A stretch of DNA of 64,000 nt. Origin: Psychrobacter glacincola. Its GTDB lineage: Bacteria; Pseudomonadota; Gammaproteobacteria; Pseudomonadales; Moraxellaceae. Where the stretch lies: contig LIQB01000004.1 of the NCBI GenBank assembly GCA_001411745.2, positions 62,001 through 126,000 on the forward strand, read 5' to 3'. Each line of letters starts with the position of its first letter. Positions within the stretch are counted from its first letter, which is position 1. A model generated the notes under the pieces. That model saw only the letters and a program-made list of their open reading frames with translations. It made no database searches and was not told where the DNA came from. Position numbers and translations under genes: made by a program. Shown piece by piece: positions 1 through 64,000 of the stretch.

Positions 1-1211
1 AATACGTGGCTGCTGTCTTGTTTTTTATTCACGGTATCATAACGAGGACGCTGCTCATCTGGTAACTCTTTTATAGCGATTAAACTGGTAAAGCTATGCG
101 AATGGCTCACCCGGTAATGAATATTATTAAAACCTGTAATCAAAACAGCGTCTTCTTTCGCACTATGTTTAGTCGCTAGGGTGAGCGGCGGCTGTAAATA
201 GCGGTAATTGAGCGTCATCGCTATTTTATTAAGCAAGTGACTCTCAACGCCGTCACCCCCTTCCGTAACTAAAGCCTGTTTGCGTCGTTTAAGATACTCA
301 ACCAGCGGGGCAATTTCTATGAATAAACAGTGATAGCGATCGTCGTATGGGTTGATTGTAGAGCTGGCCGTCAGGTAAGTTGGCGGATTGTCACTTTGTA
401 AATCAACGAACACGCGTGTCTCAGTGGTTGGCTCAATCGTCGCAACGATATGCTTAGCCCATTCAGGTAACAAACGTTGGACGAGCAGAATATTGGGACG
501 ACGCATGGCACGTACATTTAATAGACTGTATAAACAAATTTGGCAATACAACTGATGAACCGTCTTGGCACGCTGTACGCCTGCCGTAACACTCATATTA
601 ATCTCAGCCGCATGGTACTGATAAGCAAGGTAATACAGCTGATTGATTTTGTGCCATAAGTAAGATGAGGGTTTTTGATAGCACAGTGCTTCTTCGCCCA
701 ATAGCTTCTGGTACATCAGCAGCGTCTGGTAAATAGCAATGGCGAGTGCCGTTGATGAGGACTTATCACCATTAAAATAGCGCTGCCAGCCATTACTTGC
801 AGCGTATTTTCGCTGATTATTGAGCAATGAAGTTTTATGACGTATCACTCTGTCATAGACCATAATCATTGAATAATATAGCGACTTTATTTGAGCCACA
901 TAACCCATTTGAATGTCACTAAGCGCACCTGTCTCATAAATATAAGACTGTCGCAAAGTGGCAATTAACTGATCTGAGGCATCTATCACCGTCGCCATAA
1001 GGGTAAGACGTTGCGAATCATCGATATTGGCCACACGTAGTACCGTAAGTATTTTTGCCAATTGTTCAGCTTGCTGTGCTTGCGTTTGCGAAGGTAACGC
1101 TGCCAACAACTTTAGCAAATAACCTTCTTGGCCATTAGCGGATCGCTTAGAAACTAGTGGCAATGCCTCTGTAGAAGATAGGTGCTCTTGAAACGTCGAT
1201 AAAGTTATCAT
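1..1211 (-). CDS. Partial hypothetical protein, mostly helical N-terminal region
   Basis: An open frame runs leftward from an ATG at 1211 off the window edge, giving about 403 codons without a stop. The N-terminal 200 residues are rich in Leu, Ala and Gln and look like helical repeats; the later part (for example the stretch around VFVDLQSDNPPTYL) looks more beta-like. The layout, helical first and beta later, recalls large gammaproteobacterial proteins that end in an atypical PilZ domain, but the end is missing and no RxxxR motif is visible, so that is only a guess. It is transcribed in the same direction as epmB, with 220 bp between the two. No signal peptide or membrane segment is visible. 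Coding status is well supported by length; function is unknown. Confidence 0.75.
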   Translation of the reverse strand, partial: MITLSTFQEHLSSTEALPLVSKRSANGQEGYLLKLLAALPSQTQAQQAEQLAKILTVLRVANIDDSQRLTLMATVIDASDQLIATLRQSYIYETGALSDIQMGYVAQIKSLYYSMIMVYDRVIRHKTSLLNNQRKYAASNGWQRYFNGDKSSSTALAIAIYQTLLMYQKLLGEEALCYQKPSSYLWHKINQLYYLAYQYHAAEINMSVTAGVQRAKTVHQLYCQICLYSLLNVRAMRRPNILLVQRLLPEWAKHIVATIEPTTETRVFVDLQSDNPPTYLTASSTINPYDDRYHCLFIEIAPLVEYLKRRKQALVTEGGDGVESHLLNKIAMTLNYRYLQPPLTLATKHSAKEDAVLITGFNNIHYRVSHSHSFTSLIAIKELPDEQRPRYDTVNKKQDSSHV

Positions 1212-1431
1212 CAGTATTCCTAGTAACCTTGAGTAACTTGGCAGGAGGCAAATATTCAACCATGCCGTATGCAACAATACAAGATAAAAGATACAAATCA
1301 GCAGCAACCATCAAAATCGACAGCACCCATTTTTAGTAACGATTAATTTCTATAGCATCATCTAACCGCACGCCTATCTTCTAAAAACCACGCTTTGTTC
1401 ACTAATTTTTCAATATACCATAGTGCCTATA

Positions 1432-2439
1432 TTAACGATCATTGTAAATATCAATCGGTACTTTGAAAGGTTTATTTGGTAGCTCTCTCACCAGCTTGGG
1501 TACCAAATAACCAGGGAGTGCTGCCAACAATGACCAATACAGCTCAATTGCGAAGCGCTCATCATTATCGAAATGTGCGGCACCAGCAACTTTGTCTAAT
1601 ACATGTAGATAATAAGGCAGTACCCCACATGAAAACAAACGCTGACTTAATTGCATTTGAACAGCAACGCTATCATTGATGCCTTTTAATAGCACCGCTT
1701 GATTCAATAAAGTGATGCCAGCCGCTCGAGCACGTTGCAGATGCTCTGCTGTTAAGGCATCGATTTCATTGGCATGATTACAGTGGATGACCATCACAAT
1801 ATGACAGCGACTTTGAGACAGTCTGGTCAATAACGCATTGTCCAAACGCGCTGCGATGACCAGCGGCAAGCGCGTATGTAAGCGAATAGTGGTCAATTGC
1901 GGGAGTGACTCTAGCGTATCTAGCCAGGCAAACAGCCGTCTATTGGTGACGTTTAATGGATCACCACCACTCAAAATCACCTCATTAATTTCAGGATGTG
2001 CGCTGATATAGTTGATGATATTTTCTTTGGCATCAGCCGTTGGCATATTGGCGCTATAATCAAAATGCTGGCGAAAACAGTAGCGACAATGAATGGCACA
2101 AGCACCTGTCACGGTCAATAATACTCTGGATTGGTACTTATGCAGCATACCCTTGACTGGGTTTTGCGTATTCTCGCTCAAGGGATCCGCCACATAGCCC
2201 GTTACCTTGATTTGCTCGCGTTGATCAGGCAATACTTGTCTCAGTAAAGGATCATTGCTATCGCCGATACTCATTTTTGCCACAAATCCACGTGGTACGC
2301 GCAGCTCAAAATGCTTAGGTACATAAACCTCTGCCCGCAATGATTCTAGCTTTAGGATGCTTAACAGCTCATCAATAGAGGTAATGGCCTCGGATAATTG
2401 CGTTTGCCAGTTTTTTTGTGTGATTAAATGGTTTATCAT
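1432..2439 (-). CDS. epmB: EF-P beta-lysylation protein EpmB (lysine 2,3-aminomutase family)
   Basis: A radical-SAM, PLP-dependent enzyme of the KamA family, known to turn (S)-alpha-lysine into (R)-beta-lysine, which EpmA then attaches to EF-P. The 335-residue length fits short proteobacterial EpmB rather than longer clostridial lysine aminomutases. The CxxxCxxC iron-sulfur motif is at C114, C118 and C121 (ACAIHCRYCFR), followed by the family stretch ILSGGDPL. The C-terminal part carries LPYYLHVLDKVAGAAHF, typical of the PLP region. The gene is divergent from efp, its pathway substrate, across a 167-bp gap, and a good promoter (TTGATA-18-TATAAT) reads toward it. Neither epmA nor epmC is in the window. 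Confidence 0.95.
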   Translation of the reverse strand: MINHLITQKNWQTQLSEAITSIDELLSILKLESLRAEVYVPKHFELRVPRGFVAKMSIGDSNDPLLRQVLPDQREQIKVTGYVADPLSENTQNPVKGMLHKYQSRVLLTVTGACAIHCRYCFRQHFDYSANMPTADAKENIINYISAHPEINEVILSGGDPLNVTNRRLFAWLDTLESLPQLTTIRLHTRLPLVIAARLDNALLTRLSQSRCHIVMVIHCNHANEIDALTAEHLQRARAAGITLLNQAVLLKGINDSVAVQMQLSQRLFSCGVLPYYLHVLDKVAGAAHFDNDERFAIELYWSLLAALPGYLVPKLVRELPNKPFKVPIDIYNDR

Positions 2440-2470
2440 GACAACCTAATACCTGTGCCCAAAAGTCGCT

Positions 2471-2500
2471 ATTATACGCGCTTAGTGCGTAGCCTATCAA
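2471..2500 (-). promoter_or_regulatory. Predicted sigma70 promoter for epmB
   Basis: On the minus strand the -35 box TTGATA (2495-2500) and the -10 box TATAAT (2471-2476) are separated by 18 bp, close to consensus. The start codon of epmB lies 32 bp downstream of the -10 box. Confidence 0.6.
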
Positions 2501-2606
2501 AGCATACGACCTATCCTTTAAACACTTAGCGTAATAAGCGATTTTAACGCAGCAAGCTATTCATTCCCTTATCTACCACCCTATTTATAACCCCTAGGAG
2601 TTTCTT

Positions 2607-3182
2607 GTGGCAAGTTTTTCTACTAATGAATTTAAAGCTGGTCTAAAAGTCATGCTCGATGGCAACCCTTGTGCCATTCTTGAAAACGAGTTTGTCAAAC
2701 CAGGTAAAGGTCAAGCCTTTAACCGTGTTAAATTGCGCAACCTTCGTAGTGGTAAAGTATTGGAACAAACCTTTAAATCAGGCGATAGCTTAGAAGCTGC
2801 TGATGTCATGGACACTGAAATGAACTATCTATATAACGATGGTGAGTTTTGGCATTTCATGCACCCTGAAAGTTTTGAGCAGATTCAAGCGGACAAAACA
2901 GCGATGGGCGATTCCATAAAGTGGCTAAAAGAAAACAGCAATGCACTATGTACCATCACTTTATTCAACGGTGCTCCTCTTTCAGTAACACCGCCTAACT
3001 TTGTTGAGTTGCAAATCACTGAAACAGATCCTGGTGTGCGTGGTGATACTTCAGGTGGTGGCGGCAAACCTGCCAAGTTAGAGACAGGTGCTGTCGTCCG
3101 TGTGCCATTATTTGTACAACAAGAAGAAATCGTACGTGTTGATACTCGCACAGGTGACTATCAAACTCGCGTTAGCCAATAG
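2607..3182 (+). CDS. efp: Translation elongation factor P
   Basis: EF-P binds ribosomes stalled at polyproline stretches and promotes peptide bond formation. The 191-residue length and three-domain layout are normal. The modified loop reads PGKGQAF with the lysine at position 34, so beta-lysylation by EpmA/EpmB is expected, and epmB is the divergent neighbour. The start is a GTG preceded by a good ribosome binding site (TAGGAG, 2595-2600). The C-terminal domain carries the conserved stretch [10 protein letters not shown] strong hairpin terminator follows. There are no nearby genes on the same strand, so it is probably transcribed alone. Confidence 0.98.
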
Positions 3183-3487
3183 TATGTAAAAGTCATAGCG
3201 CTCGACATAATAGGACTTATATAATAGAACTTAACAGTTAGCCTCTAGCTGTTATTCCACAAAAAAGCTGAACCACTGATAAAGCGGTTCAGCTTTTTTT
3301 ATTTATGAATATTTTTTTAATATTGTCTCTGTAGTTGATTTGATTAAAAAGTACTCCAAAGCAACCGAATAAAAATTCATATGGAGTATGTCAAGCAAGG
3401 TTAACGCTGTGGTTTTTTATAGTGGATGAACTGTCGCTATTGATGACAGCGATGATAAATAACCTTCTATACATTTTTACCAAACCA
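3183..3487. other. Intergenic gap, efp to histidine kinase gene
   Basis: This 305-bp stretch lies between convergent ends. It holds the efp terminator and otherwise AT-rich sequence without an open frame, repeat or RNA gene that I can recognise. Confidence 0.6.
3261..3301 (+). terminator. Rho-independent terminator of efp
   Basis: A perfect stem (AAAAAAGCTGAACC paired with GGTTCAGCTTTTTT) around a 12-base loop is followed by a T run. The flanking A and T runs could make it work in both directions. Confidence 0.9.
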
Positions 3488-5317
3488 CTACTCTGCTGAT
3501 GAGTGTTTCTGTATCAGCCAATATTGTACCAATGCATTCAACTGCTCTTGTTTAAAAGGCTTGGTACAATAATCTTGCATCCCAACTTTTAAATACTTTT
3601 CGCGCTCACCGTCCATTGCATTGGCGGTCAACGCAATAATAGGTGGTAATGATTGAGGATCATAAAGTTCATGCAATTTAATAGTGGCCTGTACACCATC
3701 TAAAATAGGCATGTGATGGTCCATTAAAATAACATCATAACGCTCAGGTGAGAGCGCAAAAATTTCAATAGCCTGCTGCCCATCAGTGACATGCGTGACC
3801 GTATGACCACTATTATTCAGGGCTTTTTTAGCGATAATGGCATTGACGGTATCGTCTTCAACCAACAATATATGACCAGCACGCTCATGGGTCGGCTCAA
3901 TCATCGTAAAGTCATTTGACTCTTGCCACATCTCATACTGGTTTTCATCAATAGTCGGTAGCGGTAATAAAACACTGAACGTAGTGCCCACACCCACTTC
4001 GCTATCCACATCGATATAACCGCCCATCAAATCAACCAAAGACTTACAAACCGAGAGTCCTAGACCTGTGCCACCATAAAGACGGTGGGTGAATTTATTT
4101 GCTTGGTCATAAGCATCAAATATTGCATCCAATGACTCAGCTTTGATGCCGACACCCGTATCTGTGACTTCAATGCATAAGGTCATGACTTCATGATAGA
4201 TGGTATTACTGATAGCTTCTTGAGCCGTTATTTTGCTGAGATCGCTTGCCGAAATGCCTTGAGCGCGATATTGGTCAGCGCTGTCATCGTCAAAACCATC
4301 ACAATGACAATTGGGTACATGTTTGACATCAATAGTGACTCGCCCGCCCTCACGAGTAAATTTAATCGCATTATTAACAAGGTTTGCTAAAATTTGTTTG
4401 AGGCGTACCGGATCGCCTTGTACATAGGGCGATAATGACTCGGTATAATGGTAGTCTAAAATGAGCCCTCGCTGACGTGCTTTAACAGCAAAGAGGCTGA
4501 CCACCTCATTACATAATGCAGATAAGTTAACAGGAATAGAATCAATGGTCATTTTCCCAGATTCTACTTTCGATAAATCTAAAATCCCGTTAATGATCGC
4601 CATCAAATGCTCATTGGAAACTTTGATATTGTCCACGTATTCTTGTTGCTCACTGCTAAGTTTGGTCTCACCAAGCATCTCCACCATACCAATAATACCA
4701 TTCATCGGTGTGCGGATTTCATGACTCATATTGGCCAAAAAGTCTGATTTCATCTCATTGGCATGTTTGGCATCACGCTGCTTATCCTGTAGCTGCAAGG
4801 CATCTGCCGCCATCATCGCAAATTGAGCCAACACCTTTGCTTTTTGCTCATCAAAGTCATGATTGGGCTTCATATCCATCACACACAGCGAGCCCAGACG
4901 ATAGCTTTTATTATCCTCATGCAAGATAATTGGCGCACCAGCATAGAACTGTAGGTACGGCGATTCTGTCACTAGGGGATTGTGGCTAAAACGACTGTCT
5001 TTGGTTAAGTCCGGTACTACAAAGACGTCGTTAGAAAGCACGGTATAATTGCAAATAGCCACTTCACGTGTCGTTCGGCAAACACCGCCCAGTCCTTGGA
5101 CAGATTTTAGATACTGTGTTTCTTCATCCATGAAAGTAATGGTCACAACTGGTACATCAAAAAATAGCTTTGCCAGATCAATTAGACGCTTAAATGCAGG
5201 CTCATCATTGTCGTTGAGCACCTGATACTTCCTAAGCTTATTGATGCGTTCTACTTCATCTGCCGCTACTGGGTAGCTGTGTTTAGGTGCGTTCAATATA
5301 GACAAGATAGACTCCAT
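3488..5317 (-). CDS. GAF-domain hybrid sensor histidine kinase
   Basis: A soluble hybrid kinase of 609 residues without membrane segments. In order: a GAF sensor domain (about 25-180), a dimerisation/phosphoacceptor domain with H199 in MSHEIRTPMNG, an ATPase domain with N box NLVNNAIKF (313-320), G1 box DTGVGI (386-391) and G2 box GGTGLGLS (415-422), and a receiver domain with phosphoacceptor D533 in ILMDHHMP and conserved K587. Between the N and G1 boxes is an insert of about 45 residues (333-378) with a CHC motif, longer than usual. The receiver is terminal and no output domain follows, so a separate partner is expected but not seen. The gene starts 9 bp after the tcdA stop and is probably cotranscribed with it. 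The input signal is unknown. Confidence 0.93.
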   Translation of the reverse strand: MESILSILNAPKHSYPVAADEVERINKLRKYQVLNDNDEPAFKRLIDLAKLFFDVPVVTITFMDEETQYLKSVQGLGGVCRTTREVAICNYTVLSNDVFVVPDLTKDSRFSHNPLVTESPYLQFYAGAPIILHEDNKSYRLGSLCVMDMKPNHDFDEQKAKVLAQFAMMAADALQLQDKQRDAKHANEMKSDFLANMSHEIRTPMNGIIGMVEMLGETKLSSEQQEYVDNIKVSNEHLMAIINGILDLSKVESGKMTIDSIPVNLSALCNEVVSLFAVKARQRGLILDYHYTESLSPYVQGDPVRLKQILANLVNNAIKFTREGGRVTIDVKHVPNCHCDGFDDDSADQYRAQGISASDLSKITAQEAISNTIYHEVMTLCIEVTDTGVGIKAESLDAIFDAYDQANKFTHRLYGGTGLGLSVCKSLVDLMGGYIDVDSEVGVGTTFSVLLPLPTIDENQYEMWQESNDFTMIEPTHERAGHILLVEDDTVNAIIAKKALNNSGHTVTHVTDGQQAIEIFALSPERYDVILMDHHMPILDGVQATIKLHELYDPQSLPPIIALTANAMDGEREKYLKVGMQDYCTKPFKQEQLNALVQYWLIQKHSSAE

Positions 5318-5326
5318 TAAATAAGA

Positions 5327-6208
5327 TCAGACGCTCGGCTTGATGCCCGCCTGTTTTATTAATAATTGTAATGCTTCACTCACCATAATCATCGCAACCA
5401 CCGATGTGACCACTACTGCTGAGCCGTAACCACCACACTGCAAACCGCCTGTCTGACAACTCTTATCTACACGTGGTGGCTCTGTAGAGTAGACACATTT
5501 GATACCGAACTTTTCTTTTAGTGTACTATTAATGCCTTTTTCGTGGCGCAACTTATTGCGTAATTTGGCAAGTAAAGGATCTTGATAACTGTCACGCAAG
5601 TCGCTCACCCTAATCTGACTAGGGTCTATCTTGCCACCTGCGCCGCCTGCACAAACCAATTTTAATTTATTAAAACGACAATGTAGCGCGATGGCAAGCT
5701 TGGCATTCATATCATCTACGCAGTCCAAAATGACCATAGGTCTGCCTTGAGCGATAGCGGCTTTTGCTTCATCGCGACTTGGCAATAAAGTGGCGACGTT
5801 TTCTACAGTTAAAAAATCATCGATCAAGTTTAGCGTTACTTTGGGATTAATTTCACGAATACGGGTGGCCATCGCTGCAATTTTACTCTCACCAAAGGTG
5901 CTGTCTAGTGCAGGCAACTGCCGATTGACATTGGACGCAACCAATACGTCCAAATCGATCAACGTAATAGTGCCCACTGCCGTTCTTGCCAAAGCCTCAG
6001 CTGCCCAAGAACCAACACCTCCAACGCCAATAACGTATACATGCGCATCGGCAAAAGTAGTGACAGCTGTCGTACCATAAAGAGTGCGCGTACCTTGAAA
6101 ACGGCGATCATATTGCACATTGTCTTCGCTAAGCTTTTCTGTCTTTGTAACGTCTTCGGTGCCAATGGACTCTGTCATTGTTTGCTCAAATGGTTGTATT
6201 TCACTCAT
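5327..6208 (-). CDS. tcdA: tRNA threonylcarbamoyladenosine dehydratase TcdA
   Basis: An E1-like (ThiF/MoeB) adenylating enzyme. TcdA uses ATP to convert t6A at tRNA position 37 to the cyclic form ct6A. The nucleotide-binding motif GVGGVGSWAAEALAR starts at residue 61, with the typical LIDLDVLVASNVNRQL downstream. The family pattern CQTGGLQCGGYGS lies near the C-terminus, followed by a membrane-associating hydrophobic tail. About 30 acidic residues at the N-terminus are not part of the core fold. It sits just upstream of the hybrid kinase gene. tsaB, a subunit of the enzyme that makes the t6A substrate, is elsewhere in this window. Confidence 0.92.
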   Translation of the reverse strand: MSEIQPFEQTMTESIGTEDVTKTEKLSEDNVQYDRRFQGTRTLYGTTAVTTFADAHVYVIGVGGVGSWAAEALARTAVGTITLIDLDVLVASNVNRQLPALDSTFGESKIAAMATRIREINPKVTLNLIDDFLTVENVATLLPSRDEAKAAIAQGRPMVILDCVDDMNAKLAIALHCRFNKLKLVCAGGAGGKIDPSQIRVSDLRDSYQDPLLAKLRNKLRHEKGINSTLKEKFGIKCVYSTEPPRVDKSCQTGGLQCGGYGSAVVVTSVVAMIMVSEALQLLIKQAGIKPSV

Positions 6209-6343
6209 AACAGATTAAATGCTCTTTTAAATTATTTTGGTGGCGCTTATATTACGTCAATTTCTTGATTCACGGCTATTTCATTCACTATCATATCAAT
6301 GGCTAGCAATACAATAAACCGTCAGTGACTAAAATATGTGGCA

Positions 6344-7333
6344 CTACGATAACGGATAATCCCATTTTGTTTGCAAAGCACTGCAACTGTTGTGCCACAA
6401 TTGCTTAGCAAGACTGGCGGGTGGTACATTGAGCAACTCACTCAAGCTTAGCAACACCCATGGCAAGTTGGCAGGTACATTTCTATTATGTACGGCTGTA
6501 CTCCTCCGTGCACTGTCTGAGTTTTGATTTGGCACTGATGAATCATGGTCAGATATTTGGCACATGATAGGCGTCATATCAGGGCAATCCGTTTCTATCA
6601 CCAAACATTCAATGCCATAGCTATCAACCGCTGCTTGAATGGCGCGGCGCAGTTTCTTAGCATTGGGATTAGTGATTTGACCAGTAACCCCAAGCTTAAA
6701 TCCTAACTTAACAAATGCTTTGGCCTCTTGCGTCCCACCACTAAAACTATGCGCGATACCGCCAAGTTTGTGCGCATCGTAGTCATGCGCTTTTAGTATG
6801 GCCAACGCTTCTGCATGTGCTTTACGAATATGTAGCATCACTGGCAGCTGATGAGTCACTGCCATGTCCAATTGTGCCTTAAAAAATCGTACTTGTTTGG
6901 CAAATATGTCAGGCGCTTTCATCGCCTCAGTAAAGGTGTCTAAACCAATCTCGCCGATTGCTAATGGGCGTTTATCAGCAATCCTTTTTGCCATGGCGAT
7001 TAAATGATCTTCAGTATGCTGTTTGATATAAAAAGGATGCAAACCGACCGCAATATGGCTACTAAAATTTGACACTTTTCGTCTATCGACATTGGCTATC
7101 GTAGGTGATGATAGCTTATTTAATAGGCGCTCAGTCTCATACATCCGCTCAAAATACTGATATAGATAACCCACTAATACCAGATGGCGTACTCCCTGAT
7201 TGTGAGCCTGCTGCGTCAGTATTTCTCTATCATCATCAAATATTGGGGCATCAAAATGAGTATGCGTGTCAATGAGAGGATAAATAGTAGGTAAGGGCTG
7301 TTTGATCATCTTAGGTGAAGCGATAGGGGTCAT
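6344..7333 (-). CDS. TatD family metal-dependent hydrolase
   Basis: A TIM-barrel amidohydrolase of the TatD DNase family. Expected metal ligands are visible: HTHFD near the N-terminus, the Glu of AIGEIGLD, the His of MLHIRKAH, a His in IAHSFSGG and the Asp of VIETDCPDM. At 329 residues it is longer than E. coli TatD or YjjV because of insertions near residues 60-85 and 270-300. Family members act as 3'-5' exonucleases or in DNA repair; the exact substrate here is not predictable. It lies upstream of tcdA on the same strand across a 135-bp gap. Confidence 0.88.
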   Translation of the reverse strand: MTPIASPKMIKQPLPTIYPLIDTHTHFDAPIFDDDREILTQQAHNQGVRHLVLVGYLYQYFERMYETERLLNKLSSPTIANVDRRKVSNFSSHIAVGLHPFYIKQHTEDHLIAMAKRIADKRPLAIGEIGLDTFTEAMKAPDIFAKQVRFFKAQLDMAVTHQLPVMLHIRKAHAEALAILKAHDYDAHKLGGIAHSFSGGTQEAKAFVKLGFKLGVTGQITNPNAKKLRRAIQAAVDSYGIECLVIETDCPDMTPIMCQISDHDSSVPNQNSDSARRSTAVHNRNVPANLPWVLLSLSELLNVPPASLAKQLWHNSCSALQTKWDYPLS

Positions 7334-7520
7334 TGATAGACTCCAAAATTAATAGTTTTCAGCGAGGCGTTCCGTGATTTGTCATTCAATAGACATTATT
7401 TGTCATTTTGTAGCAACAACCACGTCAATGAACACTTTAGAATGATGACTTTATTTAAAATGATTTCTATAGTTAAAAAATGCCAATCAACAAAAGAGCT
7501 TTTGATAAGTAAAGAGACCT

Positions 7521-7679
7521 TCAACACGCCCTATTAGTATTATCATGATTGGCGTTTGCATTGTGCTCATCTAACGCTCTGGTATCAGCTTGTCGACTGC
7601 TACGCCGAGGAATCACCAATAAGGCGGTGGCAGCGACTGCTAATAAAAACCACTTTTTAGTATTTGTATGACTTGTCAT
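7521..7679 (-). CDS. Small hypothetical single-pass membrane protein
   Basis: I favour the ATG at 7679 (52 residues) over an in-frame TTG at 7748 (75 residues), because a purine-rich GGTAGGGGTGGAAGC precedes the ATG. The protein starts MTSHTNTKKWFLLA and has one hydrophobic segment (about residues 10-23), then a charged tail rich in Arg, Asp and Asn. I recognise no family. It lies between the TatD-type gene and gspD on the same strand. Its small size makes it a moderate-confidence call. Confidence 0.45.
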   Translation of the reverse strand: MTSHTNTKKWFLLAVAATALLVIPRRSSRQADTRALDEHNANANHDNTNRAC

Positions 7680-7871
7680 TGCTTCCACCCCTACCTTTAT
7701 ATCATCATCTGCAATATTTATCAGCAAGTGTTCATACTTACTACTCAATTACTCATTAGTATACTGCGATATAAAAACTGCTATGTTTATCTGTGTTATG
7801 AATACGCAAGCTAATGTACGGCGTAGTTTATTTATTACACCGTGTCTCTACATGCTATAAGAATAGGAGGC

Positions 7872-7910
7872 AAGCGCTTTATTAACCTATCATTAATAAA
7901 GCGCTTTTTT
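7872..7910. terminator. Strong hairpin just after gspD
   Basis: A 14-bp perfect inverted repeat (AAGCGCTTTATTAA with its complement) around a short loop lies 6 bp beyond the gspD stop. The six-base T run follows the stem on the plus strand, whereas gspD reads on the minus strand, where only TT follows. It may serve as a gspD 3'-end stabiliser or attenuator, or terminate an unseen plus-strand transcript. Confidence 0.7.
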
Positions 7911-7916
7911 GAGTGC

Positions 7917-10163
7917 TTAACGGTTTAAAGGGTAAGTTGTCATACCATTATTAGGACTGTCTACTTTGGTAAAACCTTGAGACTGAGACTTTGGTGTCTG
8001 ATCACGCTTAGGAACAAGGGGATTGAGCGGCATCAATTCATAATCTGCGCTAACATCGCCATTCCAACCTTCTGTACCGCTCAATGGCAGCTGTTTAATG
8101 GTACCGTTTTTATCAATTACCAATTGTAGGACGCGCATTTGGTTAAATTTGCGTTCGGTGACACTGGCGACTGCCCTGCCATCACGTAAAATGGTTGGCT
8201 GTAAAAATATGATTAAGTTGCTTTTTTGCGTCGTGTCATTGTCAGAGCGGAACAGTCGACCAATAACCGGCACATTACCCAAGCCAGGGACTTTTTGTTG
8301 GCGCGTGGTGCTGTTTTCACGCATCAAGCCACCAAGAGCAATGGTCTGCTGATCATCAGCCAGAATCGTCGTATTGATGAGGCTTTTATTGGTGATCAAA
8401 CCACTGGCGTTACCCGTACTGCCCGGCACCACCGACGAGACTTCTTGCGAGACCTCCAAGCGTACGGTGCCATTGTCGCCAATATGAGGAATGACATTTA
8501 GGTTGATACCAATATCCTGACGATCAATGGTTTGAAAGGGATTGCTAGAATCGTTGCCACTGGTGGTAAAGGACCCTGTCACAAAAGGCACGTTTTGACC
8601 CACTAAAATACTGGCTTTTTCGTTGTCCAATGTCAAAATTGATGGCATAGACAGCAGATTGGCACTGGTAGAAGAATCAAGTGCTTGCAAGATAGCCCCA
8701 TAAAACTGGGTGTTTCCCTGACTGTCTTTGCTGCTATCACCAATACCAATCAAAGCACCAGCTATCGAGCCTGCTGCTGCACTGATACTGGCTGCACCGC
8801 CACCCAATGCGGCGGCGGCAAGTGCTGTAGCACTCGCGCCTACGTTATTGAAGTTTACGACTCCGTAGCCGCTATTGGCATTGCCAAGCGCCCATTGCAC
8901 ACCAAGCTGGGTCGCATCATCACCTGACACTTCTACAATAGCCGCTTGAATCAATACTTGCGCGCGGCGACTGTCCAACTGATTGACCGCATCTTCAATC
9001 TCAAACATCAGCTCAGGTGCCGCATTAACGATAACGGCATTTTGGGTTTCATCAGCGATAATACTAAAAGGTCGACCGCCAACACCTGTACCAGTACTAC
9101 TCGAATTGGCACTAGAGGTCGCTGAGGTCGACGCGTTGTTAGTCGTGTTAGTGCTAGACTCATTAGTCAAGGTAGCACCCGTGCTACTGGAATCGTTCAA
9201 TGATGCCGACTCTAACGAGGACGTTGCTCCAGCGCTATTAATAGATTGATTGGCGAGCAATCCGCGTAGCATATCTGCAATATGACCTGCACTGGCGTAT
9301 TTTAATCGAAAGACGCGCAGACCACTCAAACGCCTTGTAGGCGTGGTGTCCAATTGATTGACCATCTCTTTGACTTTAGCAATCATCTCCGGACTGCCTT
9401 TCACCAACAATCTATCACTAGAGGTGTCAGCGATGACTTTAAGCTGGTTATTACCACCTTGTGCTTGCCCGCTACCAGCGCTTGCAACCAAGGCGCTAAT
9501 CAATTCCATCATACGTTCAGCATCGACGTGACGTAGTGCTATCACTTGCAAACTGTCATTGACGTTGCTATCTAAATCGCGAATAAGCGACGTCAGCTGA
9601 TTAAGACTATCGGCACGATCGGACAATACCAAGGCATTGACACCAGGCACGGCAGCGGCATGAGCTGATTGGGGCATAAGCGGACGGATGACACCCAGCA
9701 CTTCTGCGGCTTGGGTATTGGTTAAATAAATAACACGAGTAGCTAACGCCTCACCAACACTGTCACTGCGTAAATCAACAGCCACGCCAGATTGTTTGGC
9801 GACATTATCTGGCACCAATTTGATGGTCGTTCCCGAGTCAATCGCTGCAATACCGTTGACTTGCATCACACTCAAAAACAGCTGATATATTTCGTCACGC
9901 GACAAGGCTTTGTTAGAAATTACCGTCACATTGCCATTGATACGCGGATCAAGGACAAAGTTTTGGTCAGTGATGGTTGCCACCTCATTAATAAAGGCTT
10001 TGATATCGGCATCTTGTAAGTTGACTTTCCAGCTCTCAGCACTCGCAAGACCCGTACTGGCAGCCCATAATGGTACGGCTAGGCAAAGAGGACGACACAG
10101 GCGCATCAGGCGCTGCAAAACATGGTACAGAGGCGTGACTGAAAAATTATGAAAACTTACCAT
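7917..10163 (-). CDS. gspD: Type II secretion system secretin GspD
   Basis: The outer-membrane secretin channel of the type II secretion system. An N-terminal signal region ends near ASAESW. The N0 domain begins WKVNLQDADIKAFINEV, followed by N1-N3 repeats (ALATRVIYLTNTQAAEV, LQVIALRHVDAERMMEL, LRVFRLKYASAGHIADML) and the C-terminal secretin barrel with VPGLGNVPVIGRLF. A Ser/Thr/Asn-rich linker of about 50 residues sits inside N3 (around 305-355), as in many GspD proteins. The C-terminal tail after the barrel is about 90 residues long and could contact a pilotin; none is seen nearby. It is the last of gspN–gspC–gspD, but a 291-bp gap carrying tandem repeats separates it from gspC. Confidence 0.96.
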   Translation of the reverse strand: MVSFHNFSVTPLYHVLQRLMRLCRPLCLAVPLWAASTGLASAESWKVNLQDADIKAFINEVATITDQNFVLDPRINGNVTVISNKALSRDEIYQLFLSVMQVNGIAAIDSGTTIKLVPDNVAKQSGVAVDLRSDSVGEALATRVIYLTNTQAAEVLGVIRPLMPQSAHAAAVPGVNALVLSDRADSLNQLTSLIRDLDSNVNDSLQVIALRHVDAERMMELISALVASAGSGQAQGGNNQLKVIADTSSDRLLVKGSPEMIAKVKEMVNQLDTTPTRRLSGLRVFRLKYASAGHIADMLRGLLANQSINSAGATSSLESASLNDSSSTGATLTNESSTNTTNNASTSATSSANSSSTGTGVGGRPFSIIADETQNAVIVNAAPELMFEIEDAVNQLDSRRAQVLIQAAIVEVSGDDATQLGVQWALGNANSGYGVVNFNNVGASATALAAAALGGGAASISAAAGSIAGALIGIGDSSKDSQGNTQFYGAILQALDSSTSANLLSMPSILTLDNEKASILVGQNVPFVTGSFTTSGNDSSNPFQTIDRQDIGINLNVIPHIGDNGTVRLEVSQEVSSVVPGSTGNASGLITNKSLINTTILADDQQTIALGGLMRENSTTRQQKVPGLGNVPVIGRLFRSDNDTTQKSNLIIFLQPTILRDGRAVASVTERKFNQMRVLQLVIDKNGTIKQLPLSGTEGWNGDVSADYELMPLNPLVPKRDQTPKSQSQGFTKVDSPNNGMTTYPLNR

Positions 10164-10292
10164 ATTGATGATTACCTACAATGATGTCGCTTAGTATGTA
10201 CTGGATTTATTGTGTGCTAAGGTGCTCAATGATTGCTTTGCTCACTTAACGTTCTGCCCACAATGGCATTATTTAAGTGGCACTATCTAAAT

Positions 10293-10427
10293 ACTTATTT
10301 ACTTAAAACTTATTTACTTAAAACTTATTTACTTAAAACTTATTTACTTAAAACTTATTTACTTAAAACTTATTTACTTAAAACTTATTTGCTTAAAACT
10401 TATTTGCTTAAAACTTATTTACTTAAA
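10293..10427. repeat. 15-bp tandem repeat, nine copies, between gspC and gspD
   Basis: Nine uninterrupted copies of ACTTATTTACTTAAA fill 135 bp. Copies 7 and 8 share one A-to-G change (ACTTATTTGCTTAAA) and the other seven are identical. The array lies in the gspC–gspD gap on the untranslated side of both genes. The near-identity of units suggests recent expansion or active slippage, so copy number may vary between strains. On the minus (transcribed) strand the unit is TTTAAGTAAATAAGT. Confidence 0.97.
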
Positions 10428-10454
10428 ATAAGAGTTCTCACCCATTTATTGTGC

Positions 10455-11351
10455 TTAAAACTGCTGACGAATGGTAATGACTTGATCGCCGCGTTGCACC
10501 TCTATTTGCGCCTCACCTGATTGCTGTACCTGTTGCAGCACACTAGCATCTTGGGCAGGATTACTACCCACGCTTTGACCATTAACCGTTAGCACTTTAT
10601 CACCTGGCTCAAGCCCTAGACGATTACGCAGCTTTGCTGGCATTGCAGGTGTTACTTGATAGCTTTCCCCTGCTGCCATAACCCCCATCCTACTCAAATA
10701 ACTGGCGGGGTTTTCTTGCAATTCTGTGACCGCTTCATCGATAGCAGATTGCGGGCTACTGTCACTGCCTGTCGCAGCGGACTCTTCCTCAGTATTTTGT
10801 GTAGGCTGAGGGGCGTTAGGCAACATGCTGTTCTCTGGCAAGCGCTGATTACTAACGGCACCTGCGATCATGTCACTTTGGTCTAATGGCATCGCGGCTG
10901 GCATGCTAATGACGGTTTGCTTGTCACTGGCATCAGCGATGATAACCGAGTTCCAGTCGACAGCGACAAGGGTATAGCCACTGTCTTTTAGCGCGTCACC
11001 GATTCGATAGTTTTTCACTTCACCATTGACGTCCAATAGTGCCGAGGACATGCTCTCTGGCATTGCTAACAGAACGCCTTTTAGATTGACATTGGGTGGT
11101 GGCTGCACTGCTGCTGCAATAGGATCAGGGTCTGCAAAAATAGCAAATAATCCACTATAGTCCTTGCCAGATGCCGATGTGTTTTGCAAAGGCGCTGGTG
11201 GCAGCATCGGTGCCAATGGTGCGGCGAGCAACAACCATAGTAATCGAGCCGCTGTCCAACATAACCAAGCAACAGCCAATAACAATACCCAACCTGAGAA
11301 TCGATTAAGGGTGTTAAGCACAGGTTTTAAAGTTGTAGAAACATTCATCAT
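10455..11351 (-). CDS. gspC: Type II secretion system protein GspC
   Basis: The inner-membrane component that links the secretion platform to the secretin. One transmembrane helix lies at about residues 18-42 and is followed by a Pro-rich linker. The homology region (YSGLFAIFADPDP through LKGVLL and SSALLDVNGEVKNYRIGD) binds the N0 domain of GspD. A Gln/Glu/Ser-rich linker leads to a C-terminal PDZ domain with LRNRLGLEPGDKVLTVNGQ. The 298-residue length is normal. Two adjacent ATG codons start the gene directly after the gspN stop (TAGATG), so gspN and gspC are translationally linked. Confidence 0.94.
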   Translation of the reverse strand: MMNVSTTLKPVLNTLNRFSGWVLLLAVAWLCWTAARLLWLLLAAPLAPMLPPAPLQNTSASGKDYSGLFAIFADPDPIAAAVQPPPNVNLKGVLLAMPESMSSALLDVNGEVKNYRIGDALKDSGYTLVAVDWNSVIIADASDKQTVISMPAAMPLDQSDMIAGAVSNQRLPENSMLPNAPQPTQNTEEESAATGSDSSPQSAIDEAVTELQENPASYLSRMGVMAAGESYQVTPAMPAKLRNRLGLEPGDKVLTVNGQSVGSNPAQDASVLQQVQQSGEAQIEVQRGDQVITIRQQF

Positions 11352-12179
11352 CTAGCGTGTCCCCAGCCCATTTAGCAGCGGCTGACGCACACTGACGACT
11401 GGGGTATCTTGAGGTGCTTGCCCTTTATACTCAGGCATACTTTCTAATAAACGCTGCGTCAAACTGACATCCAACATATTATCGCCATCGATATATAAGT
11501 CGCCCAAGCGCTTATCTTGATTGTTTAATAAATTGATATGGAGCAGGTTTTTATTGTTTTTTTGCTCGGCACTTAACTCAGCACGCATCGCAGGCATGGT
11601 CAGATAAAAAACCTTGCCACCACTAGGATAGCCTATCTCACCGCCGACCCATGTCAACTGACCATCCGCTTGAGTAAAACCAGATGGATTTTTTGTTGAA
11701 GCGTTTTCTGCGGCGGCACTTGAGCCAGACTGACGGCTGAGCGAAACATTATTGACCTGAATCGGTGTATTGGGCAATTGCCAATCAACCAAACTTGCCA
11801 ACGTCTCAGGTGCTAGCTTGCCGCTCATATTATCCACTTGCCATGAGTTGCTGCCTATTTTCACTTGTCCATTGAGGCGAGTTTGCGCTGAATTGATATC
11901 GACCTCTGCACTTATCTTACCCAATAACAAATGCCATGGCTGCCACGACCATTCTGCCGTACCTGTGAGTGGTGTCGCTGCTAAAGGCATCTGCCAGATA
12001 ACGGAGCCTTGCCATAAATTACCCGACACATGCTGTGCATAAGGCGTTTCGGGAGCATACTTTTTAAGCAGCCACGCCGCTGGCATTTGCAACACAGCAA
12101 ATAATGCAAATAATACAAACCCAACCAGCCACCACAGCTTACGAGGGCGCTTATGAGACGACGCAGATACTTGGGGCAC
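11352..12179 (-). CDS. gspN: Type II secretion system protein GspN
   Basis: GspN is an accessory pseudopilus-platform protein found in part of the type II systems, including those of Acinetobacter. A cytoplasmic Lys/Arg-rich start leads to one membrane helix (LWWLVGFVLFALFAVLQ), then a periplasmic beta-rich domain with GNLWQGSV, AEWSWQPWHLLLG and LTWVGGEIGYP. I chose the GTG at 12179 (275 residues), preceded by AAGAG. The longest frame starts at a TTG at 12272, but that codon lies in the loop of a strong terminator hairpin and is an unlikely start. The stop abuts the gspC start. Confidence 0.88.
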   Translation of the reverse strand: MPQVSASSHKRPRKLWWLVGFVLFALFAVLQMPAAWLLKKYAPETPYAQHVSGNLWQGSVIWQMPLAATPLTGTAEWSWQPWHLLLGKISAEVDINSAQTRLNGQVKIGSNSWQVDNMSGKLAPETLASLVDWQLPNTPIQVNNVSLSRQSGSSAAAENASTKNPSGFTQADGQLTWVGGEIGYPSGGKVFYLTMPAMRAELSAEQKNNKNLLHINLLNNQDKRLGDLYIDGDNMLDVSLTQRLLESMPEYKGQAPQDTPVVSVRQPLLNGLGTR

Positions 12180-12525
12180 GGTTGCATAACTCTTATATAA
12201 GACAAAAACGTCATTATCATAACAAACAATGGCATACAGATGACAGAAAAAAAGCCAGTATCTTTTTACCAAAATAATGGCAATAAAGATACTGGCTTTT
12301 ATCAGCTTCTAAGACGAAAGGACTATCACGATCAAACGCTATGATTGCACACAAATCATGAGAAACAAGCCCGATGATCAGAGTAGATGTAACATGGCTC
12401 TTTTTTAAAACAGAACTTATTTAAATAAGCGCTTATTTAGACGAGCGCTTATTTTAAATAGCCTTTAATAAAAATTGTACCTTGCTAAATTTAAACCGAC
12501 ATCATCTTGTTAGCCACTACACTAT
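12180..12525. other. Intergenic gap, gspN to hns
   Basis: This gap holds a strong minus-strand terminator (12249-12300) and, at 12408-12470, AT-rich sequence with repeated AGCGCTTATTT elements and short palindromes. The gspN promoter should lie between 12180 and 12249; I see no convincing consensus pair. Confidence 0.5.
12249..12300 (-). terminator. Rho-independent terminator upstream of gspN
   Basis: A near-perfect stem (AAAAGCCAGTATCTTT with AAAGATACTGGCTTTT) is followed on the minus strand by seven T residues. It lies about 225 bp beyond the hns stop and likely ends that transcript, insulating gspN. Confidence 0.85.
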
Positions 12526-12849
12526 CTAGATAGCAAAATCTTCGATACTACGACCTGCTGCTAGCACTTCAACCAACCACGTTGGCTTGCGACCACGGCC
12601 AGTCCATGTTTCTTCGTTATTGTCAGTATTGCGATACTTGATGCTGCGTTTTTTCTCTAGCGTTTCACCAGCTTTTAGAATCTCTTCGATAGAGGCATTG
12701 CTGTCTTCTGCAATTTTCTCAAACTGCATATAAGCGTCATACAAACGCTGATGTTGTTTTTTGGCAATAAGCTGCTGGGCATTTTCAGTGATGGCACGTA
12801 GCTCATCAACATTCAGGTTTTCTAAATCAATGGCGGTATTTTTGCTCAT
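12526..12849 (-). CDS. hns: H-NS family nucleoid-associated protein
   Basis: A small DNA-bridging, gene-silencing protein of the H-NS family. An N-terminal helical oligomerisation region (about 1-65) precedes the C-terminal DNA-binding domain with the family core TWTGRGRKPTWL and the closing EVLAAGRSIEDFAI. The 107-residue length is typical for short H-NS proteins of Moraxellaceae. It is flanked by unusually AT-rich DNA on both sides, which such proteins often bind; autoregulation is possible but not shown. It appears monocistronic, with a terminator at 12249-12300. Confidence 0.92.
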   Translation of the reverse strand: MSKNTAIDLENLNVDELRAITENAQQLIAKKQHQRLYDAYMQFEKIAEDSNASIEEILKAGETLEKKRSIKYRNTDNNEETWTGRGRKPTWLVEVLAAGRSIEDFAI

Positions 12850-13280
12850 AATAAATCCAACTGTAAGATAAAAAATATAACCTTAATAGATATTATTCAC
12901 TATTAAGAACTAAGAATGACTTATTCATCATTAAATACAACGATGAATGTCACAAATCGATATTTTTTCAACCAAATAAAATATTGTTAGCCACAATAGC
13001 TAATGGCGTAGATAATATAAACAAAAAACCTTGCTATCACAACAGTAGATTATTATATCTTCTATAACAAAGGTCAGTGAATAGTAAAATCGGGTAAATG
13101 AAAAACCACTATTTATTTAATAGTTATTCGTAAACAGTTATTAATTTTAAGATAAAATCAGTCTCTATAAACAATATCCTAAAAACGGTTAAACGAATAA
13201 CTCAGCAAACATAAATCCATAAAAAAATAGCAACCGATTGTTTTCATATATCCCTACCGATTAGTCAAAAATGCCATTGA
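12850..13280. other. AT-rich gap between hns and the BLUF genes
   Basis: A 431-bp stretch, very AT-rich, without a credible frame. An inverted repeat ATTCATC/GATGAAT (12923-12948) lies about 75 bp upstream of hns and could be an operator. I see no clear terminator for the BLUF gene ending at 13281. Confidence 0.5.
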
Positions 13281-13718
13281 TTAATCATGCTGATCACTAA
13301 GCTCATTCATCAAATTATAGGCTGCTTCGGCGCTCAATAAATAGGGATTAAAATCAATCGTTGTCGAATATTTTAAATAAATCGCCACATTTTTTTCAGT
13401 CGGGGAAGCATAATTCATGGACCATTTAGACCATGCTCGATGCTTTAACTCACGTGTTTCAATAACCTGTAAGTCATGATGACGCGGATCAGCAATTAAA
13501 CTATATAACAGACGATTGATCTGTGCTCTTGGCCCTTCAATGGTTTGCAAAAAATAATCTTTATTAAACGTCAGCATACCAGTGATGCCATTGGCGGCAT
13601 TATTTACTTGTGCTTGCTGCAAGATTTCGTTGAAGTCGTTGGCCGATACATCTGGGTTGGCACGGCTAGCGTATGTCATGCTCATCAAAATGTGTGCATC
13701 TTCCATTGCTGATGTCAT
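13281..13718 (-). CDS. BLUF-domain blue-light sensor (short, downstream copy)
   Basis: A stand-alone BLUF flavin photoreceptor of 145 residues. Residues matching the AppA photocycle set are present at exact spacing: Y16 (AppA Y21), N40 (N45), Q58 (Q63), W99 (W104) and M101 (M106). The motifs NNAANGITGML, YFLQTIEGPR and WSKWSMNY are clear. About 40 residues follow the core, likely the two C-terminal helices of short BLUF proteins such as BlsA of Acinetobacter. There is no enzymatic output domain, so it should signal by protein contact. It lies 62 bp behind the second BLUF gene and is probably cotranscribed with it. Confidence 0.93.
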   Translation of the reverse strand: MTSAMEDAHILMSMTYASRANPDVSANDFNEILQQAQVNNAANGITGMLTFNKDYFLQTIEGPRAQINRLLYSLIADPRHHDLQVIETRELKHRAWSKWSMNYASPTEKNVAIYLKYSTTIDFNPYLLSAEAAYNLMNELSDQHD

Positions 13719-13780
13719 ATCTTATCTCTTGTAAAATGTCATGGGTGTGATGGTCCTTAGCGTTTATAAACGTCAGTCAA

Positions 13781-14311
13781 TTAGCCAATAGAAAACCATG
13801 GTTTCTTCTTTTTGGCGGCGCTCACTGCTTCTTGCTCTTGAAGGTCTGATAACGTCTCAATCAACATCATGATTTGATTGGTGTTCATCAAATAAGGATT
13901 AAACTGAGTACCTGTCGAAAATTTGAGCGCAAGTCCTTTGTTTTCATCGCTCGGAATCAAATATTTCATTGACCATTTACTCCAATGGCGCAGCTCTACT
14001 TCACGGCATTCGATGACTTGTAAGGCATGATGCCGATCATCTTTAACCAGTTTTCTGAGCAATTCATTGATGACGGGTCTCGCCCCTTCAATACTTTGCA
14101 AAAAATAATTGTGATTGAACACCAAAGCACCCGTAATACCATTGCGCTCATTGTTTTTCTGAGCTTGTGTCAGGATGCGCGTTGCTTCACCTTTAGGATT
14201 GTCGGTGTTATAACGGCTAATATAAGTTAAACGTAAAATAATATGCTCGCCATGATGCATTTTTAGGCGATTTAATTCTGAAAGCTCAGCTGATTCCACA
14301 AAACACTCCAA
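13781..14311 (-). CDS. BLUF-domain blue-light sensor (upstream copy)
   Basis: A second stand-alone BLUF protein of 176 residues. Its photocycle residues also match AppA spacing exactly: Y30, N54, Q72, W113 and M115, with motifs NNERNGITGAL, YFLQSIEGAR and WSKWSMKY. It differs from its neighbour by about 25 N-terminal residues and a basic tail (SAAKKKKPWFSIG). The shared core, the same FNPYL stretch after it and head-to-tail position suggest a tandem duplication. The ATG start at 14311 is supported by continuity, though a start nearer MHHGEH (residue 18) is possible. It sits 102 bp behind an unknown gene on the same strand. Confidence 0.93.
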   Translation of the reverse strand: MECFVESAELSELNRLKMHHGEHIILRLTYISRYNTDNPKGEATRILTQAQKNNERNGITGALVFNHNYFLQSIEGARPVINELLRKLVKDDRHHALQVIECREVELRHWSKWSMKYLIPSDENKGLALKFSTGTQFNPYLMNTNQIMMLIETLSDLQEQEAVSAAKKKKPWFSIG

Positions 14312-14413
14312 TTAATTTGCTAAATTTTTCACCTATCACCACCCAGCTACTGTCTTTTATAACCGAGTATTTGTGGTACAAGTCATTTTTTTATAAAATA
14401 AGTCGCGTATATA

Positions 14414-15040
14414 TTAACGTTGAATTTTTTTGATAAAATCATTCATGCCGCGCGATAAATTACTGCTACTGGTGCTCTGTATTTCTTTGACCAAGCTCAA
14501 TAATTGCGAGCTATCCTTGCATTGTTCTAAACTCAACAAGTAACCCCAAGCTTCTATTGGTGGTGCGTTTTTTTCAATATAGTTGGCCAACTCTGACTTT
14601 ATCGTTTCGTAGCTCGCACCAGACAACCTAGCCTTGAAAATACTACTGATTGATTTCTTGCCTAATGCTGCCATTTTATTGAGACCTTTATCATTAAAGG
14701 TGCGATCAAACTCTGTCTCAATATTCCTTTCAGACGACGATGCTTGAGACTGATAAGCCGTCGATGCTTGCGACGCAGTGAATGTTTTGGAGGCAGCATT
14801 ATCAGCGCCCACTATCTCTATGCACTCAAGCCCTAACAGCAACTCAAATAGTGGTGCAACACCGCCAAAATCGGCAAACATTTTGCTACGGTCAAGCGTA
14901 TCAAGATAGCTTTGATACGTGCGTTTGCCATCGATCATAATGAGCAAGGTTCTCGCTTCACGCGGCAATATGCCGAGACTCTGAGATTTAATCTCTTCTC
15001 TACCCAAATCAGTTTTTTGAAACACATCACCATCTTTCAT
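14414..15040 (-). CDS. Hypothetical protein upstream of the BLUF pair
   Basis: A 208-residue soluble protein I cannot assign to a named family. The N-terminal 80 residues (FQKTDLGREEIK, LGILPREARTLLIMIDGKRT, VAPLFELLLGLECIEIV) look like a compact winged-helix-like module. A Ser/Ala/Thr/Gln-rich linker (about 85-110) separates it from a helical C-terminal part. No signal peptide, membrane helix or catalytic motif is visible. It is first in a same-strand run with the two BLUF genes, so a partner or effector role for light signalling is possible; this is inference from position only. Confidence 0.8.
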   Translation of the reverse strand: MKDGDVFQKTDLGREEIKSQSLGILPREARTLLIMIDGKRTYQSYLDTLDRSKMFADFGGVAPLFELLLGLECIEIVGADNAASKTFTASQASTAYQSQASSSERNIETEFDRTFNDKGLNKMAALGKKSISSIFKARLSGASYETIKSELANYIEKNAPPIEAWGYLLSLEQCKDSSQLLSLVKEIQSTSSSNLSRGMNDFIKKIQR

Positions 15041-15723
15041 TCTTTGTACTCAGCACTAGCAGTAAGGTGGGCACTTTTATAGTCAATTGATTATAAAAGC
15101 GTGACAGCTTTAACCTTTCACATTGAACCAACCCTATCGTAAGCGGTCGACCAGATGAATTTTTATTATTTCAGCCATTGAACAGTCAAATTTTGACTTT
15201 TTATTGGTTAATAAAAATTACTTTAAATCAAAGCCCCACATTTAATATTGTTTGAATTATTGATTCGAGTGGATTATATCAACCCACTTAATGAACCGTT
15301 AGCACTAATTAAATCCAATAGAACAGACGGTCTATATAGGATATGAAAGGTAGTTTTCATAAATTTCAATATAAAATTTGATAAAATAATGAGAATAAAA
15401 AAATCGATAAACTCAATGAGGCAGGCTACTGTTTATCCGCTTTATCTTCTTACTAAATTGTTTGCCGACCAATAATTAATTTTCTATTTTTTCAAATAAC
15501 CATCAAGGCGCAACTATAAAACCAACAAACGTTTTAATTTTTTAGCGAGATAATATCGTAATTGACAAAGTCAATCTTTCTTAACGCGCTCACTCTCATA
15601 CGACCTTTATGGGCACTATAGAAAATTTATTTTTTTAAGTCATTTATCATTAGCCATAAAAAAAACCCTGCCATTGCAGGGTCTTCTATAGATTATTCTT
15701 AACAGATAACTCTAAGGTAAATC
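15041..15723. other. Long AT-rich intergenic region
   Basis: About 680 bp with stops in all frames. It should contain the promoter of the 14414-15040 gene. A small inverted repeat (AGTGG...CCACT, 15269-15289) is visible, and the ssb terminator is at the right edge. I see no RNA gene or mobile element. Its size and base composition resemble H-NS-bound regulatory DNA, as a guess. Confidence 0.5.
15658..15684 (-). terminator. Rho-independent terminator of ssb
   Basis: On the minus strand a GACCCTGC/GCAGGGT stem with a short loop ends in eight T residues, about 40 bp beyond the ssb stop. Confidence 0.9.
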
Positions 15724-16347
15724 CTAAAACGGAATATCATCATCGACAGGGCCGTCTGGCATTGCTGTTGGCTTTGACTGTGCAGGCTTTTGCGCAGGTT
15801 GATTGAATTGATTCTGCTGAGCAGGTGCGCTTTGATTGTTAAAGCTGTTTTGACCACCTTGAGTAGCTGACTGGTTGTAACCGCCTTGCTGTGCTGGCTG
15901 ATTGTTTGCTTGCTGACCAAAGTTGTTTTGATTGCTTTGACCACCTTGATTGCCATAGCCACCACCTTGACCCTGATTTTGACCGCCAAAGCTATTATCA
16001 CTTTGACCACCAGTCGCACCATCTAGCATTTGCATTTGCTCAGCGCGAATCTCAGTAATATAACGGTCTTGACCATTGGGATCTTGATATTTACGGGTAC
16101 GCAAACTGCCTTCGATATAAACTTTACTGCCTTTACGCAAATACTGCGCGGCAATTTCACCCAAACGATTAAATAGAGAAATACGATGCCATTCCGTCGC
16201 TTCTCTTTTTTCGCCACTTTGCTTGTCGGTCCACTGCTCTGACGTTGCAACCGAGATATTGGTCACGCTACCGCCGTTATTAAATTGACGTGCCTCAGGG
16301 TCTGCTCCAAGGTTACCGATGATGATAACTTTATTAACTCCGCGCAT
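15724..16347 (-). CDS. ssb: Single-stranded DNA-binding protein
   Basis: The essential SSB tetramer that coats single-stranded DNA in replication and repair. The OB fold covers about residues 1-112 ([56 protein letters not shown]). A long Gly/Gln/Asn-rich flexible linker (about 115-195) leads to the conserved acidic tip DDDIPF that recruits partner proteins. Its 207 residues exceed the E. coli protein because of the linker. It lies near the MFS gene and uvrA, an arrangement I recall from Moraxellaceae. Confidence 0.98.
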
Positions 16348-16364
16348 GATACCGTCCTTTTACT

Positions 16365-16396
16365 TATGAATAATTTTATGAATAATTTTATGAATC
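16365..16396. repeat. Short 12-bp tandem repeat upstream of ssb
   Basis: Two exact copies of TATGAATAATTT (16365-16388) and a partial third lie just upstream of the ssb start on its promoter side. Confidence 0.7.
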
Positions 16397-16623
16397 GCTT
16401 TAATGACTGTGCAGCTAAGCGCATTCATTAATGATTTTACTGTAATCAATTTTTATTGGAATATCTACAAACTATCTATTAAAGACGACAATCTATGTCG
16501 TTTAGATATATATTATAATTTTTGGGTTTAAAAAACCATGATATTGCTATTTTGCCATTTTATTAAGCGAATTAATACTATTACCAGTTAATGACTTATC
16601 AACTCACTCTGCCCTTTATAAAC

Positions 16624-17223
16624 TTATTTAGAATCATTGCTCTCATTATTGCGATGCATGCTCAAAGTGACGCTACCCAGCTCTACGCCAAATTTTTTCA
16701 TGACTGAGCGATTGAGCATGACGTCTTTATCGACTAGATACATCCAATCATCAAAATTAACTTTGTAGGTTTTATCCTCAACGGGTAGCTCTAACAAGTA
16801 ATTCCAATGCAAGGTATTGCCAACCACTTCCCCTGTTGCCTCGCCAATGACATCGCCTGCTGTGCCTTTCCAGCTACCATCAGCTTGTTTGGTCAGTCGC
16901 CAGATACGCTGTGATTTTGACCCATCTGCCCATGAGAATTTTTCATCTAAAACGATGACATTATCGCCTTCGTGAGTGGCATCAATATCGACGTAAAAGC
17001 GTTTTTTGACCTCGCCATTGCGACCTTGAAACATGCCCCAACCATCGATTTGACCTGAGAAGAACTCATGCATATCGAGCGTGGGCGTGCTGTTCTGATA
17101 GGCTTGGATATTTTGTGTGGCGCAACCTGAGAGTAGTAACGTGGCTGATAGACCAAGACCTATCGAAAATTTAGCCACTGCTCGAAGCGCAACACCGTGC
17201 GACAGCACTTTAAACTTACTCAT
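16624..17223 (-). CDS. DUF3833 family lipoprotein
   Basis: A predicted lipoprotein of 199 residues. A basic N-terminus and hydrophobic stretch end in the lipobox LLSGC, with C34 as the lipidated residue. The rest is a beta-rich domain with the DUF3833 pattern (MHEFFSGQIDGWGMFQGRNG, RIWRLTKQADGSWKGTAGDV, FDDWMYLVDKDVMLNRS). The family is widespread in Gammaproteobacteria and has no established function; a lipocalin-like fold has been suggested by its pattern of strands, which is inference here. It lies between ssb and the MFS gene on the same strand. Confidence 0.88.
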   Translation of the reverse strand: MSKFKVLSHGVALRAVAKFSIGLGLSATLLLSGCATQNIQAYQNSTPTLDMHEFFSGQIDGWGMFQGRNGEVKKRFYVDIDATHEGDNVIVLDEKFSWADGSKSQRIWRLTKQADGSWKGTAGDVIGEATGEVVGNTLHWNYLLELPVEDKTYKVNFDDWMYLVDKDVMLNRSVMKKFGVELGSVTLSMHRNNESNDSK

Positions 17224-17300
17224 ATTAATTTCTTTTAAATAGAGATAAAGATTTAGCGTTCACTTATTAATAATGGCTGTCTATCTAGTCGTTGTCTACT

Positions 17301-17330
17301 CAGTTTTTGCCTATTCAGTTTTTGCCTATT
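17301..17330. repeat. Two-copy 15-bp direct repeat
   Basis: CAGTTTTTGCCTATT occurs twice head to tail in the short gap between the DUF3833 lipoprotein gene and the MFS gene. Confidence 0.8.
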
Positions 17331-17374
17331 CAACCTTATCTCTACTCGCCTAAGTACGTTGTTCATACCCTTTG

Positions 17375-18739
17375 TTAAATATCTAGTGGACTCTGTGCCA
17401 AACTCGATAGCTGCATCCGCGAGTCATCCGTCAATTGTGTCTTGTCCAACTTTAAATAAGCAACTTGCTCTTTTGCCATCACGACCAGCTCATCCACGCC
17501 ATCTACCGCCAGCATTTGCCGTGACCAGTCTTGGATATTAATGTTTTTAGGGATGGTCACAGTAGTACTCGATAGATAAGGTGGCTGAGAAATAGGGATA
17601 ATAATGAGTAGCGCCACGCCCATAATAGCGGCCAAAATACCCCACGCCAGCAAATTCGGCTGACTTAATAACAACCCACCCATCGCACCACCAACGAACG
17701 CACCAAAGAACTGGCTAGATGAGTTAAGCCCCATCGCAGTGGCTTTATTGGCGACTGGGGCGCGCTTAGATATCCATGAGGGAATCGTTGCCTCAAGCAA
17801 GTTAAAGCCCATGAAGTACAACAACAGACCTAATATAATACCAACGCCAACCTGACTGCCAATAGCCAATATCGCTAAAGCAGCCGTCATCAGCGCAATC
17901 GCACCCAAAAACACTTGGCGCATTTTGCGTTTCTTTTCAGCGATAATGATAAAAGGAATGGCGACGGCAAAACCAATAAATAATAAAGGCAGATATACTA
18001 AACCTTGCTGACGTACCGACAGACCCATCACTTCATTAAGCTGATGCGGCAATATCACAAATATCGCCGTCATGGTTAGATGCAGAGCAAAGATACCGAT
18101 ATGTAAACGGTTTAAATCACCGATTTTGAGGACGGTCGCTAACTGCTGACCAATCGATTTATTGTCTAAATTGTGTTTAAGCACTCGTAGCGGTGTCGGC
18201 ACAAACAACAATAACAGCATCGCCAAAACAGCAAAGCCTGAGGTCAACCAAAATAAACCAGAGATACCCAGCGAGCCAACCAATAACGGACCAAAGGCAA
18301 AAGCGAGCATGATAGAAGTCGCAATGGTCAAGCCCATCGTTGCCATCGCTTTGGTACGCATTTCTTCGCGCGTCACATCAGCCAATAATGCCATCAATAC
18401 CGCAGATACCGCGCCACTACCTGCCAGCGCCCGACCAATGATAACCTCGTAAATATCAGTCGCATTGGCGGCAATGATACCGCCGAGAGCAAATAAGATG
18501 AGTCCTAAAAAGATAATCGGCTTACGCGGGAATTTATCCGCAGCCAAACTCATGGGTATCTGAAATATCGCCTGCCCTAAGCCATAAATACCAACGGCTA
18601 AGCCAATCAAAAACGGCGTCGCGTGCGCATAATTATCACCATATACAGAAAACACAGGCACAATCATAAACAGACCAATCATCCGCAAAGCAAATATACC
18701 ACCGACCCCGAGGATTGCCCGTTTCTCTACGCTATTCAT
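17375..18739 (-). CDS. YajR-like MFS transporter with C-terminal YAM-type domain
   Basis: A 12-helix major facilitator transporter of 454 residues. The N-terminal half shows the motif-A-like loop AADKFPRKPIIFLG between helices 2 and 3. After the last helix about 65 soluble residues remain (IPKNINIQDWSRQMLAVDGV to LAQSPLDI), matching in size and position the ferredoxin-like YAM domain of E. coli YajR. The substrate is unknown; YajR-type proteins are proton-driven exporters. The gene lies between the DUF3833 gene and the divergent uvrA, a linkage I associate with Moraxellaceae. The ATG start is well placed before the first helix. Confidence 0.9.
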   Translation of the reverse strand: MNSVEKRAILGVGGIFALRMIGLFMIVPVFSVYGDNYAHATPFLIGLAVGIYGLGQAIFQIPMSLAADKFPRKPIIFLGLILFALGGIIAANATDIYEVIIGRALAGSGAVSAVLMALLADVTREEMRTKAMATMGLTIATSIMLAFAFGPLLVGSLGISGLFWLTSGFAVLAMLLLLFVPTPLRVLKHNLDNKSIGQQLATVLKIGDLNRLHIGIFALHLTMTAIFVILPHQLNEVMGLSVRQQGLVYLPLLFIGFAVAIPFIIIAEKKRKMRQVFLGAIALMTAALAILAIGSQVGVGIILGLLLYFMGFNLLEATIPSWISKRAPVANKATAMGLNSSSQFFGAFVGGAMGGLLLSQPNLLAWGILAAIMGVALLIIIPISQPPYLSSTTVTIPKNINIQDWSRQMLAVDGVDELVVMAKEQVAYLKLDKTQLTDDSRMQLSSLAQSPLDI

Positions 18740-19417
18740 ACTTGCCTCACTGGTTCGTCATTGCTGATTTATCACTACTGCGCTGCTTATACTATTGTGA
18801 TGCTATCAAGACTTTAGCTACAAATTAAGCCCACTAGTATAAGACATTCGCCGTTTGCGTGCCGAGACTTTTGTCTTATTGGTGCAGCCTCCTATACCTT
18901 CTCAACCCAAGCCATTCATATTACGCGATTATTTTGTTACCAACTGCATCGGATGCGCAATCACACCTTGAATAATGCGGTCGCCATGACAATAAAGTAA
19001 GGCGTCATAAACATTATTACTCGTCAGCTAGAGCGATCGCTTAGATGACAAACTCCTCTATAAAATGACATGTTGGTCAAAACCATGACAAAAGGTGACT
19101 ACTACTTAACATTGATTTGATTTAGATTTGCTTAGTCATACGAAAATCAATTGCCTCAAAGGCTGTAGAATAAGAAAACAGCAAAATGAACGCCAAGCAG
19201 CATACTGCTCAGCAATTATAAAAATTAAAACAGTAAATTGGGCATCTATAGCTCTCACTTCATCAACGTATGAACACTTTATAAAAATATTATTTATAAC
19301 AACATTATAAATTTACAGAATATCCACGTTTTTAACCGACCATTTAATTGATTCATATTTACCTTTTAATTTGAGATATTTTCAATCCCCTTTTAGCAAA
19401 TAGGAAACCTAACACCG
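18740..19417. other. Intergenic region between MFS gene and uvrA
   Basis: A 678-bp divergent spacer. On the minus strand a short open stretch ends at 18929 and reads like the tail of a protein (YDALLYCHGDRIIQG), possibly a decayed gene end, but it is under 35 codons. The rest shows no recognisable RNA gene or repeat. The uvrA ribosome binding site (AGGAAACC) lies at the right edge. I see no convincing LexA-type box, consistent with Moraxellaceae lacking classical LexA. Confidence 0.45.
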
Positions 19418-22324
19418 ATGGCACACGAGTATATTAAGGTTCGCGGCGCACGCACTCATAATCTAAAAAATATCGATTTAGACATTCCACGAGATAAGTT
19501 TGTGGTCATTACGGGTTTATCAGGCTCTGGTAAATCGTCATTGGCATTCGATACGCTGTATGCCGAAGGGCAACGTCGTTATGTCGAGAGTCTGTCGGCG
19601 TATGCGCGTCAGTTCCTCTCGCAAATGGAGAAGCCTGACGTCGATAGTATCGAGGGTCTATCCCCTGCGATTGCTATCGAGCAGAAATCAACCAACCATA
19701 ACCCGCGCTCTACGGTCGGTACGATTACCGAAATTTATGACTATCTGCGCCTGCTTTATGCGCGTATTGGTACGCCGTTTTGCCCTGAGCATGGCGAGCC
19801 AATGGTGGCTCAGTCTGTCACCGAGATGGTCGATCAAGTCATGGCATTGCCAGATGACACCAAAATCATGATCTTAGCTCCAGTAATTCGTGAGCGTAAA
19901 GGCGAGCATACAGTTCTGCTTGAGCAATTAATTGGGCAAGGTTTCGTGCGCGTACGTGTCGATGGTGATGTCTACGATACCGATGAATTACCAACACTTG
20001 ATAAGAAGAAAAAGCATACCATTGAAGTCGTTGTTGATCGCTTTAAAGTCCGTGATGATTTGGGTAACCGTGTTGCAGAGAGCTTAGAGACAGCTTTACG
20101 TTTGGGTCAAGGTTTGGTCACGCTACACTTTATGGATGGCAATCCAAAAGGAGGCGGCGATGACAACCAAGTCATGTCAGCCAAGCATTCTTGCCCTGTG
20201 TGTGATCGCGCTGTCTCTGAGCTTGAGCCACGCATGTTCAGTTTTAACAATCCATACGGTGCGTGCCCAAGCTGTGACGGTCTTGGTAAACGTCAATACT
20301 TCGCAGCTGAAAAACTGATTACCCATCATGAAAAATCGCTCAATCAAGGGGCGATTAATGGTTGGGATAAACGTCATGCCTACTACTTTGGTTTGCTCTC
20401 TACCGTCTGCAATCACTTCAAAATTGATATGGATGCACCGTGGCAAAATCTGACCAAAGAGCAGCAAAACCTAATCATGCAGGGCTCTGGTAAAGAAAAG
20501 CTGACCTTTAACTTTACCGATGAGCGCGGTCGCAAGACTAATAAAATCGTACCATTTGAAGGGGTGCTTCCTTATTTAGAGCGTCGTTATGCCAAGACGC
20601 AAAGTAACCTTGTCCGTGATGAGCTGGCTAAATATCTAGCAGATACCACTTGTAACGTCTGTGATGGCGCACGTCTGAATGAAATCTCACGTAACGTGCG
20701 TGTCGATGACCAAACCATCGCTCAAATCGTGAAACTCTCCATCGGTGACGCGGCTGACTATTATAAAACGCTAAAAATTGGCGGTCATAAAGGTGAAGTT
20801 GCAGAAAAAATCTTTAAAGAGATTAATGAGCGTCTGAACTTTCTTGTCAGTGTTGGACTTGATTATCTCTCCCTTGCACGTTCTGCTGAAACGCTATCGG
20901 GCGGTGAAGCACAGCGTATTCGTCTGGCTAGCCAAATTGGCGCAGGACTAATGGGCGTGATGTATGTACTTGATGAGCCATCGATTGGTCTACATCAGCG
21001 CGACAACGACCGTCTGCTAAAAACTCTAACGCGCTTGCGTGATTTGGGTAATACCGTACTGGTCGTTGAGCATGATGAAGATGCCATTCGCCAAGCAGAT
21101 CATGTGATTGATATCGGTATTGGTGCAGGTGTACATGGCGGTCATATTATCGCTCAGGGCACGGTCGATGACATCATGGCAAACAAAGAATCGCTGACTG
21201 GACAATATATGTCTGGTAAGAAAAGAATCGAGATTCCAGCCATTCGTCATAAAGCCAAAACGATCGATATGGAAGTCAAAGGTAAGGCAAAAGCTCAAAA
21301 AGCCCCGATGACGATTGAGCTAAAAGGTGCCTCAGGTAATAACTTACATGATGTAGATTTGACCATTCCCATTGGTATTATGACTTGTGTGACTGGTGTC
21401 TCAGGTTCGGGCAAATCAACTTTGATCAACCGTACCCTTATGCCATTGGCAGCGACTCAGTTAAACAATGCCTCAACGCTCATCGCGGATAAGCATGACA
21501 GCATCAATGGTCTTGAGCATTTGGATAAAATGGTCGATATCGATCAAAGCCCGATTGGTCGTACGCCGCGCTCAAACCCAGCGACGTATACCGGTGTCTT
21601 TACGCCGGTACGTGAGATGTTTGCACAAACGCAAGAAGCACGCGCGCGCGGTTATAAGCCTGGTCGCTTTAGCTTCAACGTAAAAGGCGGACGCTGTGAG
21701 ATGTGTCAAGGTGACGGTCTTATCAAGGTTGAAATGCATTTCTTACCTGATATGTATGTGCCATGTGATACCTGCGAAGGTAAGCGCTATAACCGTGAGA
21801 CCTTAGAGATTCACTATAAAGGTAAAAATATTGCCGATGTCCTAGATATGACCGTAGAAGATGCCACTGAATTCTTCTCAGCCATTCCAGCGATTTATCG
21901 TCGTCTGCAAGCCTTGATGGATGTGGGTCTTAGCTATATTCGCTTGGGTCAGTCTGCACCGACATTATCTGGTGGTGAAGCGCAACGTGTTAAATTAGCG
22001 CGTGAGCTGGCCAAACGCGATACGGGACAAACGCTCTATATCTTGGATGAGCCAACCACTGGTTTGCATTTTCATGATATCGATAAGCTGCTGCATATCT
22101 TGCACGCTCTACGAGATAAAGGTAACACTATCGTCGTCATCGAGCACAATCTTGACGTCATCAAAACGGCGGATTGGGTGATTGATCTAGGTCCTGAAGG
22201 TGGTAAAGGTGGCGGACTAATTATCGCAGAAGGTACACCTGAACAAGTAGCTGAAGTCACAGAATCCTACACGGGTATATTCTTAAAGCCGATGCTAGAG
22301 CAAGGCATGAAAGAAGTCAGCTAA
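19418..22324 (+). CDS. uvrA: Excinuclease ABC subunit A
   Basis: The damage-recognition ATPase of nucleotide excision repair; it loads UvrB on lesions. Two ABC ATPase modules are visible, with Walker A motifs [14 protein letters not shown] near residue 32 and [10 protein letters not shown] near 660, signature motifs [14 protein letters not shown] and [14 protein letters not shown], and Walker B regions [14 protein letters not shown] and [14 protein letters not shown]. Zinc modules show CPVCDRAV...CPSCDGLG and CEMCQGDG...CDTCEGKR. The 968-residue length is slightly above the E. coli protein. The ATG start has the family N-terminus and a purine-rich ribosome binding site. It is followed by a terminator and likely stands alone. 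Confidence 0.99.
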
Positions 22325-22346
22325 TATAAGTTAATGAATAATTGAT

Positions 22347-22378
22347 AAAAGGCCACTCTTTATAGGGTGGCCTTTTTT
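22347..22378 (+). terminator. Rho-independent terminator of uvrA
   Basis: AAAAGGCCACTC pairs with the GGGTGGCCTTTTTT arm, ending in a six-base T run 23 bp after the uvrA stop. Confidence 0.9.
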
Positions 22379-22413
22379 ATTGGCTAATATAAGGCTTTGT
22401 CCAATCTGCACAC

Positions 22414-22445
22414 TATATATCTTGATTAAGGTATCAAGATATATA
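22414..22445. repeat. 12-bp perfect inverted repeat
   Basis: TATATATCTTGA and its exact complement flank an 8-base spacer. No T run follows, so this is not an ordinary terminator; it could be an operator or an RNA stem upstream of the small lipoprotein gene. Confidence 0.85.
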
Positions 22446-22643
22446 TAGCTCGTTGCGTTACCTTTCTTAATCTTTATTAAAGATACTTAAACGTTGATTG
22501 TATTAATATTTAAATAGTTAGATATGATGCGTAGACGCATACGATATAGAAATATCTGGTTAAAAGCCATATAGCAAGTCATAGCACGTACACACTGACA
22601 CGGCTAACCCCTACATAATCCCTAAAACTCTCAAGGAATTCTT

Positions 22644-22910
22644 ATGAAAAAATTACTGTTCATTGTCTTAGCATCTACTGTTGGCATTAGTGCCTGTGCG
22701 TCAAACGGCACATCAAATGGCTCAAACGATCGCAACCATCAAAGACCTGCGATGTCAGCAGACATGAAACAAGCCATGAATGATTGTGCTCAACGAGTTG
22801 GCGTAAAAATTAATAAAGACAGTCGTCCAAGTAAAAGCGATATGAAGAAAATAAATTCATGCATGAGTGCAAAAGGGTTTGAGAAGCCTGCAGGCCAAGG
22901 TCGTCACTAA
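22644..22910 (+). CDS. Small hypothetical lipoprotein
   Basis: An 88-residue exported protein. MKKLLFIVLASTVGISAC is a clear lipoprotein signal with C18 as the lipidated residue. The mature part has a Ser/Asn/Gly-rich start, then a short helical domain with two further cysteines (near residues 48 and 72) that could form a disulfide: MKQAMNDCAQRVGVKI and MKKINSCMSAKGF. I do not recognise a named family. A good ribosome binding site (AAGGAATTCTT) precedes the ATG, and a terminator follows closely, so it is a free-standing gene. Confidence 0.8.
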   Translation: MKKLLFIVLASTVGISACASNGTSNGSNDRNHQRPAMSADMKQAMNDCAQRVGVKINKDSRPSKSDMKKINSCMSAKGFEKPAGQGRH

Positions 22911-22940
22911 TAACTGGTATTTGTTAGATGATCATTGATG

Positions 22941-22972
22941 AAAGGTCACTCTTTAGGGAGTGGCCTTTTTTT
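22941..22972 (+). terminator. Rho-independent terminator of the small lipoprotein gene
   Basis: AAAGGTCACTC...GAGTGGCCTTTTTTT forms a stem with one G-T pair and a seven-base T run. The sequence closely resembles the uvrA terminator upstream. Confidence 0.85.
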
Positions 22973-23035
22973 GGTGTATAGAATCCAAAGTTGCTGTTGC
23001 GGGCCGCCCCTTGTCTTAAATGCCATCTAGCAAAT

Positions 23036-23665
23036 TTAACCCTTCGCTATCAACCATGTGCCAGCCAATCCCATAAATGAAGACCCTACTCGGTTAAATT
23101 TCTGACGCGCTTTAGGGTTTTTTAGACGTTTTTGCGCGTAACTCGCCATAAAGGCATACATCATCATGGCAACAATGGCGCAGCCAAAAATCACCAGACA
23201 TAGAATCGTAATGTCTACCCTTGTCAGACTGGTTACTGGAAAAAAGCTAGGTAACAAGCTAATATAGAATAAAATAACTTTTGGATTGCTAATGGACACC
23301 AAAAAGCCTGACATCAGACTTTTCAAACCCTCGCTTTTACTCTTTAACGCTATATCTCCAGTGATAATTTCACTCGGCTCCGTCGTCCACATCTTGTATG
23401 CCAAGTAAAATAAATAACCTGCACCCACAAACTTAACGACAGTAAACAGTGTATTGAAATTACTTGCTAACGCGCTCAGTCCATAAGCTGAAAACACCAT
23501 ATAAATAGTGTCGCCTGCGGCAAGTCCAATAATTAAAGGCAGCGCCGCCCAAGAACCTTGCGTCATGGCTTTGGCAATCGTGGCAAACACACCAGGACCC
23601 GGCGTCATGATAAATATGAATACAGCAATGATGAAAGTAAATAGCTGGATGGTGGTGATGGTCAT
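23036..23665 (-). CDS. LysE/RhtB family amino acid exporter
   Basis: A 209-residue inner-membrane exporter. The N-terminal motif FIMTPGPGVFATIAKAMTQG is the LysE/RhtB signature, followed by LIIGLAAGDTIYMVFSAYGL. About six hydrophobic segments are visible, and GFLVSISNPKVILFYISLLP in the middle is also typical. Family members export basic amino acids, threonine, homoserine or related compounds; the substrate cannot be read from sequence. No LysG- or ArgP-type regulator is adjacent. It lies convergent with the small lipoprotein gene, with one hairpin terminator between them. Confidence 0.92.
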   Translation of the reverse strand: MTITTIQLFTFIIAVFIFIMTPGPGVFATIAKAMTQGSWAALPLIIGLAAGDTIYMVFSAYGLSALASNFNTLFTVVKFVGAGYLFYLAYKMWTTEPSEIITGDIALKSKSEGLKSLMSGFLVSISNPKVILFYISLLPSFFPVTSLTRVDITILCLVIFGCAIVAMMMYAFMASYAQKRLKNPKARQKFNRVGSSFMGLAGTWLIAKG

Positions 23666-23798
23666 GACAGTCCTTTATGTACTTATTGATTCTTAAGTAT
23701 AATTGATTGAATAAACATATTTCTATGTTTAGTATGATTGTTTTAGAAAATTTATAGGCTCAAAGACGTAAGCTAATAGAAATTGTTGAAGGAGTGAT

Positions 23799-23830
23799 AA
23801 AAGGCTACTCTTTAGGGAGCGGGCTTTTTT
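23799..23830 (+). repeat. Orphan degenerate terminator-like element
   Basis: AAAAGGCTACTCTTTAGGGA followed by GCGGGCTTTTTT resembles the terminators at 22347 and 22941, but the stem has several mismatches and no plus-strand gene ends here. It looks like a decayed copy of the same module. Confidence 0.6.
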
Positions 23831-23898
23831 GTTGTCTAAAAACTGTTTACTGTAGAGAGGCTACTTTTAGTTCAAATTTTTTTTGTAAAGTGAATTTT

Positions 23899-23926
23899 TT
23901 GAAGTAAACTAAAGTTAAATTATAGT
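23899..23926 (+). promoter_or_regulatory. Predicted promoter of the SieB-like/HEPN cassette
   Basis: TTGAAG (23899-23904) and TATAGT (23921-23926) are separated by 16 bp and lie 22 bp upstream of the first start codon. The DNA around them is extremely AT-rich. Confidence 0.5.
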
Positions 23927-23947
23927 AAAAACCTCAAAAGAGAATTC

Positions 23948-24478
23948 ATGGATTGGCTAACAGAAATAATAAAACAGCTACAGACTTCACGTGCGTTCGT
24001 TACAGCAGTGTTCATAGTATGCTTATCAGTACTACTAGGAAATGCCTTTGCACCTTCCTTCATTCCTGAGGTTCCAGATAACTGGAAACTCCCATTAATT
24101 GGAGGATTAATATTCTCTGGAACCTTATTAGCATTTATAATAATTCCATTTTTTTGGAGCTACTTTTCTAAAGTTTTAAACAGTAAAAGCCAAGAAATTA
24201 GATCTTTAAACTTATCTAGTAATGAACAAGGTTTCTTATACGTCATGGCTTTAATAATAGAAGATAGTCGAGAAGACTTTATAAACTTGAGTAATTTAAA
24301 TTATGATGCTATGGAAATCTCTAAGCTCGAAACTCAAGAAGTTGTATCAAATTTAGTAAATAAAGGACTTATCGAAACTAATCTTTTCGACTCTACTTTA
24401 GTGTCTTTTACTATTCCCGGAAGAAGCAAAGCTCTTGAAATTAAGAGTAGTATTACCCAAGCTCGTAGGCTACGCTGA
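23948..24478 (+). CDS. Two-helix membrane protein with SieB-like architecture
   Basis: A 176-residue protein with two membrane helices (about 15-32 and 48-72) and a cytoplasmic C-terminal part of about 100 residues. The C-terminal part begins LSSNEQGFLYVMAL and continues with VSNLVNKGLIETN and a short beta hairpin, a pattern like the winged-helix region of SieB superinfection-exclusion proteins (membrane pair, then a 'no second helix-turn' domain). The similarity is by layout and motif rhythm, not by a database match. AAGAG upstream gives a plausible ribosome binding site. Codon use is visibly AT-rich compared with neighbours, suggesting transfer. The HEPN-type gene follows after 45 bp, likely in one transcript. 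A phage-exclusion role is inference. Confidence 0.7.
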   Translation: MDWLTEIIKQLQTSRAFVTAVFIVCLSVLLGNAFAPSFIPEVPDNWKLPLIGGLIFSGTLLAFIIIPFFWSYFSKVLNSKSQEIRSLNLSSNEQGFLYVMALIIEDSREDFINLSNLNYDAMEISKLETQEVVSNLVNKGLIETNLFDSTLVSFTIPGRSKALEIKSSITQARRLR

Positions 24479-24523
24479 CACGGGAAACATAAAAATTTAA
24501 CATTTTAGAGTATTGTATAAATT

Positions 24524-25243
24524 ATGAAAAATTCGGCACTTGATAACTTACAAGTATTCAATTCAGCTAATACTGTTATTATTCCATACATAAAGAGGTG
24601 TGATTTAGAAAGTGGTATTACAGTCACAGCCAGTCCTTTAGAGCAATATACATTAGATTTTTTCAAAGCTGTCAGGAGTATCACTGATTGCATGGAACAA
24701 TTACACTTTTCTATTGAACTTTTATCTGGCTATAGAACTAGCACTTCCCCTGACTCAATGAATCGTCATGATCATATAGTTTTTGCTATAGAAAACTATT
24801 ACCTTCGAATAACTTCTGTTTATGATAGGTGCTTAAGGCTTATTAATATTCTCTATAACTTAGGACTACCTGAAAGAGACTGCAAAAATAGTACTATTGT
24901 CAAAAACATACACGTAAAAGGGTCAGATATAGAAACAAGCTTAAAGGCTCTGGATAAGTTTACAAATAGTTTTAGACAATTTAGAAACTCAGTTGCACAC
25001 AATGAAACATATAGCGAAGATGACAAATTACAAATTATTGCGTCATACTATTTTCTTGAAGCTAAAGGAGTAACTGACATTATCAAATTTAAGCATCTAT
25101 TTAAAACTGAAACAGATAAATATATAAAGGATAAAAAATCTGAATTTAATGCAGATCTTGTTGAACTTGAAAGCTTAATTATTGATTTTTTGAACGCTGT
25201 AAATACTAAATATCTAGGTATGAAAAGTAAATTCACATCATGA
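24524..25243 (+). CDS. HEPN-type protein, candidate RNase
   Basis: A soluble all-helical protein of 239 residues. FRQFRNSVAHNETY carries the HEPN motif R-x4-H at R154-H159, including the polar residue after R that is common in active HEPN RNases. Preceding helices (about 40-115 and 135-153) and the trailing one fit a four-helix HEPN bundle; the overall shape recalls Cthe_2314-like HEPN proteins, though I cannot confirm that family. HEPN RNases often act as toxins or as effectors of phage defence. No antitoxin of the MNT or MNT-like type is adjacent; the only partner is the SieB-like membrane protein 45 bp upstream. Base composition is AT-rich like its partner. Confidence 0.72.
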   Translation: MKNSALDNLQVFNSANTVIIPYIKRCDLESGITVTASPLEQYTLDFFKAVRSITDCMEQLHFSIELLSGYRTSTSPDSMNRHDHIVFAIENYYLRITSVYDRCLRLINILYNLGLPERDCKNSTIVKNIHVKGSDIETSLKALDKFTNSFRQFRNSVAHNETYSEDDKLQIIASYYFLEAKGVTDIIKFKHLFKTETDKYIKDKKSEFNADLVELESLIIDFLNAVNTKYLGMKSKFTS

Positions 25244-25342
25244 ATGCCATATTTAAGATTAGCAAAGCAAACTAAGACTAATTAGCATTACTCAGAACCG
25301 CTGCCGAGCATCCTTCGCCATCAACACTAATTAAGTTCAGCT

Positions 25343-25372
25343 CGTAGGTTGGATTGACGAAGGAAACCCAAC
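25343..25372 (+). repeat. REP element 1 (degenerate)
   Basis: CGTAGGTTGGATTGACGAAG followed by GAAACCCAAC is an imperfect palindrome of the same family as the other REPs around the transposase gene. Confidence 0.7.
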
Positions 25373-25397
25373 TGTCTCATATTCATCAAAACCAACT

Positions 25398-25430
25398 CGT
25401 TGGGTCTCATCCTTCGACACCAACCTACAA
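25398..25430 (-). repeat. REP element 2
   Basis: An inverted copy relative to element 1: CGTTGGGTCTCATCC then TTCGACACCAACCTACAA. Confidence 0.7.
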
Positions 25431-25455
25431 TCTAAACACAGAATTACCTACAATC

Positions 25456-25488
25456 CGTAGGTTGGGTGGAGCTTGCGACACCCAACAA
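25456..25488 (+). repeat. REP element 3
   Basis: CGTAGGTTGGGTGGAGC then TTGCGACACCCAACA, a stem of GTTGGGTG with CACCCAAC. This is the best-preserved upstream copy, 43 bp before the transposase start. Confidence 0.85.
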
Positions 25489-25531
25489 AATTAAGTAATA
25501 TCAGTTATTAGTTATAATTTGTAGATATAGC

Positions 25532-26026
25532 ATGCAGTATCGAAGGCACTATCAAAAAGGAGCAACCTACTTTTTCACTATCAATCTAGCTGATAGGTCT
25601 AGCGATTTGCTAGTCAAAGAAATTGCAACACTTAGACGCGCCTTCAAACTCGTTAAACAAAAACACCCCTTCTACATTGATGCCATTGTTATCTTACCAG
25701 ACCATTTGCATATGTTATGTACTATGCCAAATAATGATGCAGACTTCTCTAAACGAATAAAACTCATTAAATATTACTTTTCTTATAACATTGCCAAAAC
25801 AGAATCTATTTCGAGTAGTAGACTTAAAAAAAGCGAGCGTGGTATTTGGCAACGTCGATTTTGGGAGCATTGCATTCGCGATGAATCAGACTATCGAGCA
25901 CATATTGATTATATTCATATGAACCCTATTAAACATGAGTATGTTAAACAAGTTAAAGACTGGCAATATTCCTCATTTCATCGATTTGTGACGGATGGTT
26001 TGCTTCCTATCAATTGGGGCGGATGA
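25532..26026 (+). CDS. REP-associated tyrosine transposase (RAYT, TnpA-REP)
   Basis: A 164-residue Y1-type transposase of the IS200/IS605 superfamily that handles single-stranded DNA. The HUH motif is LPDHLHML with H58 and H60; the catalytic tyrosine is Y127 in DYIHMNPIKH. The N-terminal MQYRRHYQKGATYFFTIN is typical of RAYTs. Palindromic REP elements lie on both sides in opposite orientation, as expected for the sequences it recognises. The length is complete and no frameshift is visible, so it may be active. RAYTs are usually domesticated, single-copy genes that spread REPs rather than themselves. The neighbours upstream are the HEPN cassette and downstream a decayed gene, marking the area as accessory. 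Confidence 0.93.
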   Translation: MQYRRHYQKGATYFFTINLADRSSDLLVKEIATLRRAFKLVKQKHPFYIDAIVILPDHLHMLCTMPNNDADFSKRIKLIKYYFSYNIAKTESISSSRLKKSERGIWQRRFWEHCIRDESDYRAHIDYIHMNPIKHEYVKQVKDWQYSSFHRFVTDGLLPINWGG

Positions 26027-26049
26027 GGATATTCTTTTTTAAAGTAAAT

Positions 26050-26080
26050 GTTGGGTGTCGTAAACTCCACCCAACCTACA
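26050..26080 (-). repeat. REP element 4, downstream of the transposase
   Basis: GTTGGGTGTCG then TAAACTCCACCCAACCTAC, the near-exact reverse complement of element 3, 24 bp after the transposase stop. Confidence 0.85.
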
Positions 26081-26121
26081 AGTTAGACATTTTTCAGAGC
26101 TAAGATATAAAACCAGTTAAC

Positions 26122-26340
26122 CTAAACAAACTCCCTCTCAACATTCTTCACCCGTGCATCTAGCGTACGTTCTATCTTTTCCTCGATTTGACTGCATTGC
26201 GACTCGACCTCACGTTTAGATAGCCCAACGATCACAAATGTCCATTTACTGGCATCATGTCGATCACGCTCGCCACTTTCACAAACCCCAACGCTTAGCG
26301 TATTGCTAAATGAGTACAGCTTGCTACCCCTAACCCTCAA
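26122..26340 (-). pseudogene. N-terminally truncated DUF503-like gene
   Basis: A 72-codon frame whose N-terminal third seems missing. FSNTLSVGVCESGERDRHDA resembles the 'NVSVAEVG-xQD' core of DUF503 proteins, and the C-terminal part IEEKIERTLDARVKNVEREF fits a closing helix. The only upstream start is a TTG without a ribosome binding site, and the frame stops at TGA 18 bp further up. The DUF503 match is moderate. A second decayed copy of its last 21 codons lies at 27658, on the other side of the M48 peptidase gene. Confidence 0.5.
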
Positions 26341-26386
26341 GAGGAAAGGTAAAAATCAAACCAGCCACTTTTCGATATTTCTTCGC

Positions 26387-26420
26387 AAAAAAAAGGCAAG
26401 TCGTTTGACTTACCTTTTTT
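26387..26420 (-). terminator. Rho-independent terminator of the M48 peptidase gene
   Basis: On the minus strand AAAAAAGGTAAGTC and GACTTGCCTTTTTTTT form a stem with one mismatch and a long T run, 35 bp past the stop codon. Confidence 0.85.
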
Positions 26421-26454
26421 GTTAGTATTTACTGATTTGATAGCATTTACTGAA

Positions 26455-27309
26455 TTATTTACGTTTAATGGTTCTAGTCGTTACTCCAGTCGTTGCCCCA
26501 CTAGTTGCATTAGCAGGTGCTTTCGCAGCCGCTTGATAAACTGGCGTAACCTCAGGTAACAGTGCCTGAATTTTAGCGATACGCTGCCCAGAGTTTGGAT
26601 GGGTAGACATTAAAGTAGCTATGGTGTTGCTACGACCATTGGCAGCCTCCATTTTTTGCCATACTGCAACGGCAGCTTCTGGATTGTAGCCTGCCTGCGC
26701 CATCAAGCGTAGACCACCCGCATCGGCTTGTGACTCTTGACTACGAGAAAATGGCTTATCAAGTCCGTAGTCACTAATCAAACCCAACGCATCATCACTT
26801 AACCCTGTTCTTGACTGTAGTTCGGCACCACCTAACTGCAGCGCTAAGCCGGTCAGAATTTTTTGCCCAGCATCTTTTTTACTGTGCTCAGATAACGCAT
26901 GGGTCATTTCGTGTCCCATGATCGCAGCGATCTCTGCATCTGTTAACTGTAGCTTTTCTACAATACCGGTATAAAAAGCCATCTTACCACCCGGCATTGC
27001 CCAAGCGTTTAATTCAGGTGAACGTATAACCGTGACCTGCCAATCAAAAGGAACGCCTGTTGTATTAGCGCGAACGGCGTAGGGCTTCATACGATTAAAG
27101 ACGTTTTTAACTCGAATGGCGGTAGCAGAAGTATTATCTACCGCGCCTTGACTACTGGCTTTAGAGACCACTTGAGAGTAACTTTTAGCCGCATCAGTAT
27201 TTAATGTAGCCGTATCGTACCCTGCCATATCGGCGACCGTAGTACACCCTACTAAAGTAGTGATAGTAGTCAGCAATAGAGCATTTTTTATTTTATGAAA
27301 ACTGGTCAT
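26455..27309 (-). CDS. M48 family zinc metallopeptidase, lipoprotein
   Basis: A 284-residue peptidase with a lipoprotein signal (TTLVGC, C22). The zinc site is HEMTH (H133, E134, H137) with the third ligand E192 in SQESQADAGG. The family pattern NAWAMPGGKMAFYTGI precedes it, and STHPNSGQRIAKIQ follows. This matches periplasmic outer-membrane-quality-control peptidases such as LoiP and, without TPR repeats, is unlike the long BepA. It probably degrades misfolded envelope proteins, as an inference from the family. The C-terminus is an Ala/Thr-rich tail. Decayed copies of one gene end lie on both sides, suggesting a local rearrangement. Confidence 0.92.
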   Translation of the reverse strand: MTSFHKIKNALLLTTITTLVGCTTVADMAGYDTATLNTDAAKSYSQVVSKASSQGAVDNTSATAIRVKNVFNRMKPYAVRANTTGVPFDWQVTVIRSPELNAWAMPGGKMAFYTGIVEKLQLTDAEIAAIMGHEMTHALSEHSKKDAGQKILTGLALQLGGAELQSRTGLSDDALGLISDYGLDKPFSRSQESQADAGGLRLMAQAGYNPEAAVAVWQKMEAANGRSNTIATLMSTHPNSGQRIAKIQALLPEVTPVYQAAAKAPANATSGATTGVTTRTIKRK

Positions 27310-27838
27310 TAGACGTCCTAGTTGAGAGATGCAATTGAGTTAAGTAACTGAGCTAAAGGCCATGAATTGATAGACTTAACATTCCACTATCGAAATTCAT
27401 GTCTTGCAACACATTAATTGAGAGCGATACGTCATTGAGAACGTAACTCAAATTCAATCAATATGTAATTATGATGTAAGTAATGTGTCTAGATTATCGA
27501 GGAAGAGATTATCACTATAGAAAACAAAAGTCTATTAATTTTATAGTCTATTATTTGTTTGATATCACAAGCCCCAGCCAACCTCCATTTGACGCCTACA
27601 ACTTTATTCCTTTAATTAAAATCGCTGCTCAGAGAGCATCCTTGCAATAGATCCCACCTAAATAAATGCTCGTATCACATTTATCACTCGCGTAGCTACC
27701 GTACGTTCTATTTTCTCTTTACCAAAAAAGTTTATAATTTATAGTAGCATCAAACATAATGTCCGATAATGTCTGCGCGTCAGCACCCAGACCCTTTATA
27801 ATAGCGTATCAATACCAACCAACCTGCGTATCTCACTC
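27310..27838. other. Intergenic region with a decayed gene end
   Basis: A 529-bp divergent spacer between the peptidase gene and yjjP. It contains the 21-codon remnant at 27658-27723; I see no other coding sequence, RNA gene or repeat. Confidence 0.55.
27658..27723 (-). pseudogene. Remnant of the DUF503-like gene (last 21 codons)
   Basis: The minus strand reads GKEKIERTVATRVINVIRAF then a stop. It aligns with EEKIERTLDARVKNVEREF at the end of the frame at 26122. Upstream the frame is interrupted by a stop within 15 codons. It is too short to be a gene on its own. Confidence 0.6.
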
Positions 27839-28627
27839 ATGACCTCTATCAGCTACGTAAAGCAGCAGCACATTACTCGACTATGCGTGCGCTGCGGCTT
27901 ACTCCTTATGCAGTATGGCGCTGAGTCCGCCGTGGTGGTGGACTTGTCCAAACGCTTGGGGCTTGCCTTGGGGATGAACAGCGTCGAATGTTCGTTGAAC
28001 TTTAACGCCATCACCCTGACGACCATCTGTGACGAGCGCTGTATCACCACCACCAGAGACACGATTAATCAAAGCATCAATGTCAATTTATTGGTACAAA
28101 TCCAGCAAATCGTCAATAGAACCGAAGCCACCGTCGATAGTACCGATTTGATTGACCACACTACCCTTGCCTTTGATGAGTTGGATAAGACCGTATACCC
28201 AACGTGGCTAGTGAGCATGTTTGTTGGCGCATCTTGTGCAGCGTTTGCGTATCTGAATGGTGGCAGTTGGTCGATCACCGCCGTGACATTTATTGCGGGT
28301 ATGGTAGCGATGTTCACCCGTATTTATCTGTCCAAGCATCACTTTAATCCCTTTATCACCGTCATTGTGACCGCTTTTATTGCTTCTTTAATTGGAGCGA
28401 CGACCTACTATTTTGATATTGGTAATAATGCAGATATTGCGGTTGCCTCTAGCGTCTTGCTACTGGTGCCCAGCTTTCCTTTGATTAACTCGTTCTCAGA
28501 TATCCTCAAAGGCTATGTCAATATTGGCGTTGGGCGTGCGGTGTTTACCTATATGCTCACCCTATCCGCGTGCGTTGGCATCGTGATGGCCTTGGTTTTA
28601 CTACGCATACAGCATTGGGGGTTTTGA
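27839..28627 (+). CDS. yjjP: Threonine/serine exporter-type protein, YjjP half
   Basis: A 262-residue inner-membrane protein with a soluble N-terminal region of about 115 residues (DUF1212: RCGLLLMQYGAESAVVVDLSKRLGLAL, SVECSLNFNAIT) and about five membrane helices from VSMFVGASCAAFAYL onward. ThrE-type exporters are split here into two subunits, like E. coli YjjP and YjjB, which together export succinate. The partner gene starts one base after the stop (TGAGATG). The substrate in this organism is unknown; threonine, serine or a dicarboxylate are the family choices. Confidence 0.88.
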   Translation: MTSISYVKQQHITRLCVRCGLLLMQYGAESAVVVDLSKRLGLALGMNSVECSLNFNAITLTTICDERCITTTRDTINQSINVNLLVQIQQIVNRTEATVDSTDLIDHTTLAFDELDKTVYPTWLVSMFVGASCAAFAYLNGGSWSITAVTFIAGMVAMFTRIYLSKHHFNPFITVIVTAFIASLIGATTYYFDIGNNADIAVASSVLLLVPSFPLINSFSDILKGYVNIGVGRAVFTYMLTLSACVGIVMALVLLRIQHWGF

Positions 28628-28628
28628 G

Positions 28629-29081
28629 ATGTGGTTCATTGAAACTGTTGTGCTTTCATGTATTATTACCCTTGGTTGGACGCTGATGTTTAGCGTACCC
28701 AAACGCTATATTTTGCCTTGTTTGCTGATGACTGCTTTTGGCTTCGGATTAAAGACTGCTCTCGTTTATCAGCATGTACATATCGTGGTTGCCAGCTTTT
28801 TTGGGGCGATGCTTGCCAGCTTTTTAGGCGTGTATTTTTCTAAGAAATATACCTTGCCACCCAAAGCACTTATCTCGCCTAGTGTCATTTGTATGATGCC
28901 CGGTATCGCCGCTTATAAGGCGATGGTCAGTATGGTACAGATTGGTTATTTTGGCTTTTCAGACGAGTTATTTAGCCAAATGATGGTGTACTTGTTCGAA
29001 GCTTTATTTGTCACCTCAGGATTGGTGCTTGGCTTATCCATTCCGGGACTGTTATTTTATAGACGACGTGCCATTGTTTAA
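28629..29081 (+). CDS. yjjB: Threonine/serine exporter-type protein, YjjB half
   Basis: A 150-residue membrane protein with about five helices (DUF3815). ASFLGVYFSKKYTLPPKALISPSVICMMPGIAAYKAM is typical, including the PGIxxYxAM stretch of the ThrE C-terminal half. It follows yjjP at once and should form one complex with it. The size equals E. coli YjjB. A short non-coding gap with a promoter for gor follows. Confidence 0.88.
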   Translation: MWFIETVVLSCIITLGWTLMFSVPKRYILPCLLMTAFGFGLKTALVYQHVHIVVASFFGAMLASFLGVYFSKKYTLPPKALISPSVICMMPGIAAYKAMVSMVQIGYFGFSDELFSQMMVYLFEALFVTSGLVLGLSIPGLLFYRRRAIV

Positions 29082-29312
29082 GTAAGTTTAGATGAGTCCA
29101 GTTGGGCTTAAATGGGTTTATATAGGATGATTAGATTTCAGGCTTTTTTTGTCTAAATACTTTTATATTCTGATGCTAGCTGGTACATCCTCATAAGCAA
29201 AACCTTGTAAGATTAATAATGATACCAATTACAATAGAGTTCAAAACAACAGAATTAAAAAATAATAGACGGCAAAATTGCACCAACATGCATTGACTAA
29301 AGAGACTTAACC

Positions 29313-30668
29313 ATGACAAAACATTATGACTATATCGCCATTGGCGGCGGCAGCGGTGGCATTGCTTCCATCAACCGTGCGGCGAGCTATGGCAAAAAAT
29401 GCGCCATTATCGAAGCCAACCAACTGGGCGGCACTTGTGTGAATTTGGGCTGCGTTCCCAAAAAAGTGATGTGGTATGGCGCGCAAATCGCTGAAGCTAT
29501 TCATAAATATGCGCCAGACTATGGCTTTGATGTGGATGTTAAAGGTTTTGACTTCCAAAAACTGGTACAGAGCCGTCAACAATATATCGAAAATATCCAC
29601 CGCTCTTATGACAATAACTTGGCCAAAAATGGCGTAGAAGTGATCAAAGGCTTTGCCAAGTTTGTTGATACCAATACCGTAGAAGTGAATGGTGAGCTAA
29701 TTACCGCTGACCATATTTTGATTGCTACAGGCGGTCACCCGATTCAGCCAGATATTAAAGGCGCAGAATACGGTATCGATTCTGACGGCTTTTTTGCGTT
29801 GAATCATTTGCCAAAACGCGTGGCAATTGTGGGAGCAGGATATATCGCTGTTGAAATCGCAGGCGTGTTGAACAGTTTGGGCGCTGAGGTGCATTTGTAT
29901 GTACGCCAGCACTCGCCGCTGCGCTCATTTGATCACAGTGTGGTAGAGGCGTTGCTGATAGAGATGGAGCAAGACGGTATTCAATTGCATACCAATACCA
30001 CGCTCACGGAAGTCAATAAAAACGAAGATGGCAGCCTGACTTTGTGTACCGAAAATGGCAGCTTAGATACAACGGATTGTTTGATTTGGGCGATTGGTCG
30101 TGCGCCATCGACAGACAATATCAACCTGCAAGTGACGGGTGTGGAAACGAACGAAATTGGCAAAATCAAAGTCGATAAGTTCCAGAACACCAATGTTAAG
30201 AACATCTATGCGGTCGGCGATATTATCGAAAACAGTGTGGATTTGACGCCAGTGGCTATTGCCGCCGGTCGTCGTCTTTCAGAGCGCTTGTTTAACAACA
30301 AGCCTAATGAGCATTTGGACTATACGTTAATACCGACGGTTATCTTTACCCACCCTGCCATCGGCACTATTGGCTTGTCTGAAATCGACGCGGTTGAGCG
30401 CTATGGCAAAGAAAATATCAAATGTTATAAATCGACCTTTACCTCTATGTATAGCGCGGTGACCCAGCATCGTCAGAAGTGTATGATGAAATTGGTGTGC
30501 TTGGGCGATGAGGAAAAAGTTATTGGTCTACACGGTCTTGGCTTTGGTGTCGATGAGATGATTCAGGGCTTTGCGGTCGCGATCAAAATGGGCGCAACTA
30601 AAGCGGACTTTGACAATACGGTTGCCATTCATCCAACTGGCTCAGAAGAGTTTGTGACAATGCGTTAA
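29313..30668 (+). CDS. gor: Glutathione-disulfide reductase
   Basis: An FAD-dependent disulfide oxidoreductase that reduces oxidised glutathione with NADPH. The FAD motif [19 protein letters not shown] leads to the redox-active [10 protein letters not shown]. The NADPH domain starts [17 protein letters not shown], and two arginines further on ([12 protein letters not shown]) fit NADPH preference. The C-terminal interface carries the catalytic [12 protein letters not shown]. The 451-residue length equals E. coli Gor. fghA in the same window also belongs to glutathione-linked metabolism. Confidence 0.97.
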
Positions 30669-30712
30669 GATTGCGTTAAGATACGCCTTAGTTTGATAGG
30701 GTGTGTCAATAG

Positions 30713-30744
30713 AGAGGCTATTCTTAAGAGAGTAGCCTTTTTTT
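30713..30744 (+). terminator. Rho-independent terminator of gor
   Basis: AGAGGCTATTCTTAAGAGAG followed by TAGCCTTTTTTT forms a hairpin with a T run 45 bp after the gor stop. Confidence 0.85.
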
Positions 30745-30792
30745 CTAGATTTGAGGGCTATCTGTCACCTTAACGAATTACTTCAATATTCT

Positions 30793-31872
30793 TTATTTCA
30801 CTCTGACATTCTTAAACTGAATGACCTCATCCAAACTGCCAATCACGCTCTTAGGTTGCGTCTTTAACTGAACCGTCTTATTAGGTAGTTTTACCGTAAT
30901 GCCTTGGTTATTGATTTTGTAGAGCACAGGTCTGTTGGTGAAGCTCAGTGTTTTCTTTGTTTTATCATAGTCAAACTGTCCTTCATAAAGCAGCTCAATT
31001 CGGCCCTTCTCATCTGCAAAAGCATAATATAATTGCTCGCTGCCCTCTTTATACTGACTATCGAGCACCATTTTTTTATTATTATCTACTGTCAGCATAT
31101 AGATATAGGGAAATGAGCTTTCTGCTTGTTCGACATAGGGTGGTAACATTTCATAGTTCTCGACTTTCATTTTGCCATTGATCTTTTTGCTTTCAGTAAT
31201 GGATAGCAGACTTCTGTTATTCCATTCTTCCTCAATGATATGGACAACGACTGGTTTATCGTTGATGACCTTAAACTCTTTAAACTGATGCCATGCTGCG
31301 CCACTCTTAGTCATAGTGCTCAAGATTTCACTGTCTTTATCAATGTCAAAAAAACCACAGTATCCCTGTGCCAGCTCTGTAAATCCATCACTATGCACGA
31401 AAGTATTATCTTCTTTTAGATAGACTTGGTAAGAAGGTCCACCATAACAGCCGTTGCGTCCATCTCTGAGTGCTAAGTCTTTTTGATCATCAAAATTAAA
31501 ATCATCGTATATCAGCACGCTATGCTCGCCATAGTGCCTATTGGCAATATTGGCGCTAATTTTTTCACCTAGCTGACGCGCTTTACTGTTTTCCAACTCA
31601 TAGTCAATATCGAGGCCGGCGGACTGACTAATAAGGGTTTGCCCAGTTTTTGCATTGACAACGTTAATAATACTGTTTGACTCGCTGTCTTCATCCTCTA
31701 TTGTTGTGATGGTGGCAGAATAATCATCAGAGAATGCTTGAACTTGATAATGTTGATTTGAGGCTTGAGCCAAAGCTGGCAATATTGACGCAAAAACAAG
31801 GAAGCCGCTTGCTATTGTCGTTGCTCTGAATGCTCTTTTAAACAAGACCTTCGATAGAATATTGCCAGACAT
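30793..31872 (-). CDS. Secreted protein with XAC2610-like domain
   Basis: A 359-residue exported protein. A basic start and hydrophobic stretch end at ALAQAS, a likely signal peptidase I site near residue 37. The central part YDDFNFDDQKDLALRDGRNG with a following CYGGPSYQVYL matches the calcium-like D-x-N-x-D loop of XAC2610-type proteins found in proteobacteria. Further on come beta-rich repeats without known motif. Function is unknown. It is divergent in expression from gor's end (convergent genes), and preceded by the lipoprotein gene at 32016 on the same strand. Confidence 0.75.
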   Translation of the reverse strand: MSGNILSKVLFKRAFRATTIASGFLVFASILPALAQASNQHYQVQAFSDDYSATITTIEDEDSESNSIINVVNAKTGQTLISQSAGLDIDYELENSKARQLGEKISANIANRHYGEHSVLIYDDFNFDDQKDLALRDGRNGCYGGPSYQVYLKEDNTFVHSDGFTELAQGYCGFFDIDKDSEILSTMTKSGAAWHQFKEFKVINDKPVVVHIIEEEWNNRSLLSITESKKINGKMKVENYEMLPPYVEQAESSFPYIYMLTVDNNKKMVLDSQYKEGSEQLYYAFADEKGRIELLYEGQFDYDKTKKTLSFTNRPVLYKINNQGITVKLPNKTVQLKTQPKSVIGSLDEVIQFKNVRVK

Positions 31873-31953
31873 TGAGTACTCCTTATTTGCTTATTTTTTA
31901 TTATCACAAACTTTATAAAACCATATAAACCACTCATTAGCTATTGTTAAGCA

Positions 31954-31984
31954 CAAAAAAAGGCGCTACTTAAGCGCCTTTTTT
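31954..31984 (-). terminator. Rho-independent terminator of the 32016 lipoprotein gene
   Basis: AAAAAAAGGCGCT and AGCGCCTTTTTT pair around a short loop; T runs exist on both strands. It lies 32 bp past the stop of the upstream lipoprotein gene. Confidence 0.88.
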
Positions 31985-32015
31985 ATATCACTAACTTTGA
32001 TGACTTTGTAAACCA

Positions 32016-32384
32016 TTATTGAGTCAATACCCATTTGCCATTCACATCGTTCACCTTAAAAGCGCCACTATCGATACGACTTTTACCACCAATGGTTTGC
32101 GTGACGTCAGCAGTGCACAAATAAGTGTTGTCACCTTCGGTAGTATCGCAGCTTACGTTTTCTACTTTTTCAAGCTTTGGCATCATACCCTCCATCATGC
32201 CGCTCATCGCCTTTGCCATCTCATCATTGCCTGCGTTCGCCATCGCATCGTCCATCATACTATTGGCTTGCTCGTATTGTGCCTCGATTAACGCTTCAAC
32301 TGTGCTTTCAGAAGGTGCATTAGAGCATGCGACAAATAGCGGTGTTAGTAATGCCATGACTGCCAGTTTTTTCAGATTAGTCAT
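32016..32384 (-). CDS. Small hypothetical lipoprotein
   Basis: A 122-residue lipoprotein with lipobox LFVAC (C20). The mature part starts with Glu/Ala/Met-rich helices (ALIEAQYEQANSMMDDAMAN, MMEGMMPKLEKVENVSC) and ends with a short beta-rich domain holding two cysteines (NVSC and YLC) and the closing GAFKVNDVNGKWVL. This pattern is common in Acinetobacter and Psychrobacter proteins of unknown function. It ends at a strong terminator and appears monocistronic. Confidence 0.82.
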   Translation of the reverse strand: MTNLKKLAVMALLTPLFVACSNAPSESTVEALIEAQYEQANSMMDDAMANAGNDEMAKAMSGMMEGMMPKLEKVENVSCDTTEGDNTYLCTADVTQTIGGKSRIDSGAFKVNDVNGKWVLTQ

Positions 32385-32586
32385 CTCAATCTCAATGTAT
32401 CTATAATGTTACTTCACTATACAGAATTACTTATAAACACCCAACTTAATTTTAGAATACAAGGTTAGATTTATGATGAATAGATTTAATACTTTAATGA
32501 GATGAAGGAATTAACGGGCGGTGCATACTGACAGTACATTCACGATACTGCTATGATGTGGTATTCAAAACCGTTGCGAGATAACT

Positions 32587-32793
32587 GTGTGGCAGGTGTA
32601 CTTTTTTATATTACCGATTGGTCTGGGAATTATGACCTTGGCAGCAAGTTTGTTGTTTTTGTTTGCTTATCTGATGTCTGATGACAATGCCACGCGCTTG
32701 CCCGCTTTTAACTGGTTCAAGCGCTTAATTATCGTGGCATTTATCTTGCTAAGTGTTGGGCTGTTTATGACCTTTGGTCATTTTTGGGGTTAA
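32587..32793 (+). CDS. Small two-helix membrane protein
   Basis: A 68-residue protein starting at a GTG (32587). Two hydrophobic segments, about 3-29 and 46-66, are separated by a charged loop (MSDDNATRLPAFNWFKR). No family is recognised. It stands alone between oppositely oriented genes and its stop is 31 bp from the convergent GNAT gene. The regular helix pattern makes it likely real. Confidence 0.6.
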   Translation: MWQVYFFILPIGLGIMTLAASLLFLFAYLMSDDNATRLPAFNWFKRLIIVAFILLSVGLFMTFGHFWG

Positions 32794-32823
32794 TAAAATC
32801 AGCCTTTAAACATTCAAGATTTT

Positions 32824-33447
32824 TCAATGAACCATTTTTTCTAATTCTAACAATTCCAAATCCTCACGTTTTGGCTCACCATTATTGCCGTCATTTGGAA
32901 ATGGCATTTTATTACCATTTAGCTCATAACCTCGGCGCTGATAGTAAGCCAACAGCTCAGGACGATGACTCAAAATAGACATGGTCAAACGAGCGGGACT
33001 TTTATCAGCGGCTTGCTCATCTGACTGTAGATGACGAGTCGCAAAGGTTTCTGCTGCTTGCAAAATTACATTGCCAACGCCCTGCCCCTGCAGCTCTGGA
33101 TCTACCGCAAACATGCCGATGTAGGCTTTGTTATTTGAGTCAGCATCGGTTTTGATATCGACAGCGATACAACCGAGTATCTCACCCGTTTCCTCTCCAT
33201 CACGGTCACCCGTTGTCGTTTTTGGATAAACGAAGTAATAGTGATTAGGGTCATTAATCACGGCAGCGAGCTCGGCTGACGTGGTTCGAATACCGCCAAT
33301 TAAATCTGCCTCATTGGTCCAACCTGCGGTCTCGCGATAACAGCGATTTAATAATTGCTCAAGTGCATTAATATCCTCAGCTTGCGCTTGTCGCAAAAAC
33401 ACGGACTCTCTCTCCAAGTTATTTTCATCTAGATGTTTTTTATTCAT
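32824..33447 (-). CDS. GNAT family N-acetyltransferase
   Basis: A 207-residue acetyltransferase. Acetyl-CoA motif A is AYIGMFAVDPELQGQGVGNVI, with the Q/R-x-x-G-x-G/A loop as QGQGVGN, and a later LLAYYQRRGYELNG is the usual C-terminal motif. An insert of low-complexity charged residues (KTTTGDRDGEETGE) interrupts the beta strands before it. The substrate is unknown. It lies 90 bp downstream of the Rieske/FAD gene on the same strand and may be cotranscribed. Confidence 0.88.
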   Translation of the reverse strand: MNKKHLDENNLERESVFLRQAQAEDINALEQLLNRCYRETAGWTNEADLIGGIRTTSAELAAVINDPNHYYFVYPKTTTGDRDGEETGEILGCIAVDIKTDADSNNKAYIGMFAVDPELQGQGVGNVILQAAETFATRHLQSDEQAADKSPARLTMSILSHRPELLAYYQRRGYELNGNKMPFPNDGNNGEPKREDLELLELEKMVH

Positions 33448-33537
33448 ATTATAATTTTTCCTTTCCTTGTTCGTATTAAAAAAACTGACCCAAATCGATA
33501 GGTCAGCCTTAATAGTAATATGTATCCATCTTGAGTA

Positions 33538-35190
33538 CTAGGGCGATAACGCCTGTGCTTGGTCGATAATATTAAATCCTGCCTTAAGCTGTGCACGCGT
33601 TGGCGCATGACCACGGCGGAGCAGTTCAGAAAAGGCAACCAATTCTTTATCATGCCCTAAAGTGCTAGCCGCACTAGCACGTGTGTCTTCCCCATCATCA
33701 TCAAAGTAGTATTCGATATAATCTAACGTATCTGGCGAACCAAACAAGATATTATGATCGGGTGTCGCGGCATGTCCACTGTAGCGTAGGCTTTTGCCAT
33801 ATTGCATCGTCCAAAAGAAAGGGACACGCGCGGCGAGCGAGCTGACACTATCATCATTCAATATCGCAGCCGCAGTCACTAAGCCATGTTGCAAAGCCAC
33901 ACGCCAATGTTCGATGCGCATGCGCCCCATTTGCCCAGAAGCTTTCGCAATATCACCCAATGCATAAACCCCATCACGCAGCTGTAAATGCTCATCCACT
34001 TGCACGCCATCTGGCGCGTTTACTTCTTCAAATAGTTCTATACGTGGTGCTACGCCAGTCCCTACAATCACAATATCAGCATCAATATGCTCACCATTCG
34101 CCAGCGTGACACCGCCCACTTGTGAAAAGGTTTGGTTTTCTTCTTCATTCTCAGACTGATTAACAACCCTTTTGACCTCAGCGATTTCATTGACCGTAGC
34201 ATCAAAGACAAACTGAATGCCATTTTCTTCATGCAGCTTGATCAGCGCATTACTGACGGTTTCTGAGACGATATTTCCCATCACCCGATGGTCTTTTCCG
34301 ATGACGGTAATAGAAGCCGTCGTGCCTGCCTGCGCCAATGCGGAAGCGACCTCCATACCGATAAAGCCAGTACCGATAATCACCACACGCTGATCGTGAC
34401 TGGCCGCTTTTATCAATTTGGCATCATCCATACTACGCAGCGTATAAACGCCATCAAGCTCAGCCCCTTTAAAGGGCGGTATCTTTGGCTCAGCGCCTGT
34501 TGCAACCACTAAAAAATCAGCAGTTTGTCTGTCGCTATGACCATTTTTATCTTTAATGATAATGGTACGTTCATTGGGCAATACTTCGCTGACAGTTTGA
34601 TTCAAGCGTAAATTAATATCGTGTTTGCTCGCCCAATCTGCACCGCCTAGTAGAAGCTTCTCTTCAGGCATATTGCCCGCTAAAAATGCTTTGGACAATA
34701 ATGGACGATTATAAGGGGCTTTATCATCAGCACTAATCAAGGTGATTTTGCCGCCATAGCCAGTGTTACGCAGCTGATGCGCTGTCATAAAACCAGCCGC
34801 GCCACCGCCCACGATGAGAGTATGCGTCTCGATAAGCTTATCATTTGTAATCTGTTTATCTATCTTCGCTGAGATATTCACCGTCAAGTTGTCGCCATTA
34901 TCGGTCACTTCATATTGAGTCAAACCTTCTGTCGCGACTGGCTCTAACAGAGTACCATCGCGGCTATCAAAAGTCGCATGATGCCAAGGACAGACCACGC
35001 GATTGCCACAACGTAATCCTGTGCCTAAATCTGCGCCTGCGTGCGGGCATTTACCATCGAACGCCTGGAACTCATCGTCGTCGCGGGTGATTAAAATGAT
35101 ACTATCATCATCTTGCTTGTAAGATTTCATGCCGCCACTGGCAATATCAGCCTTATTAATAGTCACTGTGTCAATCGTTGCATTGGTCAT
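33538..35190 (-). CDS. Rieske-domain FAD-dependent oxidoreductase (AIFM3/ferredoxin reductase-like)
   Basis: A 550-residue fusion. Residues 1-105 form a Rieske domain with 2Fe-2S ligands C48-P-H50 and C67-P-W-H70. Then follows a pyridine nucleotide-disulfide oxidoreductase with FAD motif TLIVGGGAAGFMTAHQL (about 125), NAD motif VVIIGTGFIGMEVASAL and FAD motif GVYALGDIAK. A C-terminal reductase domain with VPFFWTMQYGKSLRYSGHA closes it. This layout matches rubredoxin/ferredoxin reductase-like proteins related to mitochondrial AIFM3. It probably carries electrons from NAD(P)H through FAD to the Rieske cluster or an outside acceptor; the acceptor is unknown. Confidence 0.9.
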   Translation of the reverse strand: MTNATIDTVTINKADIASGGMKSYKQDDDSIILITRDDDEFQAFDGKCPHAGADLGTGLRCGNRVVCPWHHATFDSRDGTLLEPVATEGLTQYEVTDNGDNLTVNISAKIDKQITNDKLIETHTLIVGGGAAGFMTAHQLRNTGYGGKITLISADDKAPYNRPLLSKAFLAGNMPEEKLLLGGADWASKHDINLRLNQTVSEVLPNERTIIIKDKNGHSDRQTADFLVVATGAEPKIPPFKGAELDGVYTLRSMDDAKLIKAASHDQRVVIIGTGFIGMEVASALAQAGTTASITVIGKDHRVMGNIVSETVSNALIKLHEENGIQFVFDATVNEIAEVKRVVNQSENEEENQTFSQVGGVTLANGEHIDADIVIVGTGVAPRIELFEEVNAPDGVQVDEHLQLRDGVYALGDIAKASGQMGRMRIEHWRVALQHGLVTAAAILNDDSVSSLAARVPFFWTMQYGKSLRYSGHAATPDHNILFGSPDTLDYIEYYFDDDGEDTRASAASTLGHDKELVAFSELLRRGHAPTRAQLKAGFNIIDQAQALSP

Positions 35191-35457
35191 AAGTCTTCCT
35201 TAACAGTTATAATGGTTCCCTGAATCAAACGTGTTGAAAATAACCCTATCACATCAGCCAGTTTCAACGAAAAACACCGTTCTCGATACGTTTATTTAAA
35301 TGCTTTTTTAAAACGCTATCCATTGATAGTAGCAAGACACTTTCGCGCACGCTGTTTTTTTGTATGTTTCCTGCGTTGCAAAACGTAATCGTTAACTGTT
35401 AATCCCTATGCTTACCTATTCTTTTTAAATCTTATCCTCAACATAAAAGACGACTTT

Positions 35458-36714
35458 ATGAATTCTCGTGATGACATGACCGATATTAATGCTAGCCCTC
35501 AATCCGCTCTCGAAAACAATCAATTTGATAATGAGCAGTTTGATATGGCAAGTATCGATATTACCGCCGCGACGGATACTGCGCAGTTACCGCAGCCTCT
35601 TCAACCACCTGTACAGCAAGCAACCTATAAAGCCCACGCAACAGACTTTATCGTTAATGAGCTATTGCCGCTCGAATTCACCGGTGAAGGTGAGCATTTA
35701 TGGCTGCATATCCAAAAATTAGGGATGAATACCGCTTATCTTGCCAAACTGCTGTCAGAGTGGGCAGAGATTCCTCTGCGTGATGTTGGTTATTCAGGTC
35801 TTAAAGATCGCCATGCATTGACAACCCAATGGTTCAGCTTACGGATACCAAAAAAACAGCTGCCAGCTGCTGAGTTTGCACCAGTCGATATCGGAGCCAA
35901 TGAATCGGTCACGATCATCGACCAGCAATGGCACAACAAAAAGCTCAATCGCGGCACGCATCGCGCCAATCAATTCATTATTACCTTGCGTGATATCCAA
36001 TTTGCTGATTTTGATACAGCACTGCCAGCACCTGAGCAATTATTGTCGGCGAAGCAAGATGTCGAGCAGCATTTATCAAGCATCGCTATAAATGGCGTAC
36101 CCAATTATTTTGGCCCTCAGCGTTTTGGACGAAATGGCAATAATATTAGAGAAGCATTATCGCTGTTTGCGCGTCCACTACAGCAAAGCCGAGCACAACC
36201 CAAAAAGAGCAAACGCAAGCACGCGCCACGTGAGCAGAATACGATGGAGCTGTCTGCCGCACGTAGCTTAATTTTCAATGAGATATTGGCAGTACGAGTG
36301 CGTGATGGCAGCTGGAATACTGGGCTGGCAGGCGAAGTGTTTAACTTAGAGGGTTCAGGGTCAATATTTACTAGCGAAGCCATAGACGACACGTTGCGTG
36401 CACGCCTTGAGACGGGTGATATCCATCCCACTGCTGCATTATGGGGCAAGGATAATGATAAAGTTAGCGGCATGGCGGCAAATATTGAGAAAAATGTGAT
36501 TCAGCAAAATCCGCTACTGGCTCGCTTAGCCAATGGCTTAGAGCAGCACGATGTAAAAGCACAGCGCCGCGCGCTGCGCCTACCTATTGAAGCGCTGTCT
36601 TGGGAATGGCAGGATAAGGATAATGAACAGACATTGGTGCTGAGCTTTACGTTAACGACAGGTAGCTTTGCCACCAGTGTCTTGGCAAGCTTAGTAAAAC
36701 AATTAATATACTAA
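35458..36714 (+). CDS. truD: tRNA pseudouridine(13) synthase TruD
   Basis: Forms pseudouridine at position 13 of tRNA-Glu and others. The catalytic region is GYSGLKDRHALTTQWFSLR with the active Asp in KDRHA, and the second family motif GVPNYFGPQRFG follows. At 418 residues it is longer than the E. coli enzyme. There are about 45 extra N-terminal residues rich in Asp, Asn and Gln, and a Lys/Arg-rich insert near SKRKHAPREQN. Two in-frame ATGs (codons 1 and 6) are possible starts. A strand switch and 267-bp gap isolate it from the Rieske gene. Confidence 0.95.
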   Translation: MNSRDDMTDINASPQSALENNQFDNEQFDMASIDITAATDTAQLPQPLQPPVQQATYKAHATDFIVNELLPLEFTGEGEHLWLHIQKLGMNTAYLAKLLSEWAEIPLRDVGYSGLKDRHALTTQWFSLRIPKKQLPAAEFAPVDIGANESVTIIDQQWHNKKLNRGTHRANQFIITLRDIQFADFDTALPAPEQLLSAKQDVEQHLSSIAINGVPNYFGPQRFGRNGNNIREALSLFARPLQQSRAQPKKSKRKHAPREQNTMELSAARSLIFNEILAVRVRDGSWNTGLAGEVFNLEGSGSIFTSEAIDDTLRARLETGDIHPTAALWGKDNDKVSGMAANIEKNVIQQNPLLARLANGLEQHDVKAQRRALRLPIEALSWEWQDKDNEQTLVLSFTLTTGSFATSVLASLVKQLIY

Positions 36715-36746
36715 AACGTATTTGACCCTTCGACTATGGCAGCTAG

Positions 36747-38204
36747 CTATGTGCCATAGAGCGCCTCAATATTATTATTTTTTGCTGCCAACATCTCGTT
36801 GGCACTCACCACTTGATCACGGCCACGGCCTTTGGCTTCATACAAAGCCTTATCTGCCATACAAATTAAGCGCTGGCAAATATCATGAGGTAGCTGCACT
36901 GCGGGAATTTTACGATTCACGCGTTTGCTACTATACGTGGGGATTCTCTGCGGTTTAGCAAGCGACTGCGATGCATCCTTTTTATTCAGAGTTTCGCAAG
37001 CTTGTTTTATACAATTACGCTCACCATGGGTCAGTGTATATAGCCCCAAGCTGGCAGTCACACTAAAGGTTGTATCGTCATCGAGAATGATGACGTGTTT
37101 AGCGATAACACGCCGTAATTGTTCAGCAATTATCATAGCTGTGTCGTGCTTCGTATCTGGCAATACAATCAAAAACTCCTCACCGCCATAGCGACTCACG
37201 ATTGTTTCATCAGTTAAAGACTGCAAGAGCGTCTGCGCGACCTCTACCAATACTCGATCCCCGATCTCATGACCGTAACTGTCATTGACCTCTTTAAACC
37301 AATCCAAATCCAATAGAATAACGCTGATATCTTGATGGTCTTCTACTGACTTCAGCACCTGCTTCATTTGCATCATCCCGTAACGGCGACTTTTGAGTTG
37401 AGTTAGCTCATCTTGATTGGCATGCTGCAGAATTTCCTTTTTACTGTCATCTAATATTAGTAACAAAGTACGAAACATATAGATAATAAAAATAGCTTTT
37501 GGTAGCGCCATATAAATATGTGTAGAACGCCAAAAAAAAGCAGAAGATCGGCGCAATTGATCAACACTGTCCCAATTTAGTGTGCCATTTTGAAAAATAG
37601 AGGCAGAGATGGCGTTTTCGATTGTCGTAATTTCACTATAATTGATATAACTATAATAGGTATCAAGAGGAATGACCGTGAGCGTCATTTGGCGCAGATT
37701 GGGTAAAGTAACGCCAAGATAAGGAATAAATGTGACTGCTAGAATGACGGCTGCGTGCCCTAAAAATGCTCTCCATACATAGCGCCGACGTATAAGCATC
37801 ATCCCCAATATCGCACCGCCGACTAAAGAGACACCCGCGACCAAGCTACTATGTCCCAAAACTAAAATAACCATTGCAATATAGGCACTATAGACCGTAA
37901 TTAGTATGCCTTGCCACTTATACAAATTGCTATTGGCTTTTTTGACAGGTGAAAAACGACTGGTCATCCATAATAAAAACAAAGCTACCAGTGTCACGCC
38001 GAACCATAGTGGATACAGCAGGGCTATATCGACATAGGTGTCATAAATATCGCGGCGCCACCAAACAAATAAGCACCATAGCCAGTGTAAAGATACCTCC
38101 ATCACCATAAATAAAGCCAGTAATGACGTTTTATCAGCAGCTTGCCACTCAAAAATTGCTTGAGATAGCTTGGTGTAGCCTAGATGAGATATCGATACAG
38201 CCAT
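36747..38204 (-). CDS. Membrane-bound diguanylate cyclase
   Basis: A 485-residue protein that should make cyclic di-GMP. About six membrane helices fill residues 25-165, followed by a periplasmic or linker stretch and another helix at about 230-250. The GGDEF domain starts near residue 262 (HANQDELTQLKSRR) with the active site RYGGEEF at 338-344. The inhibitory RxxD site is absent (T331 and T334 take its places). An insert of about 35 residues lies between SLGLYTLTHGE and MADKALYEAKGRGRDQV, where the fold usually has a short loop. No PAS or other sensing domain is visible; the membrane part is the likely sensor. Confidence 0.93.
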   Translation of the reverse strand: MAVSISHLGYTKLSQAIFEWQAADKTSLLALFMVMEVSLHWLWCLFVWWRRDIYDTYVDIALLYPLWFGVTLVALFLLWMTSRFSPVKKANSNLYKWQGILITVYSAYIAMVILVLGHSSLVAGVSLVGGAILGMMLIRRRYVWRAFLGHAAVILAVTFIPYLGVTLPNLRQMTLTVIPLDTYYSYINYSEITTIENAISASIFQNGTLNWDSVDQLRRSSAFFWRSTHIYMALPKAIFIIYMFRTLLLILDDSKKEILQHANQDELTQLKSRRYGMMQMKQVLKSVEDHQDISVILLDLDWFKEVNDSYGHEIGDRVLVEVAQTLLQSLTDETIVSRYGGEEFLIVLPDTKHDTAMIIAEQLRRVIAKHVIILDDDTTFSVTASLGLYTLTHGERNCIKQACETLNKKDASQSLAKPQRIPTYSSKRVNRKIPAVQLPHDICQRLICMADKALYEAKGRGRDQVVSANEMLAAKNNNIEALYGT

Positions 38205-38403
38205 AGTAGGGCTACCGCAAATATTGAAAGTAATTAAGTCGACATTAAAACCATTAAATAAAAATCAAAAGCCTGAATCAACAATAATAAATGGTATGAC
38301 TTTTTACCTTATACCATTCCCAAAAACTTAAGTAGATAAGAATGCGAGTGTCGATACTACATTTTGTAAACTAAATGGGAGTTAACCCCGAAAATTTCAT
38401 TTT

Positions 38404-38431
38404 TAAAAAAACCCCACTCATCTAGTGTGGC
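38404..38431 (-). terminator. Probable terminator of rnm
   Basis: On the minus strand GCCACACTAGATGAGTGGGG forms a stem with one mismatch and is followed by seven T residues, about 135 bp past the rnm stop. Confidence 0.65.
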
Positions 38432-38467
38432 AATTTCTGTCGCAGTTATCAATCTATTTACTGCCTT

Positions 38468-38496
38468 CATGCGTCAATATATGACGCATGTTTTTT
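38468..38496 (+). terminator. Terminator-like palindrome on the plus strand
   Basis: CATGCGTCA-ATATA-TGACGCATG is a perfect 9-bp palindrome with six T residues after it on the plus strand. No plus-strand gene ends here, so it either lies in the rnm 3' region as a stem-loop or ends an unseen transcript. Confidence 0.6.
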
Positions 38497-38564
38497 GGAT
38501 AACCTGTCAATTGATGTTTGAGCTTAGTCAACATTCAAAACTGTACTCAGCAATGAATTTTCGT

Positions 38565-39446
38565 TTAAGAAAACATTGCAAAAGACTGCCAAACTCCCTG
38601 CTGATCAGGGTTCATTGTCGGTACATCACCCAAACGACGCCACGGCATATTGCTACCATGAAAGTCACTGCCGATCGAGGCGACAAGATTGTGGGCAGCG
38701 ATACTGCGATCGACCATTCTGCGAGTACTAACCGGTTCGCTATTCGACGGCAGCTCACAAGCATCGCCACCAAGACCAGCAAACTCTTCAATCAGTTTAC
38801 GAACTCGTGTCGCTGAAAGCTGATAGCGCGTGGGATGCGCCAACACCGCCTTGCCACCACAAGCATGGATCAGCTCAATGCCGTCAGCCATACTCAGTGC
38901 ATCAATCGCCACATAAGCAGGTTTATTATCTGCCAAATACTTATCAAAGGCTTTTTGTACTGTCTTGACTTCACCGCGCTCAAACAATACTTGACCAATA
39001 TGCGCGCGCCCGACCGCTTGTGGGTTGCCGCCAGCTTTATCAAGTACGGCTTGCCACAGCGCATCATAGTTAATATCTAATAGCACACTGAGCTTTTCAG
39101 TGATTCGTTGACCACGCGTGGCACGGCTATCCTGTAATTGTTGCAGCGTTGCATGCATTTTTTCGCGATCGGTAAAATCTAACCCCAGCACATGGATGAT
39201 TTTATTGGTTGATTTATTTTTGCCATAACCACCAATAAGTGTATGCTCACAGCTTATCTCAACCCCATTAATCAGCTGCATATCGCAGGCAATGGCAGCC
39301 GCACGCGCCTCATCAATTCCTGCCAGCGTATCGTGATCGGTCAATGCCAATACATTGACGCCGGCCGCATGGGCGCGCTGCACCACTTCCGTTGGTGCAT
39401 AAGTGCCATCAGAGCAAGTGCTGTGACAATGTAAATCGAATTTCAT
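38565..39446 (-). CDS. rnm: RNase AM, PHP-domain 5'-3' exoribonuclease (YciV/TrpH)
   Basis: A PHP-domain phosphoesterase. The N-terminus MKFDLHCHSTCSDG and LALTDHDTLAGIDEA carry metal ligands; later ones are VLAHPTRY and SIGSDFHGS. I chose the ATG at 39446 because this gives 293 residues, the same length as E. coli YciV, and AAGG lies upstream; the longer frame to 39500 adds a non-family hydrophobic leader. The E. coli enzyme trims the 5' ends of 16S, 23S and 5S rRNA. It is divergent from yciB, a neighbour in E. coli also. Confidence 0.93.
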   Translation of the reverse strand: MKFDLHCHSTCSDGTYAPTEVVQRAHAAGVNVLALTDHDTLAGIDEARAAAIACDMQLINGVEISCEHTLIGGYGKNKSTNKIIHVLGLDFTDREKMHATLQQLQDSRATRGQRITEKLSVLLDINYDALWQAVLDKAGGNPQAVGRAHIGQVLFERGEVKTVQKAFDKYLADNKPAYVAIDALSMADGIELIHACGGKAVLAHPTRYQLSATRVRKLIEEFAGLGGDACELPSNSEPVSTRRMVDRSIAAHNLVASIGSDFHGSNMPWRRLGDVPTMNPDQQGVWQSFAMFS

Positions 39447-39668
39447 AAGAGAAGCCTTAGCATTAAAAATTAAAAGTGTAGAAAATAAAAAAATGAGCAC
39501 ATAGGCAATAAGCCGTTATATTTGGCAGTTGTCATGATTATGAGTCATAATCATCAGGTATTGCTACGCAGGCCCGTGATATAGCATGATTATCGTGTTG
39601 ATTGCTTTTTTTTGGCGCAGTAGACGTGTAAACTACCCCATACGTTTTTGTCGGACATCCCCTTTGCT

Positions 39669-40220
39669 ATGAAAGCTTTATTAGACTTTATTCCCTTAAT
39701 TGCCTTTTTTATTGCTGCTCGCTACAGTGGTATCCTAGCGGGGGCAGGTGCGTTGCTCATCGCCACCATCATCGTTTATGCCATTCATTTTATTCGCCAA
39801 AAAGGCACTTTTGATAAACAGCAATGGGTTGTCTTACTATTAACCATTTTGTTTTGTGGTGGTACTTTATTATTGCGTGATGATATCTATCTGCGTTGGA
39901 AGTCACCCATTATCAACGGTATCTTTGCACTAACACTTTTAGTCAGTGCTGCGATTAATAAGCCACTGATGCAACTAGCGATGAAAGATGTTTTTTTGCT
40001 GACGATGAGCGGCTGGAAAAAACTCACTCTCGCTTGGGCACTATTCTTCGCCTTTATGGGCATACTGCATTATATCACAGCGTTTACGATGTCAGATGAG
40101 GCATGGATTAACTTTAAAACTTATGGCTGGATTCCGATTATGTTGGTATTCGTCATCGCCCAGTTTGCCGTATTAAAAAAGCACCTCAACCCTGCGCTCA
40201 CGGATAAAACCGCCAAATAA
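39669..40220 (+). CDS. yciB: Intracellular septation protein A family (YciB)
   Basis: An inner-membrane protein with about five helices. MKALLDFIPLIAFFIAARYSG is the standard N-terminus, so I chose the ATG at 39669 (183 residues) and not the upstream TTG at 39648. Typical are LFGGTLLLRDDIYLRWKSPI (here FCGGTLLLRDDIYLRWK) and NKPLMQLAMKD. YciB affects cell envelope synthesis and division in E. coli. It is followed by yciI, as in many Gammaproteobacteria. Confidence 0.94.
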   Translation: MKALLDFIPLIAFFIAARYSGILAGAGALLIATIIVYAIHFIRQKGTFDKQQWVVLLLTILFCGGTLLLRDDIYLRWKSPIINGIFALTLLVSAAINKPLMQLAMKDVFLLTMSGWKKLTLAWALFFAFMGILHYITAFTMSDEAWINFKTYGWIPIMLVFVIAQFAVLKKHLNPALTDKTAK

Positions 40221-40358
40221 TACTCAATTTATCATTTTATAATAGAGCCCATGCTATTTCTAAATGCCAATCGCGACAATCATTAATCGCAATTAGCTCG
40301 GACGCATTAAGCAAAACACTTTAAATTAATCATAATTTTTATTAATCGAGGAAGTCTC

Positions 40359-40688
40359 ATGTCCTTATTTGCCATTATTGGTCATGACGTGGCCAATAGC
40401 AGCGCACAACGTCAGATTACCCGCGCTGAACATGTCGAACGCTTGCAAGCTTTAGATCATGACAATCGACTGATTATCGCTGGTCCAACACCCATCGAGC
40501 ATGGCAAAGGTGAGATGTCAGGCAGCTTAATTATTGCTGACTTTGACTCTGCAGAAGCAGCGCAATCATGGGCAAACGATGAGCCTTACTTACGTGATGG
40601 CGTGTACAGTCACGTAGATATCAAACCCTTTATCCATACATTGCCAAAAGCGGATGACAACGCATCAATTAAAGTAGCAAAATCGTGA
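40359..40688 (+). CDS. yciI: YciI family protein
   Basis: A 109-residue ferredoxin-like protein. MSLFAIIGHDVANSSAQRQ, ADFDSAEAAQSWANDEPYL and GVYSHVDIKPF follow the YciI pattern, including the His-Asp pair that has been proposed as a catalytic dyad. Function in the cell is unknown. It is downstream of yciB and overlaps the next gene by four bases (GTGA), suggesting coupled translation. Confidence 0.92.
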   Translation: MSLFAIIGHDVANSSAQRQITRAEHVERLQALDHDNRLIIAGPTPIEHGKGEMSGSLIIADFDSAEAAQSWANDEPYLRDGVYSHVDIKPFIHTLPKADDNASIKVAKS

Positions 40689-41125
40689 TTCAGTGCCTAT
40701 CTTTGTTAAAAAGTCGCTCTTATCAGCGTAGCATTGTTAGTATGATTTTTATGGCTACTGTTTCAGCACAGGCTGCGCCAACAGTGACAGCTATCGATGT
40801 GTCTGATCCAACACTCATGACACCCGTGCCAGCTCAACCAATATCGACCGCTCAACCAACAAAAAACTCAGTGATGAATATCAGCGATACATTGGCGGCG
40901 CAATTACAACCATCTGATAAGGCGTTATCCGATGCCAATCAGCAGCTATTAAGCCGTAATGCACAGTTGCAGCGCGAGTTGAATGACTTGCAAACTCAAG
41001 TAAATGTTTTGGTCTACGAGAGCAAAGGTCAGCTTTTTTTATACGGTGCATTTACTGTCTTAATTAGCTTACTGGTCGGTATTTTTATTTCTTGGTTGGT
41101 GTTTGTCCGCCGTGAACGCTGGTAA
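40685..41125 (+). CDS. Hypothetical exported protein with coiled coil and C-terminal helix
   Basis: A 146-residue protein starting at a GTG that overlaps the yciI stop. A possible signal sequence ends at SAQAAP (about residue 31). A Pro/Thr/Gln-rich stretch follows, then a coiled coil (about 80-112, NQQLLSRNAQLQRELNDLQT) and a final membrane helix with a short basic end FVRRERW. It could span from the inner membrane into the periplasm. This layout (SH3-less TigA/YgiM-like helix tail) recalls the C-terminal half of TIGR04211-type proteins, but I make no assignment. Confidence 0.7.
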   Translation: MIQCLSLLKSRSYQRSIVSMIFMATVSAQAAPTVTAIDVSDPTLMTPVPAQPISTAQPTKNSVMNISDTLAAQLQPSDKALSDANQQLLSRNAQLQRELNDLQTQVNVLVYESKGQLFLYGAFTVLISLLVGIFISWLVFVRRERW

Positions 41126-41175
41126 CTACTAGTAGTACCACGCGCTTTTTATTGATTTATCTTATGTGACTGTCT

Positions 41176-43326
41176 ATGTCTAAATCCATGTTCGAATCAA
41201 AAGATACTGATACATCGTCGACATCCTCTAAAAACACTCAGTCACTAAGCATTCACTCATCAAATATCACCCCTGCCAAAATTGATTGGCAGATTGATGA
41301 TACGGGTAATAAAGTGCCGGTATCGGGTGAGTTTGGTGATGTTTACTTCTCAAATGCTGATGGTTTAGCGGAATCGCGTCATGTGTTTTTGGCGCACAAT
41401 CAATTGCCTGAACGACTGACCAATCTTGCGCCAAATCAATGCTTTACGATTGCTGAATTGGGCTTTGGTACTGGACTGAATTTTCTCGCTACATGGCAGC
41501 TATGGCGACAGCTGCGGGATATACACCCTCGATTAGCAACTGCAAAACTGCATTTTATTAGCACTGAAAAGTTCCCGATACCTCGTACCGACCTTACCCA
41601 AATACTTGACTTATGGGGACAGCGCGCGCCTGAATTGACAACACTGATTGAGCTATTATTAGCGGCCTATCCGCCTCTTATCGCGGGCTGTCATCGTTTG
41701 AGCTTCTTTGATGATAATTTGACCGTTGATATATGGTTGGGTGACGCAGCTGAGAGCTTAGCCAAACTATCAAGTAACTCTTCTCGCCCGCATGCACCTT
41801 ATGTTGACGCTTGGTTTTTAGATGGTTTTGCGCCCTCTTGCAATAGTACCTTGTGGGCGGATAGTATTTTTGCACAAATGCAGCGTTTATCACGACCCAA
41901 TACAACTGCCGCCACCTATAGCTGTGCCGGTATCGTCAAACGTGCGTTGCAAGATTGTGGCTTTCAGATTAAAAAAGTGAAAGGCTTTGGTCGTAAGAAC
42001 GAAATGCTAACGGCGGTCATGCTAGATACCATAAATTTAAATGACAACAATAATGGCAACAATAGTAAAGACATCACCTCTTACAATAATGCTAGCATCG
42101 CCGCGCCCGACAACGATAGCCAATCTGCCAAACCCACTGACAACCTGCCCGCCCATAACATTGTCATTGGCGCTGGCGTTTCGGGGCTATTAACGGCTTG
42201 GTCATTGGCCAATCGTGGTATTCAAGTGACTTTGCTAGATAAATCAGCACCTTTGGCGGGCGCATCAGGCAACCCTCGCGCCCTACTTGCCCCCAAGATG
42301 ACGCCCATTCATCATGTCGATGAACATTTGCATACCATAGGCTATCTCTATAGCAGCAGGCTATATCGATGCTTAAATGTAGACGCTAAAAAATCAGCAT
42401 TAGTGCCAATACTTGAACCAACGGGCGCTCTTGATCTGCTTATGAAAGCCAATATTGGCACAGAGCAAATCGCTGATTATCCCGATGAGATGGCCACCAC
42501 ACTATCCCATGAGCAGGCGAAAACTATCAGCGGGTTAAAAACACAAGATTTATCAGAGAATCTATATTTACCGCAGTCTGGCTTGGTCAATCCGCAAGCA
42601 TTAAAAGATACTATCCTAATGCATCCGCTCATCCACTTTCAGCAAGTAGACGTTAAGGGTATTAGCGAAACAGAAGAAAGTGTTTGTATCGAAGGCAATA
42701 ATCAGGATAAGCAGACGATATCCATTAGCGCTGATAATGTAGTCATTTGCGCAGCTTTTGAGAGTCATCACCTGGACAAGCGTATTTTTGATTGTCGTAA
42801 AATTCGTGGTCAGCTTTCTTGGTTTACGCCCACAACCGAGCAGCTCACCATATTGCCCAAAATACCGCTTAAATACAGCGGTTACTGTGCGTTATTTACC
42901 GCGCAAACAGGCGATGCACAATTGAACGATGTTGTAGAACAGCACTCTCAGTTTTTATTAGGCGCAAGCTTTATACGTAATGATACTGACATAGATATCC
43001 GCACAAAAGAGCATCAGATTAGCCGCGACAAACTAGTGACTGCCATTCCTGAGATGGACTCGATTATTCCAACAGATATTAGTTTGTGGCAAGGACGGGC
43101 GGGGATTCGCACGCAAACGCCTGATTATCACCCCATCGTTGGAGCGTTAGCAGACAGCAAAAGAACTTGGGTAATGAGTGCGATGGGTGCTAAGGGGTAT
43201 GCCATTACAGCAATATGTGCTGAAGCGTTAACAGATATGATGTTAGGAGCATTTGCCCCCTTATCAACAGCGATGCTTGCGCGCCTGTCGCCAAATCGTA
43301 CGCGTTTACAAACACCGCTTACTTGA
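41176..43326 (+). CDS. mnmC: Bifunctional tRNA mnm5s2U34 enzyme MnmC
   Basis: Completes mnm5s2U at the wobble position of tRNAs for Lys, Glu and Gln. The N-terminal half (about 1-285) is the methyltransferase with [20 protein letters not shown] and [12 protein letters not shown]. The C-terminal half starts with the FAD motif [21 protein letters not shown] (about residue 325) and ends [16 protein letters not shown]; it removes the carboxymethyl group. The domains are joined by an Asn/Asp/Ser-rich linker (about 287-315). The length of 716 residues is a bit above E. coli MnmC. The start ATG has a second ATG four codons later. Confidence 0.96.
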
Positions 43327-43343
43327 GATTTTTAGTCAAAGGT

Positions 43344-43904
43344 TTAATCACTGCCTTCCATTCTAGATTTAACCGCGCCAAAAAGTGATTTTCCAGTGTC
43401 AGAGTCGCGGGACTCTTGATGACCAATTTTAGTACTACTTTGAGTATCAGTCGTAATCATTGGTGCAGTTAAAGTCCGAATCTGTGCTTCGTCACGGGTG
43501 TTTTTTTGAATGGTCACTGCAGCAAATAAACTCATGGTAAATGCCATCATATAAAAGCCTTTTTCACTTAAGCTTAAACTTCCCGCATTCATCAAACCAA
43601 TAGCGATTAGCGCAATGGATAATCCAAGAGCCGCCCAGCTGATTAGATAATACATATTGGTTGTTGGAATACCTTCACTACGATCACGAAGGGTTTTTTG
43701 CAAACTAATTGCTGAATAAAGACCTAGCGCCAACACCGCTATATAATAGCCTTTTTCATTTAATAACATACTCTGTGCATTCCATAAGCCAAGTAAATAC
43801 GCTAGGACACCCACCAACATCACCGCCCAAGAAGTCCCGACATAAGCAGTAGTTGGTTTATAAGCGGCTAGCTGACTCTTCGTAATCGTGTCATTATTCA
43901 TCAT
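43344..43904 (-). CDS. YiaA/YiaB-like inner-membrane protein
   Basis: A 186-residue membrane protein formed from two repeated YiaAB units, each of two helices: TSWAVMLVGVLAYLLGLWNA to GYYIAVLALGLYSAISLQKTLRDR, then ISWAALGLSIALIAIGLMNAG to GFYMMAFTMSLFAAVTIQKNTRD. The matching ends (QKTLRDR and QKNTRDE) show the duplication. Function of the family is unknown. The C-terminal 40 residues are soluble and charged. It is convergent with mnmC, 17 bp apart. Confidence 0.9.
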   Translation of the reverse strand: MMNNDTITKSQLAAYKPTTAYVGTSWAVMLVGVLAYLLGLWNAQSMLLNEKGYYIAVLALGLYSAISLQKTLRDRSEGIPTTNMYYLISWAALGLSIALIAIGLMNAGSLSLSEKGFYMMAFTMSLFAAVTIQKNTRDEAQIRTLTAPMITTDTQSSTKIGHQESRDSDTGKSLFGAVKSRMEGSD

Positions 43905-44096
43905 CTTCCTTAATTAGAAATAGGCAAGCACTTAGTCGTAAGATATATAGTGGTAAGATACATAATAGCGAGATAAACAGTAGCGAGATACAACTTTTAT
44001 CGACCGCTATTTTGCCTTAACATAACACAAGCATGTTATATTGTAATCTAAAAACTTTTTTTAGATAAATAGCATTTTTTATGACAGAGTCCCGAC

Positions 44097-44729
44097 ATGT
44101 CTTTTTTTACCTTACTCATTTTGCTTAGCCTAATTGTTATTGTGCCCATATTTTTTGTGATGAAAGAAAAGTCTAAGCACACACAGATTGCTTCTATACA
44201 GCGGCATCAAGAATACTTAGCTTCTGCGAATCTTGTCGCTACCCAGTCTAAAGCAGATATGGCGGTAAACAACGAGGTAAATCATGAGCGAGCTAATGGG
44301 CTCAGCATGATTAATTTTTCAGCTCGACATCCTTTTATCAAGCTACTTTATGACGAGCAAGTACCTAAGGCGTTTCGATCTGTGATGGATGATATTGGAC
44401 AACAATATGAGTCTACCCATCATGAAGAAATCACTGAATCACAGCTATTTACCCTCAATAAACTCATCACCACACGTGTTCCAGAATTGATTGGCGACTA
44501 CCTTAGCCTCGATCAACATTATGCCAAAACAGTCATTATCGATACCGACAAACAAAATACCAGCTATGACATGGTATTAGATCAATTAAACTCGATTTTA
44601 GACTTTTCTCAAAAGCTCAATATCCAAAGCCAAAGTGGCGTTGTAGACAAGCTACTTGCCAGCCGTCGATACTTAGATGACGTCTATAAAGAAAGCGGTA
44701 TGGCAGCCGACAACCTAAAACTGAAATAA
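44097..44729 (+). CDS. Hypothetical protein with N-terminal membrane anchor
   Basis: A 210-residue protein with one N-terminal helix (about 2-22) and a mainly helical soluble part. I recognise no family. HEEITESQLFTLNKLITTRV and YDMVLDQLNSILDFSQKLNI suggest a helical bundle that could be an oligomer with the membrane. It precedes the lipoprotein gene at 44847 on the same strand across 117 bp. Confidence 0.75.
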   Translation: MSFFTLLILLSLIVIVPIFFVMKEKSKHTQIASIQRHQEYLASANLVATQSKADMAVNNEVNHERANGLSMINFSARHPFIKLLYDEQVPKAFRSVMDDIGQQYESTHHEEITESQLFTLNKLITTRVPELIGDYLSLDQHYAKTVIIDTDKQNTSYDMVLDQLNSILDFSQKLNIQSQSGVVDKLLASRRYLDDVYKESGMAADNLKLK

Positions 44730-44846
44730 GTAATGCCTGTAGATAGTAAGCAAGAAATTGATAGTAATAGCAGATGACGGTCATATTTAACTTTGAGTGA
44801 TAAATAATTCTACGTCGTTCACTATATTTGAATAAAAAAACAACCA

Positions 44847-45488
44847 ATGGATAGCCGTATGATTATGAAAACCGATGCTCTTACAATTGCAAAATCAAAG
44901 CCCTATTTTCAGGCAATTTCTGCTATTTTTTTAAGTCTCTCACTATTGAGTGCTTGCCAAAAAACACCAGAGCCTGAGACAGATAACGAAACAATCTCTG
45001 AAGCGGCGGTACAAACCACACCCGTGACTAGCAATATTAATGTTGATACGACCGCTGATAATGGTGATGATATCGCAAATTCTGAAGTAAGCTCAGAACA
45101 AGATGTAAGCTTAACTGAGCTAGAAAATGACCTTGGTGCAACAGACTCGGCAGCAAACAATACTGCCCCAGCACCAAATCCAGAACAAGCTATTAAAGGC
45201 GCGCAAATTACTGATGTCCGTTATAAAAATGCGGCTGGTGAATCACTCTCGGTCGTTTTTGAAACCTCAGCAGCAGGCGTACTCAACGCTATCGTTAGCC
45301 TACCGAACAAACCAAAAATGACACTAAGTGCGCCAGAAGGCCAAGGCAATAACCCAACTTATCGATCAAGCGATGGCAGCATCCAACTGGTCAGTCATGC
45401 AGGCGGCGGCAGTATTGATTTTATTAAAAATAATAAAGTCACTAGCTTTGATGCAGTCAGTGCCGAAGCAGAAGTCATCACTGAGTAA
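44847..45488 (+). CDS. Hypothetical lipoprotein with acidic linker
   Basis: A 213-residue lipoprotein with lipobox LLSAC (C37 from this start; starts at codons 5 or 7 would give a shorter leader and are equally likely). An Asp/Glu/Thr-rich linker of about 80 residues leads to a compact beta-rich domain (ITDVRYKNAAGESLSVVFET, MTLSAPEGQGNNPTYRSSDG) that recalls the shape of MliC-type lysozyme inhibitors but lacks their cysteines. That similarity is weak. A bidirectional terminator follows. Confidence 0.75.
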   Translation: MDSRMIMKTDALTIAKSKPYFQAISAIFLSLSLLSACQKTPEPETDNETISEAAVQTTPVTSNINVDTTADNGDDIANSEVSSEQDVSLTELENDLGATDSAANNTAPAPNPEQAIKGAQITDVRYKNAAGESLSVVFETSAAGVLNAIVSLPNKPKMTLSAPEGQGNNPTYRSSDGSIQLVSHAGGGSIDFIKNNKVTSFDAVSAEAEVITE

Positions 45489-45548
45489 TTGATTAAAAAA
45501 TACAGCTTAGAACCTTTAAAAAGTTACATAAAAGAAATCTCTTGAGCA

Positions 45549-45595
45549 TTAAAAAGGCGGCAAATATTTATGATATTTGCCGCCTTTTTAATGCT
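45549..45595. terminator. Bidirectional terminator
   Basis: TTAAAAAGGCGGCAAATAT and ATATTTGCCGCCTTTTTAA form a long perfect stem between two convergent genes, with A and T runs outside. Confidence 0.92.
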
Positions 45596-45607
45596 ATTAA
45601 CTTCTCT

Positions 45608-46276
45608 CTAACCAAATCCAGTTACCTTGCCAAACAGACTGATCAGCCAACTGATTACTGCCCACAGTCCCCAACCAACTACCACAATAACGACTAATCC
45701 CAATAGATCAGGAATGTGCAAATACAACCACGCAATGATAGGGTTACGCCAAAAGTGACTTTGCTGCTGTTTGTCTTCTAGCGATTGATGCAAAAACGGC
45801 CGATCCATGTGCATCGTTTCAGTAATGCCATATTCATCGTGCAGATGCTCATGCACGATGCCTAAAGTCTTACGACTGGGGCGAATAAAAATATCGAGCA
45901 GCGTGCCAATACCCGGTACGATACCAACAACCATATCAATGAGTGCCAGTCTGACCGCAGGCGTCATTTTATGCGCTGGTACTCCCAGCTGACGCCCTAA
46001 TACAAAAGCATAGCTGGTTAAAGCCAGTCCCGCTAAATCTCCTGCCAGCGGAATCGTCGAAAGCGCCGCATCTGCACCCATGCCTTGTTTGGTAAAAGGC
46101 ACACGTACCAGCGAATCCATCGTATTAGCAAACTTAGCCAATTTACGCTCGGTGGCGATCACTTGTTCGCGTGTTAATCCGTGCTCAGCTAACTTTGCTT
46201 GATAATCGATAACAGGTGCATTGGCATCAGAAGATTTTTTCGCTTTTGACTTTGAGAGCTTTTTGAAGTTATCCAT
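45608..46276 (-). CDS. DUF4112 domain membrane protein
   Basis: A 222-residue protein. I chose the ATG at 46276, which overlaps the end of ubiA by 8 bp; the longer frame begins at a TTG. The DUF4112 core covers [22 protein letters not shown] to [20 protein letters not shown], with two Gly-rich membrane segments. Extra hydrophobic helices lie at the C-terminus ([19 protein letters not shown]). Function is unknown. Overlap with ubiA implies coupled translation. Confidence 0.87.
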
Positions 46277-47186
46277 TAAAAGTCGTCCATAGACAAGCGA
46301 TTGCAATGAGAGCAAAGACGTAACGCCCTACCCATATATTGGCTAAAAACGCCTGAAAACAGGCTCTTGCATTACGAGTAGCACAAGCGCTATTTTGCTT
46401 AGCAAACATCATCGCCACTAACGCCAAGCCAAATACTGGCGTCAGGCCTAAGCTTGTCGGTGCAAAGTAATGCCAAATGACCGCGCCCATGATAAGCAAA
46501 AACAATGTTTGTAGCAGCGAGATGATAATCACATCATAGCGACCAAATAATATCGCCGTTGATTTGACCCCGATTTTTAAATCATCTTCACGGTCAGCCA
46601 TAGCATATTGGGTATCATAAGCCACGGTCCAACACATATAAGCGACAAATAACAGCCAACACCATATATCAGGCGCGCCTTGTATCGCCACATATGCCAT
46701 CGGTATCGCCCAACCAAAAGCCGCTGCTAAAAACACCTGCGGCAAGTGGGTAAAACGCTTCGTAAATGGATAAATGAATGCCAATAACACTGCGCCAAGC
46801 GACCAGTAAAATACGGCTATCGGCAAACAGAACAGCAAACTGGCACTGAGTAATACCAATACTAAAAAAGCAGCGATTGCTTCTTTAGCAGACAGACGCC
46901 CATCAGCTAATGGACGGCCTTTGGTGCGGGTCACATGACCATCGACCTTACGATCGGCAAAATCATTGATCGCGCAACCTGCCGCCCGCATAAAAATTGC
47001 GCCAAGCGCAAAAATCACCAACATCTTAAGACTTGGTAGAGCTGCACTTGAACCTTGCTGTTGCGCTTGACCCATCGCCGCCAGCATTACGCCCCATAGC
47101 GTTGGCCATAATAATAGCTCAATACCTACTGGTTTATCAAAGCGCGTCAGCTGCAGGTAAGCTTGTAGTTTGTCGTTAAATGTCAT
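46269..47186 (-). CDS. ubiA: 4-hydroxybenzoate octaprenyltransferase
   Basis: Attaches the polyprenyl tail to 4-hydroxybenzoate in ubiquinone synthesis. A 305-residue inner-membrane protein with about eight to nine helices. The two Asp-rich metal/prenyl diphosphate motifs are [15 protein letters not shown] and [19 protein letters not shown], both standard. ubiC, which makes the substrate, is not next to it. It is followed directly by the overlapping DUF4112 gene. Confidence 0.96.
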
Positions 47187-47293
47187 GGCTTTTTATTATC
47201 ATTAATAGAAGGTTTTTTTGTGCGTGTTTGCCTACTTTTTCGGCAGCTCTTATATGAAGTGCTATTACATTGAATTATTAATACATTGGCGAG

Positions 47294-47536
47294 CTACTGA
47301 ATTTGCTGCCACAATTTGTTGGCCTCGATGAGCGACAGCTCAGGATATTGTTTGCGTAAGGCTTTAATGGCAGGGATTTTGTCTTTTTGTGCGGCTTGTT
47401 GACGCAAAAATGCCACATAATCTTCAGGACGACTGAACTCTTTTAAACGGGCTTCTAGCCTTAATATTCGGGTGCGCAAAATAATGTTTATTAATAATAA
47501 TCCTGCACCCATGATCCAAATAATTAGCGTCGACAT
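47294..47536 (-). CDS. Small membrane-anchored protein with L7/L12-like tail
   Basis: An 80-residue protein with one N-terminal helix (about 3-20) followed by a basic and helical region. The C-terminal KIPAIKALRKQYPELSLIEANKLW resembles the ribosomal protein L7/L12 C-terminal fold (Lys-Ile-x-x-Ile-Lys, later EA-x-x-L). Proteins like this occur in several Gammaproteobacteria with unknown role. It lies upstream of ubiA on the same strand across 107 bp. Confidence 0.72.
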   Translation of the reverse strand: MSTLIIWIMGAGLLLINIILRTRILRLEARLKEFSRPEDYVAFLRQQAAQKDKIPAIKALRKQYPELSLIEANKLWQQIQ

Positions 47537-47599
47537 TCCCTGCTCCTAAATCCAATCACTATAAATTTTACAAATATGAAGTTGCTAACTACGCGCTCT

Positions 47600-47664
47600 A
47601 AGCTCAATAACTGAGTCCAATAGCTAAGTTCAATAACTAAGTTCAATAACTAAGTTCGATCGCT
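47600..47664. repeat. 13-bp degenerate tandem repeat, five copies
   Basis: AAGTTCAATAACT occurs twice exactly (47626-47651), with three diverged copies on the sides (AAGCTCAATAACT, GAGTCCAATAGCT, AAGTTCGATCGCT). It sits 30 bp beyond the rsmJ stop. Confidence 0.85.
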
Positions 47665-47694
47665 AGGCGCATTTATTATGATGAGAAACGGCTA

Positions 47695-48615
47695 TTAAAC
47701 AAAATAACCATCAAAGCGTACGGCTTCGTTATGCCAGCTCTCACTTGGTTGTTGATGCGCAAGTAACGGCGCAAATTGCGGACGCTTAACGACCACGCGC
47801 CCCTGTATGTTTGTGTTTTGTCCCTTTTGACGGACGACTGCTTGCGCACTTTGTAGCAACTGTTCTTCTTGTTCTAGCGTTGGTGGGCTAGCCAATTGGT
47901 GTAAGGCTTGCATGTGCTTGCCCACTTTAGCGCCTTTACCCGTTTTGCTATCTTGATAACTGTCTTCCGGAAACATAGGATCCAGATACACCACATCGAT
48001 TACTTTCTTATCGATTTCTTTAGTGTCATCTATCGCATCCGCTGCTAGAGTTGCAAAATAGCCAAGCGCATCGGTATTGATAATATGCAGACGGCTCATC
48101 AGCTTTTGCCAATTTGCTAGCCCACTCATACGCTGCTGTTCTACTAACAATAACAATGCCATCAAGGGCTGCTGCTCAAGCATAATGACCTGTGCGCCCG
48201 TACTGGCTAATATCAAACTGTCATGACCAAAGCCTGCTGTGGCATCGATAACCTGACTGTCAGATGTGATTTTGACTGCTTGTAATAATAACTCAGACTT
48301 ACGCCCCGCACTCACCACACGGCGTTGCAGCTTATCCCATTCTGGTGCAACGCTTAACCCATCACTCAGCCATGATAGCTTGTTTTTTTCATCCAACAAC
48401 AATATAGGTTGGGTAGCTGCCTGGCTTAACTGCTGGCGACGTTTTTGACTAAGCTTATCGGTAAACAGCTCAAGGTGTAAAATAATGGGCAGCTGATGTC
48501 CGATTATCAACGCTTGTATATCTGCAACCTGACTATGCTGCGACTCGCTGACATAGTATAGTTGGCAGTGCATAATGTTACTACTCTCTTTGAACCCTTG
48601 GCGTGAAGCGGTCAT
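47695..48615 (-). CDS. rsmJ: 16S rRNA (guanine-1516 N2)-methyltransferase RsmJ
   Basis: A SAM-dependent methyltransferase that makes m2G1516 in 16S rRNA. The SAM motif is VIDATAGFGHDSLILASTGA and the catalytic-type motif DVVYLDPMFPED, both characteristic of the YhiQ family. The 306-residue length includes about 55 N-terminal residues before the core. The start ATG at 48615 could also be at codon 15 (MHCQLYYV), which is nearer to the family length. Upstream lies uppP on the same strand with a 46-bp gap. Confidence 0.94.
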   Translation of the reverse strand: MTASRQGFKESSNIMHCQLYYVSESQHSQVADIQALIIGHQLPIILHLELFTDKLSQKRRQQLSQAATQPILLLDEKNKLSWLSDGLSVAPEWDKLQRRVVSAGRKSELLLQAVKITSDSQVIDATAGFGHDSLILASTGAQVIMLEQQPLMALLLLVEQQRMSGLANWQKLMSRLHIINTDALGYFATLAADAIDDTKEIDKKVIDVVYLDPMFPEDSYQDSKTGKGAKVGKHMQALHQLASPPTLEQEEQLLQSAQAVVRQKGQNTNIQGRVVVKRPQFAPLLAHQQPSESWHNEAVRFDGYFV

Positions 48616-48661
48616 CTCTACTTTCCTATTCGCGGCTTATAGACTCATCCTACAATCGGCT

Positions 48662-49504
48662 CTAGCCTGCCATTTGATAACCAAAACCCCAAGCCGCTAT
48701 TAATACAATGATGCCAGTAATAATGCGTAACCACGCAAAAATTTTAAAATCACGACGACTGACCCATTCTACTAGCAAACGGATACAGAGTAAGGCGACG
48801 ATAAATGACACCACCGTACCTATACCTAATACCAGCCAATCCTCGCTATTGGTCAATACATCATGATGCTTCAGCAAATCTAATAATGCCGCGCCCACGA
48901 TGACTGGAATACCCAAAAAGAAAGAAAATTCAGCGGAAGCTTTACGTGAGACGCCGAGCCATAGCGCGCCGATAATTGTCGCGCCTGAGCGTGATGTTCC
49001 CGGTATCAATGCCAGACATTGCAGCAGACCAATCATCAACGCTGTTTTTAGACTGACGTCTTCTGCTTCTTGCGCAGTAATCGTTTTAGGGCGATTTTCT
49101 ACATAGAATATCAATAAGCCACCGATAATCAGCATAATTGCCACGACGATGGGATTAAATAAATATGATTTAATCTCATCCGCGAAGGTAAAACCAACGA
49201 TCATCACCGGAATAGTCGCCACAATCAAGCTAAGTCCTAGCTGGCGTGGATTACTCATGCCTTCAGCTTTGCCTGTCAGCAGACCCATCAGCGCTTGCCA
49301 TAGTCTGTCCCAGTAATCATAAATGACCGCTAAGATAGCGCCAAGCTGCACCACTACCACAAATAAATCGACTTTTTCTTTGGTCCAAAAGCCCATCAAA
49401 TCCGCTGATAAAATCAAGTAGCCAGTGCTAGAGATGGGTAAAAATTCAGTGATACCTTCAACGATACCCATGATAACAGCTTGAATTAATAAAATGATAT
49501 CCAC
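48662..49504 (-). CDS. uppP: Undecaprenyl-diphosphate phosphatase
   Basis: Also called BacA. It recycles the lipid carrier of peptidoglycan synthesis and confers bacitracin resistance when abundant. An integral membrane protein of 280 residues with the active-site motifs EGITEFLPISSTGYLI and PGTSRSGATI. About eight hydrophobic segments are visible. tsaB lies upstream on the same strand. Confidence 0.97.
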   Translation of the reverse strand: MDIILLIQAVIMGIVEGITEFLPISSTGYLILSADLMGFWTKEKVDLFVVVVQLGAILAVIYDYWDRLWQALMGLLTGKAEGMSNPRQLGLSLIVATIPVMIVGFTFADEIKSYLFNPIVVAIMLIIGGLLIFYVENRPKTITAQEAEDVSLKTALMIGLLQCLALIPGTSRSGATIIGALWLGVSRKASAEFSFFLGIPVIVGAALLDLLKHHDVLTNSEDWLVLGIGTVVSFIVALLCIRLLVEWVSRRDFKIFAWLRIITGIIVLIAAWGFGYQMAG

Positions 49505-49600
49505 GATGGCTTTCCTAAATATGGATCTATTGGCTAATAGCGTTTTAGAGTATTTTTATATTTTATATAGCACTGATAATGGCTGGCATTAATATGATGG

Positions 49601-50287
49601 TTACGCCTTACCTTGCTCTTTTAGCGTTTTCCACGCTTGATTACGCAGATACTTTGGTAAAGCTTGCGAGGCTTCTGTACCGCCTGTCGCCATAAATTGA
49701 GCAATACCAAGCTGCCCTATCACAGTAGCGTCAGGGTGAATATCTGCCTGAATGCTCTGACCGTCATGTAATATTAATAACGGCGCACCATTGCCAGCAA
49801 TGGGAATATTAAGCACGGTCTGGCTGTCATAATCGAGCAACTGCTCGGTATCTTCGCCATTTTCTTGATTAACCGCCTGCATAAGGTTGTCTATTAGCAC
49901 ATATTGCCCAAAATAAATTTGCTGCATACGCGCATCAAGGGCGCTATACACTTCGGTCACACCATATTTTTGATACGCCGCTTGCGCAATCGCTTGTAGG
50001 CTTGAGACTCCTACACAAGGAATATCATGGGCGACAGACAATGCTTGTACTACTGCCGTATTAATCCGTATGCCACTAAAGGCACCAGGACCACGGTTAA
50101 ATATCAAGGCTTGTAAATCAGCAAGGTTGAGCTTAGCCTCGGACAAAGCGGCGTCAATCATTGGCAGAATTTGCTGGGTTTGCTGGCGTTTACCCGTCTC
50201 CGTATGACTCGATAGCACTTGACCACTGACATCTAAAATCGCGATCGAACACTGATCAAACACGGTATCCATTGCTAAAAACATCAT
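49601..50287 (-). CDS. tsaB: tRNA t6A37 biosynthesis protein TsaB
   Basis: The scaffold partner of TsaD in the complex that forms threonylcarbamoyladenosine at tRNA position 37. MFLAMDTVFDQCSIAI and NRGPGAFSGIRINTAVVQALS are characteristic; it keeps the ASKHA fold but lacks the metal site of TsaD, as normal. The 228-residue length is typical. It is the likely source, with TsaD, of the substrate of TcdA encoded at 5327. Confidence 0.96.
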   Translation of the reverse strand: MMFLAMDTVFDQCSIAILDVSGQVLSSHTETGKRQQTQQILPMIDAALSEAKLNLADLQALIFNRGPGAFSGIRINTAVVQALSVAHDIPCVGVSSLQAIAQAAYQKYGVTEVYSALDARMQQIYFGQYVLIDNLMQAVNQENGEDTEQLLDYDSQTVLNIPIAGNGAPLLILHDGQSIQADIHPDATVIGQLGIAQFMATGGTEASQALPKYLRNQAWKTLKEQGKA

Positions 50288-50411
50288 AACCTCGGCCTAT
50301 TCACTTAGCATTATAAAACAGCGCCTATCATAGCATTTAGGATAGGCAAATTTTATTAATTTATAAATTTTCATACTTAATCCATCAATATTTATGGGAA
50401 CATGACAGGCA

Positions 50412-50448
50412 TAAAAAACCCCAAAGTGACTTGCACCTTGGGGTTTTC
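50412..50448 (-). terminator. Rho-independent terminator of ffh
   Basis: On the minus strand AAAACCCCAAGGTG and CACTTTGGGGTTTTTT form a stem with one mismatch and a six-base T run, 40 bp past the ffh stop. Confidence 0.9.
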
Positions 50449-50488
50449 ATTAAGAATTCAATACTATAGCAATCTAAGTATCTATCAA

Positions 50489-52039
50489 TTAAAAACGGGT
50501 TTTAAACTTTTTTGGCGCTTGATTCTGCATTTCCTGCATTTGTTTTTGCATCTCTTCGGTGCTTGGCATGTTGTTTGGATCCAAACCCATCTGCTTAGCC
50601 ATTTGTTGTGGATTCACATCCTTGACGCCGCCTTGCTGACCGCCGCCACCAAATAAAGGACCGCCACCGCCGCCACCTGCAGCACCGCCACCCATTAGCC
50701 CTTGCATCGACTTCATCATTTTACTGATGCCTTCAGGCTTGGAGATCATTTTCATCATTTTTGCCATTTGCTTGTGTTGTTTGAGCAAACGATTGACGTC
50801 TTGAATCTCACGTCCAGAACCTGCGGCAATACGGCGCTTACGGCTTGGATTAATTTTATCGGGATTTTTGCGTTCAAATGGCGTCATCGAATTAATCAAC
50901 GCTTCCATCTCACGTACTTTTTCTTCTGGCTTGGCATCCTCGACCGCTTTTTGCATATCCGAGCCGCCCATACCTGGCATCTTATCTAAGAAGCCTGCCA
51001 TGCCTCCCATGCTTTTCATTTGTTGGAACTGGGTCAATAGATCCTCAAGGTCGAAATCACCGCCCTTTTGCATCTTTTTCGCCATTTTTTCGGCTTTATC
51101 ACGGTCGATTTTTTGTTCAACTTCTTCGACCAAACTCAGTACGTCACCCATACCAAGAATACGTTGAGCGATACGTTCAGGATGGAACAGCTCTAACGCG
51201 TCTAGTTTTTCACCGCGACCTAAAAACTTAATTGGTTTGCCAGTAATCGCACGTACAGAAAGTGCCGCACCACCGCGCGCATCACCATCAGTCTTAGTTA
51301 AAATCACACCCGTTAATGGCAGCGCATCATTAAAGGCTTTGGCAGTATTTGCCGCATCCTGACCCGTCATCGCATCGACGACGAACAAGGTTTCAGAAGG
51401 ATTGACTGCTGCAGTTAACGCCTTAATCTCAGCCATCATAGTCTCATCGATAGCCAGACGACCAGCGGTATCAATAATCAAAATATCTTGGTACTGAATC
51501 TTTGCTTCTTCGATAGCACGTAAGGCAATATCAATCGGGTTTTCATCGCTACTTGAATTAACAAACTTGGCATTCACTTGACCTGCCACTTGCTCAAGCT
51601 GAGCAATCGCCGCTGGACGATAGACGTCAGCTGATACTAGCATCACCTTTTTCTTATGGCGCTCTTGTAAAAACTTCGCCAATTTACCAGCCGTCGTGGT
51701 TTTACCTGCCCCTTGCAAACCAGCCAGTAAATAAACAACTGGTGGCTTACCCGTCATCTCAAGCTGCTGATTGGCGCTGCCCATCATTTCGGTCAGCTCG
51801 TCATGGACGATTTTGACAAAGGCTTGCCCTGGCGCTAACTCTTTGAGTACTTCTGCACCAAGCGCTTGTTCTTTGACGCGCTTTACAAAGTCACGGGTGA
51901 CGGGTAGCGCGACGTCGGCTTCTAGTAGCGCCATACGCACTTCACGCAGGGTATCTTTGATGTTGTCTTCGGTCAACTGCCCAGTACCGACGATATTGCG
52001 CAGGCTCGACGATAAGCGTTCTGTTAAGGTATCAAACAT
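50489..52039 (-). CDS. ffh: Signal recognition particle protein Ffh
   Basis: The SRP54 GTPase that targets inner-membrane proteins during translation. The N domain leads to the G domain with Walker A GLQGAGKTTTAGKLA, DTAGRLAIDE and TKTDGDARGG. The C-terminal M domain is Met-rich (KMAKKMQKGGDFD, MAKMMKMISKPEGISKMMK) and binds 4.5S RNA through SGREIQDVNRLLKQ. After it is a Gly-rich stretch (GGGAAGGGGGGP) and a tail of about 45 residues. Its 516 residues exceed the E. coli protein because of the tail. No 4.5S RNA gene was found nearby. Confidence 0.98.
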   Translation of the reverse strand: MFDTLTERLSSSLRNIVGTGQLTEDNIKDTLREVRMALLEADVALPVTRDFVKRVKEQALGAEVLKELAPGQAFVKIVHDELTEMMGSANQQLEMTGKPPVVYLLAGLQGAGKTTTAGKLAKFLQERHKKKVMLVSADVYRPAAIAQLEQVAGQVNAKFVNSSSDENPIDIALRAIEEAKIQYQDILIIDTAGRLAIDETMMAEIKALTAAVNPSETLFVVDAMTGQDAANTAKAFNDALPLTGVILTKTDGDARGGAALSVRAITGKPIKFLGRGEKLDALELFHPERIAQRILGMGDVLSLVEEVEQKIDRDKAEKMAKKMQKGGDFDLEDLLTQFQQMKSMGGMAGFLDKMPGMGGSDMQKAVEDAKPEEKVREMEALINSMTPFERKNPDKINPSRKRRIAAGSGREIQDVNRLLKQHKQMAKMMKMISKPEGISKMMKSMQGLMGGGAAGGGGGGPLFGGGGQQGGVKDVNPQQMAKQMGLDPNNMPSTEEMQKQMQEMQNQAPKKFKTRF

Positions 52040-52059
52040 AAATAACTCTCAGTTAAAAT

Positions 52060-52123
52060 AATTCTTGGTGAAAACAATATTTACTTAAAATAATGCTTAC
52101 TTAAAACAATACTTAGCTAAAAC
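52060..52123. repeat. 16-bp degenerate tandem repeat upstream of ffh
   Basis: Four adjacent units: AATTCTTGGTGAAAAC, AATATTTACTTAAAAT, AATGCTTACTTAAAAC and AATACTTAGCTAAAAC. They share the CTTACTTAAAA core seen in the gspC–gspD 15-bp array. Confidence 0.75.
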
Positions 52124-52421
52124 TGGCTTCAGCTTAAATGGCGGATAAATATTATTAGGGAATACTGTAAAGTATTTAATCGTATCTTCATAAAAATAAT
52201 GATAAAAAAATAGTATATTATCAACACTATAGCACCAAGACGACGCCAAAATTATAATGATTTTGCAAATACAGCATTACCAAAACTTGGCGCGGCGCTT
52301 TATGACTTATAGACAATCGCTTTATAAGCTAGGCATATTAGCGCTCATTCAAGCAAACTTGGCCAAGCATTTATAAGGAATAAGCAAGTTGGTGCTCAAT
52401 TGGCACCCATTTTATGATAAA

Positions 52422-52451
52422 TTGGACGATTATTCTAATCATTCCGATAAT
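52422..52451 (+). promoter_or_regulatory. Predicted promoter of the CcsA-type gene
   Basis: TTGGAC (52422-52427) and GATAAT (52446-52451) are 18 bp apart, 62 bp upstream of the GTG start. Confidence 0.45.
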
Positions 52452-52513
52452 ACCACTTTAGCATTAAATTGAGCGGCTATTTTGCGCTCAGTATGAGATG
52501 AGGCATTCTATCT

Positions 52514-53305
52514 GTGCACTTTGCATTCTTACTTGCTAGCCTAGCCTATATCTTAGTCAGCGCTTACCTTAGTTGGGCACTGACTCGGGATAAGCCTATC
52601 CATAAAGGCATCAGTTTGGGATTATTGATGGTCGGCATGCTCGCGCATGCGGCGCTACTTTATCCTTATGTTGTGACGCTTTACGGGCTAAACTTTAATC
52701 TTTTTAATATCATCAGCCTAATCAGCTTATTCTTTTTGTTCTTCTATTTTTTATTTTGTTTGTATCGCCCTATTGTTAGTCTGGGCATACTGGCAGCGCC
52801 AACAGCATTGGTAGGGTTAACAATTGGCTATATTGGTCGTGCGCCTTATCAACCCATTACAAATATCAGTATTGGGCTTGAAGCTCATATACTACTATCA
52901 CTTGCTGCCTATTGTGTGCTGCTGATGGCAGCGGTGCAAGCGCTATTTTTGCGCCTACAAATACGCGAACTCAAGCACCACTCTATTCATCGGTTTTGGG
53001 TCAATAAACTGCCATCCTTACAAAGTATGGAGAGTCTATTATTCGATATGCTATTGGTCGGCTTCGTTCTGCTCAGTATAGCTCTTGGCATTGGCTTTAT
53101 CTATGTAGAGGATTTGATGGCACAGCATATTGTGCATAAGACCGTGTTTAGCCTGCTGTCTTGGTTATTGTTTGGGGCGCTACTGGTCGGTAACTGGCGT
53201 GCTGGATGGCGAGGCAAACGTGCCGCCAATATGACTATCTATGCTTTTATCCTATTAGCTATCGGCTTTGTGGGCAGCAAGTTTGTGTTAGAGATGCTGA
53301 TATAA
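52514..53305 (+). CDS. CcsA-type cytochrome c assembly family protein (YpjD-like)
   Basis: A 263-residue membrane protein with about eight helices. The core HILLSLAAYCVLLMAAVQALFL and HKTVFSLLSWLLFGALL with a conserved His in each matches the CcsA/CcmC/YpjD haem-handling family; the WWD motif is not obvious. It starts at a GTG. YpjD, next to ffh in E. coli also, is the closest parallel and has no firmly known function. Its divergent location from ffh supports that identity. Confidence 0.9.
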   Translation: MHFAFLLASLAYILVSAYLSWALTRDKPIHKGISLGLLMVGMLAHAALLYPYVVTLYGLNFNLFNIISLISLFFLFFYFLFCLYRPIVSLGILAAPTALVGLTIGYIGRAPYQPITNISIGLEAHILLSLAAYCVLLMAAVQALFLRLQIRELKHHSIHRFWVNKLPSLQSMESLLFDMLLVGFVLLSIALGIGFIYVEDLMAQHIVHKTVFSLLSWLLFGALLVGNWRAGWRGKRAANMTIYAFILLAIGFVGSKFVLEMLI

Positions 53306-53334
53306 AATCAGCGCTGCAATAGCAATAGATCCAG

Positions 53335-53378
53335 AAAAAAGCCGTGAGTATTAATGAATAATACCCACGGCTTTTTTT
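53335..53378 (+). terminator. Rho-independent terminator of the CcsA-type gene
   Basis: AAAAAAGCCGTG(A)GTATT and AATACCCACGGCTTTTTTT form a stem with one bulge and a T run. It may also serve purU from the opposite side. Confidence 0.9.
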
Positions 53379-53428
53379 AACCTTCTGTTAACCAGCACTT
53401 CTCAATTTAAAATCGCTCTAATTAAAGG

Positions 53429-54358
53429 CTAATTAAAAACCACGGTTTTATTACCCGCTACAATCACGCGGTTTTGTACATGCCAGTTCACAGCGCGTGC
53501 CAAGACATTACGCTCGATATCACGACCAATAGCGCGCAGCTCCGTCACACCTTGACGGTGAGTGACTCGGTGTACATCTTGCTCAATGATAGGACCTTGA
53601 TCAAGCTCAGCGGTGACGTAATGCGCAGTCGCGCCGATGAGTTTCACACCTTTATCATAAGCTTGACGATAAGGGTCAGCTCCCACAAATGCAGGCAAAA
53701 ATGAATGGTGAATATTGATGACTCGCATCGGCCAACGCTTGACAAAATCAGACGACAATATCTGCATATAACGCGCCAACACTAGCAAATCATTGCCTTC
53801 CATCAACTCATGAATTTGCTCTTCTGCCTCTGATTTATTGTCTTTGGTCACTGGCACATGATGGAAAGTGATGCCAAAGTTTTCTACCGATTGGCGCAAG
53901 TCTTCGTGATTACTAACGACAGAGGTAATCTCGCAGTCAAGTAAACCTCGCTGATGCCGCCATAACAAATCCAACAATGCATGATCAAACTTTGATACTA
54001 AAATACCAACTTTCGTCTTAATCGCATTATCATGTAAACGCCAAGCCATGTTATGGCGCTTGGCTACCGTATGCGCAAAACTGGCTTCAAAATTATCAAT
54101 GATTTCGCTCAATCCTGCCAAAGCAAACTCTAAACGCATAAAATATTGACCACCCTCATGAGCAGTTGAATACTGATCGAGAGTGATAATATTAGCGCCA
54201 TAGCGATGGATAAACTCAGATACCGCTTGCACGATACCAGCTTGGTCACGGCATTTAATCAATAGCGTGGCAGTATCGATTGTCGTCTTGTTAGACAGGT
54301 TATTAGATAGTTTATGAGATGAGTTTTTTGCTGAAGTAATCGTTGCAGTGTCTGACAT
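53429..54358 (-). CDS. purU: Formyltetrahydrofolate deformylase
   Basis: Hydrolyses 10-formyl-THF to formate and THF, balancing one-carbon pools. An N-terminal ACT domain (LLIKCRDQAGIVQAVSEFIH) is followed by the formyltransferase-type catalytic domain with INIHHSFLPAFVGADPY, TAHYVTAELDQGPII. I favour the ATG at 54358 (309 residues); a longer frame to 54415 adds 19 residues rich in Val, Leu and Phe. Neither has a strong ribosome binding site. About 30 residues precede the ACT domain even in the short form. Confidence 0.94.
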   Translation of the reverse strand: MSDTATITSAKNSSHKLSNNLSNKTTIDTATLLIKCRDQAGIVQAVSEFIHRYGANIITLDQYSTAHEGGQYFMRLEFALAGLSEIIDNFEASFAHTVAKRHNMAWRLHDNAIKTKVGILVSKFDHALLDLLWRHQRGLLDCEITSVVSNHEDLRQSVENFGITFHHVPVTKDNKSEAEEQIHELMEGNDLLVLARYMQILSSDFVKRWPMRVINIHHSFLPAFVGADPYRQAYDKGVKLIGATAHYVTAELDQGPIIEQDVHRVTHRQGVTELRAIGRDIERNVLARAVNWHVQNRVIVAGNKTVVFN

Positions 54359-54496
54359 AGTGCGCCCAATCAAAAAATTAAACTTGCTACTGACTTTCAA
54401 TACGGTCGTTAGCATAGGAAACCGACTATTCTAATCGCTTTTACCTAACTTTGCTGATTGAGTTGGTTGTATTTCGTTATTGAGGTTATAAATACG

Positions 54497-54529
54497 AAAA
54501 CCCCCAACGCGTGGTTAGGGGTTTTTGTA
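54497..54529. terminator. Terminator after the Ig-like lipoprotein gene
   Basis: AAAACCCCCAAC...GGTTAGGGGTTTTT forms a GC-rich stem with a T run on both strands. It lies 14 bp beyond the stop at 54543. Confidence 0.85.
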
Positions 54530-54542
54530 TTTATAATGGATT

Positions 54543-56942
54543 CTATTTAGAACTAGAGCAACTTAAATCAGTACCAAATGGACTTGTCCAGTTTGGTCGA
54601 ATTGGTATGCCAATATTCACGTCAGTTACTAGAGTAGGGAAACCTATCACACGAGATTGCTGTGACTCACTACCATCTACACTAGTATTGACTGTAACGC
54701 TAGCTTTGTACCAGTTTGCATACTCTTTAGGGTAACGTATAGAGAAATCTACTCTACCAGTATCATCTGTTATAAAATTAAAATTCTGGCTAGAAGTTAC
54801 TTCTTGACCATTCTCATTGATAACTGCCGCCACGTTAACAGGATCTAATTGACCGTTATTATTGAAATCTTCATTAGGATCTAAAATGCCATTATTATTT
54901 TTATCTTCTTTGCCACAAGAAACCGGATCTTGGAACCAGACAGTCCTGCCAAATATATCCTTAATGATACTAAACTCACCTTTTAAATAACTATCAGGAA
55001 TCAAATTAATAGAGACTGGTTGATTAATAGCTGGCTTACCAGCACTATTGAGCACACTGATTGATCCTTTCTGGAAGTAATATACTTGATTGCTACCTGC
55101 AGAAACTTTGTCTGCAAATGCAAAACTAATATAGGTCGACTTTGTTTGGACTGTGATTGCTGAATTATCTAAGAGTGTGTTTACTGCTTTTTCCTTACCA
55201 TCTGGCAATCTAATTGACTGAACCTGTGCTTCAATGACAACACCATCTGTACTTGTTGAGTTTTGGCCTGCATTATAAGTCGTTACAGCTCGACCATTAT
55301 CATCAGTATACGCCACCGCTTGGCTTAAACTTCCACCAGATGCATCTTTAGTCGTCGTGAATTGTACAATAGCATTTTTGACAGGAGCATCATCCTTGTC
55401 CAAAACTCTAGCCATTACAGAGGTAGAGCCGCCCACACTTAAGACTGCACGCTCAATCTGTAGAATCAATTTTTTCGGCTCGATAGAGACAAAACTCAAT
55501 ACTGTCTCTTTACTATCATTGCCATATTCCGCTCTTACAGTTGCAGTTCCAGGTACATTAGATTCTACATAAAACTCAACTTTTTTACCCGTAACAGTCA
55601 ATGTACGACGCGAGCTTCCTTGAACATCATTCACTGATGCAAATATTTTTCCCTTATTTGTTGAGACATTAACGCTATCTCCATCAACAGCATCTGGCAC
55701 ACTCAAGATAACTTTCTGTCGATCACCGACAATAATATCTGTAGTTGGAGAAAACCCTATGTTTGAGCTACTCGTAGATACTACCGTTAAAATATCAGGA
55801 ATACGCTGGCTAACTTCAACGCCTTTTACCTCAAGACTGAATAAATAGTTATCATCTACTGGTTTTAAACTAGAAGCATTTAAGTCAACTGCAAAATTAC
55901 CATTGTTATCAGACTTTCCAACCCCAGCTTCCGTATCGTTGCTATAAATAATAAAATCAGCATTCGCAACTGGTTTTGCTGCGCCATCTAAGAGTTGCCC
56001 AGATACTCTAAAATTATCTCCTGCATTTACTGCATTCTTAGAAGATACCACGTTACTTACACGAGTACCTGAAGCTATGATTGGTAAGTTTTGTTCAACA
56101 ATACTGTTTTTACCATCATCAACAACAACGTTCAATACACTCTCGTGGTTCAGTTGAGCATCAACACTTACTCTACTTTGTATCAGCTCGATTTCGACTA
56201 GCCCTTCATTATCTGTAAGCTGCCGAGAAGTTCCATTCAATGACAAGCCATATAATGCAGCATCAGCAATACTGACGATGACAGGCACTCCTGCAATAAT
56301 ACCGCCTTTTTTATCAGTTACTCTAATACTAACTGTTGTCTTATCTTGGCCAGTCAATAGCTGATTTTTATCAGAGGAGATAAAAACATCATATACATTT
56401 TGTTTTTCAATATCAGCGTTGTCATTCGAGCCATATAGTTTAATAGATTTTGTTACATTGCCAATACTAGCTTCTACTATCAATCCATTGTTTATAAGAT
56501 AATCACTTTGCTCTTTAGATAATTGATTTAGCACCTCTAATCTGATTACTGCTTTGCCATTTTCATCCGTAGTAATCTTGGATTGAGAGTTACTAAATAC
56601 ACCTGTAGCTTCAGGGTCAGTAATTTTAAAAGTTACAGGTTGCTCTGCTAGATTACCATTGTTTGCATCTAACACTAAGGCAGTCACTTCTATAGAAGCT
56701 CCCTTAGTCATTTTAATCCCACTATAATTGGAAGATATATATATTTCACTTGCATTAGTAGCAGAATCACCTGGAATTTGACCATCAGGGGTTACCTGCA
56801 CCAAACCTGTATCAGGAGTGGGTGCAATAGAATCTACAGTATCACCGCCACCGCCACCACCACATCCAGCTAGAGTTAGTGATATTGATAACGCCGTAAG
56901 CTGAAATAATTTAGAGGTAAAAGGTAATGAGCTATATGACAT
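54543..56942 (-). CDS. Large Ig-like repeat lipoprotein
   Basis: A 799-residue predicted surface lipoprotein. Lipobox LTLAGC (C27) is followed by six glycines, a flexible spacer and then several bacterial Ig-like (Big_1/invasin-type) domains of about 95-110 residues each, seen from repeated phrases such as ITTDENGKAVIRLEV, LTDNEGLVEIELI, SDNNGNFAVDLN, YTDDNGRAVTTYNAG and ITDDTGRVDFSIRYP. Near the C-terminus DKNNNGILDPNEDFNNNGQL carries two D-x-N-x-D-type calcium loops. A single cysteine pair (CGKE and DLSCSSS) may be linked. Adhesion or surface-scaffold roles are typical for such proteins; none is proven here. It stands alone. Confidence 0.9.
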   Translation of the reverse strand: MSYSSLPFTSKLFQLTALSISLTLAGCGGGGGGDTVDSIAPTPDTGLVQVTPDGQIPGDSATNASEIYISSNYSGIKMTKGASIEVTALVLDANNGNLAEQPVTFKITDPEATGVFSNSQSKITTDENGKAVIRLEVLNQLSKEQSDYLINNGLIVEASIGNVTKSIKLYGSNDNADIEKQNVYDVFISSDKNQLLTGQDKTTVSIRVTDKKGGIIAGVPVIVSIADAALYGLSLNGTSRQLTDNEGLVEIELIQSRVSVDAQLNHESVLNVVVDDGKNSIVEQNLPIIASGTRVSNVVSSKNAVNAGDNFRVSGQLLDGAAKPVANADFIIYSNDTEAGVGKSDNNGNFAVDLNASSLKPVDDNYLFSLEVKGVEVSQRIPDILTVVSTSSSNIGFSPTTDIIVGDRQKVILSVPDAVDGDSVNVSTNKGKIFASVNDVQGSSRRTLTVTGKKVEFYVESNVPGTATVRAEYGNDSKETVLSFVSIEPKKLILQIERAVLSVGGSTSVMARVLDKDDAPVKNAIVQFTTTKDASGGSLSQAVAYTDDNGRAVTTYNAGQNSTSTDGVVIEAQVQSIRLPDGKEKAVNTLLDNSAITVQTKSTYISFAFADKVSAGSNQVYYFQKGSISVLNSAGKPAINQPVSINLIPDSYLKGEFSIIKDIFGRTVWFQDPVSCGKEDKNNNGILDPNEDFNNNGQLDPVNVAAVINENGQEVTSSQNFNFITDDTGRVDFSIRYPKEYANWYKASVTVNTSVDGSESQQSRVIGFPTLVTDVNIGIPIRPNWTSPFGTDLSCSSSK

Positions 56943-57210
56943 GTTTTGGACTCCGCGTCAGCAGTAATTTATTCGAGCAAATAAACAAAAATCATTACAC
57001 AGAATCATAATAGATTGGTAATGATACATAGATTTACATTAACACCCGTTGTATTAACAGATTGTATTAAATATATAACAGCAACTTTACTGACTTTTGT
57101 CATAACTTACAACTAAAAATTAATTTTTACTATTAAATAATCAACAACATAGCCAGTGAATTTCAGGGTATAATAGCCATCCTTTAGATCGACAATAATC
57201 ATAAAAATAT

Positions 57211-57239
57211 TTGAGTATTCATCTCTTTTATGGTATAAA
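57211..57239 (+). promoter_or_regulatory. Predicted upstream promoter of rpmB
   Basis: TTGAGT (57211-57216) and TATAAA (57234-57239) are separated by 17 bp. Confidence 0.55.
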
Positions 57240-57262
57240 TGTCGGCTTTAAAATTTTCTGAA

Positions 57263-57291
57263 TTGGTACGCTTGTTATTTGCCTTTAGATA
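57263..57291 (+). promoter_or_regulatory. Predicted downstream promoter of rpmB
   Basis: TTGGTA (57263-57268) and TAGATA (57286-57291) are separated by 17 bp. Two tandem promoters would suit a ribosomal protein operon. Confidence 0.45.
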
Positions 57292-57386
57292 ACAGCAATA
57301 TCAACTCAACATTCATATAGTTTTGTTTGGTGCAAAGCTGCCGCTTGCTGTGTCCATGCCGCAAAAACGTGCAACTTGCCCAGACT

Positions 57387-57407
57387 GGTATGAGAAAAAC
57401 TCATACC
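57387..57407 (+). promoter_or_regulatory. Leader hairpin just upstream of the rpmB ribosome binding site
   Basis: GGTATGAG and CTCATACC pair around a short A-rich loop, 8 bp before the TAGGAG ribosome binding site of rpmB. It could take part in translational feedback, but that is inference. Confidence 0.5.
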
Positions 57408-57427
57408 TCATAGATTAGGAGTTCGCC

Positions 57428-57664
57428 ATGTCTCGAGTTTGCCAAGTGACTGGAAAGCGCCCTATGGTGGGTAATAATGTTTCGCACGCAAACAACAAAA
57501 CCCGTCGTCGCTTTCTACCAAACCTTCATAACCATCGTTTTTGGGTAGAGTCTGAAAATCGTTTTGTACGTCTACGTGTGTCTACCAAAGGTATGCGCAC
57601 TATTGACAAACTTGGTATCGATAAAGTGTTAGCAGATATGCGCGCACAAGGTCAAAAAGTATAA
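57428..57664 (+). CDS. rpmB: 50S ribosomal protein L28
   Basis: A 78-residue ribosomal protein, standard length. [20 protein letters not shown] and [16 protein letters not shown] are characteristic. The start ATG follows TAGGAG by 6 bases. rpmG follows after 138 bp, the usual rpmB–rpmG operon. No separate promoter is evident between them. Confidence 0.98.
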
Positions 57665-57802
57665 GTTAAGACTGGCAGCTTAATGTCTCGATAATTTTCG
57701 TCATTTAAGCTGCTTTTCTACTACATCATTATATTTGTAGTTACTTAATATTTTAGATCCGTACCTATCGTTTGAAGACCCCTCATTTACAGGAAAGCTA
57801 TC

Positions 57803-57958
57803 ATGAGAGATAAAATTAAATTAGTATCAACAGCTGGTACTGGGTATTACTACACCACTACTAAAAACAAACGCACTATGCCTGGCAAAATGGAAATGAA
57901 GAAATTCGATCCAAAAATTCGTCAGCACGTGATGTTTAAAGAAGCTAAAATCAAATAA
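57803..57958 (+). CDS. rpmG: 50S ribosomal protein L33
   Basis: A 51-residue protein starting [19 protein letters not shown] and closing [25 protein letters not shown] is typical of L33. It has no CxxC zinc motifs, as usual for the gammaproteobacterial form. AGGAAAG lies upstream of the ATG. A terminator follows. Confidence 0.97.
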
Positions 57959-58013
57959 CTGCTATAATTTATAGAATATATTTTCATAAATACTTCCTAT
58001 AAATAAGTTATTT

Positions 58014-58050
58014 GAAAAAAAAGGGTATATCAATAGATATACCCCTTTTT
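58014..58050 (+). terminator. Rho-independent terminator of rpmB–rpmG
   Basis: AAGGGTATATC and GATATACCCCTT form a stem with one mismatch around a four-base loop, ending in a T run, 56 bp past the rpmG stop. Confidence 0.9.
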
Positions 58051-58123
58051 ATGCTTGCTACTTTTTATGATAACTATTTTAATTGACTACTACTAGCCAG
58101 CTTAACAGCAACCCAGCTCATCA

Positions 58124-58450
58124 CTAACTATAGTGCGTCGGCTCTTTGTCATAAACATGCGCATGCCATTGGCTCATCTGCTTTTGCATAATGACCTGAA
58201 TCGCGGCATGAATCATATGCTGACCTATCGCTTGGGTGTCACTACCGAGCAGCTCTTTAAGCTTTTCAGAAAAATCAATGGTCATCAGCGGCGCTTCGTC
58301 TTGTTCCGCGTCACGTAACAATAAGCGACCATCTTCTGCCTCTACCAACTCAAGGGTAGTCTCTTTGGCAAATCCTGCAAATTGATCCGTACTTTCGTTA
58401 TCTACTTCTATATCATTATCGATATCGTATGGCATGAATTGGTTCCTCAT
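58124..58450 (-). CDS. Hypothetical acidic protein
   Basis: A 108-residue soluble, strongly acidic protein from the ATG at 58450, preceded by GGGAC; the longer frame begins with a TTG at 58471. ETTLELVEAEDGRLLLRDAE then LMTIDFSEKLKELLGSD and a helical C-terminal part rich in Gln, Met and His. I recognise no family. It is convergent with rpmG and may be cotranscribed with nothing; the next gene upstream is 150 bp away. Confidence 0.72.
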   Translation of the reverse strand: MRNQFMPYDIDNDIEVDNESTDQFAGFAKETTLELVEAEDGRLLLRDAEQDEAPLMTIDFSEKLKELLGSDTQAIGQHMIHAAIQVIMQKQMSQWHAHVYDKEPTHYS

Positions 58451-58620
58451 TGTCCCGTCTAATACTTGCAAGAAAAATCGCGCTTCGCAACATTATTGTT
58501 TTACAGTAATACGGGTAAAACTATCTTAGTCATACAATGGACGCTTTGGTCTTGAAATTCAAGGCTTGTCACATAAGTCTTCTACATAAAGGCTTTTTAG
58601 GTGTGCTATCACTAATAGTA

Positions 58621-58932
58621 TTAGCGCCAGTAGCGTAATTTTGCCACAGTAAATAAAAAGGCAACAAACATACCGAGATAATACATGAGCTTTAACTCTA
58701 ATGTCGGATCTCGATATTTAAACGGTAAGGCTACAGTGGCGGTGGCGGTCGGAAATATCAACAGCATAAGCAGCCAATTTTCGATGACATTGAGCCAGCC
58801 TTGTAAATCAGTACCGTTACGCAATGATGCCAGCCCTAGCAGCAAACAGGCGATAATTAAGCTGGTGAATAAGCCATTGGGTAGATCTTTTGGATAGATT
58901 ATATTGGCAATCTTGGTCGGTATGATTCTCAT
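58621..58932 (-). CDS. Hypothetical membrane protein
   Basis: A 103-residue protein with about three hydrophobic segments (22-37, 49-68 and 82-97). No family is recognised. A short conserved-looking loop DLPNGLFTSLIIACLLLG opens it. Together with the gene at 59053 it forms a pair of small membrane proteins on the same strand upstream of the L33 region. Confidence 0.68.
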   Translation of the reverse strand: MRIIPTKIANIIYPKDLPNGLFTSLIIACLLLGLASLRNGTDLQGWLNVIENWLLMLLIFPTATATVALPFKYRDPTLELKLMYYLGMFVAFLFTVAKLRYWR

Positions 58933-59052
58933 GTAAAATTCCAGTCACGCTTGTAGCACGTGACTTAATAATTAAAAATTGTGTAAAAACAGCCTATCAT
59001 AAATATTGCAATGCACTATTTACCAAACAGCTTTATCTCTGCTCATAAGACT

Positions 59053-59430
59053 CTAACTGTAAGTACCCATCAACCATAGCATCGATATACAAGATGTCAA
59101 ATAGCCCAAGCTAATAGCATTCCAGCTCTCTATATGCATGCCTTTGACTTTGTTAAGTATCTTCGAACCTAGCCAAAAAAACAGGGGAATGCCCAACATA
59201 AATGCAGGCACAATGACCGCAGCATGACGTAATACTTCACCAGTATCATCACCGACCATTAGGCGAAAGCCGTAACCCGCCAGACTTAGAACCAAGGCAA
59301 ATACAGCCAAGCCAATAGTAATACCCTTTGGCACCAAGCTGCGTTGCTGTGTCTCATTCTGAATTGGCTGCTCAGTGCTTTGCTCTGACTCAGGTGATTC
59401 TGACGAATTGATTGAGTTTTTTGTGTCCAT
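59053..59430 (-). CDS. Hypothetical membrane protein
   Basis: A 125-residue protein. The first 30 residues are Ser/Glu/Gln-rich and soluble; three hydrophobic segments follow (about 37-55, 66-88 and 105-121). I do not recognise the family. It lies 120 bp upstream of the similar small membrane protein gene at 58621 and 120 bp downstream of rpe, all on one strand. Confidence 0.7.
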   Translation of the reverse strand: MDTKNSINSSESPESEQSTEQPIQNETQQRSLVPKGITIGLAVFALVLSLAGYGFRLMVGDDTGEVLRHAAVIVPAFMLGIPLFFWLGSKILNKVKGMHIESWNAISLGYLTSCISMLWLMGTYS

Positions 59431-59550
59431 ATTTTACCTTTACGTAACTTGCCGTTATGCATCGTTATCCGTTATACAGCACATTTTGCTACTATTCTTT
59501 TATGACGAAAATGACTGATGAACGTATTTACTAATCACATAAGACCGTGG

Positions 59551-60243
59551 TTATTCGTTACCATTAGCCAAAGCCAGCTCAGCACGCATAGCATCAATAG
59601 CCACTTTATAGTCATCTTGGTTAAAGATCGCCGACCCTGCCACAAACATATCAGCACCCGCTTCGGCAATGGCTCGGATATTACTGGCTTTGATACCGCC
59701 ATCTACTTCTAATCTGATATCACGACCACTGGTGATGATGCGCTGACGAACTTGGCGCACTTTTTCTAACGTCCCTTCAATAAATGACTGACCGCCAAAA
59801 CCTGGGTTGACGCTCATCAATAAAATTTGATCTACCTTGTCCATCACATAGTCTAAATAATGTAATGGCGTTGCGGGATTCAATACTAAACCACATTCAG
59901 CACCGCCATCTTTGATCAGTTGTAAAGAGCGATCAATATGCCCACTGGCTTCTGGATGAAAAGTGATAACACTCGCACCTGCTTCCAAAAACTGCTCAAT
60001 CATGCCGTCAACTGGTGATACCATCAAATGTACATCGATTGGTGCATCAATCCCATAATCACGCAGCGCCTTACAAATCATACTACCAAAGGTGAGATTG
60101 GGTACATAATGGTTATCCATTACATCAAAATGAATCACATCAGCACCTGATTCCAACACCCTTTCAACTTCTTCACCTAAACGTGCAAAATCAGCTGAGA
60201 GTATTGATGGGGCGATAAGGTAAGGTTTAGAAGGAATAATCAT
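59551..60243 (-). CDS. rpe: Ribulose-phosphate 3-epimerase
   Basis: Interconverts ribulose 5-phosphate and xylulose 5-phosphate in the pentose phosphate pathway. [62 protein letters not shown] and [11 protein letters not shown] carry the metal ligands and phosphate site. The 230-residue length is normal. No gph or trpE genes are adjacent, unlike in E. coli. Confidence 0.97.
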
Positions 60244-60354
60244 AGTTGAGCTACCTGATTCTGTTGAAATAAAATACGAATAAAATAAAAAGAAATTAAG
60301 GACTGACTTAAAAAAATTAAACCTTTAAAGCAATAATATTAAGAACTCAAACTA

Positions 60355-60807
60355 CTAGCGCTGCTTATACTGGGTTTTGCAATAAGCACGACCGACATCG
60401 AAGCCTCGCTTAGCTTGATGTTTGGTCGCGCGATTACTGACACGCTGACGCCATAAGCGAAAAGACGACGGCTTTAGCGCTTGGCGCATCAGCTTAATCA
60501 CGCCTGCTTCATTGAGACCATAGCTATGCTCTATCGCCCCAAACGGTGTTCTGTCCTCCCACGCCATTTCTATCACTCGTGAGACTTGCGCGTCATCTAG
60601 CACTTTATCACCCGACTCATTGACTACGGTTGCGATAAGCTCATCTGAACGTGTCTGTCTGTCATTTGATTCAGTACTAACATCAGCATGCTGATTATTT
60701 TTTAGAGCCGCGGTCATATCGGCTTGCATGGTCGCAAGCGATGACTGAACGGTTTGCTGCTTACAAGCCAAACCATCGACTACTAATGCTGTCAGATTAC
60801 TTACCAT
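60355..60807 (-). CDS. DUF2805/TIGR03643 family protein with N-terminal extension
   Basis: A 150-residue protein. The C-terminal 70 residues match the TIGR03643 pattern (VIEMAWEDRTPFGAIEHSYG, VIKLMRQALKPSSFRLWRQR, NRATKHQAKRG), a short basic domain of unknown function. The N-terminal 75 residues (Gln/Thr/Ala-rich, soluble) are not part of that family. The family alone is about 80 residues, so an internal start is possible, but no better start is obvious. It lies 111 bp upstream of rpe on the same strand. Confidence 0.82.
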   Translation of the reverse strand: MVSNLTALVVDGLACKQQTVQSSLATMQADMTAALKNNQHADVSTESNDRQTRSDELIATVVNESGDKVLDDAQVSRVIEMAWEDRTPFGAIEHSYGLNEAGVIKLMRQALKPSSFRLWRQRVSNRATKHQAKRGFDVGRAYCKTQYKQR

Positions 60808-60954
60808 AAAACCTTACCTTCAAAGATGCTTAACAGATACTTAGCCGACTTCTATTTTACATTAATCTATTTTATATCAATAAGTACGCTTGACTAAATA
60901 ATCAGCGTAACTGTCTGTCAATTTATCGATCAGATCATCATTCTAATACTGGGC

Positions 60955-61854
60955 TTAGCTCATTTGTGCCATACGCCAGTGATGTTCAATATGATCGTTA
61001 ATCACCGTTTGAATAAAATAGTAGCTATGATCGTGACCCGCCTGATAACGCAAGGTTAAGGGCTGATTGGCTTTGTCACAAGCATGTTGCAATTTGGTGG
61101 TTTGCAGTGGACCCTCTGCTAAAAAATTATCAGCCGCACCTTGATCTACCAAGATACTTGCATACTGCTGCCCTGATTTTTCAATCATCTGCGCAGCATC
61201 TGCCTGCGCCCATCGTGATTTATCATCGCCGAAGTATTCTGTATAAGCAGCTTGCCCCCATGCCGACTCACTGGCCGCGCACACAGGCGATAAAGCTGAG
61301 ACACTCACAAACTTGCCTGGAAACTTAAATCCCAATAGTAATGCTCCGTGACCGCCCATCGAATGCCCTGTCACGCCGATACTGTCAATAGGAAACTCTG
61401 AGCGTAACAAGTCATATAACTCATCAACGATATAGCTTTGCATATTAAAATGCTCTGACCAAGGTGCTTGCGTCGCATCGACATAATAGCTGGCACCCTG
61501 ACCAACAAAATAGCGGTCGTCGTTTGGCACATCGCTGTCATCACTACTTCGAGGTGATGTATCAGGGGCGATAAATATCATGCCAAGCTCGCTACATTTT
61601 TGCTGAAAATGTGCTTTGTGGGTGACATTATCAGCATTGCAAGTGAGACCCGATAAATATAGAATCGCTGGACAACGGCGACCAGCAAGCGCTTCATCTG
61701 GCAGATAAATGCTAAAGGTCATCGGTGTTTTGGTCGATGATGATTGATGGCTATAGTAATGCTGCTCACCATCGAAACAGCGGTTGACGCTGATCTGCGT
61801 GATTTTTGAGTTGGTAGATAAACTGTGTTTATAAGAGTTGTTCATAAGCGACAT
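60955..61854 (-). CDS. fghA: S-formylglutathione hydrolase
   Basis: The esterase D-type enzyme of glutathione-dependent formaldehyde removal. The alpha/beta hydrolase nucleophile is S165 in GHSMGGHGAL; YLSGLTCNADNV and the family-specific APDTSPRSSD are present, and the catalytic His is in QAGHDHSYYFI. The 299-residue length is slightly above the usual 280. The partner dehydrogenase FrmA (AdhC) is not in the window. gor at 29313 supplies reduced glutathione. Confidence 0.95.
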   Translation of the reverse strand: MSLMNNSYKHSLSTNSKITQISVNRCFDGEQHYYSHQSSSTKTPMTFSIYLPDEALAGRRCPAILYLSGLTCNADNVTHKAHFQQKCSELGMIFIAPDTSPRSSDDSDVPNDDRYFVGQGASYYVDATQAPWSEHFNMQSYIVDELYDLLRSEFPIDSIGVTGHSMGGHGALLLGFKFPGKFVSVSALSPVCAASESAWGQAAYTEYFGDDKSRWAQADAAQMIEKSGQQYASILVDQGAADNFLAEGPLQTTKLQHACDKANQPLTLRYQAGHDHSYYFIQTVINDHIEHHWRMAQMS

Positions 61855-62073
61855 CCTTTTTATCCAAAGTAAAGTACACGATGACTTATAAAAAGCATTG
61901 GTAAAGTAATACTAGTACTTCTCCAAACTCACTTAGTACTCAATCATTATACCATTCACAAGAATTAAAGTAGTAAGGAAAGCGAGTGTCATTATTACAG
62001 ATTCTAGACTGAACGAGCTTAATACGGCTCATCGTGATTTTTGGGTTGCGGGTTTTAGGTTTACTGTTAGTTG

Positions 62074-63555
62074 TTAATTGGCAGTGATCGCAGTATTAGC
62101 CACTGGCTGACCAGAAGCACTATCCTCTGCGATATTAATGGCGATAGAATCACTGTCATTAATAATGCTGGCAACTGGTGGTCGGGTTTTATCAAACAAT
62201 ACTTGTTCGAATGCTGGCAAAGCAGTCTCCATCAGACTACCAATCACCATCTGCGGCTCTGAGGGTTCAAAACCCATCGCACTTTCACGTTCATTCACAC
62301 GCAAACGGGCATCTTTAAAGGCAGATTCAAAACTGGTATTGCCACGCAGGCTTTCAGCAAAAAACGCTTGCCCAAAATAGGTCATCTCAGCAGTATTGGT
62401 ACAGCCAAACGATGCCTTATCCACCGCTGATGCGGTAATCACCACCGTAGTCGGTGATGCCAATTCATCGATAAATGAGCCTGAATAGCAAGCAGATACC
62501 ACAATCACCCGCCAGCGAATACCTGAAGCGTCTAGCGCCTCCCGTAACCATGCGGCATCTAGATTCTCCATTGCTAATGGTGGATTTGCTAATTGAATGA
62601 TATTTTCGTTGCCGTGTGAAGACAAGGTTAGGAATAACACATCCTCATCGGCATTCATCTGCTGACCAATTTTCTTTAATCCACGCAGAATACTGGTTTT
62701 GGTAGCGATTGGCTCATCAAGCCAACTATAAGTATTGTTGATCAACGAGAGTGAATGTCCACTAGTGCCAAAACGCACATCGAATAGCTCACGCACTTTA
62801 TTAATCTCAGAGCGAAAAACATCTTGACCAGAGAATCCTGCCACACCCATAAAATACCAGTCGGTCTTGCCCGGAGTGCTGGGATCGATACTATTTAATG
62901 CTTGCTGTAACAAACGAGGCTGCTCGTATAATGCTGCTTCGGCTAAAACAGGCTCTACAGGAATCTGCTTAAATATAGGCTGGTCCGCGACATTACGCTG
63001 CCAAATCGTCAACAGTGCGACTGCACCTACCAATACAATGACCCGCTCCCACCACGGTATGCGTAGACGACGAGAAAAAATCCATAATAACGCCAACGTC
63101 TGCCATAAAAACAGCACCAAAAACAGTATGGGTAAAAGTGAATAGCTCCAATCTGGCAACCAACCATAACTGCCCAAAAACTGCACCAAACTTTGTAATA
63201 GTGCAGATAAGGTATCAGCCACTAACCACAATACCACGGGCACAAACACCAACGTTTGATTGCCAGAACGCCGTGCCAAAATGATGCCGCCCAATAAAAT
63301 TATCATCGGCCAAATCAAGTAGCTGACCAACCCTTGCTCATTAAAGATACTGCCATTTTCCGCGGCTAACCAAGAAAACAGTACATTACTACCGAGTGCC
63401 AATAGTGCAAATACGGCAAACTGGATAAAGGTAGGTTTTACCCAAGAAAACGCGCGCGTCGACCCTACTAGCATCCACAAGGTTGCAATAATATTGGCAG
63501 CGAAATTGAGCGAAAAACGCTGAAGCGATACGGTTTTTAACGACGCAAGTGACAA
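62074..63555 (-). CDS. Membrane-anchored C13 family (caspase-like) peptidase
   Basis: A 493-residue protein. Residues 1-185 hold about five to six membrane helices; the rest is a soluble C13/legumain-type peptidase domain. The catalytic His is H314 in LTLSSHGNENII and the catalytic Cys is C356 in VIVVSACYSGSFID. Regular features of the clan CD fold (a strand before each residue) are clear. Related bacterial C13 proteins are known in Pseudomonas and Moraxellaceae, but their substrates are not established. The eukaryotic members include legumain and the GPI-anchor transamidase. It stands alone, upstream of the htpG end. Confidence 0.9.
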   Translation of the reverse strand: MSLASLKTVSLQRFSLNFAANIIATLWMLVGSTRAFSWVKPTFIQFAVFALLALGSNVLFSWLAAENGSIFNEQGLVSYLIWPMIILLGGIILARRSGNQTLVFVPVVLWLVADTLSALLQSLVQFLGSYGWLPDWSYSLLPILFLVLFLWQTLALLWIFSRRLRIPWWERVIVLVGAVALLTIWQRNVADQPIFKQIPVEPVLAEAALYEQPRLLQQALNSIDPSTPGKTDWYFMGVAGFSGQDVFRSEINKVRELFDVRFGTSGHSLSLINNTYSWLDEPIATKTSILRGLKKIGQQMNADEDVLFLTLSSHGNENIIQLANPPLAMENLDAAWLREALDASGIRWRVIVVSACYSGSFIDELASPTTVVITASAVDKASFGCTNTAEMTYFGQAFFAESLRGNTSFESAFKDARLRVNERESAMGFEPSEPQMVIGSLMETALPAFEQVLFDKTRPPVASIINDSDSIAINIAEDSASGQPVANTAITAN

Positions 63556-63835
63556 AGACTTAAACCTCTAGCCAGTCGAGAAAAGAAAGTGAGTTGATGA
63601 TGATTTTTGGTGTGGCAGCTACCTACAAAATGTCATTAATTCACATTTTTTATATAGCATATGGACATCAAGATTACATGCAATTCACAATGAGATGATT
63701 TTAAGAGACGAATAGCAAAGACTAAAAATATGACTAAACAGTTTAGCTCGCTAATATAACGCGATTGTAACGGATTGTCGGTCAAGAGGATAAGGCTGAT
63801 TTGTAAAATTCGCTTAAATTTGGCTAAGGACATAT

Positions 63836-63872
63836 AAAAAAGGAGGTCTTGAATCCAAGACCTCCTTTTTTC
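63836..63872 (-). terminator. Rho-independent terminator of htpG
   Basis: AAAAAAGGAGGTCTTG and CAAGACCTCCTTTTTT form a perfect stem with a T run on the minus strand, 30 bp past the htpG stop. Confidence 0.93.
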
Positions 63873-63901
63873 TCAATAATGACTGTATCAAAGACTCACT
63901 A

Positions 63902-64000
63902 CTATCTCATCAAAAGCTCATTCACACGTTTTAGATAAGCGGCTGGATCATCTAATTGACCGCCATCTGCTAGCAATGCTTGGTCAAAAATTACTTGCGC
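63902..64000 (-). CDS. htpG: 3' end of chaperone protein HtpG (Hsp90)
   Basis: The last 32 codons of a frame that runs off the right edge. [18 protein letters not shown] and [14 protein letters not shown] match the closing helices of HtpG, an ATP-dependent Hsp90 chaperone. A double stop TAGTAG ends it and a strong terminator follows. The rest of the gene is outside the window, so this identity rests on a short tail alone. Confidence 0.82.

Follow-up and report, generated by a model that had tools for sequence, protein, structure and literature searches.

A Cthe_2314-like HEPN gene and a membrane-protein gene of SieB-like layout adjoin at a uvrA-linked exchange site of Psychrobacter glacincola and appear to travel separately

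The window, i.e. the whole stretch of 64,000 nucleotides of Psychrobacter glacincola DNA analysed here, contains two neighbouring genes on the forward strand. Gene 1 (23948-24478) encodes a putative membrane protein of 176 aa with two hydrophobic helices, a winged-helix-like C-terminal domain and a SieB-like layout. Gene 2 (24524-25243) follows after a gap of 45 bp and encodes a Cthe_2314-like HEPN protein of 239 aa, a predicted RNase, whose R-x4-H motif (RNSVAH, residues 154-159) is specified by the codons at 24983-25000 on the same strand. The ORFs and their spacing are as given in a preliminary description of this DNA, and the AT-richness that it attributed to the pair is likewise evident: the GC content is 0.335 in gene 1 and 0.303 in gene 2, compared to 0.421 in the window. 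The stretch from 23765 to 25338 (1574 bases) has a GC content of 0.316, a value as low as which is reached in 2 of 625 sliding windows of equal length. The "good promoter" proposed for the pair did not hold up. The sequence TTGAAG-16-TATAGT upstream of gene 1 (23899-23926, forward strand) matches a promoter in 9 of 12 positions, but such matches are not above chance (9 in the region versus 7.6 +/- 2.4 in shuffled sequence). The two genes may well share one transcript, considering their common direction, the short gap and their similar AT-richness.

Together, the genes make up an insert about 1.5-1.6 kb in length (23765-25338), because collinear similarity after the LysE gene ends at 23763-23764 in five relatives (L022, L023, L024, L026 and L027), and the element on the right-hand side matches other genomes from about 25339 onward. 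The latter (25339-26107, forward strand) comprises REP-like sequences and an IS200-like/RAYT-type transposase gene (ORF 25532-26026; PF01797, E 6.6e-7) and represents a separate, repeat-associated element. LysE and the IS200-like transposase domain were identified by Pfam scan; the names uvrA, DUF503, M48, ThrE and RAYT are presumptive. Three copies of a terminator-like repeat (22310-22387, 22903-22980 and 23762-23839) separate uvrA, a small lipoprotein gene, LysE and the insert from each other; over 78 nt the second copy is 60% and the third 78% identical to the first. Copies of this repeat lie nearby, and L022 has one at a distance of about 135 bases from LysE; the insert may thus start on either side of the third copy, which places its left edge between about 23765 and 23840. 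The repeats could constitute a recombination anchor for gene exchange. Short stretches resembling them recur in many genomes across the genus.

The region between uvrA and the DUF503/M48/ThrE-like genes (22325-26118) is an exchange site, the content of which varies widely among the genomes of the genus. No gene is present between LysE and the M48-like gene in G025 (L072), nor between the lipoprotein gene and DUF503 in G026 (L061); the latter is not a clean empty site, because no uvrA was seen ahead of it, where two other small genes are found instead. Three further genomes (G065, G069 and G095) possess the RAYT element at this site without the gene pair and beside other cargo, which in G095 includes a DUF5677 gene. 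A match was obtained for 68 genomes of the genus, and 25 loci were taken, i.e. G028 and 24 others. Left out of this count were the window's own genome, short or cut contigs (G058, G050, G095, G067, G093 and G086), three genomes taken as off-site (G055, G046 and G031, the first two of which show other neighbours), and 33 genomes that match by short repeat-like stretches only. A gene for a PDC-S49-like NTPase (seven loci), NACHT, AbiH or GmrSD is carried by 10 of the 24 other loci. AbiH, NACHT, GmrSD and one PDC-S49-like NTPase were found by HMM, although the Pfam KAP and AAA scores of this NTPase are below the cut-offs; the six further PDC-S49-like NTPases, one of which is split in two ORFs, were assigned by BLASTP to the HMM-found one. 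The other 14 loci have no gene assigned to a defence family, and the cargo scanned at L056, L059, L060, L066, L070 and L071 gave no defence match; the weak PADLOC matches that L071 has to E1-E2/PDC-S12 models are due to its SEC-C end, and L066 reaches the end of its contig. Cargo at the site also comprises a P63C protein, a NERD/SEC-C protein, a Sel1-repeat protein, small ORFs (membrane-bound as judged by eye) and unknown genes. Two proteins of unknown type, with 442 aa (L066) and 339 aa (L070), may be encoded by undescribed defence genes. It is the position in this site, together with defence-type genes in other genomes, that speaks for the defence role previously proposed for the pair.

Gene 2 can be assigned by sequence to the HEPN_Cthe2314 family. 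Residues 62-170 match Pfam PF18730 with an E-value of 1.5e-15 and 58.1 bits, compared to a curated cut-off of 27.1, which upholds the earlier HEPN assignment, and the RNSVAH motif is found at the residues reported before. When nine sequences, including a near-identical pair, are aligned, 10 columns are invariant, among them R154, N155, H159 and D101. In the part of PMC3710099 considered here, active HEPN domains are characterised by Rx4-6H with a polar residue after R and often an upstream acidic residue, a pattern that the invariant residues of gene 2 fit. Comparison with the Paraglaciecola copy (73% identical) yields a dN of 0.17 and a dS of 2.2, the latter near saturation, and points to purifying selection on gene 2. 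The AlphaFold model of the protein is all-helical, but poor (pLDDT 47.5), for which reason the fold search was restricted to gene 1. A profile of gene 2 relatives had no match at E <= 1 among solved structures, Abi_C and AbiJ models did not match gene 2, and PADLOC returned no significant match for either gene.

No match to gene 2 was found in phage and plasmid records or in viral contigs; among 369 genomes of the class the gene 2 profile recovered the window's own genome and one partial weak match, and PF18730 scored above its cut-off once in 166 class genomes, namely in the window's own, with one partial match below. More distant relatives (25-27% identity) are located at another chromosomal place in G020, G021, G060 and G069 (L003-L006), next to a gene that by eye we presume to be oxidoreductase-like. 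Three of these four relatives are barely above the PF18730 cut-off and one is below.

For gene 1, hydropathy reveals two membrane-type segments at residues 16-34 and 48-66, which recur at near-equal positions in all five aligned proteins and agree with the two membrane helices described previously. The structure model (pLDDT 69.5) displays a long second helix and, in the C-terminal half, a predicted winged-helix-like part with a pLDDT of about 80, which is consistent with the earlier description of such a part. The fold search gave mainly MarR-type winged helices at the top of its list, the best with an E-value of 0.007 and none with one below 0.001, and among solved structures there are two weak matches (E 0.11 and 0.16), the first of which is a regulator aligned to the winged-helix part. 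The proposed likeness to SieB is retained as far as the layout is concerned: by hydropathy, five gene 1 proteins and three SieB proteins have in common two hydrophobic helices followed by a C-terminal domain, and both groups are alike in the short N-terminus and in the length of that domain. Membership in the SieB family, in contrast, is not supported. PF14163 is absent from the Pfam scan of gene 1 at E <= 10 and has no match in the window's own genome, whereas it scores above the cut-off in 4 of 104 class genomes and in 2 of 14 control genomes. Shallow profiles were compared once, with three of the four SieB proteins from class genomes and without the L116 protein; this gave an E-value of 0.014 and a probability of 3% over 109 collinear columns. 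NCBIfam and PHROG contained no significant match to gene 1. The gene thus probably encodes a small inner-membrane protein of SieB-like layout, with the winged-helix-like domain predicted to lie in the cytoplasm.

The gene 1 family is apparently rare in the searched sequences. Besides G028 it was found in three plasmid records and in one viral contig (L017), which from our own reading of its ORFs we take to be P2-like; none was found in phage records. Searches with the gene 1 profile recovered, in 369 class genomes, the window's own genome and two partial matches that lie within open frames encoding 424 and 514 aa and are both taken as chance (one of them, L015, was inspected), and two partial weak matches in 345 genomes of the order to which the Paraglaciecola genome belongs. 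There was accordingly no convincing match in the 368 other class genomes or in this second order.

The two genes had been described as a plausible defence pair; our comparison speaks against a conserved two-gene system. Two genomes out of 105 in the genus carry the pair, namely the window's own (G000) and G028, where the copies are near-identical and both located at the uvrA site. Neither gene 1 nor a full-length gene 2 of high identity occurs in any other of the 105 genomes, so that a check of co-occurrence found the two genes together almost nowhere else. Moreover, an IS630-type element (DDE_3, HTH_Tnp_IS630) splits gene 1 in G028, where gene 2 is intact (99% identity) and gene 1 retains a 131-aa ORF that covers its second helix and C-terminal part. 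Outside the genus, the gene 2 profile matches in 4 of 196 genomes, all of them in the family of the Paraglaciecola genome (L010, L080, L081 and L082). The gene 1 profile, which in a positive control recovered the five known members without exception and the two pieces in G028, found nothing at E <= 1 around these four loci, and nothing at this threshold around the four distant relatives within the genus (L003-L006, L083). Conversely, the gene 1 loci L011, L012, L013 and L017 gave no match to the gene 2 profile. The whole Paraglaciecola assembly is without a gene 1 match, in a search that had no positive control in that genome. This distribution suggests that the two genes travel separately and do not constitute a fixed pair.

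Judged from neighbouring sequence features, the relatives of gene 2 outside the genus have an integron-like setting in four of four cases. The integron integrase of L080 is complete (TIGR02249, 382 bits, cut-off 265); on its other side the HEPN gene comes first and is directly followed by an attC-like site. The HEPN genes of L081 and L082 are flanked by attC-like sites on both sides, and that of L010 lies beside an integrase remnant (93 bits, below the cut-off) and is followed by a partial attC-like start. A strict attC scan yielded 2 hits in L080 (12.0 kb), 4 in L081 (12.0 kb), 13 in L082 (11.5 kb) and 3 in L011 (9.0 kb), where base-shuffled sequence gives a background of 0.56 per 10 kb and strand; the attC-like sites adjoining the HEPN genes were mostly recognised by eye. 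Around the window copy (23601-26200) the scan detected no attC-like site. The cassette preceding the HEPN gene in L081 encodes a small hydrophobic protein of 92 aa, which by profile is unrelated to gene 1. A gene 1 relative from Vibrio alfacsensis (L011) is a single gene directly after an attC-like site (5851-5976), with a partial site after it, and appears to be a lone cassette.

Two of these loci carry further genes. Behind the integrase of L080, the array at 2560-6333 consists of the HEPN gene, genes for two proteins without Pfam match, a gene for a DUF4062 protein and two small genes, which we assume to be BrnT/BrnA-like. On the V. alfacsensis plasmid (L011), a cassette gene at 4977-5837 has a weak PADLOC match to 2TM_IV (E 5e-4) and adjoins the gene 1 relative, with an attC-like site between them.

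Gene 1 may accompany HEPN proteins, in view of its neighbours at two loci. On Burkholderia ambifaria plasmid pBMC401 (L012), a gene 1 relative is preceded, at a distance of 18 bp, by an Abi_C/AbiJ-like gene and followed by a DUF5677 gene three genes further on, and in L017 one is situated two genes 3' of a protein with the motif R-N-K-W-I-A-H. The latter protein is without a Pfam HEPN match and by profile unrelated to gene 2, and no HEPN match was found among the scanned neighbours of the gene 1 relatives in V. alfacsensis (four proteins) and B. anthina (two proteins). HEPN-like company would thus be present at one or two of four gene 1 loci, a sample too small to decide.

The surroundings of these two relatives have features of their own. 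Positions 1633-12507 of L012 hold small genes arrayed on one strand, adjacent to a tyrosine recombinase; two genes of the array are present twice, and it carries a MazEF-like pair in addition to the Abi_C and DUF5677 genes already mentioned; the array resembles a cassette array, yet a scan for attC-like sites found none. In L017, a three-gene stretch (6061-7818) is composed of the genes for the R-N-K-W-I-A-H protein, a membrane-like protein and the gene 1 relative.

We consider it rather probable that the insert comprises two independently mobile accessory genes instead of a dedicated two-component system, and that gene 2 encodes a stand-alone Cthe_2314 HEPN endoribonuclease. The observations underlying this reading are the family and the conserved motif of gene 2, the separate occurrence of the two genes, the integron-like settings of the relatives and the variable site. 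Gene 2 would most likely act as an effector of abortive infection or dormancy. Two copies of the protein would dimerise, and their paired R154/N155/H159 sites would cut cellular RNA upon a phage-made or stress-made trigger, so that growth stops or the cell dies before phage is released. Gene 1 probably acts alone at the inner membrane, as an exclusion or regulatory protein, and may have come to adjoin gene 2 through gene exchange at the uvrA site; we infer that the two genes do not cooperate.

The arrangement of the two genes can be read in other ways. On the one hand, they might form a defence system of two components, with the membrane protein as a sensor of infection that releases the HEPN RNase. 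The 45-bp gap, the common strand and the shared composition agree with such an arrangement, as do the gene 1 relatives beside the Abi_C gene in pBMC401 and near the motif-bearing protein in L017, and the defence genes at the uvrA site in related genomes. We nevertheless regard it as unlikely, because the pair is confined to 2 of 105 genomes with near-identical copies at one locus, the HEPN gene is without a gene 1 relative nearby in four of four relatives outside the genus, and the scanned gene 1 neighbours in V. alfacsensis and B. anthina include no HEPN match. Table 1 of PMC3710099, in its entry for the Cthe_2314 family, likewise gives no operon partner. The split of gene 1 in G028 also speaks against cooperation, though the remaining ORF with its second helix and C-terminal part softens this point.

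On the other hand, gene 2 might be a dormancy or stress RNase that halts translation under stress by cutting RNA, and not an effector of phage defence. We rate this as improbable, if slightly less so than the sensing of infection by gene 1. It would accord with the integron-like settings of the gene 2 relatives and with a hypothesis of dormancy that PMC3710099, in the part considered here, states for another integron HEPN family; the NACHT, AbiH, GmrSD and PDC-S49-like genes at the uvrA site of other genomes point away from it, and so do anti-phage cassettes, which amount to about 10% of the integron cassettes discussed in the relevant part of PMC12409362. The upstream position of gene 1 and the short gap would also suit a toxin-antitoxin pair with gene 1 as the antitoxin of a HEPN toxin. 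Antitoxins are mostly soluble, and gene 1 has two hydrophobic membrane-type segments; furthermore, the HEPN gene is intact in G028 while gene 1 is broken, and gene 2 occurs elsewhere without gene 1 nearby. For these reasons we rejected the toxin-antitoxin reading, which we hold to be highly improbable.

Two independently mobile genes, the reading preferred here, can be compared with several known systems. HEPN effectors, integron-borne HEPN genes and defence exchange sites are already known kinds. Gene 2 resembles the Cthe_2314 family (PF18730; Anantharaman et al. 2013, PMC3710099) in its score above the curated cut-off and in the preserved Rx4-6H. Table 1 of that paper lists architectures and operons of the family as "None detected"; in contrast to this entry, the relatives of gene 2 have integron-like settings and the window copy lies in an exchange site. 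The integron cassette HEPN family represented by PDB 3jrt shares with gene 2 the HEPN domain with Rx4-6H and is carried in integrons, but it is treated as a separate family in the corresponding part of PMC3710099, and the gene 2 profile had no match to a solved structure at E <= 1. According to the part of PMC12409362 considered here (citing Darracq et al. 2025 and Kieffer et al. 2025), both chromosomal and mobile integrons include cassettes directed against phages. The likeness to these phage-resistance cassettes consists in small genes moved by integrons, some of them anti-phage; in contrast to them, no attC-like site was detected at the window copy, which is known here from sequence alone. 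As to AbiJ and Abi_C, an Abi_C protein adjoins the gene 1 relative in pBMC401, whereas gene 2 itself matches neither model. HEPN nuclease domains occur in 4 of 31 newly validated defence systems in the part of PMC13092281 considered here. In the open-access literature we found no description of Cthe_2314-type HEPN integron cassettes, of the gene 1 family or of the uvrA site.

A more far-reaching view, which we regard as speculative and about as improbable as the sensor role of gene 1, is that Cthe_2314-like HEPN proteins are unrecorded, integron-borne single-gene RNases of abortive infection. Gene 1 would then typify an undescribed mobile family of two-helix/winged-helix membrane proteins, which is located close to HEPN effectors on plasmids, on chromosomes and in a phage contig and is able to tune them from the membrane, and the window would display a recent union of both at a defence exchange site. 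If gene 2 indeed protects against phage, a HEPN family for which PMC3710099, in its Table 1, lists no operon partner would gain a function, a vehicle (integrons) and a home (the uvrA-linked exchange site). The uvrA site itself, where many relatives have differing genes of both known and unknown kind, is a ready place to seek undescribed defence genes in this genus.
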